Below are positions 1-35,614 of a stretch of 35,614 bases of DNA, in pieces. Source of the stretch: Spirochaetaceae bacterium (lineage in GTDB: Bacteria; Spirochaetota; Spirochaetia; WRBN01); the NCBI GenBank assembly GCA_009784515.1, contig WRBN01000008.1, forward strand, positions 1 to 35,614, in the 5' to 3' direction. The position numbers were made by a program, and so were the translations under genes. Numbering within the stretch: position 1 is the stretch's first letter; every line of letters starts with the position of its first letter. The notes beneath the pieces were generated by a model. It was not told the DNA's origin. It worked only from the letters and a program-made list of their open reading frames with translations, and ran no database searches.

Positions 1-537
1 CGTATGAAAATTGGCGTAACCTACGGCAACCCCGAAACCACCACCGGCGGTAATGCCCTTAAGTTTTACGCCACTATGCGTATCGAGGTGCGTAAGGGTG
101 AAACCATTATGAAAAGCGCCGATGAAATACAAGGCAGTAAGATGAATGTTAAAATTGTTAAAAATAAAGTGGCTCCGCCCTTTAAACGCGTGGAGCTGGA
201 GCTGGCGTACGGCAAAGGGGTATCGGCTAGCGCCAGTTTGTTAGACGCCGCGGTTAAATATAACATTATTACCAAAGCCGGCAGCTGGTTTAGTTACGGC
301 GAAGAAAAAATTGGGCAGGGGCGCGAAGTGGCCAAAGCTTTTTTAGAGGCTAACCCCGATATTTGGGCCACTGTGAGCCGCGAGGTTAAAAAGCTGATGT
401 TCCCCGGTCAAGTAAGTGAAGAGCCGGCCAAAAAAGCCGCCGCAGAGGAAGAAGCTCCCGTTAAAGCACCCAAAAGCCGTAAAAAAGCGGTGGTAGAAGA
501 AGAGGGGATTACTTTAAGCGTAAACAGCGATGAGTAG
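1..537 (+). CDS. recA: RecA recombinase, C-terminal part (5' end outside window)
   Basis: This is the C-terminal half of RecA, the ATP-dependent strand-exchange protein of homologous recombination and SOS induction. The frame is open from base 1, so the gene is cut by the window edge. Visible RecA signatures are GNPETTTGGNALKFYA (loop L2 region), then KIVKNKVAPPFK and the YGEEKIGQGRE segment of the C-terminal domain. The tail after about residue 145 of this fragment is rich in Ala, Lys and Glu and ends in an acidic stretch, as in other RecA proteins, where it modulates DNA binding. It ends in tandem TAG codons and converges on the Uma2 genes, with a shared hairpin terminator between. The assignment is secure. 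Confidence 0.97.
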   Translation, partial: RMKIGVTYGNPETTTGGNALKFYATMRIEVRKGETIMKSADEIQGSKMNVKIVKNKVAPPFKRVELELAYGKGVSASASLLDAAVKYNIITKAGSWFSYGEEKIGQGREVAKAFLEANPDIWATVSREVKKLMFPGQVSEEPAKKAAAEEEAPVKAPKSRKKAVVEEEGITLSVNSDE

Positions 538-594
538 TAGATAACAAATTAAAAGAGATAAAAACCATAAGGGTTGCCGTAAAAATAAGAGAAG

Positions 595-620
595 CCCTCG
601 TTCATTAAGCGAGGGTTGTT
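595..620. terminator. Bidirectional hairpin terminator between recA and the Uma2 gene
   Basis: CCCTCG (595-600) pairs with CGAGGG (610-615) around a 9-nt loop. The rightward copy is followed by TTGTT. Read leftward, the hairpin is followed by a T-rich run. It sits between convergent genes and probably serves both. Confidence 0.75.
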
Positions 621-637
621 AATTATTGATAGTTATT

Positions 638-1198
638 TTATAAACTTAAGACTAATCGTTGTAATTTAGTAAAATCTAAAGTTAGATTATGAAAGATGGT
701 GGCTTTAACCATAGTTTGGTTACGGTGAACGGTTTCGGTATAATAACCTTCATCATTAAGCAAATAAACATGCACTAAATAGGGGTTGCGCACCACCCAA
801 TATTCTTTTACACCGGCTCGTTCGTAGTTGAGGCGTTTCTTGCCAAAATCGTTTTTAATAGTGCCCGGCGAACCCACTTCGATGATAAAATCGGGTGCGC
901 CTACGATACATTGTTCAGAATATTTACTTAAGTCACATAACACTAATAAATCGGGCCGGTAAATGATGCTTTCATTTTCAAAGAGCAAAACATCAAAGTC
1001 TTGGAAGACAAGACAATTTTTGTCATCAAAATAACCGGCAAGCTGCCGGTAAAGGCTGCCATATATTTGCTGATGCATACCGCTGGGAGAAGGCGACATC
1101 AATAAAATCCCTTCATCAAGCTCACATCTTAGGATACTTTCCGGCAAATTGTAATAATCTTCTACGGTATAATATTGGGGGTTTAATATTTCGCTCAT
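638..1198 (-). CDS. Uma2 family restriction-endonuclease-like protein (copy A)
   Basis: A 186-aa protein of the Uma2 (DUF820) family, which has a PD-(D/E)XK nuclease fold and an unsettled biological role. The N-terminus YTVEDYYNLPE is the usual family opening. The putative active site is seen as YRPDLLVLCD (about residues 78-87), then GAPDFIIEVGSPGT and the Lys-containing KKRLNYERAGVKEYWVV. A paralogue lies directly upstream (1293-1865), so the pair arose by tandem duplication, and the duplicated unit includes the promoter. The start is the ATG at 1198, which lies 7 nt downstream of a -10 box, so the mRNA should be leaderless. The family is clear; the function is unknown. Confidence 0.88.
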   Translation of the reverse strand: MSEILNPQYYTVEDYYNLPESILRCELDEGILLMSPSPSGMHQQIYGSLYRQLAGYFDDKNCLVFQDFDVLLFENESIIYRPDLLVLCDLSKYSEQCIVGAPDFIIEVGSPGTIKNDFGKKRLNYERAGVKEYWVVRNPYLVHVYLLNDEGYYTETVHRNQTMVKATIFHNLTLDFTKLQRLVLSL

Positions 1199-1233
1199 AA
1201 CTTAATTATAGCTTAATTTTGAGTTATGGGCAA
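1193..1233 (-). promoter_or_regulatory. Leaderless promoter and imperfect inverted repeat over the Uma2 A start
   Basis: Leftward TATAAT (1205-1210) lies 17 nt from a TTGCCC -35 (1228-1233), and its distance to the ATG leaves no room for a leader. Arms at 1193-1205 and 1219-1231 form an inverted repeat with two mismatches that overlaps the -10 and the start codon. This suggests an operator, which is an inference. Confidence 0.6.
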
Positions 1234-1292
1234 GTAAAAATTTAAATTAATATGCTAATCTAACTTGATTATAAGCAACCGGCAAAAACTGA

Positions 1293-1865
1293 CTAAAACT
1301 TTGGTTTAAATTTATCAACGGCTTTTTGAATGCGTTCTAAATCTATAACAAGGCCCTCAAAACTGTGGACTTTGAGGGTGGGTTGGTTTTTGTAAATAGT
1401 TTCTCTAAAAAGCCCATCATCGTTTAGTAAGTAAACATAGATAAGATAAAGGCTTTTAATAACCCAATATTCTTTAACGCCGGCTCGTTCGTAGGCTAAA
1501 CGTTTTTGGCCAAAATAGCGGTTCATTGTACCGGGCGAAGCTATTTCGATGACAAAATCGGGCGCACCCAGTACTTTTTGCCGGCCAATTTTGTCGTGGT
1601 CGCATACCACTAAAATATCGGGGCGGTAAATAGTGTCTTCATCTTTAAAAAGCTGCACATCTATATCTTGAAAAACTTGGCACGGTTTATCTTCAAAATA
1701 GTTAGCAAGTTGTAAATAAAACTTGCTGTAAATATTCTGATGTTTAGTACTCGGGGCCGGCGACATCAGTAAAATCCCTTCATCAAGTTCACATCTTGGG
1801 GTATCTTCCGGCAAATTGTAATAATCTTCTACGGTATAATATTGGGGGGTTAATATTTCGCTCAT
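1293..1865 (-). CDS. Uma2 family restriction-endonuclease-like protein (copy B)
   Basis: A 190-aa paralogue of the neighbouring Uma2 protein, with the same opening (YTVEDYYNLPE), YRPDILVVCD, GAPDFVIEIASPGT and KRLAYERAGVKEYWVI. These carry the Asp, Glu and Lys expected of a PD-(D/E)XK core, so both copies look intact. Similarity extends into the upstream 40 bp. The C-terminus diverges (KFKPKF). The gene has its own promoter and reads in tandem with copy A, leaving a 94-bp spacer. Uma2 genes are often present as many chromosomal paralogues in some bacteria, and a role in DNA cleavage is inferred from fold only. Confidence 0.88.
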   Translation of the reverse strand: MSEILTPQYYTVEDYYNLPEDTPRCELDEGILLMSPAPSTKHQNIYSKFYLQLANYFEDKPCQVFQDIDVQLFKDEDTIYRPDILVVCDHDKIGRQKVLGAPDFVIEIASPGTMNRYFGQKRLAYERAGVKEYWVIKSLYLIYVYLLNDDGLFRETIYKNQPTLKVHSFEGLVIDLERIQKAVDKFKPKF

Positions 1866-1900
1866 AACTTAATTATAGCTTAATTTTAAGTTATGAGCAA
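1860..1900 (-). promoter_or_regulatory. Leaderless promoter inside a perfect 13-bp inverted repeat (Uma2 B)
   Basis: Leftward TTGCTC (1895-1900), a 17-nt spacer and TATAAT (1872-1877) are followed 6 nt later by the ATG at 1865. Arms GCTCATAACTTAA (1860-1872) and TTAAGTTATGAGC (1886-1898) are perfect complements with a 13-bp centre, so a dimeric repressor could cover the whole promoter and start codon. Confidence 0.65.
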
Positions 1901-1925
1901 GCAAAAATTTAAACAATCCCTCGCT

Positions 1926-2933
1926 TTAATCCACCGCATGGCTGGCCAGCGGGGTTGTCCCGCTAAAGGCAATAATTTGGCTGCCCGGCGTGGCTAAATA
2001 AGGCAAGCGGATAGTGGCACCGGGCAGTTCGCCGCTAAACAGTTCGAGGTCGCCTAAGTTGGGGTGGTGCTCGATAATGCGTATGGGCAGCGGTAAAGGT
2101 GAATCGGGCAGGGTAAATTCTACAAAACCAAAAATGCGGTTGCCCACATTGTTAGGCTCGTTAATCACTAAAGTAAGTACTTGCCCGTAACTTAAGGCCC
2201 CGCCGCTGGCCGGGCTTTGGCTGACAACGGTGGCGTTATTGTCGTGGTTACCCGAAGAAACAAAGTTAAAAGGGATACCGGCTTCGGCCAGTAAAGCCAA
2301 AGTTTGGACATAAGTAAGGCCGATATAGCTGGCAATGTTTTGGCTAGGTAAAATGTTGCCGCGGCTTACACTCAGACGCAAGCTGGTTGGGCCGGTTAAT
2401 TGTGTATCGGGCGACGGGCTTTGGCCAACTACCGTACCCACCGGCCGGTCGCTAATCACATAAACGATAGGTTCTTCAATTTGCAGCTGGCCGCCGGCAT
2501 AGGCAATATTAATACGGCTGCGCACTTCGTTAAGGGTAAAGCCGGTAAAATCTTCAACAATATTAACAACGTTACCGCGATTAACAATTAAAGTGATATT
2601 ACGGCCAACTTTTACGTGGATACCGCTTTGCGGGCTTTGCGATAAAATAAGCCCTTCATCGTAAAGGTTTTCCGAAAAACGCGTCTCGATGGCCGCCGTT
2701 AGGTTGTGCTCTTGCAGCACCAGCATCGCTTCCGTCAGCGAAAGGCCCACCACACTAGGTACAATGGTGTCGTCAAGCGGTTGTATACGGGCAAAAGAGA
2801 TAATCGCCGCCGTCATCAGCATAATAACCATACTGCCGAAGGCAGCCAGTACAATATATTTAAAGGCCAGCCCTTTATTAGCGGCAATTTGCGCCTGTAC
2901 ATCTTGATGAGGTTTTTTAAAAAAATTTAACAT
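1926..2933 (-). CDS. Membrane-anchored PASTA-domain protein
   Basis: A 335-aa protein with a short basic cytoplasmic N-terminus, one membrane segment at about residues 26-48 (rich in Ala, Ile and Met) and then three PASTA repeats. These are recognisable by PSVVGLSLTEAMLVLQEHNL, the GFTLNEVRSRI region and YIGLTYVQTLALLAEAGI, each followed by a SQSP or GQSP turn. PASTA domains in other proteins bind peptidoglycan or muropeptides; here there is no kinase or transpeptidase domain. The last 70 residues are not PASTA. AGGAG lies 7 nt before the ATG. It is the last gene of the leftward run after fmt, with a 9-bp gap. Confidence 0.85.
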   Translation of the reverse strand: MLNFFKKPHQDVQAQIAANKGLAFKYIVLAAFGSMVIMLMTAAIISFARIQPLDDTIVPSVVGLSLTEAMLVLQEHNLTAAIETRFSENLYDEGLILSQSPQSGIHVKVGRNITLIVNRGNVVNIVEDFTGFTLNEVRSRINIAYAGGQLQIEEPIVYVISDRPVGTVVGQSPSPDTQLTGPTSLRLSVSRGNILPSQNIASYIGLTYVQTLALLAEAGIPFNFVSSGNHDNNATVVSQSPASGGALSYGQVLTLVINEPNNVGNRIFGFVEFTLPDSPLPLPIRIIEHHPNLGDLELFSGELPGATIRLPYLATPGSQIIAFSGTTPLASHAVD

Positions 2934-2942
2934 TTTAAACTC

Positions 2943-3866
2943 CTACAAAAAATTGGCATTAGCAATATCACTTTCGCCGTTTAAAAAAGCGGCTATCTCC
3001 AGCGGTTTTTTACCGGCTAATTGTAACTTTAGTATAGCAACTATGCCCGCTTTTGTCTGTATCCCCAGTCCATCTTTTTTATTACAATAAGCTATCCGGC
3101 CAGTTTCAGTAAGGTTACGGTCATCAACCCGTATTTCATAAAAATAAAGTTCTTTACCTTTATAGTTAGTATATAACGGCGGTTGAGGGTTAAAAGCGCG
3201 CAGCTTACGTTCTATCTGCCGGGCCGTCTCTTTTTTAAAGAGGACAAGACCGTCTTCTTTTTTAAGCATAAAACAATAACTGGCCGCGTCGGCAGCCTGA
3301 GCCGTACCGGCCGCCGGATTTTTACTTAACGCCCCGATGGCTTCTGTTACCAAAGGCGGGGCCAGCCGGCTTACTTGCTCGCTTAAAGATAAAGTGGTTT
3401 CGTTACCGGTTAAAGCAAATTTTTGCTGTACAATAATATCGCCACTGTCAATTTTAAGGCCTAGTTTTTGAATAGTTATACCGGTTTCGTTATCACCATG
3501 TAAGATAGCGGCCGGGATAGGTGTAGGGCCACGATATTTTGGCAGCAAACTGGGGTGTACATTAAGGGCAAATTTAAAAATATTTAAAAAACTTTCTTTA
3601 AATATTTTGCCGTAAGCAAAACAAATAAAAAAATCGGCATTTAAGGTTTTAATTTGTTCTTCCAAGTTAGCGTCAAGTTTGGCCGGCTGCAAAACCGGTA
3701 GGTTCAGTTGTTCGGCCGCTACTTTAACGGCCGGCGGGGTGAGCACGCGTTTGCGGCCAACCAATGCATCGGGGTTACAAAGCACAGCAACCACATTAAA
3801 ATGCTGGGCTAAACTTTGCAGAGTGGGCACGGCAATTTCGGGCGTGCCGGCAAAAACTATACGCAT
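2943..3866 (-). CDS. fmt: Methionyl-tRNA formyltransferase
   Basis: Fmt formylates Met-tRNAi with 10-formyl-THF, making the initiator tRNA. At 307 aa it is close to the usual length. It opens with MRIVFAGTPEIAVPTLQSL (cofactor domain), and HPSLLPKYRGPTPIPAAIL carries the HPSLLPxYRG motif of the catalytic site. ETGITIQKLGLKIDSGDII follows, and the C-terminal OB-like domain includes FNPQPPLYT. The start A of its ATG is the last base of the def stop (TAATG), so the two are translationally coupled. Fmt adds the formyl group that Def removes, a classical pairing. Confidence 0.96.
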   Translation of the reverse strand: MRIVFAGTPEIAVPTLQSLAQHFNVVAVLCNPDALVGRKRVLTPPAVKVAAEQLNLPVLQPAKLDANLEEQIKTLNADFFICFAYGKIFKESFLNIFKFALNVHPSLLPKYRGPTPIPAAILHGDNETGITIQKLGLKIDSGDIIVQQKFALTGNETTLSLSEQVSRLAPPLVTEAIGALSKNPAAGTAQAADAASYCFMLKKEDGLVLFKKETARQIERKLRAFNPQPPLYTNYKGKELYFYEIRVDDRNLTETGRIAYCNKKDGLGIQTKAGIVAILKLQLAGKKPLEIAAFLNGESDIANANFL

Positions 3867-4369
3867 TAAATTTTCCTTTTTTGCACAAGTTTAGCGTATT
3901 TTTTTAAAGTTGCCGCCAACTTTTTTTCATCAAGATAATCTATAAATAACTTACCGTTAATATGGTCGTATTCGTGCTGCAAACAAACGGCCAAAAGCCC
4001 ATCGGCCTCGAGGCTAAAGTTACGGCCGCGTTCATTTTGCGCTTGTATTTTTATGTAAGCCGGGCGGCTTATTTTTTCGTAAAGGGCAGGCAAACTTAAG
4101 CAGCCTTCTTCGTGGGTAGCCATCTCGATACTGGTAGAGATAATTTCGGGATTGATAAAGATTAACGGTTTGCCTTCCTCTATTTCGGCAATAAAAAACC
4201 GTTTGTTAAGGCCAATTTGCGGAGCGGCCAGCCCAATCCCTTTTAACTCCTTCATTACTTTAAACATAGCGGCCAAAGTAGCCGTTAAATCTTCGCTTTT
4301 AGCCACCGGTAAATTGACGGAGCGTAAAGTAGTTAATTGTTCGTTATCTTCAAATAGATGAATATTCAT
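3866..4369 (-). CDS. def: Peptide deformylase
   Basis: Def removes the N-formyl group from nascent proteins using a metal ion. The three diagnostic motifs are present in this 167-aa protein: GIGLAAPQIG (motif I), EEGCLSLP with the metal-ligand Cys (motif II), and QHEYDHINGKLFID with the HExxH zinc/iron site (motif III). It lies 6 bp after obgE and overlaps fmt by one base. AAGG is found about 11 nt ahead of the ATG. It belongs to the rplU-to-fmt run. Confidence 0.96.
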   Translation of the reverse strand: MNIHLFEDNEQLTTLRSVNLPVAKSEDLTATLAAMFKVMKELKGIGLAAPQIGLNKRFFIAEIEEGKPLIFINPEIISTSIEMATHEEGCLSLPALYEKISRPAYIKIQAQNERGRNFSLEADGLLAVCLQHEYDHINGKLFIDYLDEKKLAATLKKYAKLVQKRKI

Positions 4370-4375
4370 TAATAA

Positions 4376-5350
4376 TTAATCCTTACCAAGTTTAGCTAAA
4401 GCTGCTTTAAGATTAGCCACATTATAGCCGTTTTGTACCGAAACAGCAACCACCTCTTCGTTTGGGTAAGTTGTTTTAAATTTATTTAAATTATCTTCGG
4501 CTTCGGGGCAATCCATTTTGGTGGCAATTAATAAACGTTTTTTAGTTAAAAATTGTTGGTTATAACTGTTAAGTTCACTTAGTAATAAAGAGTAACTATC
4601 TTGTTGGTAATTTTGCATGTCTAGGCAAAAAGCTAAAGCTTTAGTACGGCTAAGGTGCTTTAAAAATCGCAGGCCTAAACCCTGTCCGGCACTGGCGCCC
4701 TCGATAATACCGGGAATATCGGCTAAAACCAACTCGTCATCGGCTAAATTTAACACGCCTAAATGCGGCGTACGTGTGGTAAAAGGGTAGGCGGCCACCT
4801 TAGGGTTAGCGTTGGTAAGATACTTTAACAAGCTGCTTTTGCCGGCGTTAGGAAAACCCACAAGGCCAATATCGGCGATAAGCGACATCTCTAATAAAAT
4901 TTCGCGGGTAAGGCCGGCTTTACCTTTGGTAGTTTTACTGGGTGAGCGATTGGTGCTGCTTTTAAAGTGGCTGTTGCCCAGCCCGCCACGACCGCCCCTT
5001 AAGAAGACAAAATCGGCCTCTTTATCGCCTAATTCCAATAAGATAGTTTTGGTTTGATAGTCGCGCACCAGCGTACTGGGCGGTACAATAATGACTAAAT
5101 TGGCGGCGTTAGCCCCATGTTTACGCGCTTTACTGCCGTTTTGGCCGTTAGCAGCTACAAATTTGTGTTTGTTTTGCAGGTGAGCAAAAGTTTTAACGTT
5201 ATGCCGCACCGCAAAAATAATATGACCACCGCTGCCGCCATCACCGCCATCGGGACCGCCCTCTTGCACATATTTTTCGCGCCTAAAGCTTAAAGCCCCG
5301 TTACCGCCGCTGCCGCTGGTTACTACTAATCTGGTTTCATCAATAAACAT
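4376..5350 (-). CDS. obgE: GTPase Obg (ribosome assembly), short form
   Basis: Obg is a GTPase acting in late 50S assembly and stress control. The N-terminal glycine-rich Obg fold is clear (GSGGNGALSFRREKYV, GGPDGGDGGSGG, FLRGGRGGLGNSHF). The G domain follows, with the P-loop GFPNAGKSS (near residue 165), the PFTTRTPHLG switch I, DIPG (G3) and TKMD (G4). At 324 aa it ends soon after the G domain, so the C-terminal OCT domain of some Obg proteins is absent. It follows rpmA after a 62-bp gap holding an AT-rich inverted repeat. There is no good ribosome binding site before the ATG. Confidence 0.95.
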   Translation of the reverse strand: MFIDETRLVVTSGSGGNGALSFRREKYVQEGGPDGGDGGSGGHIIFAVRHNVKTFAHLQNKHKFVAANGQNGSKARKHGANAANLVIIVPPSTLVRDYQTKTILLELGDKEADFVFLRGGRGGLGNSHFKSSTNRSPSKTTKGKAGLTREILLEMSLIADIGLVGFPNAGKSSLLKYLTNANPKVAAYPFTTRTPHLGVLNLADDELVLADIPGIIEGASAGQGLGLRFLKHLSRTKALAFCLDMQNYQQDSYSLLLSELNSYNQQFLTKKRLLIATKMDCPEAEDNLNKFKTTYPNEEVVAVSVQNGYNVANLKAALAKLGKD

Positions 5351-5364
5351 TTCTATTAATTAAT

Positions 5365-5404
5365 AATTAAGAATTAATAAATAGAAGGCTTTTAATTCTT
5401 AATT
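5365..5404. repeat. AT-rich inverted repeat between rpmA and obgE
   Basis: AATTAAGAATTAA (5365-5377) and TTAATTCTTAATT (5392-5404) are perfect 13-bp complements around a 14-nt loop. It shares the ATTAAGAATTAATAA core with the repeat at 33563-33606, so it may belong to a dispersed intergenic family. Confidence 0.6.
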
Positions 5405-5412
5405 TTTATTTC

Positions 5413-5664
5413 TTAATGAGTGATTATGCTGGCGCGTTGTTTACCTTTGTTAAAATGAAATTTAACGACGCCATCGGTTAAGGCAAAAAGGGTGTGGTCT
5501 TTGCCTACACCTACACCTTCGCCGGCGTGCACTTTAGTACCGCGCTGCCTAATAATAATTTGGCCAACCTTAATGGCTTGTCCGCCGTAAATTTTTACCC
5601 CTAAATATTTTGCGTTTCCGTCGCGCCCATTTTTAGCGCTACCGCCGCCTTTTTTTGTTGCCAT
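5413..5664 (-). CDS. rpmA: 50S ribosomal protein bL27
   Basis: The 83-aa protein opens [24 protein letters not shown], the conserved N-terminal arm of L27 that reaches the peptidyl transferase centre, and continues [26 protein letters not shown]. There is no N-terminal extension of the kind that Prp removes in Staphylococcus, although a prp-like gene lies immediately upstream. The gap to that gene is only 5 bp and contains GGAGAG as part of the ribosome binding site. Confidence 0.97.
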
Positions 5665-5669
5665 TTATT

Positions 5670-5990
5670 TTACTCTCCAACTTTATCCAATTTTATTAAC
5701 TTAGGATACTCCAAAGCAATATCATTTAAACCTTGCTCTAAAATTTGCAGGGCCGTTATCACCTTATCATTTTCCTTGCGGGCCATCAATTTAACTTCGT
5801 TAGCCAATAACTCATATTGGGTTACTAAATTTAAATTAATTAAATAGCGACTTACCGTACGTACCAATACGCTAACGGCAGCACAAGCCAAATTATGCCC
5901 TTTGGGAGCGCTACCGGCATGGCCGCTAATGTTAAAACCATAAGGACTGCCGCCGTCATAAAAGATGGCCGCCCTAATGCAGTTAGCCAA
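5670..5990 (-). CDS. Ribosomal-processing cysteine protease Prp-like protein
   Basis: A 106-aa YsxB/Prp family protein encoded between rplU and rpmA, its usual place in Firmicutes and spirochaetes. The family catalytic pair is visible as His24 in ISGHAG and Cys36 in GHNLACAAVSVL. In Staphylococcus Prp trims the N-terminal extension of L27. The neighbouring L27 has no such extension, so the substrate here is uncertain. The start is probably the TTG at 5990, overlapping the rplU stop by 8 nt, which implies coupling. Confidence 0.8.
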   Translation of the reverse strand: MANCIRAAIFYDGGSPYGFNISGHAGSAPKGHNLACAAVSVLVRTVSRYLINLNLVTQYELLANEVKLMARKENDKVITALQILEQGLNDIALEYPKLIKLDKVGE

Positions 5991-6288
5991 TACTATTAAC
6001 TAACAAGGTGGTGTAACTTTGCCTGTGGCCGCGATTACGGCGGTAACCTTTACGGCGCAAATATTTAAACACCATAACTTTTTTATCCCTAAAGCTATCT
6101 TGTACGGTGGCGCTTACCTTAACGCCCTCTACGTAGGGGCTGCCTACTTTAACGCCGGCTTCGCTGCTTACTAATAAAGCAGGAAAATCGAGCTTAGCGC
6201 CCACTTCGGCGTCGTATAAATCTACTATTAATTTTTTACCTTTTTCGGCTTTATATTGTTTACCTTTAATGGTTACGAGTGCGTACAT
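5983..6288 (-). CDS. rplU: 50S ribosomal protein bL21
   Basis: The protein MYALVTIKGKQYKAEKGKKL...is typical bL21, about 101 aa, with the C-terminal KYLRRKGYRRNRGHRQ rRNA-binding segment. I place the start at 6288 because the ATG there is preceded by AAAGG at a good distance and begins the conserved N-terminus. The frame stays open to 6327, but that extension would start upstream of the predicted transcription start. It is the first gene of the rplU-prp-rpmA-obgE-def-fmt-PASTA run. Confidence 0.96.
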   Translation of the reverse strand: MYALVTIKGKQYKAEKGKKLIVDLYDAEVGAKLDFPALLVSSEAGVKVGSPYVEGVKVSATVQDSFRDKKVMVFKYLRRKGYRRNRGHRQSYTTLLVNSIG

Positions 6289-6322
6289 AATTTTAACCTT
6301 TCTTATCTTTAATATTCGCTCC

Positions 6323-6351
6323 AGCATACAAAAAATTTTTCTTTAAGTCAA
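6323..6351 (-). promoter_or_regulatory. Promoter of the rplU operon
   Basis: Leftward TTGACT (6346-6351), a 17-nt spacer and TATGCT (6323-6328) place transcription start near 6316, giving a leader of roughly 28 nt with an AAAGG ribosome binding site. Confidence 0.7.
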
Positions 6352-6459
6352 GTGCTTTAACTCCTGATTATCGCATTAAAATTATAAATTGATATTATAC
6401 TTGCCCTTAATGATAAATGGTTTTATTTTTGTAAAAAATGGGCAAAAAGGTGTAAAAAA

Positions 6460-7170
6460 ATGAAAAAAATATGGCTAACTATCTTACTGTTAGCAGCCGG
6501 TACGGCCCACGCCATCAGCTTTACTATGGGGGCTCAAATAGGCGCTGGGATTGGTTTAGCGTTAGTTTATGACGAACGTTTCCATCAAAGCGGCGAAACC
6601 TTAGATACGGCAGCTATTATTGGGGCCAATTTAGACGGCGGCACAATTTTTTCGTTCGAGATTTTTACTAAAATCCATTTAACTTATTGGTTTGCTTTAC
6701 ACGCCGAGTTTGGTCGCAGCGCTTTAATTATTTACGGCCGGGAGAGCCATGTTGATGCCCATTTATCACATTTTGCTTTGATGCCTAAATTTATTGCCGG
6801 CCCTTTTTATACGATGCTGGGTGTAGGTTTTGGTAACATTAGAGTGCATAGTCATACAGTAAGATTAGAAGCAGGTACCGTTGATGTTAGCTTGTGGGGG
6901 GTGGTGGTAGAGCAGCTGATAGCCGGCGAAACGGCCAGCTTTACCGTGAGCGATTGGGGGTTTAGCGCCATCTTTGAGGTAGGGATAAGAATACCGACGA
7001 GTGTCGGCAAATTTAATTTAGCCGGCCGCAGCCGTCTTGCGGCGGGTGGTTTTAATGATAATGCCTTAGTTTTTAATGGTTTTAGCGAAATTTTTGCTTT
7101 TCGTTTGGGGTACACCATCAATGTAAGTAACCTATTAGGAAGAAGAAACATCACCGCTGTTAGTTGGTAA
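6460..7170 (+). CDS. Secreted outer-membrane beta-barrel-like protein
   Basis: A 236-aa protein with a Sec signal peptide (MKKIWLTILLLAAGTAHA, cleavage probably after AHA at residue 18). The rest has alternating hydrophobic and polar stretches and many glycines, and ends FRLGYTINVSNL, close to the FAALRVGYSINLG ending of the protein at 9729-10411. Both look like small treponemal outer-membrane barrel proteins, inferred from pattern only. AAGGTG precedes the ATG by 7 nt. Its 3' end overlaps the convergent mtaB gene by 36 bp, with no room for a terminator. I cannot name the substrate or family. Confidence 0.7.
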   Translation: MKKIWLTILLLAAGTAHAISFTMGAQIGAGIGLALVYDERFHQSGETLDTAAIIGANLDGGTIFSFEIFTKIHLTYWFALHAEFGRSALIIYGRESHVDAHLSHFALMPKFIAGPFYTMLGVGFGNIRVHSHTVRLEAGTVDVSLWGVVVEQLIAGETASFTVSDWGFSAIFEVGIRIPTSVGKFNLAGRSRLAAGGFNDNALVFNGFSEIFAFRLGYTINVSNLLGRRNITAVSW

Positions 7171-8478
7171 TTGAGGTAAAGCCGCTATAAAGGCTCCGCG
7201 GTCGCCCATAATGATTTCGGCTTTAATCAACGAGCCGGCCGGCAGATTGCTTGGTATATTTTTTACCCATAAGTCGTGGTAATATTCGCTGCGGCAGCGG
7301 CGCAGGCCATCGTGGCTGTCGTCCTCGATGATAGCCGCTACCGTTAAGCCTTCACTTTCTTTATAATATAAATGTAAATAACGTGTTGTTAGCCGCTTAA
7401 GCACCTCCATACGTTGGTGAGCGGTGCCCGGCGGTAAAGGTTTTAGCTTAAAGGCCTCCGTGTTAAGGCGCGGGCTAAAAGGAAAAGCATGAATATACGC
7501 TACATTGATGGTTTTTAATAATTTTAAGGTAGCGGCAAAATCGGCTTTGGTTTCGGTAGGGTAGGCAACGATAATATCGCAGGCGATAAAGCAGTGCGAA
7601 TTAAAGCGGCGCAGGTAGAAAACGGCCTCGATAATTTGCCGGCTATTATAAGGACGCTGCATACTTTTAAGCACTTCATCGCTGCCGCTTTGGATAGAAA
7701 GATGAAAGTGCGGGCACAGGCGCGGATTGGTTAGTATTTGGGCCGGCGCATTTAAGATAAATTGCGGCTCGAGGCTGGATAATCTTATCCTAAAACCGTC
7801 GGTTTCGGCAAAAATTTTATCGAGTAAATCCCATAGATTGCCCACTTTATCATCGTGGTAAAGCGAAAGGTTGACACCGGTGAGTACTACTTCGTAAGCG
7901 CCGCCGGCGGCTAGCTGCTGCAAACGGGCGATAACTTCATCTGCCGGCAGGCTTTGAGAGGCCCCGCGTGCAAGGCGGGTAAGGCAATAGCTGCAACTGC
8001 GGCTACAGCCGTCCTGAATTTTTAAGGTAGCGCGGGTGTGCAAAGTAGCTTTATCTAGCGTAAAGGCAAAAGCATTGCCCTCTTGATGGCTTTTAAAATT
8101 ATCGATAAAATTTTTAGCTGCTTCCATTATATCATCGTCTGTAACTAATTGCTGCGGTAACTGTAATAAAACATTTTTATATTCGTTAGTTATTACAATT
8201 AAATTATCGCCTAAAGCTTGCAGCTCGGCCTTGCTCACGGTGGCTCCGCAGCCAACGGCAATGGTAAGCCGGCTGTTGCCTAGCCGTGCCCGAATGGCCC
8301 GCCGCCCTTTTTGCTCGCTTTTACCGGTAACGGCACAACTGTTAATGATGGCAATATCGGTTTTGCCTTCGTTTTGCAAATTAAAGCCGGCGTTGATAAA
8401 GGCTTCGGCAATACTTTCGCTTTCGTATTGATTAAGTTTGCAGCCAAGTGTTTCAATCGAAAAAGTTAATGCACTCAT
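7135..8478 (-). CDS. mtaB: tRNA (t6A37) methylthiotransferase MtaB
   Basis: A 447-aa radical-SAM methylthiotransferase. The N-terminal UPF0004 domain shows its three cluster cysteines in TLGCKLNQYESE, INSCAVT and AVGCGA. The radical SAM cluster is CSRSCSYC (CxxxCxxC), and a C-terminal TRAM-like region follows. The MtaB subgroup is supported by LGCKLNQYES and by QDGCSRSCSYC. It turns t6A37 into ms2t6A in ANN-decoding tRNAs, and two proteins needed to make t6A (TsaE, TsaB) are encoded at 15.2-16.2 kb. The ATG at 8478 is 5 nt from a -10 box. It overlaps the convergent barrel gene at its 3' end. Confidence 0.9.
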   Translation of the reverse strand: MSALTFSIETLGCKLNQYESESIAEAFINAGFNLQNEGKTDIAIINSCAVTGKSEQKGRRAIRARLGNSRLTIAVGCGATVSKAELQALGDNLIVITNEYKNVLLQLPQQLVTDDDIMEAAKNFIDNFKSHQEGNAFAFTLDKATLHTRATLKIQDGCSRSCSYCLTRLARGASQSLPADEVIARLQQLAAGGAYEVVLTGVNLSLYHDDKVGNLWDLLDKIFAETDGFRIRLSSLEPQFILNAPAQILTNPRLCPHFHLSIQSGSDEVLKSMQRPYNSRQIIEAVFYLRRFNSHCFIACDIIVAYPTETKADFAATLKLLKTINVAYIHAFPFSPRLNTEAFKLKPLPPGTAHQRMEVLKRLTTRYLHLYYKESEGLTVAAIIEDDSHDGLRRCRSEYYHDLWVKNIPSNLPAGSLIKAEIIMGDRGAFIAALPQLPTNSGDVSSS

Positions 8479-8483
8479 AGTTT

Positions 8484-8512
8484 AATTTACACCATAAAAC
8501 TTTATTTGTCAA
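8484..8512 (-). promoter_or_regulatory. Leaderless-type promoter of mtaB
   Basis: Leftward TTGACA (8507-8512), a 17-nt spacer and TAAATT (8484-8489) lie 5 nt from the ATG at 8478. No ribosome binding site fits between. Confidence 0.6.
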
Positions 8513-8527
8513 AGGGCTATGACTATT

Positions 8528-9169
8528 TTATCTAATTTGAGGCAAAATAGCGGCTTGCCGCCGTCTTACCTCAGTAAAAGAGGGGTTAAGCCGCAAAGCT
8601 TCGTTGTAAGCGTGGTTAGCGCCGATAAAATTACGCGTCATCTCGCGGGCGTAACCTAACCGATACCACCACAAGGCCAAATTGGGGGTGTGGTGCACCG
8701 CAACACTAAAGGCCACATCGGCGTGGTTAAACAGGCTTTGGCCTAAATAAATTTCGCCCATATAAAAATAAAAGCGGCCCACCAAGTTGCCGGTAGGATT
8801 GATGGCAATGTATTGCTGGATAAGAGGTAAGGCCTCGCTATGGTTATTGGTTTGAAAGTAAGCCTCGATTAAATTTTGCATAATACGCAGCTCGAAGGGA
8901 GCAAATTGCTGGGCCCGCCGGCCGATAGTAATGGCCTCGTTAAAACGGCCTAAAGCAATCAGGGCCGAACTCCAATTAACATAGTTATCGGTAAGTAAAA
9001 TGATATTACTGCGGTCGATTAAATTATCGGCTTGCTCCGAATGAGTAATTGTTGTTTGGTAATTACCTAAACGATAGTTAAAAGTGGCCTCTTGGATAAG
9101 GCGGCTGGCAGCGGATTGAGCATAAATAAAATTAGGCAGTAATAAAAAAATAATTAAAAGACAACGCAC
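8528..9169 (-). CDS. Exported tetratricopeptide-repeat protein
   Basis: A 213-aa protein with a probable signal peptide (MRCLLIIFLLLPNFIYA, about 17 residues), followed by degenerate TPR helices. SALIALGRFNEAITIGRRAQQFAP, the LIEAYFQTNNHSEALPLIQQYIAINP stretch and GANHAYNEALRLNPSF show the W/L/G/Y/A/P pattern. TPR proteins are scaffolds for protein complexes, and the partner here is unknown. The start is a GTG with AGAGGTG about 10 nt upstream. It lies 16 bp downstream of the bactofilin gene in the same direction, so a cell-envelope or cytoskeleton connection is possible but unproven. Confidence 0.75.
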   Translation of the reverse strand: MRCLLIIFLLLPNFIYAQSAASRLIQEATFNYRLGNYQTTITHSEQADNLIDRSNIILLTDNYVNWSSALIALGRFNEAITIGRRAQQFAPFELRIMQNLIEAYFQTNNHSEALPLIQQYIAINPTGNLVGRFYFYMGEIYLGQSLFNHADVAFSVAVHHTPNLALWWYRLGYAREMTRNFIGANHAYNEALRLNPSFTEVRRRQAAILPQIR

Positions 9170-9185
9170 TTAATTTTTTACACCT

Positions 9186-9545
9186 CTAAACATTTTTGCG
9201 CATTTTACATGCTCCGTTAAACTCGCAGTTGCTTTCTATCACAAAACGGTCGGTAACAATGTTCCCATCTACCGTGCAATCGGTGATAAGTTCTACCCGT
9301 TTAAGAGCATCTATATCGCCTTTAACTTTGCCGTGCACAAAAACCGAGCCTAAACTGGTAATGTTAGCCTCTACTTCGGCGGTTTTGTTAATATATAAAT
9401 CGTCATCACTATTAATACTGCCGTAAAATTTACCTTTTAAAATCATATTTTTAGTGAGGGTGGCTTCGCCCCAAAAGGCAACATCGTCTTCTAAGATGGT
9501 ATCAACATGTTGTTCGTCTATACGTTTAGCATGAATTTCTGGCAT
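9186..9545 (-). CDS. Bactofilin family cytoskeletal protein
   Basis: A 119-aa DUF583/bactofilin protein. Bactofilins polymerise without nucleotide into filaments that organise cell shape and envelope synthesis; a spirochaete bactofilin is known to influence cell shape in Leptospira. The core shows the repeating turns of the right-handed beta-helix: LTKNMILKGKFYGSINS, then INKTAEVEANITSLGSVFVHGKVKGDI and the TDCTVDGNIVTDRFVIE strand. Short termini flank it. The ATG at 9545 lies 6 nt after a TAAAAT -10 box, so the transcript should be leaderless. Confidence 0.88.
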   Translation of the reverse strand: MPEIHAKRIDEQHVDTILEDDVAFWGEATLTKNMILKGKFYGSINSDDDLYINKTAEVEANITSLGSVFVHGKVKGDIDALKRVELITDCTVDGNIVTDRFVIESNCEFNGACKMRKNV

Positions 9546-9551
9546 AGGGTA

Positions 9552-9580
9552 ATTTTAACATAGGCGGTGAAAAAAGTCAA
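9552..9580 (-). promoter_or_regulatory. Leaderless-type promoter of the bactofilin gene
   Basis: Leftward TTGACT (9575-9580), a 17-nt spacer and TAAAAT (9552-9557). TACCCT then separates the -10 from the ATG by 6 nt. Confidence 0.68.
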
Positions 9581-9670
9581 ATATTTTTTTAATGAGGGGT
9601 TATTTTTTTGCAGGCGCCGGCGAAGGGGATTGGTAAGCCGTTAATTATATATGGCCGGTAGTTACTTAAT

Positions 9671-9698
9671 AAAAAAGCCCGGATTAGCCGGGCTTTTA
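9671..9698. terminator. Bidirectional terminator after the 9729 barrel gene
   Basis: GCCCGG (9677-9682) and CCGGGC (9688-9693) form a 6-bp stem with a 5-nt loop, flanked by six A on the left and TTTT on the right. It follows the leftward barrel gene and could stop transcription in either direction. Confidence 0.85.
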
Positions 9699-9728
9699 AA
9701 GCTGTTAATAAAATACTAAGGTTGTTAA

Positions 9729-10411
9729 TTAACCTAAGTTAATGCTGTAACCTACACGTAAAGCAGCAAATTCTAGTAATAAACGGCTACCGCCTATATC
9801 ATCGAGAGTATTGCCATCGGCATCAAAAGTGCTTAAAGCAAAGCTGCCGCCGATACGGCTGCGTAAACCAATTAAAAGGTTACCCGGGCCAACGGCTAAT
9901 TCGGTACCAACTTCTAATACACCGGCAATATCTACAAAGTGAACACCACCTTGAGAATCGCCATCATCCGATGAGCTAGCGCGGGCATAACTTACGTTAG
10001 GGCCAATAGCTACATAAAGCGGGAAAGCGATAGGCAGGTTAATGCGGGCTAAAATATCTAAACCAACGGTAAACACACCGGTGCTTAAATCACCGCGCTC
10101 TTCAGCATCGTTCCAATCGCTCCAGCCATCGCCGTCAGGCGTTCTGGTCCATATATCACCAATACCAATGCTGTAACTTAAAGCTACACCAAGTTGTAAA
10201 GCAATAAGTTCGCTAAAACCTAAGTTTACAAAAAGTTCGCCGCCCATTGGTAAGGCAAGCTCTCTGGCGCTACTAACGTTATCACCATCATTGGTACTAT
10301 TAGCGGTGTTCATGGCAATACCGGCGCCCAATTTACCACCAATACCAATTTCTACAGCGTAAGCATTTACGGCTAACATAGCAACCATAGCTAATAAAGC
10401 TATTTTTTCAT
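9729..10411 (-). CDS. Outer-membrane beta-barrel-like protein with apparent 1-nt frameshift after its start
   Basis: The expected protein starts MKKIALLAMVAMLAVNAYA, a perfect Sec signal, and ends FAALRVGYSINLG like an outer-membrane barrel. GGAGAAG sits 7 nt before the ATG at 10411. However, the A tract after that ATG has only six A (10403-10408), so the ATG frame reads Met-Lys-Lys-stop. One more A would restore the signal peptide and the 220-residue frame that runs to 9729. The longer in-frame extension upstream would begin before the predicted transcription start (about 10456), so it is not the real start. The options are a sequencing error, a decayed gene or slippage-dependent expression. 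The mature protein has acidic Asp/Gly-rich loops suited to extracellular turns. Confidence 0.7.
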
Positions 10412-10462
10412 TTTTATCTTCTCCATTAATAAATATAAATAAACATAACAGCTGTTGGAGGT

Positions 10463-10492
10463 ATTGTAGCATAACGGCCTTAAAGGTGTCAA
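10463..10492 (-). promoter_or_regulatory. Promoter of the 9729 barrel gene
   Basis: Leftward TTGACA (10487-10492), an 18-nt spacer and TACAAT (10463-10468) predict a start near 10456 and a leader of about 45 nt with GGAGAAG before the ATG at 10411. Confidence 0.78.
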
Positions 10493-10585
10493 CGGTTTTG
10501 GCAAGAAAAATGCATGAATGCAGATAAGTTTTTAATTTAAGAGTTATTATTTTGTGTTATGCGGATATTTTAAATAATTATTGGT

Positions 10586-10614
10586 TTGACAAAGTAAACC
10601 GGCCGTGTTATAGT
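10586..10614 (+). promoter_or_regulatory. Promoter of the peptide mRNA, copy 1
   Basis: TTGACA (10586-10591), a 17-nt spacer and TATAGT (10609-10614). Start is predicted near 10620, right at the AAAATGGCT segment that can pair with the mRNA 3' part. Confidence 0.85.
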
Positions 10615-10619
10615 AGTTA

Positions 10620-10697
10620 AAAATGGCTTAAAGCCAATGGTACAGGAACCACCTCTACACCTTAAAGATATTGATAAAATATTAATAAGGAGGAGAG
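10620..10697 (+). promoter_or_regulatory. Structured leader with sequestered ribosome binding site, copy 1
   Basis: TGGCT/AGCCA near the 5' end can form a small local hairpin. Further on, CTCTACACCTT (10653-10663) faces AAGGAGGAGAG (10687-10697): nine of eleven positions pair, and an inner ATATT/AATAT stem (10668-10672 with 10678-10682) closes the loop. This hides the strong Shine-Dalgarno. Separately, AAAATGGCT (10620-10628) is complementary to AGCCATTTT (10770-10778) inside the coding region. 79 of 83 leader bases match copy 2 by hand count. Confidence 0.75.
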
Positions 10698-10701
10698 TAA
10701 A

Positions 10702-10788
10702 ATGAAAGATACAAAAACTTTCATTAAAAGAGTGCTGCTAGCACTCAGGGTTACATACCAATTGCTAGCAGCCATTTTACCTCATTAG
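10702..10788 (+). CDS. 28-aa basic/hydrophobic peptide, candidate type I toxin, copy 1
   Basis: A 28-codon ORF, too short for ordinary gene calling, with AGGAGG 8 nt before its ATG. The peptide has a polar, Lys-rich start (MKDTKTFIKR), then VLLALRVTYQLLAAILPH, a run long enough to make a short membrane-seeking helix. Copy 2 encodes a homologue with about 19 of 27 positions identical, including F, I, VLLAL, V, Y and the ending LLAAILPH, while its N-terminus differs. That pattern fits protein-level selection. The coding sequence also contains a 10-bp inverted repeat (10734-10743 and 10763-10772) conserved in both copies, so it is constrained as RNA as well. Membrane toxicity is inferred from likeness to type I toxins, not seen. 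A leader peptide is the alternative. Confidence 0.75.
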   Translation: MKDTKTFIKRVLLALRVTYQLLAAILPH

Positions 10789-10810
10789 TAAATTAATTTA
10801 CTAATGAGAC

Positions 10811-10874
10811 CAAAAAAAACCGTAAGAGGTTTTCTCCTGCCCCCTGTTCCCCAATAGGGGCAAGGTTTTTTAAT
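10811..10874 (-). ncRNA. Predicted antisense RNA of about 64 nt, copy 1
   Basis: Read leftward, transcription from the 10881-10909 promoter should begin near 10874. The RNA first contains the complement of the mRNA terminator hairpin, then a second hairpin made by AAAACC and GGTTTT with a 6-nt loop, running straight into more T (down to about 10812), which is an intrinsic terminator. It is fully complementary to the 3' untranslated region of the peptide mRNA and stops before the coding region. Ends are predicted, not measured. Confidence 0.7.
10838..10871 (+). terminator. Terminator of the peptide mRNA, copy 1
   Basis: TGCCCC (10838-10843) pairs with GGGGCA (10857-10862). AAGG and a run of six T (10866-10871) follow. 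The equivalent hairpin in copy 2 has a different but also paired sequence. Confidence 0.75.
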
Positions 10875-10880
10875 AGCTAA

Positions 10881-10909
10881 AGTATACGCAATTTTGTCTT
10901 ATTTGTCAA
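10881..10909 (-). promoter_or_regulatory. Antisense promoter, copy 1
   Basis: Leftward TTGACA (10904-10909), exactly 17 nt, TATACT (10881-10886). This is one of the best matches to the sigma-70 consensus in the window. It points back into the module with no gene behind it, and it is conserved in copy 2 together with the flanking TTA. Confidence 0.85.
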
Positions 10910-10993
10910 CTAAAATTTTAGTAAAAAGCGTCGCTCGCCTAAATTAAGGCAGCGTAACTTTATGATTAACCTAAAACTTGCCGCCGCCCGCTC

Positions 10994-11022
10994 TTGACAT
11001 TCCCTGCCGCCTGTCTTAAAAT
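10994..11022 (+). promoter_or_regulatory. Promoter of the nucleotidyltransferase gene
   Basis: TTGACA (10994-10999), 17 nt, TAAAAT (11017-11022). The ATG at 11033 is 10 nt after the -10, leaving at most about 4 nt of leader and no ribosome binding site. Confidence 0.7.
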
Positions 11023-11032
11023 TACGTTTAAT

Positions 11033-11935
11033 ATGGATACACTTATTTTATTTGGCGGTTTAGGCAGCCGCTTGAGTAACGGTCGTAAAATTATTAACAG
11101 TAAAGTACATAGCGGGCTTAATGTTTACTATAACGAGGTAGGGCCTAAGGCTTTAGCCGGCCTTACCATCAATGGCCAAAGCAGGCCGCTGCTGGATTAT
11201 CAGCTGGCCATTCAACGGGCTAACGGCGGCTCTCTTTATTTGGGACTGGGAGCGTTGGCGGCGATGGTGCAGCTTTACTGTAGTAACAAATTTGGCGCTA
11301 GTTATTACGGGCAGCCGCTGCATTATTTAATTGAAGAGCGGCCGGCCGGTACCGTTGCGCCGTTAATAAAAATGCATAATGCCGGTTATTTAAACGATAA
11401 ACCTTTGCTAATGGTTAATGGCGACAATTTAATGGATATTAATTTAGCCGCAGCTTTAGCCGGCGGCTTAGAGGCCGCTCGCGCCAATCACATTGGCGAA
11501 ACCGGTATTATAGATATAGTAAGCGCTGTGCCGCGTGCGGCTTCGGCGGCTTATGGTGTGCTAGATATTAACCATAGCAACAATTTGGCTGTGTCTTTTA
11601 AGGAAAAACAAGCGGCTCATTTAAATCCTTATCAATTAGTGGACGGCGCAGAGCTGTGTTACGTGAACTCGGGTTTTTCCTTTATTATCAATCCGTTAGC
11701 GTTTTTTAATAAATATGTAACAAAAGAGATTATCGAGCTTTCGGCCCAATTAGAGGCCGGCCGGCTTAATTATAAAGAAAACGAAAAGCTGGTAAAATAC
11801 GAAAGTCTTTACGAAAAGGTAGCGGCCGCCGGCCAAATGGCGGTGGTAAAACATTATGGCTACTGGAGCGACAGCGGCAGCGAAGAAGATATGCTTAAAA
11901 TTGAGGCTAACTACCAGCCTGATTTGCCGGATTAA
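11033..11935 (+). CDS. NTP-transferase family sugar nucleotidyltransferase
   Basis: A protein of about 300 aa of the NTP_transferase superfamily, which activates sugar phosphates with a nucleoside triphosphate for glycan synthesis. The start MDTLILFGGLGSRL carries the GGxGxRL nucleotide-binding loop at residues 8-14. GPKAL contains the conserved Lys, LIEERPAGTVAPL matches the family's G-T-A motif, and LLMVNGDNLMDI holds the metal-binding Asp. YGYWSDSGSEEDM near the end is also typical. The ATG at 11033 starts the conserved region and follows the promoter almost directly. The sugar and nucleotide cannot be told from sequence. No transferase or epimerase neighbour helps. Confidence 0.8.
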   Translation: MDTLILFGGLGSRLSNGRKIINSKVHSGLNVYYNEVGPKALAGLTINGQSRPLLDYQLAIQRANGGSLYLGLGALAAMVQLYCSNKFGASYYGQPLHYLIEERPAGTVAPLIKMHNAGYLNDKPLLMVNGDNLMDINLAAALAGGLEAARANHIGETGIIDIVSAVPRAASAAYGVLDINHSNNLAVSFKEKQAAHLNPYQLVDGAELCYVNSGFSFIINPLAFFNKYVTKEIIELSAQLEAGRLNYKENEKLVKYESLYEKVAAAGQMAVVKHYGYWSDSGSEEDMLKIEANYQPDLPD

Positions 11936-12070
11936 ATTTGGTGAACAATCTTTTTTATCTTTGTTGGGGCGCCGCCGGCGTATGGTAATCTTTTTTGAAA
12001 AATGCTATAATAAATAACAACAAAAATTGGGCTAACTTGCCGAAACTTAACTATAACGGAGGGAAAAACT

Positions 12071-14053
12071 ATGAGCAACACAATGCCTATCCCCGGTGCG
12101 GCAGGCAGCCGCTTTGCCCCGTTAATTGAGGCCCTTTACGAGCAGGAGCTGGTGCGCCGCCGTCCTTTAGAGCAACGGCTGGAAACTTCGCAGCACCGGC
12201 AGCAAGCGTGGTTTGAAACTAATCGTAATTTAACTAACTTACGCAGCGGCTTAAGCCGTTTGCAAGGGTTTGAAAGTATCTTTGGCGACCGTATTGTTAA
12301 TAATGCCAACGAAAATGCCCTATCGGTGATGGTGCGCCGCCACACTACGCCGGCCGAAATAGAATTTGAAGTTTTTCAGCGGGCCGAAGCCGACCGCTTT
12401 TATAGTAACGAACTGGAGCTTAATCATCATTTTAATGCCGGTAGTTACACCTTTTTGGTGGGCGAGGCCGAAATAAATGTGGGTTTTGCCGGCGGTAACA
12501 TTAACGAATTTGTGCAGGCCATTAATGCCGCCGAGCCCGATTTGCTGCGGGCCAGCGTGCTGCGTACCAGCTTAAACCGTAACACTTTATTTTTAGAGAG
12601 CCAGCTGGTAGGCCGCGACAATATCCTCGATTTTAGGGGCGATGCCCGCCCGCTGGCCTTTGATATTGGCTTAATTACCGACCGTATAGAGGGCCGCTAC
12701 CAAGTGGTAAGCGATACCAACGGCGGCCTGCGCGTAGGTAGTGACCTCGATTTAAGCCGTAATTTGCGGCTACAGCAGGGGCGGATTGTTAATGTGGCCC
12801 TGAGCGGCGAGGCCCCCAATATGCTGCGCGAGGGCGCTTTTATCGAGCTGGACTATCGGGTTAGGCCGCGTCCGGAGGGTTTTATGCGCACCGCCGGCCA
12901 GCCGGATAATCAGGCGCAAGCCGTGCGCGAAGGGCGTTTGGCCCGGCCCGGCGAGGTAGACCGGGTGGTTATCCCCGAAATCAGCGGGCAGGTAACAATT
13001 TTTGCCCAAGTTGACGGGCGGCTTTTTGAGCTGGCCGGTTTAAGCGAAAGCAGCGATTTTACCACTATTCAATTAGATTTGGGCCAGCTGGAGGGACGGC
13101 TAGAAAATATCATTTTGGCCAACACTAACACCGCCTACGAGGTAGAGACGCAAAATATCAATGTTTTTATTCCCGGCGATGTCGATTTTATCCCGGTTAA
13201 TCCGGCCAGCCGGGCTCAAGATGCCGAATTTACGATGGACGGTATACGTATCTCTAGGCCATTTAACGAAATAACCGATGTGCTGCCCGATATAGATTTT
13301 ACTGTAAGGCAGCCTAGTAACGGTGCTTTTACCGTTTCGGTGCGGCACGATGTGGACGGGGCGCTGCAAGCGATTGATGATTTTTTGTGGCTGTATCATT
13401 TAAATATGGCGCAGATTAACATTGTAACGCACCGTGCCGGCAACCGCGAGGTGGTGGAGGAGCTGGCTTTTTTTACTCCCGAGCAGCGCGAGCTGGCCTT
13501 TGAGGATTTGGGGCTTTTTCAAGGCGACCAAACGTTTTTAAATTTAAAAAATCGCCTGCATACCATTATGATTAACGCCCATCAAATTGGCATTGGCACT
13601 GATGACACACGTATGCAAATGCGCGAACTGGGTATTGCCACCAATTTAAACACCGGGCAGCTTACTTTGCAGGCGCAGCGGCGCGGCTACTTCGAGATGA
13701 ATATGGGCGAGCTGCGGACGGCTCTGGAAACTCGCTGGGACGATGTGGCCGATTTTTTTGCCAGCAACTCGGAGGGGGCGGTCATTCCCGACAGAGGCTT
13801 GGCGTTTGAGATGAACAATCTTATTAATAGTTATGTTAATACCGGCGGGATTATCCGCAGTCGTACCGATAATTTAACTCGGCAAATTGCCGCCGAACAG
13901 CGGGCCATTGATAACTTTAACGAGCGGCTGGAGCAACAACGGGCACGTTGGGAGCGTGATTTTGCCCAAGCGGAAGCTGCCGAGCGGCAGATGGAACGCT
14001 CGATGCAGCAAATGGATAACATGTGGAATAATAACAATAATAATAGGCGTTAA
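12071..14053 (+). CDS. fliD: Flagellar hook-associated protein 2 (filament cap)
   Basis: FliD forms the distal cap that places flagellin subunits; in spirochaetes the filaments lie in the periplasm. At 660 aa it matches treponemal FliD. The N-terminus (MSNTMPIPGAAGSRFAPLIE, then LYEQELVRRRPLEQRLE) is the FliD_N pattern for hook contact. LTLQAQRRGYFEMNMGELRTALE followed by DVADFFAS is the FliD_C signature, and the end is a coiled coil rich in Gln, Glu and Arg, with a terminal Asn/Arg tail. GGAGGG precedes the ATG by 7 nt. It heads a rightward run with two unknown genes and tsaE/tsaB, an order I recall for Treponema pallidum. Confidence 0.9.
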   Translation: MSNTMPIPGAAGSRFAPLIEALYEQELVRRRPLEQRLETSQHRQQAWFETNRNLTNLRSGLSRLQGFESIFGDRIVNNANENALSVMVRRHTTPAEIEFEVFQRAEADRFYSNELELNHHFNAGSYTFLVGEAEINVGFAGGNINEFVQAINAAEPDLLRASVLRTSLNRNTLFLESQLVGRDNILDFRGDARPLAFDIGLITDRIEGRYQVVSDTNGGLRVGSDLDLSRNLRLQQGRIVNVALSGEAPNMLREGAFIELDYRVRPRPEGFMRTAGQPDNQAQAVREGRLARPGEVDRVVIPEISGQVTIFAQVDGRLFELAGLSESSDFTTIQLDLGQLEGRLENIILANTNTAYEVETQNINVFIPGDVDFIPVNPASRAQDAEFTMDGIRISRPFNEITDVLPDIDFTVRQPSNGAFTVSVRHDVDGALQAIDDFLWLYHLNMAQINIVTHRAGNREVVEELAFFTPEQRELAFEDLGLFQGDQTFLNLKNRLHTIMINAHQIGIGTDDTRMQMRELGIATNLNTGQLTLQAQRRGYFEMNMGELRTALETRWDDVADFFASNSEGAVIPDRGLAFEMNNLINSYVNTGGIIRSRTDNLTRQIAAEQRAIDNFNERLEQQRARWERDFAQAEAAERQMERSMQQMDNMWNNNNNNRR

Positions 14054-14065
14054 AAATAAATAAAA

Positions 14066-14893
14066 ATGATTTTAAAAATAAACAATGAGCAACTTAATTT
14101 TGAGCTGGAAGCCGAAGAAACCGAGCTTGGCCATATTTTAGATAAACTGATTATTTACCTGCGGGACGAGGGTTATGTCTTGCTGCAAATTAAGGTAAAT
14201 GATGGAGTTATCGATTTAAAAACCGCCGATTGGCAGCGGCTTAAACTGACCGAAATTAACGAACTTAACTTAACGGCCGAACTTATGCTGGAGCTGGACG
14301 AAGCTGTTTACGCCCTTAAACTCGCCGAAGAGGCGCTGTTGGCAGCTAATAAGGCGGCGTTGCTCAAAATGCAGCCGATGTGGCTTAAATTGGCTTACAG
14401 TATACGTTTTTGGCTGGCCGGCTTTGCTGTAGAAGAAAAACTTTATGCGGCGTTGTTGCAGTTGGATTCTTTACCGCTAGAGGCGGCTTCAAAACTAGTT
14501 AAGTTATTTATTGATATGCTAAACGAAAAAGAGAACGAACTTAACGATGTTTATACCGAACTTAATAAAACAATAACAGATTTATGTGATCATAAAGATA
14601 TTTTAACATCTTTGTCTAAGGCGTTTCAGCAAAATAACGATGCTAAAGCTATGCAAGATATGTTAAATTTTATGCAGCTTTTTCAAAAAATTATCCGCCT
14701 GTCATCTTTTATGCCGATAGGTAAGGCCAAAGAAGAATTGGTTAAGTTACTTAACGAGTTATCGGGGCAGCTCTCGGCTTTTACCGAAGCCTGTAGCGCC
14801 CGCGATTATATTTTGGCGGCCGATATAGCCGAGTACGAAATTAGTGAACGTTTGCCGCGTTTGCTGCCGATTATCGCTTTACTTAAAGAATAA
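14066..14893 (+). CDS. Unknown helical protein encoded after fliD
   Basis: A 275-aa, acidic, Leu/Glu-rich protein that should be almost wholly helical. It has no signal peptide or membrane span; the stretch WLKLAYSIRFWLAGFAVEE is amphipathic rather than transmembrane. It starts 12 bp after fliD without a clear ribosome binding site, which suggests coupling. I do not recognise a domain. Its conserved place after fliD in treponemes suggests a flagellar or filament-related role, for example as a secretion partner, but nothing in the sequence proves this. Confidence 0.65.
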   Translation: MILKINNEQLNFELEAEETELGHILDKLIIYLRDEGYVLLQIKVNDGVIDLKTADWQRLKLTEINELNLTAELMLELDEAVYALKLAEEALLAANKAALLKMQPMWLKLAYSIRFWLAGFAVEEKLYAALLQLDSLPLEAASKLVKLFIDMLNEKENELNDVYTELNKTITDLCDHKDILTSLSKAFQQNNDAKAMQDMLNFMQLFQKIIRLSSFMPIGKAKEELVKLLNELSGQLSAFTEACSARDYILAADIAEYEISERLPRLLPIIALLKE

Positions 14894-14899
14894 ATAAAA

Positions 14900-15166
14900 A
14901 TGAAATTAATAGAAATAAAAGATATTCAATACGAAGAAACAGCGGTTTATTACCGGCAAAAATACGAAGGAATAGCCGTCTTCGATTTTGAACAAGCCGG
15001 CGGTATCAACGAAGTGCCCATCTTTTTTGTGGTAGAGATTAACCCTTTAGGCGAAAAAAAAGTGTTAATCGAGTTTAAAAAGAATGTGCATTACCCGCTT
15101 ATCCCGCTGCTGCGCCAGTTGCGTGCCCGTATAGTTACTATGAAAGAGGACGGTTCGCTTTTTTAA
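14900..15166 (+). CDS. Small unknown protein between the fliD cluster and tsaE
   Basis: An 88-aa protein of mixed alpha/beta pattern (VPIFFVVEINPLGEKKVLIEF, then LIPLLRQLRARIVTMKED) without signal or membrane segment. Its stop overlaps the tsaE start as TAATG, so both are co-translated. It follows the helical protein by 6 bp. I do not recognise the family. The alternating strands suggest a compact single domain. Its conserved position between fliD and tsaE is all the context available. Confidence 0.65.
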   Translation: MKLIEIKDIQYEETAVYYRQKYEGIAVFDFEQAGGINEVPIFFVVEINPLGEKKVLIEFKKNVHYPLIPLLRQLRARIVTMKEDGSLF

Positions 15167-15576
15167 TGCTATTATCAAGCAGTGAGCAGCTGGAAGAATT
15201 GGCCATTGATTTTGCTAAAAATTTAAATGGCGGCGAAATTGTTGCTTTGTATGGTGGCTTAGGAGCCGGTAAAACCAGCTTTGTACGGGCGGCTTGTAAA
15301 GCTTTAGGAGTACAAAGGGTAACCAGCCCCAGTTATGGCCTCATTAATATTTATACCGATGGCAAATTTAAAATTGCTCACCTCGATTTGTACCGCTTAA
15401 GCAGCCTTGAGGAGTTTTTAATGATTGGCGGTGATGAGGTGATTAAAAACCACCTAAGTTTTATCGAGTGGCCCGAACTGATTAAAGATGAATTAACCCA
15501 TTGTATAAATATAACTATCGAAATTGCCGGCGATAACGGCCGTAAGGTAACTATAGATGAACATTTTAGCCATTGA
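15166..15576 (+). CDS. tsaE: tRNA t6A biosynthesis ATPase TsaE
   Basis: TsaE is the small ATPase that helps the TsaB-TsaD complex put threonylcarbamoyl on A37 of ANN-decoding tRNAs. At 136 aa it has the P-loop GGLGAGKTSFVRA (residues 30-42), then VTSPSYGLINIYTDG and HLDLYRL, the usual motifs, and IEWPEL near the end. The start overlaps the previous stop by one base. Its 3' end overlaps tsaB by 20 bp. It ends in TGA, one of the few TGA stops in the window. Confidence 0.94.
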   Translation: MLLSSSEQLEELAIDFAKNLNGGEIVALYGGLGAGKTSFVRAACKALGVQRVTSPSYGLINIYTDGKFKIAHLDLYRLSSLEEFLMIGGDEVIKNHLSFIEWPELIKDELTHCINITIEIAGDNGRKVTIDEHFSH

Positions 15577-16213
15577 AACCGCTGGTGAGGTGCTCTCTCT
15601 AGCTTGTTTGTATAATAATAAAATTTATGAGCTAAGTTATAATGTGGGTTTTAAGCATATCGAGCTGCTTCTGCCGGCCATCGATTTACTTTTTAATGAG
15701 GCTCGGCTGGATATTAACCAGATTAATTTATTGGCCATCAGCAGCGGGCCGGGTAGCTTTACTGCCTTGCGGGTTGGTTATAGCAGTGTTAAAGGCTTGG
15801 CTTTGGCTAAAAATATCCCTATTGTTAGCGTGCCAACTTTACCGGCTTATGCAAGTTCGCTTCGTAATCAAGAAGTGCTGGTGGTATTTGATGGCCGTAA
15901 AAATCGTTTTTATGCCGAATTGTTTATTAATAATAATTCAATTTACGGCCCAATGGATATTACTTTAGATGATTTAATAATTAAACTTAAAGCTTACCCT
16001 AATGTTATTATCACCGGCCCGGCGGCTCCGCTTTTAAATTTAAATTATGAGATAGATGAAAATTATAATAGCCCTAAGGCTAAATTTTTAATACCTTTAG
16101 CGCAAGAGATTTATCAAGAGTGCGGAGCCGATGCCGATAGCGCCGGCCCCAATTATTTACGGCTTAGTGATGCCGAGTTAGCTTTGCAGCCGGCTAAAGC
16201 GCATAATCTTTAG
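15557..16213 (+). CDS. tsaB: tRNA t6A biosynthesis protein TsaB
   Basis: TsaB is the ASKHA-fold partner that dimerises with the catalytic TsaD. The 218-aa protein opens MNILAIETAGEVLSLA and has SSGPGSFTALRVGYSSVKGLALA, the diagnostic segment of TsaB/YeaZ. The C-terminal half is variable, as usual. It overlaps tsaE by 20 bp, so the pair is made together. TsaD and TsaC are not in the window. The product t6A is also the substrate of MtaB encoded at 7.1-8.5 kb. Confidence 0.94.
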   Translation: MNILAIETAGEVLSLACLYNNKIYELSYNVGFKHIELLLPAIDLLFNEARLDINQINLLAISSGPGSFTALRVGYSSVKGLALAKNIPIVSVPTLPAYASSLRNQEVLVVFDGRKNRFYAELFINNNSIYGPMDITLDDLIIKLKAYPNVIITGPAAPLLNLNYEIDENYNSPKAKFLIPLAQEIYQECGADADSAGPNYLRLSDAELALQPAKAHNL

Positions 16214-16233
16214 TAAATATAGCTGTTTAACCA

Positions 16234-16262
16234 TTGACAGAGTACTCTTTTTACGTTATCAT
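16234..16262 (+). promoter_or_regulatory. Promoter of pyrR
   Basis: TTGACA (16234-16239), 17 nt, TATCAT (16257-16262). The leader to the GTG at 16295 is about 26 nt and contains GAGGAG. Confidence 0.78.
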
Positions 16263-16294
16263 ATAACAATTTGTTTTTTATTTGAGGAGTATCT

Positions 16295-16852
16295 GTGAAA
16301 AAAGTAATTTTGGATAAAGATGATGTTAATGTCATCATCGAGCGTTTGGCTATCGATGTTTACCAACATATAGCTCGCAAGCACAACAATTTAGCTTTTA
16401 TCGGCATTCAAAGCAGGGGCGATAAGATTGCCTTGCGCTTAAAGCAGCTTATCGAAGCTAAGCATAAAAGAGTTGGTAATAATTATGGCGAAATCCCACT
16501 GGGGATACTTAATATTAATTTTTACCGAGATGATTTAAAGAAAAATTCTGAAGCGCCATTGGTAAACGATTTTAAAATAGATTTTGATATAACCGGTAAG
16601 CATGTGGTGCTTGTAGACGATGTTTTTTATACCGGCCGTACCGTCCGGGCCGCTTTAGATGCCATTTTTGATAAAGGCCGGCCGGCTAAAATTAGTATGC
16701 TTACTTTAATTAAACGGCCGGGCCGCGAACTGCCTGTTTTACCGGAGTTTGTTGGGCTTGATTTGCGGGTGGGTGATGGCGAATATGTTAAGGTAGAGCT
16801 TACTGAGGTGGAAGGCGAAGATAAAGTAACCGTCTTTGATAGGCCAAACTAA
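16295..16852 (+). CDS. pyrR: PyrR-type uracil phosphoribosyltransferase / pyrimidine regulator
   Basis: PyrR binds pyr mRNA in Gram-positive bacteria and also makes UMP from uracil and PRPP. The 185-aa protein has GIQSRGDKIALRLK, the PRPP loop VVLVDDVFYTGRTVRAALDA and VDD/TGRT exactly as in PyrR, then LIKRPGRELPVLPEFVG. The start is GTG, preceded by GAGGAG at 6 nt. It is monocistronic, with its own promoter and a strong terminator, so it probably acts in salvage or as a regulator of remote pyr genes. No PyrR-binding attenuator is visible ahead of it. Confidence 0.92.
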   Translation: MKKVILDKDDVNVIIERLAIDVYQHIARKHNNLAFIGIQSRGDKIALRLKQLIEAKHKRVGNNYGEIPLGILNINFYRDDLKKNSEAPLVNDFKIDFDITGKHVVLVDDVFYTGRTVRAALDAIFDKGRPAKISMLTLIKRPGRELPVLPEFVGLDLRVGDGEYVKVELTEVEGEDKVTVFDRPN

Positions 16853-16885
16853 GCAGTTAATAACTAATAGTGAATAATTAATAAT

Positions 16886-16905
16886 GGCCGCTTGGCGGCC
16901 TTTTT
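16886..16905 (+). terminator. Terminator after pyrR
   Basis: GGCCGC (16886-16891), a TTG loop and GCGGCC (16895-16900) are followed by five T. It separates pyrR from the convergent pyridoxamine kinase gene. Confidence 0.88.
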
Positions 16906-16916
16906 ATGGCAGTTTG

Positions 16917-17771
16917 TTAAATTACCTTAAAATCACATTCTTCGTCGCCTTGCATTAAGCTGGGCAAAGCCGGCTCTAGGCAAAGCTCAAGGTTATACTC
17001 TTTAGCCAGTTTAGCGCATTTATAAAGATAGCTGGCGGCTTGTTTAACGGCCCTTTCAAAAGTTAATCCCTGTAAAAGACGGCCCACTAAGATGCTGGCA
17101 AAACTGTCGCCGGTGCCATGTAAAGAATGCTCAAAATTTATATAAGGAGTACTTACACGAAAGAATTGGCCTGTACCGCTATCGTAAGCGTAACTGGTAA
17201 TGTGGTTATCCCCAGCGTGATGGCTGCCGGTTAAAACGATTTGTTTAACCCCTAATTTGTGCAGGGCCAACAACATCTCTTTAGCTTCTTCCTCAGTAAC
17301 GGCTAGTTTTACTTCACGGCCCAATAAGAAAGCCGCTTCCGTTAAGTTAGGTGAAGCCGCCGCCGCACGTCCGATAAGTTTTTTCATAGCAGAAACTTGG
17401 TTATCGTCAAAACCATGATAGAGCGCGCCGTTGTCTCCCAGTACCGGGTCGACAAAAATAAAACCGGGTTTAAAGCTATCGATATAACTTTCGGCGATGG
17501 CTACTTGGTCGGGGCTGGCAAGGTACCCCGAATAAAAAGCATCAAACTTTAAGTTAAGTTCTTGCCACAAAGGAATAAACTTTTTTAGCTCATCACCCAA
17601 ATTAAGCACCGATGGCAGCACGCTAAAACCAAAGTGATGGGCCAGTAAAGCCGTTGGCAACGGACAAACTTGGCAATTTAAACTGGGTAAAATCGTACTA
17701 ACTGCCGATAAGCTGGAACGGCCATAACCACACAAATCGTGCATGGCCAATACTTTAAAGGGAGGAGTCAT
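16917..17771 (-). CDS. Pyridoxamine/pyridoxal kinase
   Basis: A 284-aa ribokinase-superfamily kinase that phosphorylates B6 vitamers, giving PLP salvage. It begins KVLAMHDLCGYGRSSLSAVSTILPSL, the typical start of the clostridial-type pyridoxamine kinases, and later has FVDPVLGDNGALYHGF. The catalytic anion hole and base lie in LHGTGDSFASILVGRLL (Asp in GTGD). ASPNLTEAAFLLG is the PN/T-E motif. It lies 30 bp downstream of rplS in the same direction, so it may read from the ffh operon. AGAGG sits ahead of the ATG. Whether pyridoxal, pyridoxine or HMP is the main substrate cannot be fixed from sequence. Confidence 0.87.
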   Translation of the reverse strand: MTPPFKVLAMHDLCGYGRSSLSAVSTILPSLNCQVCPLPTALLAHHFGFSVLPSVLNLGDELKKFIPLWQELNLKFDAFYSGYLASPDQVAIAESYIDSFKPGFIFVDPVLGDNGALYHGFDDNQVSAMKKLIGRAAAASPNLTEAAFLLGREVKLAVTEEEAKEMLLALHKLGVKQIVLTGSHHAGDNHITSYAYDSGTGQFFRVSTPYINFEHSLHGTGDSFASILVGRLLQGLTFERAVKQAASYLYKCAKLAKEYNLELCLEPALPSLMQGDEECDFKVI

Positions 17772-17801
17772 TATAACCTCTTTTTCTTTTTTAAAGTTAT
17801 C

Positions 17802-18170
17802 TTAATTACCGGCTACTTTAACGCGTTTTTGCACTAATTGCTTAACGTTGGTAGCTTTACCTACGCGGTCGCGCAAATAATATAACTTAGCTCGGCGCAC
17901 ACGGCCGCGCTGTACCAGCTCTACCTTTTCTAGGCGCGGGCTATGCAGCGGGAAAATCTTTTCCACACCAACGCCAAAACTTAATTTGCGTACGGTAAAG
18001 GTGCGGCTAATCCCGCCGTTATTTTTAGCAATTACTGTACCTTCATAAATTTGCACGCGCTCGGTTTTGCCTTCAACAATTTTAAAGTGCACCTTAACGG
18101 TATCACCAATGCTAAAATTTTCGGCCTCATCTTTAAGTTGTTTAGCTTCTACTTGTTTAATTAAATCCAT
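17802..18170 (-). CDS. rplS: 50S ribosomal protein bL19
   Basis: The 122-aa protein shows FSIGDTVKVHFKIVEGKTERVQIYEGTVIAKNNGG and the SFGVGVEKIFPLHSP loop, then RRAKLYYLRDRVGKA, all standard bL19. It lies 4 bp after trmD, the classical trmD-rplS pairing. AAGGAT is found about 8 nt before the ATG. Confidence 0.97.
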   Translation of the reverse strand: MDLIKQVEAKQLKDEAENFSIGDTVKVHFKIVEGKTERVQIYEGTVIAKNNGGISRTFTVRKLSFGVGVEKIFPLHSPRLEKVELVQRGRVRRAKLYYLRDRVGKATNVKQLVQKRVKVAGN

Positions 18171-18174
18171 AACA

Positions 18175-18864
18175 TCAATCCTTTTTTATTATCGCTTCAT
18201 TATGCACAATTTCCCCACGATTGGCAAGGGTTTTGGCCATACTTTTTGCAAATCGCCACTTTTTTATTTCGTGGTGATTGCCGCTTAACAACACCTCCGG
18301 CACTTTATGACCGCGCCAGTCTTCGGGGCGGGTGTAGTGCGGGTACTCGAGTAAATCATCGTTAAAGCTTTCTTCTGCAAGACTTTGTTCGTTAATCACT
18401 CCCTCCAGCAGCCGCATTATACTATCTACAATCACAAGGCCGGCCAGCTCGCCGCTTGCCATTACATAGTTACCAATACTCATTTCTTCATCTACGTAAC
18501 AATCTATAATGCGTTGGTCAATCCCCTCGTATCTGCCGCAAATCAAGATAAGCTCGCTCTGCTGGCTTAACCTAACGGCAGCGGCTTGATTAAAAAGCCG
18601 TCCCGAAGGTGTAGGGTAGACGATGTAACTGCCGGCCGTTTTGTGCGCCTCGATGGCCCGGCCCAGCGGTTCGGGTTTAAAAACCATGCCGGCCCCGCCG
18701 CCAAAAGGGTGGTCATCGCATTTTTTATGCTTATCGGTAGCATAGTTACGAATATTTATATTGTTATAACTTAAAGCTCCCTTAGTTATGGCCCGTTTAG
18801 CGATAGAGCTGGTAAAGTACGGCTCGATGATTTCGGGAAAGAGTGAAAGTAACGTAATTTTCAA
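18175..18864 (-). CDS. trmD: tRNA (guanine37-N1)-methyltransferase
   Basis: TrmD uses SAM to make m1G37 and so prevents +1 frameshifting. The 229-aa protein opens MKITLLSLFPEIIEPYFTSS and has DDHPFGGGAGMVFKPEPL, then the knotted SAM site LILICGRYEGIDQRIID and EEMSIGNYVMASGELAG, where most TrmD proteins have DYVLSGGE. The linker and C-terminal domain include RPEDWRGHKVPEVLLSGNH. It sits between rimM and rplS. The NYVMASGE variant is worth a note but keeps the fold-critical Gly and Glu. Confidence 0.96.
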   Translation of the reverse strand: MKITLLSLFPEIIEPYFTSSIAKRAITKGALSYNNINIRNYATDKHKKCDDHPFGGGAGMVFKPEPLGRAIEAHKTAGSYIVYPTPSGRLFNQAAAVRLSQQSELILICGRYEGIDQRIIDCYVDEEMSIGNYVMASGELAGLVIVDSIMRLLEGVINEQSLAEESFNDDLLEYPHYTRPEDWRGHKVPEVLLSGNHHEIKKWRFAKSMAKTLANRGEIVHNEAIIKKD

Positions 18865-18883
18865 TCTTAAATACCTTTATAAA

Positions 18884-19393
18884 TTACTCGCTAAACAGAC
18901 AGTCATCGTTTAATAGCTCGATGGTACCGCCGTTTAAATCTACTTTCCCTACAAAGTGGGCAATAAAAGGTAAATAAGCCGGGCGGCCGTTATTAAGTTT
19001 TAGCTCCAATAAAATGTGGGCGGCTTCGCTGTAAGCTACCACTGCGGCGATAACTTCCCCTTTAAAAACCACTTTTAAGCCAATTAAATCGGCCACATAA
19101 TATTCATTGTTCGCCAAAGCGGCAGCTTGCCGGCGCGTAAGCCACAATTCGCTGCCGGTTAATAACTTAACTTCTTCGGGGCTGTTAATACCCTCAAAGT
19201 AAAGCACCGCTATTTGCCCTTTAAGTTCGGCTTTAACCACTTTAAATTCTTCTTCGTGTTCTCTTTTTAAAGTAACACTTTGTCCGGCTAACTTAACAAG
19301 GTGCGCTAATTCGCCCGACAAACTTTTTACTTTAATGCCGCCGTGTACGCCAAAGCTGGAGCCAAGCTTGCCGCTTAATAGTTTAGCTATCAA
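18884..19393 (-). CDS. rimM: Ribosome maturation factor RimM
   Basis: RimM helps assemble the 30S head through contact with uS19. The conserved part starts LSGKLGSSFGVHGGIKVKSLSGE, the usual G-x-HG-hKGh motif, and ends with the PRC-barrel half (EYYVADLIGLKVV, PFIAHFVGKVDLNGGTIEL). I take the TTG at 19393 as start: it overlaps the last 11 bases of khpA and gives about 169 aa, the normal length. The frame stays open further inside khpA, but that extension is not RimM-like. The start codon choice is uncertain; the family is not. Confidence 0.88.
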   Translation of the reverse strand: MIAKLLSGKLGSSFGVHGGIKVKSLSGELAHLVKLAGQSVTLKREHEEEFKVVKAELKGQIAVLYFEGINSPEEVKLLTGSELWLTRRQAAALANNEYYVADLIGLKVVFKGEVIAAVVAYSEAAHILLELKLNNGRPAYLPFIAHFVGKVDLNGGTIELLNDDCLFSE

Positions 19394-19616
19394 TTTGCAA
19401 GATGACGCGTTCGCTGTCGGGATTATTTTGCGCCGCCAATAAAGTGCGGATAGCTTTGGCGGTACGGCCATGTTTGCCAATCACCCGTCCTAAATCATCT
19501 TTAGTTAAAAAGAGTTTAAGCAGCGCCCCGTCTTCGTTGCGGCTTTCGGTTATAGTTACGGCTTCGGGCTGCAAAGCTAGCTCTTTAGCAATAAATTCGA
19601 TTAATTCTCTTTGCAT
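19383..19616 (-). CDS. khpA: KH-domain RNA-binding protein KhpA
   Basis: A 77-aa single KH-domain protein with the GxxG loop in DDLGRVIGKHGRTAKAIRTLL, near residues 40-60. KhpA/YlqC binds many RNAs and is usually encoded between rpsP and rimM, as here. It starts 2 bp after rpsP and overlaps rimM, so it is translated as part of the ffh-rpsP-khpA-rimM-trmD-rplS chain. Confidence 0.93.
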   Translation of the reverse strand: MQRELIEFIAKELALQPEAVTITESRNEDGALLKLFLTKDDLGRVIGKHGRTAKAIRTLLAAQNNPDSERVILQIDS

Positions 19617-19618
19617 AA

Positions 19619-19861
19619 CTATAAAGTAATTTTATTTTTACGGAATAAATCTTTAACCGTTGGGGTAAGCTGCGCCCCTTGCCCCAGCCATTTTTGGGCC
19701 AGTTCGGTATTTACTTTAAAAGTATCCACCTTTTCTACCGGCTTGTAATAACCAAGCTCATCTAACACTTCGCCATCGCGCGGCTTGCGGGCATCTACAG
19801 CTACAATCCTATAATAAGGCCTTTTAGGTGCACCAAAACGTTTTAATCTTATCTTTACCAC
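19619..19861 (-). CDS. rpsP: 30S ribosomal protein bS16
   Basis: An 80-aa bS16: [29 protein letters not shown] then [12 protein letters not shown] and the C-terminal [21 protein letters not shown]. The start is a GTG placed directly after the ffh stop codon (TAA then GTG), with GGAG inside the end of ffh as ribosome binding site. Confidence 0.97.
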
Positions 19862-21193
19862 TTAAACTCCTTTCCCAAGCCCTTGCATTAGTTGGGCTTG
19901 ATACTCTTTATTTTTAGTTAATTTTTTCATTTGCAGCTTCATTTTCTCGAAGCGGTTTAAAAAACGGTTTACTTCCACAATCGTGGCGCCGCTGCCCTTA
20001 GCAATCCGTTTACGGCGGCTAGGGTTTAAAATAAGCGGATTATTGCGTTCTTTTAAGGTCATACTTAAAATAATGGCTTCTTCGCGGCTAATTTGTTTTT
20101 CGTTAAAATTGGCTTCAATGTCTTCGGCTTTAACGCCGGGCAACATCTTGGCCAGTTCGCCGGCTTTGCCCATCTTTTTAAGCTGGGCGATTTGTTCAAG
20201 GTAATCGGCTAAGCTAAAAGTTTTACTCATAAGCTTAGCTTGCATTTTTAAGGCGTCTTCGGTGTCCACCACCTCTTGGGCGCGCTCCACAAGGCTAACA
20301 ATATCGCCCATACCCAGTATACGGCTGGCCACGCGGTCGGGGTAAAACGGCTCGAGGTTATCCAGCTTTTCGCCCACACCCACATATTTAATCGGCCTTT
20401 CGGTAACGCTTTTAATACTGAGGGCGGCACCGCCGCGCGTATCGCTATCGTACTTACTTAAAATAACCCCGGTAATGCCTACCTGCTCGTTAAAACTTTT
20501 GGCGATGGCGGCGGCGTTTTGGCCGGTCATGGCATCGGCAACCAGTAGTTTTTCATCGGGCTTTGCGATGTCGATAAGTTCTTTAAGTTCGGCCATTAAG
20601 GCCTCATCAATTTGCAAACGGCCGGCGGTATCGATAATTACCACATTATATTGATGTTTAGCGGCGTATTTTAAAGCCGCTTTAATGCGTTTAATAACAT
20701 GGGTTTCTTCGGTAAAAACCGGTACCTCAAGCTGGGCGCCCAACGTTTGCAGCTGCTCTACGGCGGCGGGGCGGCTTAAATCGGCCGCTACCAATAACGG
20801 CCGGCGGCCTTCTTTTTTTAAAAGCCCGGCCAGCTTACCGCTGCTGGTGGTTTTACCGCTGCCTTGCAGCCCCAGCATAACGATGACCGAGGTTACATCG
20901 GGGTTTTTTAAATTAAGTTTAACTTGCTCATCGCCGAGTAATTTAACTAAACGGTCGTAAAGAATTTTAATGAATTGCTGGCCGGGATTAATTCCTTTAA
21001 GCACTCGTTCGCCCATAGCCTCTTCGCTAACGGCATTAATAAAACGGCGCACCACGCGCAAATTTACATCGGCCTCGAGCAAGGCGGTTTTAATTTGCTC
21101 GATGCTTTCTTCAATATTTTTATCGGAGATACGGGCCTTGCCGCTAAGGCTACGGCCTATCTCACTAAAGGTGTTTTGCAATTTATCAAACAT
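19862..21193 (-). CDS. ffh: Signal recognition particle GTPase Ffh
   Basis: Ffh (SRP54) binds signal sequences on nascent chains and docks with FtsY for membrane insertion. The 443-aa protein has the N helical bundle, then the G domain with GLQGSGKTTSSGKLAGLL (P-loop), DLSRPAAVEQLQ, IIDTAGRLQ and a G4 written SKYDSDTRGGAAL in place of the common TKLDGDARGGAAL. The C-terminal M domain is Met-rich and carries the RNA-binding NPSRRKRIAKGSG. It heads the operon with rpsP. A promoter lies 11 nt before the ATG, leaving at most a few leader bases. Confidence 0.96.
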   Translation of the reverse strand: MFDKLQNTFSEIGRSLSGKARISDKNIEESIEQIKTALLEADVNLRVVRRFINAVSEEAMGERVLKGINPGQQFIKILYDRLVKLLGDEQVKLNLKNPDVTSVIVMLGLQGSGKTTSSGKLAGLLKKEGRRPLLVAADLSRPAAVEQLQTLGAQLEVPVFTEETHVIKRIKAALKYAAKHQYNVVIIDTAGRLQIDEALMAELKELIDIAKPDEKLLVADAMTGQNAAAIAKSFNEQVGITGVILSKYDSDTRGGAALSIKSVTERPIKYVGVGEKLDNLEPFYPDRVASRILGMGDIVSLVERAQEVVDTEDALKMQAKLMSKTFSLADYLEQIAQLKKMGKAGELAKMLPGVKAEDIEANFNEKQISREEAIILSMTLKERNNPLILNPSRRKRIAKGSGATIVEVNRFLNRFEKMKLQMKKLTKNKEYQAQLMQGLGKGV

Positions 21194-21204
21194 AATACAT
21201 AGTT

Positions 21205-21256
21205 ACTATAAACCACTTAAGAGGGCTTTGTCAATAGTCAAAAACTATGTTACTAT
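21205..21256. promoter_or_regulatory. Overlapping divergent promoters for ffh and the LRR gene
   Basis: Leftward: TTGACA (21229-21234), 18 nt, TATAGT (21205-21210), serving ffh. Rightward: TTGTCA (21228-21233), 17 nt, TACTAT (21251-21256), serving the gene at 21276. The two -35 boxes share the same six bases, so the polymerases must compete. Confidence 0.65.
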
Positions 21257-21275
21257 ACCTTAAGCAGGTATTTTA

Positions 21276-22091
21276 ATGAGTAAGTCCGGAAATGTTGCTG
21301 ATATTTATAATTTATTTCAAGATAAAATTTTACGTGCAGCCGTAGCTAAAAAATTGGGGGTTGCGGCCGCTTTAACGGGGCAGCCATTAATGGAAGCCCT
21401 AGCCCAAATTACTCAGCTTGATTTAGGCCGCAAAACTTTACACGCTGAACAAATTAAAGATAGCGGCGGCCTAGAGTATTTAACGGGTTTAACTAAACTT
21501 AATATAGGCGACCATTATTTATATCATTTAAATATAGATAAATTAACGAATTTAACGCAGCTTTTAGCTTATTGGAACTATCCCGAAGAGTTAGATTTAA
21601 GTAAGCTTACCAATTTAACCGAGCTTGATTTAGGTGATTGCGATTTATCTCTGCTGGAAAGTTTAGATGTAACTGGGCTCGCCAAACTTACTAAACTTAA
21701 CCTTATTTCCTGCGGTTTATTTAATAACCTTAATATAGAAGGCTTAACCAATTTAGCGGAAGTAGATGTAAGCCTTAACTCTTTTGTTAGCCTAGATATA
21801 AGCACTTTAATCGGCTTAAAAAGTTTTGATGGTTTTGTCTGTAAATTAACCGCTCTTAAAGTTGGGCAGCTGCCTCACTTAACGGGATTAAACTTAACAT
21901 GCAACGAATTAACCCACATCGATGTAAGCGGCTGCCCCAATTTAACGAAGCTTTATTTAAATGGTAATAATTTAAGCCGGTTAGATATTAGCCATAACCC
22001 GTTATTAGAGGAACTTTGGTTGGATAAAAAGACAACAATTAGGGGCAGAGAGAATTGCCCCAAAGTTATAATTAAACACGATAAAAATTAA
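21276..22091 (+). CDS. Leucine-rich-repeat protein
   Basis: A 271-aa protein built from about eight leucine-rich repeats of roughly 21-22 residues. The repeats read LTKLNLI..., LTNLAEVDVSLN and then LTGLNLTCNELTHIDVSGC and LTKLYLNGNNLSRLDISHN, the solenoid pattern for protein-protein binding. There is no signal peptide or membrane segment, so a cytoplasmic location is likely. The N-terminal 60 residues are not repeats. AGG lies about 9 nt ahead of the ATG. Its 3' end overlaps the convergent ABC ATPase by 4 bp. The LRR class is clear; the partner is unknown. Confidence 0.83.
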   Translation: MSKSGNVADIYNLFQDKILRAAVAKKLGVAAALTGQPLMEALAQITQLDLGRKTLHAEQIKDSGGLEYLTGLTKLNIGDHYLYHLNIDKLTNLTQLLAYWNYPEELDLSKLTNLTELDLGDCDLSLLESLDVTGLAKLTKLNLISCGLFNNLNIEGLTNLAEVDVSLNSFVSLDISTLIGLKSFDGFVCKLTALKVGQLPHLTGLNLTCNELTHIDVSGCPNLTKLYLNGNNLSRLDISHNPLLEELWLDKKTTIRGRENCPKVIIKHDKN

Positions 22092-22801
22092 GGGACTGCC
22101 TTACCAAATAACTTATTAAATTCATCACTCTTAAAAAGTTGCTCCGGCTTACCTTCATTAATTAAGCGGCCATCATTTAATAAAAAAACATAATTAGCGT
22201 ATTGTTTAACCAAATTAAAATCGTGCGACACCATCAAAATAGATAAGTGGTATTCTTTTTGTACCAAAGCAATTAACTGGTAAAATAACTCGCTGCCGTT
22301 TTTATCAAGGCCGGTGGACGGTTCGTCAAGCAGTAAAAGTTCGGGCTCGTTCATCAGGGCTAAAGCCAAAAAGACACGCCGCAGCTCGCCGCCCGACAGG
22401 GCCTCAAGCGGTCTGTCAATTAAACCGGCCGCCGCCACTTTACTAAGGGCTTCTTCAACTTTAGGCCGGCACTTTTTGCTGTTAAGCAAAAAAATGGGCA
22501 TTTTATGGTAGGTAAGCAAAAATAAATCCAGCACATTACAGGGGTTATCGTGGCCAAAAGCTAGTTTTTGCGGCACATAACCAATACGCGGTAAGTTTTT
22601 TTTGCCGTTAAAGGTAATTTGCCCGCTGTGTTTTACTTCGCCGATTAAACTGCGCAGCAGGCTGCTTTTACCGGCCCCGTTAGGACCAACTAACGCCGAA
22701 ATAGCGCCGCAGTGCAGCCGTAAGCTAACATCTTTAAGGATAACTTTACCATGCTCATAAAGTGATAGGTTGTTAATAAAGGTGGTGCAGCTGCCGTTCA
22801 T
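22088..22801 (-). CDS. ABC transporter ATPase (ZnuC/MntB-like), orphan
   Basis: A 237-aa ABC ATPase. The Walker A is GPNGAGKSSL (near residue 39), the Q-loop lies in RIGYVPQKLAF, the signature is LSGGELRRVFLALAL, the Walker B is LLLLDEPSTGLD and the H-loop is MVSHD. Overall it resembles the ATPases of metal (zinc/manganese) importers. No permease or binding protein lies within the window. The only partner in the transcript is the 44-aa membrane protein encoded 4 bp upstream, so the transported substrate is unknown. Confidence 0.85.
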   Translation of the reverse strand: MNGSCTTFINNLSLYEHGKVILKDVSLRLHCGAISALVGPNGAGKSSLLRSLIGEVKHSGQITFNGKKNLPRIGYVPQKLAFGHDNPCNVLDLFLLTYHKMPIFLLNSKKCRPKVEEALSKVAAAGLIDRPLEALSGGELRRVFLALALMNEPELLLLDEPSTGLDKNGSELFYQLIALVQKEYHLSILMVSHDFNLVKQYANYVFLLNDGRLINEGKPEQLFKSDEFNKLFGKAVP

Positions 22802-22805
22802 TATC

Positions 22806-22940
22806 TTAAAGTATATCGTTAAGCATAGTTACAAAGCTGCTGCCTAACATAATAACAGCTATACAAATAACTACAAAAATAACAAAACCGATAAGCGGAA
22901 TAACGCCGAGTTTACGCAAATAACTTTTCTTTTTTTTCAT
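22806..22940 (-). CDS. 44-aa single-span membrane protein upstream of the ABC ATPase
   Basis: A 44-codon ORF with a Lys-rich start (MKKKKSYLRK), a long hydrophobic segment at about residues 11-37 that should span the membrane once, and a short tail ending NDIL. The positive-inside rule puts the N-terminus in the cytoplasm. A consensus promoter lies upstream, and the stop is 4 bp before the ABC ATPase ATG, so the two are translationally coupled. No strong ribosome binding site is seen. It may be a small accessory subunit of the transporter, which is an inference from position. Confidence 0.62.
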   Translation of the reverse strand: MKKKKSYLRKLGVIPLIGFVIFVVICIAVIMLGSSFVTMLNDIL

Positions 22941-22963
22941 CTTAAAACCAATATATGCCGTAT

Positions 22964-22993
22964 AGTATAACTTAAGAAAGTCTTTTTTGTCAA
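22964..22993 (-). promoter_or_regulatory. Promoter of the small membrane protein / ABC ATPase pair
   Basis: Leftward TTGACA (22988-22993), 18 nt, TATACT (22964-22969). The leader to the ATG at 22940 is about 17 nt. Confidence 0.75.
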
Positions 22994-23041
22994 ATGGTTA
23001 TAAAAAGCGGTAACTATCCGGCTACAGGTACTAAAAAATAA

Positions 23042-23071
23042 AACACCCCCTTTTTAACTAAAGAGGGTGTT
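23042..23071 (-). terminator. Terminator after the QueD-family gene
   Basis: AACACCC and GGGTGTT (23042-23048 and 23065-23071) pair around a T/A-rich loop. Read leftward the hairpin is followed by TTTTATTTTTT. Confidence 0.8.
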
Positions 23072-23088
23072 AATAAGGCAAGCCTTAA

Positions 23089-23580
23089 CTACTTAAAAGT
23101 TTTACTAGCCGCATTCATGGCCGATGAGCGCATGGTAATTTTTTTAATCGGCATTTTATCTTTAAGCAATTCATAAAAAAGCTCGCATAAATTTTCGCAG
23201 GTAGAAACTTTTTTGGTAACCACAATCCTGTACTCGGGGTAAGACCAAGCTAAAGGGTTATCAATTTTTTTAAGAGGCACACAATATTTAGGGTCGTTAA
23301 TAATGCCTTCCTTTTTGTAAGTGGCTAAAACAGCCTCTAAAAGAGGGTCGCCTTCCTGAAACAACGAGGCATGGTGAAAGTGGTCGAGCACCTCCCACGC
23401 TTTTTTAACGCCTTCTTTACAAGCATGAGCAAAACCGGTTACCGGGTCTACTTTGTCTTCCAGCTCGATGGTTAACAGGCCCGAATGCCCATGCAGGTGC
23501 TTGGCCTCGCACGGCCAGTTCATAAAGCGGTGAGCATACTGAAAATCGAGGTTAATAATTGAGGTGTACAAATCGTTCAT
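23089..23580 (-). CDS. 6-pyruvoyl-tetrahydropterin / 6-carboxytetrahydropterin synthase family protein
   Basis: A 163-aa T-fold enzyme of the PTPS/QueD family, which converts dihydroneopterin triphosphate to a tetrahydropterin on the way to queuosine or related compounds. Zinc ligands appear as His in FQYAHRF and the pair in LHGHSG. The catalytic Cys is likely in WPCEAKHLHGH. LDHFHHASL corresponds to the LDH segment, and CENLCELFYELL to the usual ENL motif with its Glu. No queC, queE or queF neighbour is present, so the exact product is uncertain. AGGAG lies about 10 nt ahead of the ATG. Confidence 0.82.
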   Translation of the reverse strand: MNDLYTSIINLDFQYAHRFMNWPCEAKHLHGHSGLLTIELEDKVDPVTGFAHACKEGVKKAWEVLDHFHHASLFQEGDPLLEAVLATYKKEGIINDPKYCVPLKKIDNPLAWSYPEYRIVVTKKVSTCENLCELFYELLKDKMPIKKITMRSSAMNAASKTFK

Positions 23581-23630
23581 CGTTTTAAATCTCCTTCTAA
23601 AAATTAAAAATAATAATTATTATTTATTTT

Positions 23631-23659
23631 ATGATAGCACAAACTTATAGCTTTGTCAA
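23631..23659 (-). promoter_or_regulatory. Promoter of the QueD-family gene
   Basis: Leftward TTGACA (23654-23659), 17 nt, TATCAT (23631-23636). The leader of about 45 nt is A/T-only up to the ribosome binding site and holds a small AATAATAATTATTATT palindrome. I see no preQ1 riboswitch. Confidence 0.75.
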
Positions 23660-23697
23660 GCGTAATTTTTAAAAATATTTCTAAAATGATTTGAGTA

Positions 23698-23764
23698 ACC
23701 ACGAAAGGCGTTAAATAGACGCAAGGTATAAAATTTTACCGGTTATTTTTGCCTATTTCGTGGT
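23698..23764. repeat. Branched inverted-repeat element
   Basis: ACCACGAAA (23698-23706) and TTTCGTGGT (23756-23764) are perfect complements 49 bp apart. Between them are GCGT/ACGC (23708-23722) and GGTA/TACC (23725-23740) hairpins. The layout resembles a three-way junction. It is not a normal terminator, as no T run follows on either side. It may be a small mobile or intergenic repeat. Confidence 0.5.
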
Positions 23765-23778
23765 ATTAGTAATTTTTT

Positions 23779-25053
23779 TTAACTTTCTACTTTTTTAATA
23801 TGGGCGCCTAAAGCCGTTAGCCGGTCGGCAATATGTTCGTAGCCGCGCTCAATTTGGTAAATATTACTGATGGCGCTGGTGCCGGTAGCGCATAAGGCGG
23901 CAATTAGCATAGCCATACCGGCCCGTACATCGGGGCTGGCGAGGGTAGCGCCTTGCAGCTGGCTGCGGCCGCTGACGACGGCCCGGTGTGGGTCGCACAA
24001 AATAATCCGCGCGCCCATACTCACCAGTTTGTCCACAAAAAACATACGGCTTTCGTACATTTTTTCATGAAATAAGATAGTCCCTTCACACTGTGTAGCG
24101 GCGATAATCATGGTGCTCATTAAATCGGCCGGGAAGCTGGGCCATATTCCATCGGCGATGGTGGCAATGGCGCCGCCCATATCATTTTCCATCTGCATTT
24201 TTTGGTTTTTACCCACAAAAATGGTACTGCCGCCGGTTTCCCAGCTAATGCCCAGTTTTTTAAAGGCCAGCGTTACCATACGTAAATCTTTAGCCTGTAC
24301 ATTGTTAATGGTTAGTTCGCTGCGGCAGCAGGCAGCAAGGCTGATAAAACTGCCTACTTCCATAAAATCACTGCCGATAGCAAATTCGCAGCCGTGCAAT
24401 TTATTAACACCTTTAATATTTAAGCGGTTGCTGCCAATGTTAGCTATTTTAGCGCCCATCGCCACCAGCATATGACACAGGTCTTGCACGTGCGGCTCGC
24501 AAGCGGCATTATTAATAAGGGTATCGCCTTCGCTGAGGACGGCGGCCATAATGGCGTTTTCGGTGGCCGTTACGCTGGCTTCGTCTAAAAAGATGTCGGC
24601 CCCTACTAATTTATTGGCAGTTAGATTGTAGTGGCTGGATATTTCTACCCTTGCCCCTAAAGCCTCTAGGGCTAAAAAATGGGTGTCTAAACGGCGGCGG
24701 CCAATCACATCGCCCCCCGGCGGCGGCAGCTGTAATTTACCGGCACGGGCTAAAATAGGCCCGGCAAATAAGATAGCGGCGCGGATTCTTTTAAGCGGCT
24801 CGGCCGGCAGCTCGCTGCTAATGTTGGTACATTTTACACGGAAAACACCTTTGCTTTCGTGCTTTACCGTACCGCCGATGGCCTCTATCACGCTAAACAT
24901 TACTTTAACGTCTTCTATCTCGGGGATATTTTTAAGCAGCACCTCTTCATCGGTAAGCAAACAAGCGGCGATGCAAGGCAAAGCCGCATTTTTATTCCCG
25001 GCTACCGTTATAGCCCCACTCAGCGGGTATCCGCCTTCAATTACATATTTCAT
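23779..25053 (-). CDS. murA: UDP-N-acetylglucosamine 1-carboxyvinyltransferase
   Basis: MurA transfers enolpyruvate from PEP to UDP-GlcNAc, the first committed step of peptidoglycan synthesis. The 424-aa protein has the EPSP-synthase-like double fold, with GNKNAALPCIAA near residue 20 (active-site Lys and Asn) and LPPPGGDVIGRRRLDTH. The catalytic-loop residue, Cys115 in E. coli, is Asp115 by direct count. This exchange is known from Mycobacterium, Chlamydia and Borrelia and makes the enzyme insensitive to fosfomycin. PSFPADLMSTMIIAATQCEG is also typical. The ATG lies 6 nt after a TAAAAT -10, so it should be translated from a leaderless mRNA. Confidence 0.96.
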   Translation of the reverse strand: MKYVIEGGYPLSGAITVAGNKNAALPCIAACLLTDEEVLLKNIPEIEDVKVMFSVIEAIGGTVKHESKGVFRVKCTNISSELPAEPLKRIRAAILFAGPILARAGKLQLPPPGGDVIGRRRLDTHFLALEALGARVEISSHYNLTANKLVGADIFLDEASVTATENAIMAAVLSEGDTLINNAACEPHVQDLCHMLVAMGAKIANIGSNRLNIKGVNKLHGCEFAIGSDFMEVGSFISLAACCRSELTINNVQAKDLRMVTLAFKKLGISWETGGSTIFVGKNQKMQMENDMGGAIATIADGIWPSFPADLMSTMIIAATQCEGTILFHEKMYESRMFFVDKLVSMGARIILCDPHRAVVSGRSQLQGATLASPDVRAGMAMLIAALCATGTSAISNIYQIERGYEHIADRLTALGAHIKKVES

Positions 25054-25059
25054 AACGTT

Positions 25060-25088
25060 ATTTTAAGCTAAATTAGCCCCGCTGTCAA
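25060..25088 (-). promoter_or_regulatory. Leaderless-type promoter of murA
   Basis: Leftward TTGACA (25083-25088), 17 nt, TAAAAT (25060-25065), then AACGTT and the ATG. The -35 is perfect, and the 6-nt gap leaves no leader. Confidence 0.78.
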
Positions 25089-25125
25089 GGCGATGAGGGG
25101 AACCCTCCGCCCATTAACTTTAAAG

Positions 25126-25308
25126 TTACTTATCGGCGATAAGCACGCCGCCTACACCCACATTTTCTTTATCGTTTTCTTTAATAAATACGGTAAACGC
25201 TTGTTCCGGAATGTTCATTACCTGCGCTGCGGTAGTTGTAAAATCTTTTACTAACTTACTTTTTTGCTCTTTGCTTAATTTACCGCCCTCTAAAATAATT
25301 GTTGGCAT
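25126..25308 (-). CDS. 4-oxalocrotonate tautomerase family protein
   Basis: A 60-aa protein starting MPTIILEGGKLSKEQKSKLV. Removal of Met would expose the catalytic Pro1 of the tautomerase superfamily. The fold continues with IPEQAFTVFIKEN, and the length matches 4-OT subunits, which assemble as hexamers. The substrate is unknown, as no catabolic genes are nearby. GGAGG lies 7 nt ahead of the ATG. Confidence 0.88.
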   Translation of the reverse strand: MPTIILEGGKLSKEQKSKLVKDFTTTAAQVMNIPEQAFTVFIKENDKENVGVGGVLIADK

Positions 25309-25389
25309 AATTACCTCCGCCTTAAATTTGGAATACCTCTATTATAAACTATCTTTAGCTTAACTTCAAGGTGATTTAAGCTCTAATTT

Positions 25390-26016
25390 TTAATCACGGG
25401 CAAAAAAATCGGCATCAATAACCGGCCCTTTGGGCTCGTTTTTAGGGTCGGAGAGTTTGGCATAAAATTCGGCTAAGGTGGCCGGGTTGGCAATGGCCTC
25501 GTCTACCAATTTATTTACCAAGTAAAAAAGTAAAGCTACCATAGTTTCGTCATCGCCGGTGTCAATAACCAGCGGTTTAATGCCTTTAGGGCCGCCAACT
25601 TTAGCCTGACTAAAGCTGGCAAAAAAGTGCCGGCTGGCCAAGCTGCGCTCTACAATATATTCTATATCGTTGTTATTATTATCACCTTTAGCCCCTAAAT
25701 GCATAAATAAACGGCGCATAGCCTCGCGCAAATAAGCGGCGGCGGCAGCAGGAGCCAGCAGACTGATGGAGCGGGCTTTATCGTAATATTCGTAAACCTC
25801 TTTAGGCATAAAGCTATGCGGCGCCGGCGCCGAGCCAAGCATAGGGTAAATTAACTGGCCGCTTACCCACAAAGTCATTTTTTTGCAGAGCAAACACACG
25901 GCCATATTAACCGAATTAGGCGTTAAAGTTAGCTGCTGCCACTCTTGGCTGGCGTAAACGCCGCAGTGCGGGCAGTTAAAGGCGCTGGCATTAAAAATAG
26001 GTACAACATAATCCAT
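25390..26016 (-). CDS. DUF4145-type protein with N-terminal zinc ribbon
   Basis: A 208-aa protein. The N-terminus has two CxxC pairs, FNCPHCG and VCLLCKK, that can form a zinc ribbon. A helical DUF4145-like domain follows (EYYDKARSISLLAPAAAAAYLREAMRRL, the family's hallmark), with an Asn-rich loop (NNNNDIEYI). DUF4145 is often found in restriction-associated or defence proteins, but here it stands alone, so the role is unknown. The ATG at 26016 is 5 nt after a TATACT -10. Confidence 0.75.
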   Translation of the reverse strand: MDYVVPIFNASAFNCPHCGVYASQEWQQLTLTPNSVNMAVCLLCKKMTLWVSGQLIYPMLGSAPAPHSFMPKEVYEYYDKARSISLLAPAAAAAYLREAMRRLFMHLGAKGDNNNNDIEYIVERSLASRHFFASFSQAKVGGPKGIKPLVIDTGDDETMVALLFYLVNKLVDEAIANPATLAEFYAKLSDPKNEPKGPVIDADFFARD

Positions 26017-26021
26017 ATCTT

Positions 26022-26050
26022 AGTATACTCATAAATGGCGGTTAAATCAA
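26022..26050 (-). promoter_or_regulatory. Leaderless-type promoter of the DUF4145 gene
   Basis: Leftward TTGATT (26045-26050), 17 nt, TATACT (26022-26027), AAGAT, ATG. Confidence 0.68.
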
Positions 26051-26124
26051 TAAGTAATATGTAATAAATAATCGTTAATAGCCGGAGGAAGCTATCTTTA
26101 GTGGCATCTATTATCTATTAGTTA

Positions 26125-26769
26125 TTAATTATTATCTAAATCGCCGTTTTCTATAAACGAATAAAAAGTTTCGGGGCCAACAATTATATGGTCGAGCAAA
26201 GTTACTCCTAAAAAGCCCGAAATTTCTTGCAGCTGTTTCGTAAAACTTTTATCGGACGGCGAGGGGTGAGTGCCGCCTGCCGGGTGATTATGCACGATGA
26301 TGATGGCGTTAGCGTTATCTATTAAAGCTTTACTAAAAATTTCGCGCGGGTGGGTAACGGTTTTGGTAAGGCTGCCTTTAGTTAAATGATGAATTTTGAT
26401 AAGTTCCTGCGCTCCGTTAAGAGTGAGCAGCAAAAAATTTTCCTCCGGCGCATCGGCTAAGAACGAGACATAGTGGTAAACATCGGCCGAGCTATTAATA
26501 AAACGTTTGCGGATATGGCTGCGCCGGATAAATTCGTGGGTGGCGATAAAGGTGGTTACCGCCGCTTCGGGTAAAGTTGTGCCAGCTAAATGCTCGTAAC
26601 TTAATTCTTTGTTAATAATTAATTGATAACATAAATTAATCTCTTCCGGCTCTTCGCTGGCTATCATAATGGCTACCAACTCTCTATCACTTAAAGAGCC
26701 GGCGCCATCTTTAATTTTGTGCCGTAAATCTTTAAGTGATAATTGATTATCGCCGCTATCCAAAGCCAC
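26125..26769 (-). CDS. RadC/JAB-domain protein
   Basis: A 214-aa RadC-family protein. After an N-terminal helix-hairpin-helix-like segment (GAGSLSDRELVAIMI) comes the JAB metallo-domain with HNHPAGGTHPSPSDKSFTKQL, the H-x-H...S..D zinc site, and LLDHIIVGPETFYSF. Despite the name, RadC is not established as a repair protein. The start is a GTG 4 bp after the malQ stop, so it is probably co-transcribed with malQ. Confidence 0.9.
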   Translation of the reverse strand: MALDSGDNQLSLKDLRHKIKDGAGSLSDRELVAIMIASEEPEEINLCYQLIINKELSYEHLAGTTLPEAAVTTFIATHEFIRRSHIRKRFINSSADVYHYVSFLADAPEENFLLLTLNGAQELIKIHHLTKGSLTKTVTHPREIFSKALIDNANAIIIVHNHPAGGTHPSPSDKSFTKQLQEISGFLGVTLLDHIIVGPETFYSFIENGDLDNN

Positions 26770-26773
26770 TTAA

Positions 26774-28705
26774 CTACCGCCACTCATTTAAAGATTTTAA
26801 CCATAAACTAAATTGTTTGTCGTTAATTAATTCTTCCAGCTGCGGCTTCATGCGGTAGCTCCAGTTGTCTTTACCCACCGTTCCCGGTATATTAATACGC
26901 TCCAGCTCGCTATCGGCCTCGCGATAGTTATCGCTTACGGCAAAGTAATCTTGCAGTTGCAGCATAACTATTTGGGCCGAGCAAATTTTAAAAAAGCCGG
27001 TGAGCAACGAGCCGGCCAGCAGCGGGCTAAGTTCCGGCTGGGCGGCCAACGCTTCGGGTAGCTGTAAAGCCTTAAGCAGGCCGGTTTTATCACTTTCTTC
27101 CCGCCACCATAACCTGATGGGGCTGCTATCGTGCACCGCCAGTGTGGCCACCGCCTTAAAAGGATAATGGCCGGGGTTGTCCCACGCCGGCGGGCTGGTT
27201 TGCCAGTTGCGCTTCCAGCGCATAACGGCTAAACTAAGTATTTTTAAGTTAGTTAGCACTTTAGGCACCACAAGGCTAAGCGCTCCTAAATCTTCGGCAC
27301 ACACCAACATATCGGTGGTGCCGGCCATTATACCCAGTAGTTCTTGAGCTTCGGCCTCCCATAAATGTTCGGCTGCCGCCATTTTGCCGGCTATTAAATT
27401 ATCAAAGTTTTGCCTTTCGCCGTCATTTAAACTTTGGTAAGAACGGCTGTTTTGGTAATACCACGTGGGGTAATAGTTACCATCTTTTAATAATAAAGCC
27501 CGGTTACTATAAAAGCCGTATAAAATTTCTTTAGCTTGCTCGCTAACGGCCAGCTCGAAGATGGCTTTATCGCCTTTTATTTTATCCATATCAAAAAAGT
27601 AAAGGTTATCGTTTATCTTTTTAAAGAGCGGCAAAGCTAACTCTTTTTCGGGGCCTAAGTTGTTTAATTCATCTTCAAAGATATGCGGGGCGCTTAGCCA
27701 ATTTAAACGTTCTTCGCCAAAACGCTCGGTAATTTCGGCTTTAGTAAGGGCCGGAAAGGGGTCAAAATGGCCTAAAGCAGCCCGGTAATCGTCTTTATTA
27801 ATGGCCCAAATCCTAAAAAAACCGAGTACGTGGTCAATCCTGTAAGCATCAAAAAACTTAGCGGCTTCGGTTAATCTAAGCTTCCACCATTTAAAATCTT
27901 CTTTGCGATGAGCCGCCCAGTTGTAACAAGGAAAGCCCCAGCGTTGGCCAAAATAACTAAACTGGTCGGGCGGGGCGCCGGCTACCTGCGTTAAATCAAA
28001 CAGCTGCGGGTTACTCCACACATCGGCCGAATCCTCGTTCATCATAATGGGAATATCGCCTTTTAAGTACAGCCCCAGTTCTTTAATTGTTTTACAGGCA
28101 GCATTTAATTGCAGTTGCAGCTCGTATTGCAGCCAAACATAATAAAAACATTCGACTTTATTTTTGTGATAATAATCGTCAATCTTAGCAGGTGTAACTT
28201 GCCGGTAACTTTTCCATTCGGGCCAGCCTTTGCCTTTGTTGGCGTCCTTAAGTTGCTTAAAAACGGCATAAGTTATTACCCAACCGTTAGTTGCCAGCCA
28301 CTTATTAATCGCCGGCTCGGCCATAATGGCCTCTTGGTTAGCCTCATAAACCTCGCTTAAAAAGCCCAGTTTGGCCTTAAGCACGGCGGCATAATCTACC
28401 CGGTTGGCCCCTTTAAATTTCTTAAGGAGTTTTTCCAGCTGGGCCGTGAGGCCGGCGGCAAAAGTTATATGGTTAAGGTGCAAATAGATAGGGTGCAAAG
28501 CCACGCTGGACAAAGCCATATAAGGCGAGCTATCATCGCCGGTATCGTTAATAGGCAGCAGCTGGATAAGCTTAAAACCGGCCTCCGCCGCCCAGTGGCC
28601 AAAAAGACTTAGGTCGTTAAAATCGCCGCAGCCTAAACTGTTATTACTTTTTAAAGCACTGATAGGGATTACCACCCCGTGATATTTTGCGTTATGGTTC
28701 ATCAT
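26774..28705 (-). CDS. malQ: 4-alpha-glucanotransferase (amylomaltase)
   Basis: A GH77 enzyme that moves maltodextrin segments between acceptors. The 643-aa protein begins GVVIPISALKSNNSLGCGDFNDL and LIQLLPINDTGDDSSPYMALSSVALHPIYL, typical of the family. AYRIDHVLGFFRIWAI holds the catalytic-nucleophile Asp, CAEDLGAL the acid/base region, and AVHDSSPIRLWWREE a third conserved block. It is longer than E. coli-like MalQ and resembles the DPE2-like version without carbohydrate-binding modules. It points to glycogen or starch-derived glucan use in a gut-type niche. Confidence 0.93.
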   Translation of the reverse strand: MMNHNAKYHGVVIPISALKSNNSLGCGDFNDLSLFGHWAAEAGFKLIQLLPINDTGDDSSPYMALSSVALHPIYLHLNHITFAAGLTAQLEKLLKKFKGANRVDYAAVLKAKLGFLSEVYEANQEAIMAEPAINKWLATNGWVITYAVFKQLKDANKGKGWPEWKSYRQVTPAKIDDYYHKNKVECFYYVWLQYELQLQLNAACKTIKELGLYLKGDIPIMMNEDSADVWSNPQLFDLTQVAGAPPDQFSYFGQRWGFPCYNWAAHRKEDFKWWKLRLTEAAKFFDAYRIDHVLGFFRIWAINKDDYRAALGHFDPFPALTKAEITERFGEERLNWLSAPHIFEDELNNLGPEKELALPLFKKINDNLYFFDMDKIKGDKAIFELAVSEQAKEILYGFYSNRALLLKDGNYYPTWYYQNSRSYQSLNDGERQNFDNLIAGKMAAAEHLWEAEAQELLGIMAGTTDMLVCAEDLGALSLVVPKVLTNLKILSLAVMRWKRNWQTSPPAWDNPGHYPFKAVATLAVHDSSPIRLWWREESDKTGLLKALQLPEALAAQPELSPLLAGSLLTGFFKICSAQIVMLQLQDYFAVSDNYREADSELERINIPGTVGKDNWSYRMKPQLEELINDKQFSLWLKSLNEWR

Positions 28706-28714
28706 TATTTAGCT

Positions 28715-28743
28715 AGTATATCATTAAAAACCAAAAACTGCAA
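28715..28743 (-). promoter_or_regulatory. Short-leader promoter of malQ
   Basis: Leftward TTGCAG (28738-28743), 17 nt, TATACT (28715-28720). The first of two tandem ATGs is 9 nt beyond the -10, so little leader is left. Confidence 0.62.
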
Positions 28744-28794
28744 ATATTTATTTTAATTAATTTAACCAAAGACTTTAGTTAGCAAACAATTTGA

Positions 28795-28823
28795 TTGACT
28801 TTATGGGTAAAGTGTACTATTAT
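28795..28823 (+). promoter_or_regulatory. Leaderless-type promoter of the BrnT-like gene
   Basis: TTGACT (28795-28800), 17 nt, TATTAT (28818-28823), 5 nt, then the ATG at 28829. The antitoxin gene instead has AAGGAT before its ATG. Confidence 0.68.
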
Positions 28824-28828
28824 TATCT

Positions 28829-29092
28829 ATGTACTTTCGCTGGAATGGGGAGAAGGAAAAAACATTAAATAATACCCGTGAAATATCTTTTGAAGAAATA
28901 GTAAAATCTATTAATAACGGCGGGTTAATTACTACCGAATTAAATAAATTATATAGTAATCAAATAATTTTTGTTGTGCGCATTAAAGGGTATGTTTATG
29001 CTGTACCGGCTGTTCCCGAAGGGGATAATTGTTATTTTTTAAAAACGATTTATCCTTCGCGAAAACTTAATAAAAAATATAAGGATACTTAA
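28829..29092 (+). CDS. BrnT-like toxin of a type II toxin-antitoxin pair
   Basis: An 87-aa protein with the BrnT-like opening MYFRWNGEKEKTLNNTREISFEEI (an aromatic-Trp pair, then a basic helix), NQIIFVVRIKGYVYAVPAVPE and the end FLKTIYPSRKLNKKYK. BrnT toxins are RNase-like and block translation. The fit to classical BrnT is partial, and I rely on the pattern and the RHH partner. The toxin gene comes first, as in brnTA. The promoter leaves no leader, whereas the antitoxin gene 2 bp downstream has its own ribosome binding site, which could tilt expression toward the antitoxin. Confidence 0.68.
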   Translation: MYFRWNGEKEKTLNNTREISFEEIVKSINNGGLITTELNKLYSNQIIFVVRIKGYVYAVPAVPEGDNCYFLKTIYPSRKLNKKYKDT

Positions 29093-29094
29093 CC

Positions 29095-29349
29095 ATGAAT
29101 GATGAATATTTAGATAAACGTTACGATGAAACCCCGCTAGATGATGAAGAGCGTGAGTTAGCAGCTATGATTGAGCGCGGCGAGCTTGACCCGCGTGACG
29201 ATAGGTCAATTATTGTAAAAGTAAAGGTAGATGATTTAAATAAAATTAAAGATAAAGCCGCACAGTTAGATATTTCTTATCTAACACTGATTAGGAGCTT
29301 ACTTCATCGTTACGCTACCGAGCAAATTAAGATGGATAATTATTTTTAA
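29095..29349 (+). CDS. CopG/BrnA-like ribbon-helix-helix antitoxin
   Basis: An 84-aa protein with an acidic N-terminal half (toxin-neutralising arm, residues 1-38) and then RSIIVKVKVDDLNKIKDKAAQLDISYLTLIRSLLH, read here as a ribbon-helix-helix DNA-binding unit. Such antitoxins repress their own operon. AAGGAT lies about 9 nt before the ATG, and it starts 2 bp after the toxin stop. Its stop TAA is immediately followed, with no spacer, by the reverse-strand stop of alaS. Confidence 0.72.
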   Translation: MNDEYLDKRYDETPLDDEERELAAMIERGELDPRDDRSIIVKVKVDDLNKIKDKAAQLDISYLTLIRSLLHRYATEQIKMDNYF

Positions 29350-31137
29350 TTATTCTAGCGCCGCCCTAATGCGCCGTATACCACGCGCACTGCTTTGCTC
29401 TTTGGTAATTTTAAAAACACCAAGCCGGCCGGTGGCCTCTACGTGCGGCCCGCCGCATAACTCCAGCGAAAAATCGCCAATTTTATATACTTTAACTTGT
29501 TCCTCGTAGTTGTTAAATTGCGCCTGCGCTCCCAGTTTTTTGGCCTCTTCCAAAGACATAATGGTCATCACAACGGGGTGATTGGCTGCTATCTGTTCAT
29601 TAACAATTTTTTCGATGGCAGTAATTTCATCGTTTGTTAAGGCGCGCTCAAAGTTAAAATCAAAACGCAGCCGCTCGGCGGTGATATTGCTGCCTTGCTG
29701 GGCCACCTCGTTGCCTAAAACCCGCCGTAAAGCCTCATTTAAAAGATGGGTTGCCGTGTGGTATTTGGTGGTTTGCTCGCTGTTATCGGCCAGCCCACCT
29801 TTAAAACTACCGCCTTCGCCTTTGCTGCTCTCTTGATGTTTGGCAAAGGCCTCGTTAAAGCCGGCTACATCAACGCTCAGGCCATGTTCGGCGGCCAGCT
29901 CTTCGGTAAGCTCGAGGGGAAAACCAAAGGTATCGTACAACCTAAAGGCCACCCGGCCGGCTAAAATTTTGTTAGGGTTTTTAAGCAGATTAGGCAGCAG
30001 CTTGGCAAATTCTTTTTCGCCTTGCAGCAGGGCTTTGCCAAAAAGTTCTTCTTCAATTTTTAATTCATGCTGGATAACTTCACGCTTGGCCAACATTTCA
30101 GGATAAATATCCTGAAAGATATTTAAGACAATATCGGATAATTGAGCGATAAAAGCTCCTTCTATGCCTAATTTACGGCCCATACGCACCGTACGCCGGA
30201 TTAAACGGCGTAAGATATAACCCCGCCCAACGTTAGAGGGTTTAATATCCACCTCATCGGCCAGCATAATGGTGATGGTGCGGCTGTGGTCGGCAATAAT
30301 ACGAAAGGCACGGCCCAATTCGTTATCGTTTGTGCCGCCGTATTTTTGGCCGGACAGCTCTTCAATTTTGGCTAAAATGGGGGTAAATAACTCGGTTTCG
30401 TAAACACTGTTATAGCCGTTAAGTAGCATAACCATACGCTCTACGCCCATACCGGTATCAATATTTGGTTTGGCTAGCGGTGAATAGCCGCCGTTTTCGT
30501 CCTTATTATATTGCATAAACACGTCGTTCCAAATCTCGATAAAATGGCCGCAGCTGCAACCGGGCCGGCAATCGGGCCCGCAAGCCGGGATAGTGGTAGT
30601 TAAAAACATCTCGCTATCGGGGCCGCAAGGACCGGTGCTGCCGGCCGGCCCCCACCAGTTATCGGCTTTGCCAAGCGCATAAATATTTTGCGCCGGTACG
30701 CCCAGTTTTAGCCAGATAGCCTCCGCCTCATCATCACGCGGGATACCGTCCTCGCCGGCAAAGATAGTTACATATAATTGGCTGAGCGGTATGCCCAGTT
30801 CGTCCTTAATAAAGGATGTGCTTAAAGTTAGGGCCTCTTCCTTAAAGTAATCGCCCAAGCTCCAGTTGCCCAGCATTTCAAAAAAGGTAAGATGGCTGGT
30901 GTCGCCCACGCTATCAATATCGCCGGTGCGTATACATTTTTGCACACTTACGAGGCGTTTGCCGGCACCATGCGGCTCGCCCAGCAGGTAAGGCACTAAG
31001 GGGTGCATACCGGCGGTGGTAAAGAGCACGGTGGGGTCGTTCTCCGGCACCACACTGCGGCCGCCGATGAGAGCGTGGCCGTGTTTAACAAAAAAATTAA
31101 TATATTTTTGGCGAAGTTGGCTTGAGGTTATGTTCAT
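29350..31137 (-). CDS. alaS: Alanyl-tRNA synthetase, short spirochaetal form
   Basis: AlaRS charges tRNA-Ala. The 595-aa protein has the class II core (PTVLFTTAGMHPLVPYLLG, TFFEMLGNWSLGDYFKEEA, the ATP/Ala site and RRLIRRTVRMGRKLG) and the editing domain (HTATHLLNEALRRVLG with the HxxxH zinc ligands and ELCGGPHVEATGRLG). The C-terminal C-Ala domain, about 250 residues in most bacteria, is missing. This short form is known from spirochaetes, so I do not regard it as truncated. The ATG at 31137 lies 6 nt from a -10-like TAAACT. Confidence 0.96.
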   Translation of the reverse strand: MNITSSQLRQKYINFFVKHGHALIGGRSVVPENDPTVLFTTAGMHPLVPYLLGEPHGAGKRLVSVQKCIRTGDIDSVGDTSHLTFFEMLGNWSLGDYFKEEALTLSTSFIKDELGIPLSQLYVTIFAGEDGIPRDDEAEAIWLKLGVPAQNIYALGKADNWWGPAGSTGPCGPDSEMFLTTTIPACGPDCRPGCSCGHFIEIWNDVFMQYNKDENGGYSPLAKPNIDTGMGVERMVMLLNGYNSVYETELFTPILAKIEELSGQKYGGTNDNELGRAFRIIADHSRTITIMLADEVDIKPSNVGRGYILRRLIRRTVRMGRKLGIEGAFIAQLSDIVLNIFQDIYPEMLAKREVIQHELKIEEELFGKALLQGEKEFAKLLPNLLKNPNKILAGRVAFRLYDTFGFPLELTEELAAEHGLSVDVAGFNEAFAKHQESSKGEGGSFKGGLADNSEQTTKYHTATHLLNEALRRVLGNEVAQQGSNITAERLRFDFNFERALTNDEITAIEKIVNEQIAANHPVVMTIMSLEEAKKLGAQAQFNNYEEQVKVYKIGDFSLELCGGPHVEATGRLGVFKITKEQSSARGIRRIRAALE

Positions 31138-31143
31138 GCGGAT

Positions 31144-31173
31144 AGTTTAGCATAATTGAGGGAGGAATGGCAA
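31144..31173 (-). promoter_or_regulatory. Possible leaderless promoter of alaS
   Basis: Leftward TTGCCA (31168-31173), 18 nt, TAAACT (31144-31149), 6 nt, then the ATG. The match is weaker than for murA, but the geometry is the same and there is no ribosome binding site. Confidence 0.42.
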
Positions 31174-31175
31174 GA

Positions 31176-31532
31176 TTAAACCCTTTTTATATTAGCAAAT
31201 AATAACTTATTATCTTCTTCTATATAAATAAAACGATATTTTAATACCGCTTTATCAAGTAATTCTATAGTAAGCAAAAAACTGCGCCGGCTATCTTTTA
31301 TGTGCAACATAGGTTGTTTATCAGCTATTTTAGTGAGAGTTTCTAAAAAATAATCGCAAACATCGTGTTTATCTTTGTTGGCGCAAACAGCTATATCATT
31401 ATCGAGTAATTTTTGTAATCGCTTCCTGAATTTATATCCAAAAATTAAATAACTCTTTTCTTTATTACACTTCTTTATATAAGCCTTTAATTCTGCTACT
31501 TTATGCCGGCATTCAGCTATAGTTACAGCCAT
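31176..31532 (-). CDS. Unknown 118-aa protein paired with the ImmA-like gene
   Basis: A basic 118-aa protein with several Cys and Lys residues, e.g. AYIKKCNKEKSYLIFGYKF, and a beta-rich C-terminal half (LLTIELLDKAVLKYRFIYIEE). I see no known domain, signal peptide or membrane span. It starts just past the ImmA-like gene stop in the same direction and is probably co-transcribed. Pairs of an ImmA/IrrE protease and a small protein occur in phage and toxin-antitoxin regulation, so a regulatory role is plausible but unproven. Confidence 0.6.
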   Translation of the reverse strand: MAVTIAECRHKVAELKAYIKKCNKEKSYLIFGYKFRKRLQKLLDNDIAVCANKDKHDVCDYFLETLTKIADKQPMLHIKDSRRSFLLTIELLDKAVLKYRFIYIEEDNKLLFANIKRV

Positions 31533-32261
31533 TTAATTAACCATATCCCTTTCTATAGCTTTTTCTATCACCATAAAGGCTTCATCTATCTCTTCGTCGG
31601 TAGCCAACCTAAAAGGGTCTTCTATACCTTCTTTTACCATCTCTTCAAAGTCGTAATCGTCCTCTAGGGCCACCTCTTCACGGCGGATTTTAATAACCTT
31701 TTCGGCAACGCCTAACTCGGCGGCTAACTCTTTATCATTTTTTTTACTGCCCGCTATCATCATTTTATAGGGAGCCGCCAGCACCGCCGCAAAGTAGTTG
31801 GCTTCACGCTCAAGCTGTTTATCTTGGGAAAGGCCGTATTTACTAATTGCTAAATTAATTACTTCTTGTAATTTAGCGCTCTGTAAAATATTGTTATAAA
31901 TAAGCAACAAAGCAATACGTTTAGCTTCTTTTTCGTCTGTTACCGTTTGGTAGGCAACTCCCTCATCGCCCAGCTCGCGGCAAAAAACTCTATCGCCATG
32001 CCTTAAAAAAATATGGCCAAGTTCGTGGTTTACGGCAAACCACGAATCTTCATCGCTAGCCGAGTTAGAAAGCACAATAAGCTTATTAGGCACAATAACA
32101 AAGGCATGGTTTTTATCGTCATTAAAACCGGCCTTAATTAAAGTTATTTTTTCTTCGGTAAGTATTCTTGCAAAAGAATTATCATATTTAAGTTGTAACT
32201 TACGCGCTGTTTTATAAATTTCGTAGCGTCTTGCAACGGATATATCGCCTATGGTCGCCAT
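31533..32261 (-). CDS. ImmA/IrrE family metallopeptidase
   Basis: A 242-aa protein with the zinc motif NHELGHIFLRHGD (HExxH), then the second-part motif EREANYFAAVLAAPYKMM typical of ImmA/IrrE. The C-terminal 70 residues are acidic and contain no other domain I recognise; a helix-turn-helix is not obvious. In phages and ICEs ImmA cleaves the partner repressor after DNA damage. No repressor is encoded next to it. Consensus TTTACA/TATAAT and AGAGGAA precede the ATG. Its position beside the packaging genes suggests a prophage-linked cargo. Confidence 0.85.
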   Translation of the reverse strand: MATIGDISVARRYEIYKTARKLQLKYDNSFARILTEEKITLIKAGFNDDKNHAFVIVPNKLIVLSNSASDEDSWFAVNHELGHIFLRHGDRVFCRELGDEGVAYQTVTDEKEAKRIALLLIYNNILQSAKLQEVINLAISKYGLSQDKQLEREANYFAAVLAAPYKMMIAGSKKNDKELAAELGVAEKVIKIRREEVALEDDYDFEEMVKEGIEDPFRLATDEEIDEAFMVIEKAIERDMVN

Positions 32262-32282
32262 TTTTTTATTCCTCTTGTTTAT

Positions 32283-32311
32283 ATTATACCCCTATTTAGG
32301 TTATTTGTAAA
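32283..32311 (-). promoter_or_regulatory. Promoter of the ImmA-like operon
   Basis: Leftward TTTACA (32306-32311), 17 nt, TATAAT (32283-32288). The leader is about 16 nt and contains AGAGGAA. Confidence 0.76.
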
Positions 32312-32325
32312 GGCCGCCGGCAGCC

Positions 32326-33543
32326 CTACAAAAGCCCCTCCCGCTCCAACGCCGCTGTATATTCCTCCTTAGTAAGTAATCCCTCTTTAAATAACGCCGA
32401 TAAACGGTTTTGTTTGCTTACCTTAACGGCCTCTTCTTCTTTAATGTCTACAAGTTTTAAGTTACTAAAGGTATAACTATAATCGGGTACAAAGCCGCAT
32501 ACTTTGCGTAGCGCAATGGGCAGCAGCTCGTTTAAAACGCGGCGGGCGCGCGGCCTTATCACACTTTCGATGGTAGCGTAGTAGTTATCCATATCTTCCT
32601 CGCCGCTGCTAAAGCCGGAGGCCGACAGGCCGAACAATTTGGTTAAAGGCATACGCAACGCCGAAGCCACCGTAATGCGGTTTTCGCGCAAAATATCGGG
32701 CAGGCCGCTAAAGTTAATTTGTTTTTGCTCGTAACTATCGTTACTGCCCAGCACCAGCAGGCTGCGATAATCTTTTAGGCGGGCGATGGTCTCGGTAAGG
32801 TTGCTAAGCCGTTTGGTGCCGCTATCGGTAAGCAACTGCTCGCTTAGGCCGTCAATCTTAAGTATATCAATTTTGGCCTCGTCCAGTAGCTCGTAAATAA
32901 CGCGCTGGTTTTTTTGCCAGTTACGCACTGGCAATAAAGTGCGCTCGAGGTCGCTTAAGCCCCAGCCCTTTAACTCTTTATCGTATAAGGCCGGAGCGTC
33001 GGTACCTTTTAACAAGATAAGACGGCTGGGGTCAACCGTTATGCCGTTATAAACAAATTCACTGTTTTCATCATAATAATGCGCTTTGTCGCCTAATTGC
33101 CATCTATCCAATGCCCTAAAGCCTAAAATGGTATCTTTATTAACTTTATCGGCAAAAAACGGTTTATTAAGCGGCTCATCGTTGATGATAAGAATAGCCC
33201 CGCCGCCGTACAAAGCCGCCGCCAGCATCGCATTTTTGAGGGCTTGATAAGGGCTTTGCAGCCGCAGCCGTTTACTATTAGCGGTGTTCAGTACAGCCAT
33301 CTCATTTAAATAATGAGACACATCGTTAAGTTGTTCATTAGTTAGCTCATCGCAACGCAGAGTAAGGCCGCCGCGTAAAGCGTCGTCCACCGGCACGGTG
33401 ATGGCCGTTTGAATTTCGCTTTGTTTAGCGAAGGCACTGCTTAACAGCCGGCGCGATAAAGTGATGAGGCCGCCGTTCATAAATTCTTCGTTATCTAATT
33501 TTTTTATACCAATTAATTCTTTTAAACCGTTTTCGTGTAACAA
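32326..33543 (-). CDS. Phage portal protein (DUF1073-like)
   Basis: A 405-aa protein with the portal pattern of the DUF1073 group. The opening is LLSSAFAKQSEIQTAITVPVDDALRGGLTL, AALYGGGAILIINDEPL is the conserved GGG-hhh block, and FGLSASGFSSGEEDMDNYYATIESVIRPR is close to the usual ...G.SGE.....Y...I stretch. The portal forms the dodecameric DNA gate of the capsid and docks the terminase. The start is TTG with GGAG at 9 nt. It follows terL after a hairpin-repeat gap. The anti-CBASS Acb1 domain found fused to some relatives is not visible here. Confidence 0.78.
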   Translation of the reverse strand: MLHENGLKELIGIKKLDNEEFMNGGLITLSRRLLSSAFAKQSEIQTAITVPVDDALRGGLTLRCDELTNEQLNDVSHYLNEMAVLNTANSKRLRLQSPYQALKNAMLAAALYGGGAILIINDEPLNKPFFADKVNKDTILGFRALDRWQLGDKAHYYDENSEFVYNGITVDPSRLILLKGTDAPALYDKELKGWGLSDLERTLLPVRNWQKNQRVIYELLDEAKIDILKIDGLSEQLLTDSGTKRLSNLTETIARLKDYRSLLVLGSNDSYEQKQINFSGLPDILRENRITVASALRMPLTKLFGLSASGFSSGEEDMDNYYATIESVIRPRARRVLNELLPIALRKVCGFVPDYSYTFSNLKLVDIKEEEAVKVSKQNRLSALFKEGLLTKEEYTAALEREGLL

Positions 33544-33567
33544 AATAATCTTCTCCTTTTCATTAAG

Positions 33568-33606
33568 AATTAATAACTAAGATTTCTTAATTTTTAGTTA
33601 TTAATT
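33568..33606. repeat. AT-rich inverted repeat between terL and portal
   Basis: AATTAATAACTAA (33568-33580) and TTAGTTATTAATT (33594-33606) are perfect 13-bp complements with a 13-nt loop. It shares ATTAAGAATTAATAA with the rpmA-obgE repeat. It also overlaps the terL stop region. Confidence 0.6.
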
Positions 33607-34727
33607 TATATTACTTCCAATAACGATACCTTTTTGCCTATATAAGCCGACAGCGCATAACGCATAGCATCGATGGTGTGGTTGTTGTTGTCTTGCGGTT
33701 GATTAAGGACTTGCCCGGTATATTTATCCACCTTATATTTATAATTATTTAGTTCGTATAAAGTGTTGGGGCAGTTCTCGCTTACCACAATTTGTTCAAA
33801 ACCCTTTAAATAATAAATTCCCGCAGCTACGCTGCCTTTCCCCTTAGGGGCATCACGGATACAAAAGCCCGCCGCCCGAAAATGAGTGGCTAAATCGGGC
33901 CGGCTGTTATCGGCATAAATGAGGGCGTCAAGCGGCAGCTTTGCTTTAAAGATGGCTACAACTTCTTCAATCGTTTTTTTATGTAAGTACAGCTCTTCCC
34001 AGATGTACAACTTTTTGTCCTCGATAGTGCAGCCTACAAGGGCCGTTGGGTCGTTGGCAAAACCCCAATCAAGGCCGTACATTAAAACTTTTCCCGGCTC
34101 CGGATTTAATTTCCCCTCCGTAAAATGTTTATAAAAAACCAATTCTTCCCGGTTTTCAATAATTTCTCCCAGCCAAATTGCCCGGTAGCGCTCATAATTA
34201 TGCTCTTTTTCGTAAAGGGCTTCGTTTTTGAGTACCTCCGGCAAAAAGGGGTTTTGGTCGTAATTAATGTATAACAGCAGGCAATCGGGCCGGTCGTTTT
34301 TAACAAAACGTTGGTAAACCGGGCTGTCGGCGCGTTTAGGGTTAAAACTAATCCAAATTTCGCTGTCTTTAGCCCGGATACTGGGGATTAACACCTGCCA
34401 AGCCGCTTCTTCCACGTCTTCGGCCTCCTCGATAAAGCAGTAATCTATCTCCTCTAAACTGCGTAGATTGCTGCTTTGTTTACCGTTTAGCCCCATAAAC
34501 AGTAGCTCGCTGCCGTTAACACATTCTATTTTGTTGCTGCGTAAGGTAAAATAATTTTCGAGACCAAATTCGCTAATTAAATTACTGTAAATTTGATAAA
34601 CGCTCTCTTTAAGTGAGCGTTGTACCGCCCGCAAATTGAGTATGCGTTTTTTGCCGCTTAAAGCTAAAATTAACAGCATACGTACCATACTTTGGCTTTT
34701 GCCGCCGCCCCGCCCGCCGTAAGCCAC
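33606..34727 (-). CDS. Phage terminase large subunit (TerL), 5' end uncertain
   Basis: TerL packages phage DNA with an ATPase and a nuclease. Walker A YGGRGGGKSQSMVRMLL, Walker B DYCFIEEAEDVEEAAW, the motif ISFNPKRADSPVYQRF and the nuclease acidic cluster YGLDWGFANDPTALV, then NHTIDAMRYAL near the end, resemble the Sf6-type terminase. With the GTG start the Walker A is at residues 4-11, about 22 residues short of the relatives. In frame further upstream, QIAQPFIPFFSEKRRYKV matches their N-terminus but has no ATG/GTG/TTG start after an in-frame TGA (34803-34805). A rare start, readthrough or decay could explain this. Confidence 0.83.
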   Translation of the reverse strand: MAYGGRGGGKSQSMVRMLLILALSGKKRILNLRAVQRSLKESVYQIYSNLISEFGLENYFTLRSNKIECVNGSELLFMGLNGKQSSNLRSLEEIDYCFIEEAEDVEEAAWQVLIPSIRAKDSEIWISFNPKRADSPVYQRFVKNDRPDCLLLYINYDQNPFLPEVLKNEALYEKEHNYERYRAIWLGEIIENREELVFYKHFTEGKLNPEPGKVLMYGLDWGFANDPTALVGCTIEDKKLYIWEELYLHKKTIEEVVAIFKAKLPLDALIYADNSRPDLATHFRAAGFCIRDAPKGKGSVAAGIYYLKGFEQIVVSENCPNTLYELNNYKYKVDKYTGQVLNQPQDNNNHTIDAMRYALSAYIGKKVSLLEVI

Positions 34728-34802
34728 TTTATAGCGCCGTTTTTCGCTGAAAAAGGGGATAAAAGGCTGAGCAATTTGCAGGGTAAGGTTGTTAGCCGCT
34801 CT

Positions 34803-35015
34803 TCAGTTTTGGGCCTGCTCTTCGCTAGCGGCCTTGACCGGAGCTATCACCACTAAAGGCGGCCGGTTGTCGGCTGCTTTGGCTTTAGCGGCTTCGGCTG
34901 TATAATCAAAAAATATCTTTACCGCCTTCATATCGCCGTCTATAAGCCGGTTTGCTAACACTTTAGCTACTACCTCGTTACCGCTTGTACTGTTATCGTT
35001 TGCTAATTTGAGCAA
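34803..35015 (-). pseudogene. Small-terminase-like fragment ahead of terL
   Basis: The 70-residue frame (LLKLANDNSTSGNEVVAKV, then LIDGDMKAVKIFFDYTAE) looks like the C-terminal part of a phage small terminase or DUF5681-type protein. The frame can be read back to a TAA at 35064-35066, but without an ATG or GTG. It ends in TGA and continues in the same frame into the terL N-terminus. The normal 5' part is absent, and the DNA beyond is the small-peptide module copy 2. I judge it a broken remnant, though readthrough translation is possible. Confidence 0.5.
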
Positions 35016-35203
35016 AGCTTTTTCTAAATATTTACTAAATGCCTCCGTTTTTTCTGTCCTCCCTTAGGGGGTAATTAACGGCGGGGCGGAGGTTGGCTTT
35101 AGAGAAAAAATGATAAAAGTAAGATGGGATTATATTGACATATTATAAGTTATAATATATTTATGTTGGTAAATGGATTTAATATTAGGTACAAAATTTT
35201 ACC

Positions 35204-35232
35204 TTGACAAAGCCGGCTGCCTATATTATAGT
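35204..35232 (+). promoter_or_regulatory. Promoter of the peptide mRNA, copy 2
   Basis: TTGACA (35204-35209), 17 nt, TATAGT (35227-35232). Start is predicted at about 35238, at the AAAATGGCT segment. Confidence 0.85.
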
Positions 35233-35237
35233 GGTTA

Positions 35238-35315
35238 AAAATGGCTTAAAGCCAATGGTATAGGAACCACCTCTGCACCTTAAAGATATTGATATAATAT
35301 TAATAAGGAGGAGAG
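35238..35315 (+). promoter_or_regulatory. Structured leader with sequestered ribosome binding site, copy 2
   Basis: CTCTGCACCTT (35271-35281) faces AAGGAGGAGAG (35305-35315) with nine of eleven pairs, as in copy 1. AAAATGGCT (35238-35246) is complementary to AGCCATTTT (35386-35394). Only four of 83 leader positions differ from copy 1, none disrupting a pair. Confidence 0.75.
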
Positions 35316-35320
35316 AAGCA

Positions 35321-35404
35321 ATGAAAAAGCAAAATTTCATTGTAAAAGTGCTGCTAGCACTTAAGGTTTGCTACCACTTGCTAGCAGCCATTTTGCCACA
35401 TTAG
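35321..35404 (+). CDS. 27-aa basic/hydrophobic peptide, candidate type I toxin, copy 2
   Basis: A 27-codon homologue of the peptide at 10702-10788, with AGGAGG 9 nt before its ATG. It reads MKKQNFIVKVLLALKV and then CYHLLAAILPH, with one residue fewer near the N-terminus, and the hydrophobic core and C-terminal LLAAILPH unchanged. The internal repeat (35350-35359 with 35379-35388) keeps its 19-nt loop. A second hairpin encloses the stop codon (TGCCAC/GTGGCA, 35394-35409), where copy 1 has a 28-bp perfect palindrome. The function is inferred, as for copy 1. Confidence 0.75.
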   Translation: MKKQNFIVKVLLALKVCYHLLAAILPH

Positions 35405-35412
35405 TGGCACAG

Positions 35413-35469
35413 TTTAAAAAGTTTGAATACTTTTTCCCGCCCCTGTTTCGCCGCAGGGGCGGCTTTTAT
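35413..35469 (-). ncRNA. Predicted antisense RNA of about 57 nt, copy 2
   Basis: Leftward start near 35469 from the promoter at 35476-35504. The first hairpin is the complement of the mRNA terminator. The second, AAAAAGT/ACTTTTT (35416-35435), ends in T and should terminate. Copy 1 uses AAAACC/GGTTTT at this place, so the hairpin is kept while its bases change. The RNA covers only the 3' untranslated region of the peptide mRNA. Confidence 0.7.
35437..35467 (+). terminator. Terminator of the peptide mRNA, copy 2
   Basis: CCGCCCCTG (35437-35445) and CAGGGGCGG (35454-35462) make a perfect 9-bp stem with an 8-nt loop, followed by CTTTT. Confidence 0.85.
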
Positions 35470-35475
35470 TAGTAA

Positions 35476-35504
35476 AGTATAACGGGTTTTTAGTTATTTG
35501 TCAA
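35476..35504 (-). promoter_or_regulatory. Antisense promoter, copy 2
   Basis: Leftward TTGACA (35499-35504), exactly 17 nt, TATACT (35476-35481), the same boxes and spacing as copy 1 though the spacer differs. Confidence 0.85.
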
Positions 35505-35573
35505 GCTTCCTAAAAGACTAAGAGATATAAAATTATTAATTAACAAAACTAAACTGTTTTTTAATAAAAGGGC

Positions 35574-35614
35574 TTTACAAAATAAACCGGCTATATTATA
35601 GTAAACAAAATGGC
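35574..35614 (+). promoter_or_regulatory. Start of a third module copy, cut by the window end
   Basis: TTTACA (35574-35579), 17 nt, TATAGT (35597-35602), then AAAATGGC at the last bases, the same beginning as the leaders of copies 1 and 2. Confidence 0.7.

Follow-up and report, generated by a model that had tools for sequence, protein, structure and literature searches.

The window analysed here, a stretch of 35,614 nucleotides, is contig C8 of a draft spirochaete genome (G000; 1.83 Mb, 129 contigs). At positions 10586-10910, between genes for an outer-membrane beta-barrel protein (left) and a nucleotidyltransferase (right), lies a compact unit with a sigma-70-type promoter at either end, the two pointing towards each other (Table 1). 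The promoter, structured leader, 28-codon gene, ribosome-binding site, terminator and oppositely directed promoter of the original prediction are all found in the places assigned to them and, as was also proposed, both neighbouring genes have promoters of their own, that of the nucleotidyltransferase gene at 10994-11022. The 700 nt around the unit hold 6 promoter-like sites, compared with a mean of 2.4 in shuffled sequences. The plus-strand RNA is predicted to fold with -87.7 kcal/mol (z = -8.95); within its leader the motif ACCUCU, directly 5' of the CCUUA..UAAGG stem, is able to pair with GGAGGAGAG. On the minus strand the hairpin inside the coding sequence (the CDS hairpin) is followed by ACUCUUUUA, the presumed antitoxin terminator. 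The predicted antisense RNA covers the 3' UTR, as first envisaged, but its scope is wider, in that about two thirds of the ORF would also be covered, up to the CDS hairpin.

Table 1. Sequence features of the three module copies in the window (window positions; transcripts and functions are predictions)
Feature	Position	Strand	Basis or remark
Copy 1, putative toxin promoter, TTGACA-17-TATAGT	10586-10614	+	-35 box is the start of the conserved unit
Copy 1, leader hairpin 1, GGCUUAAAGCC	10625-10635	+	folding
Copy 1, leader stem CCUUA..UAAGG, including first bases of the Shine-Dalgarno sequence	10660-10690	+	folding
Copy 1, Shine-Dalgarno GGAGG, inside AAGGAGGAGAG (10688-10698)	10690-10694	+	8 nt 5' of the ATG at 10702
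Copy 1, start-codon hairpin, arms AAUGAAAG / CUUUCAUU	10701-10725	+	folding, compensatory changes
Copy 1, candidate toxin ORF, 28 aa, MKDTKTFIKRVLLALRVTYQLLAAILPH	10702-10788	+	ATG at 10702
Copy 1, CDS hairpin, arms GCTGCTAGCA / TGCTAGCAGC, 10 bp, 19-nt loop	10734-10772	+	folding
Copy 1, 12-bp hairpin across the stop codon	10781-10808	+	folding; self-complement match in DNA search
Copy 1, putative intrinsic terminator of toxin mRNA, GC-rich (10841-10860) with T-run	10841-10870	+	sequence
Copy 1, putative antitoxin (antisense) promoter, TTGACA-17-TATACT	10909-10881	-	sequence; conserved across copies
Copy 1, predicted antisense antitoxin RNA, about 145-150 nt	10722-10874	-	both ends inferred
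Copy 2, putative toxin promoter	35204-35232	+	sequence
Copy 2, candidate toxin ORF, MKKQNFIVKVLLALKVCYHLLAAILPH	35321-35404	+	sequence, peptide comparison
Copy 2, putative antisense promoter, TTGACA-17-TATACT	35476-35504	-	sequence
Copy 3, promoter and start of the leader, truncated where the contig ends	35574-35614	+	complete on contig C123 (MKKQFSWVFIKSALLALEVTYRLLTAILPH)

Two copies had been predicted, and both are real; the second, at 35204-35504, is 83-84% identical to the first over 131 + 75 nt and has a similarly folded plus-strand RNA (-88.6 kcal/mol, z = -7.55). The total, however, is about 20 in the genome, including a third copy that stands in tandem with the second and continues on contig C123, the 5' end of which is the last 121 bases of the window. 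Phage portal and large terminase genes (32326-34727) mark a piece of prophage directly upstream of copies 2 and 3. Elsewhere in the window, a 300-nt direct repeat (932-1231 and 1599-1898, 79% alike) runs across a pair of neighbouring paralogues (638-1198 and 1293-1865), each of which is preceded by an inverted-repeat motif, and two adjacent ORFs of 87 and 84 aa at 28829-29349, the second weakly matching CopG-type antitoxins, are possibly a type II pair.

The inventory of the genome was made by DNA search, covariance models for groups A (R1) and B (R2) and a peptide profile, all of which agree. About 18 of the copies are intact or near-intact and fall into three sequence groups; the others are decayed. 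Group A has seven intact members (two on C8, two on C20 and one each on C123, C84 and C14) as well as a frameshifted copy on C103, a copy on C91 with an internal deletion and a leader insertion, and, on C14, a remnant; group B consists of ten copies (C2, C14, C85, C35, C82 and C41, with two each on C19 and C13), and group C is a single locus on C17. The copies are 70-87% alike, divergence between the groups is deep, some copies are in tandem, and the adjacent genes vary from copy to copy. The decayed toxin genes on C103 and C91 have both kept their antisense promoters. Inspection led to rejection of a further covariance match, C55:12546 (R2, E 0.008). FlaA, a protein regarded as spirochaete-specific, was found in G000 and in several relatives, whereas all 14 controls lacked it; its gene lies on C14 between two module copies, so the modules do not stem from a contaminating contig.

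Two of these loci have features of their own. The group B copy on C41 (L067:420-600), adjoining an elongation-factor-G-like gene, has an intact peptide and a degenerate forward promoter and has lost its 3' part together with the antisense promoter, making it a candidate for a natural orphan toxin. The leader of the C91 copy (L018:1405-1535) contains an element that resembles a MITE, has a long perfect inverted repeat (TAATCCCCTTCGCCGGC...) and is set between two ACCTTAAAG repeats that probably represent a target-site duplication; partial copies of the element occur near L016:1180-1255 and in L021.

When the peptide profile was run against 395 genomes of the class, the family was found in G000 and in one other, G001, and was absent from the remaining 393. 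G001 belongs to a different genus and is the one other genome sampled from the same family, so that the peptide is conserved, as had been asked of it, both in about 20 paralogues and in a second genus. Its three loci encode MYTLLQYLLRGLLVLTFLLVVTQPLY, a GTG-started copy ending in LLLRGLLLLTFLLVVTQPLH, and MMYHFGKIVMIMAILFFFIQKLY, and all three have the TTGACA-17-TATACT antisense promoter. The GTG-started copy is on a circular 28.3-kb replicon (contig C3; 127-nt terminal overlap), between genes for a ParE toxin and a phage-type integrase. The same contig (L118, L119) is dense in defence genes, with MmeI-type restriction, three GmrSD, Abi_2, ParE, resolvase, integrase and a ParA-like ATPase. Five further matches to the peptide profile (E 0.002-0.02) lay in long ORFs or without the module layout (G120 was checked) and were set aside.

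The homologues in the other genus were found by amino-acid profile alone. The covariance-model search that had been suggested recovers the group A and B copies in their own genome only, R2 over the 395 genomes of the class and R1 over 60 relatives, in which nothing convincing was seen beyond the genome itself (G041, E 0.072); a pattern search of the 60 relatives likewise returned only the window's genome, and copy 1 had no match in plasmid and phage records. A hairpin pattern gave one match in viral contigs and five in genome contigs that were judged to be chance, the two inspected (a viral and a Ghiorsea contig) both being without the module layout.

The peptides are of 23-31 aa, basic in the N-terminal half, with one hydrophobic stretch, and across the groups align as M..xKxLLRALLxxxxLLVxxQ[KRP]LY or ...ILPH. 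The ORF is open in all but decayed copies, with a consensus Shine-Dalgarno sequence 6-9 nt from the start. Values of dN/dS of 0.27-0.46 in five sets indicate purifying selection, partly confounded by constraint on RNA structure; the conserved C terminus (Q[KRP]LY or ILPH) is outside the arms of the CDS hairpin.

Folding of the mRNA is stronger than that of shuffled sequences in 22 of 22 copies (z -4.0 to -9.1), and the ribosome-binding site is in RNA stems that covary among copies. The AUG in group A is itself in a helix of 6-10 bp, where in 8 of 9 copies its partner is an in-frame CAU, while the flanking pairs change in a compensatory manner; the helices differ in sequence, e.g. AAUGAAAG/CUUUCAUU, CAAUGG/CCAUUG and GUUUAUGG/CCAUAAAC. 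The AUG is paired with a probability of at least 0.98 in 8 of the 9 group A copies; among 31 ordinary genes of the window, 3 reach at least 0.9. The CDS hairpin, which has 8-12 bp and a loop of 17-21 nt, behaves similarly, both arms having changed together between copies, with a perfect partner for each of the variants GCTGCTAGCA, GCTACTAGCA, GCTGTTAGCA, ACTACGAGCA, CTAATACGAGCA and CTGCTTGT. Covariation of the helices was counted copy by copy; alifold statistics on A3 understate it, because MAFFT misaligns the start-codon helix. Most group A 3' UTRs (window 10832-10840) also contain UUCUCCUG, complementary to the Shine-Dalgarno region and absent from copy 2 and the C123 copy, which may possibly allow long-distance 3'-5' pairing as in aapA.

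Of the 22 tabulated copies, 21 have the antisense promoter, the exception being the truncated C41 copy; it scores at least 10/12 in 20 of them and 9/12 in one, whereas a score of 10/12 is reached by 7.8%, and one of 11/12 by 2.1%, of random 220-nt stretches. Its spacer is 17 nt in 20 of the 21, and in all 21 it is 3' of the stop codon, at a distance near-constant within each group: 71-92 nt in A, 55-58 nt in B and 49-51 nt in two G001 copies (values for C84 and C103 left out). The conserved block ends at both -35 boxes, identity falling from 0.69 and 0.74 inside to background beyond (0.61 and 0.59; shuffled 0.58 and 0.57).

In all G000 copies except that on C91, the CDS hairpin is followed on the minus strand by 4-7 U within 8 nt (AUUUUUUU in four copies of group B), the run being supplied by the lysine codons that precede the hairpin. 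Read in the antisense direction the hairpin thus resembles an intrinsic terminator, at which in G000 an antisense RNA would stop after about 113-148 nt, so that the 3' end of the antitoxin seems to be encoded within the toxin ORF. No terminator-like hairpin with a U-run was seen within the ORF of the G001 copies G1a and G1b, and the in-ORF terminator appears therefore to be a trait of the window's genus and not of the family.

The peptide was predicted to belong to no known family and this holds, in that Rfam, Pfam, NCBIfam, PHROGs, PADLOC and PDB sequences gave no match of note. Hok/Sok, par/Fst, TisB and Ldr have curated protein or RNA models, none of which matched in Pfam/NCBIfam or Rfam. 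Searches of Pfam, NCBIfam, PHROGs and PDB sequences likewise gave no homology to TxpA, BsrG or BsrE/BsrH, although peptides so short can escape detection. Type I systems are stated to have been known only from Proteobacteria, Firmicutes and Tenericutes, together with one new cyanobacterial case, a distribution for which search bias has been blamed (PMC12390103, 2025). No spirochaete type I case was found in a search of open-licence papers and hence no claim of priority is made.

The closest parallels in layout are with txpA/RatA, bsrG/SR4 and bsrE/SR5 of Bacillus subtilis, which share a small basic or hydrophobic toxin and a separate convergent promoter; as in these modules, the predicted antisense RNA here overlaps the toxin mRNA in its 3' part. 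The Shine-Dalgarno sequence of bsrG is within a stem, and the Bacillus modules are known to act by pairing between stem-loops and decay through RNase III (PMC6562991, PMC8309996). The spirochaete family differs in its number (about 20 copies in one 1.8-Mb genome), its AUG hairpin and, throughout the groups of the window's genome, the location of the presumed antitoxin terminator inside the toxin ORF. The likeness to aapA/isoA that was originally drawn is apt for the general plan, but not for the antisense geometry, which is of the 3'-overlapping txpA/RatA, bsrG/SR4 type. The Helicobacter pylori system encodes a cationic membrane peptide of about 30 aa in several copies per genome, from an mRNA whose local hairpins hide the Shine-Dalgarno sequence and block premature translation (PMC6733600). 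A short cationic peptide, multiple copies and a folded, self-inhibiting mRNA would thus be common to both. By contrast, the 80-nt IsoA3 starts from a promoter inside the toxin ORF (PMC6733600), whereas here the promoter is 3' of the stop codon and its RNA would cover the 3' half; family and structure searches gave no sequence relation. The ibs/Sib loci of Escherichia coli are also multi-copy, with very short hydrophobic peptides and a cis-antisense RNA (PMC8309996), but IbsC has 19 aa, compared with 23-31 aa and a basic N-terminal half here, and homology is not established. The msoT1/MsoA1 locus of Microcystis aeruginosa is comparable, by description and not by sequence, as a type I locus outside the classical phyla, in this case cyanobacterial; 6 of 10 candidates in that study had antisense RNAs over the CDS and 3' UTR (PMC12390103).

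The copies thus combine a short hydrophobic ORF with a Shine-Dalgarno sequence, an opposite-strand promoter and a hidden ribosome-binding site. The type I-like plan of the original prediction is borne out at the level of sequence by selection on the peptide, the antisense promoter and the covarying stems, and the family very probably represents a new, lineage-specific, multi-copy type I toxin-antitoxin family in spirochaetes. In such a system a constitutive promoter would give a toxin mRNA of about 240 nt, folded into a succession of local hairpins in which the Shine-Dalgarno sequence and, in group A, the AUG are hidden; because both are in stems, the full-length mRNA is likely to be poorly translated. 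The convergent promoter, 50-90 nt 3' of the stop codon, would give an antisense RNA of 105-150 nt, complementary to the 3' UTR and to the greater part of the ORF and ending in G000 at the hairpin and U-run inside the ORF. Mirror-image hairpins of the two RNAs would probably kiss, leading to a duplex and RNase III-like decay of the toxin mRNA. Since the predicted antisense RNA ends short of the Shine-Dalgarno sequence and AUG, repression would presumably work by duplex formation and decay, as with RatA, and not by covering of the start site. If the antisense supply dropped, e.g. under stress or on loss of the replicon, the mRNA would persist and open or be processed, and the resulting 23-31-aa basic single-helix peptide might damage or depolarise the membrane. 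We infer both transcripts from their consensus promoters, and toxicity, duplex decay and trigger are likewise postulated. To judge by their prophage and plasmid neighbours, some copies may have arrived as addiction or defence modules. Counting against a type I assignment are the intact ORF without an antisense promoter on C41, the lack of an in-ORF terminator in G1a and G1b, and the few forward promoters that are weak or undetected (C13b, C19a, C91 and G1a).

Single-helix peptides of such size also act as regulators, and the purifying selection would suit any functional peptide, so a non-toxic small membrane protein, with a regulatory or stress role and expression tuned by the antisense RNA, has to be weighed; it is unlikely, given that what is seen here, about 20 divergent paralogues, partly in tandem, partly decayed and partly in plasmid and prophage contexts, is typical of toxin modules, and that a housekeeping regulator has no need of double sequestration of its start site. 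The very strong folding (z to -9.1), with codon conservation due in part to the hairpin arms, could be taken to mean that the functional entity is a structured sRNA with its antisense partner and that the ORF is incidental. It is, however, difficult to reconcile this with dN/dS below 1 in 5 of 5 groups, a C terminus conserved outside the hairpin arms, an ORF kept open except in decayed copies behind a consensus Shine-Dalgarno sequence, and homology to another genus visible by amino-acid profile alone, and such an RNA pair is very improbable.

A dispersed, multi-copy unit that runs from promoter to promoter, with inverted TTGACA/TGTCAA ends, also has something of a non-autonomous MITE-like mobile repeat carrying promoters by chance. 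Coding selection and covarying internal helices speak against this, as do the absence of terminal inverted repeats or duplicated target sites beyond the -35 boxes and a pattern of 70-87% identity with deep between-group divergence that is unlike recent transposition; the genuine MITE of this genome, in the C91 leader, looks different, and a mobile repeat is correspondingly a slight prospect. The original prediction considered a leader peptide or attenuator unlikely, and a short ORF followed by a terminator hairpin 5' of a gene does have that appearance; but the neighbours are different at every locus, which excludes a fixed leader, the downstream gene of copy 1 has its own promoter, copies follow one another in tandem, and the conserved unit stops at the antisense -35 box, so that control of a downstream gene is scarcely credible.

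The type I assignment can be taken further. It is somewhat favoured, on the present sequences, that in about 20 type I modules one stretch of DNA specifies a membrane peptide, translation-blocking mRNA helices and an antitoxin terminator on the opposite strand. The peptide motif (KK-ILRAL...LLV, VLLAL...LLA) would then be largely dictated by RNA structure, the in-frame CAU partner in the AUG helix supplying part of an isoleucine codon, and families would diverge by moving peptide and RNA together.

A well-supported spirochaete family that reaches about 20 copies per genome would extend the known range of type I systems and would offer a covariance-based route to such loci without prior homologues. 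The large copy number makes antitoxin specificity versus cross-talk testable, and the series of paralogues would present an ORF shaped jointly by peptide function, the folding of its own mRNA and the terminator of its antisense RNA.
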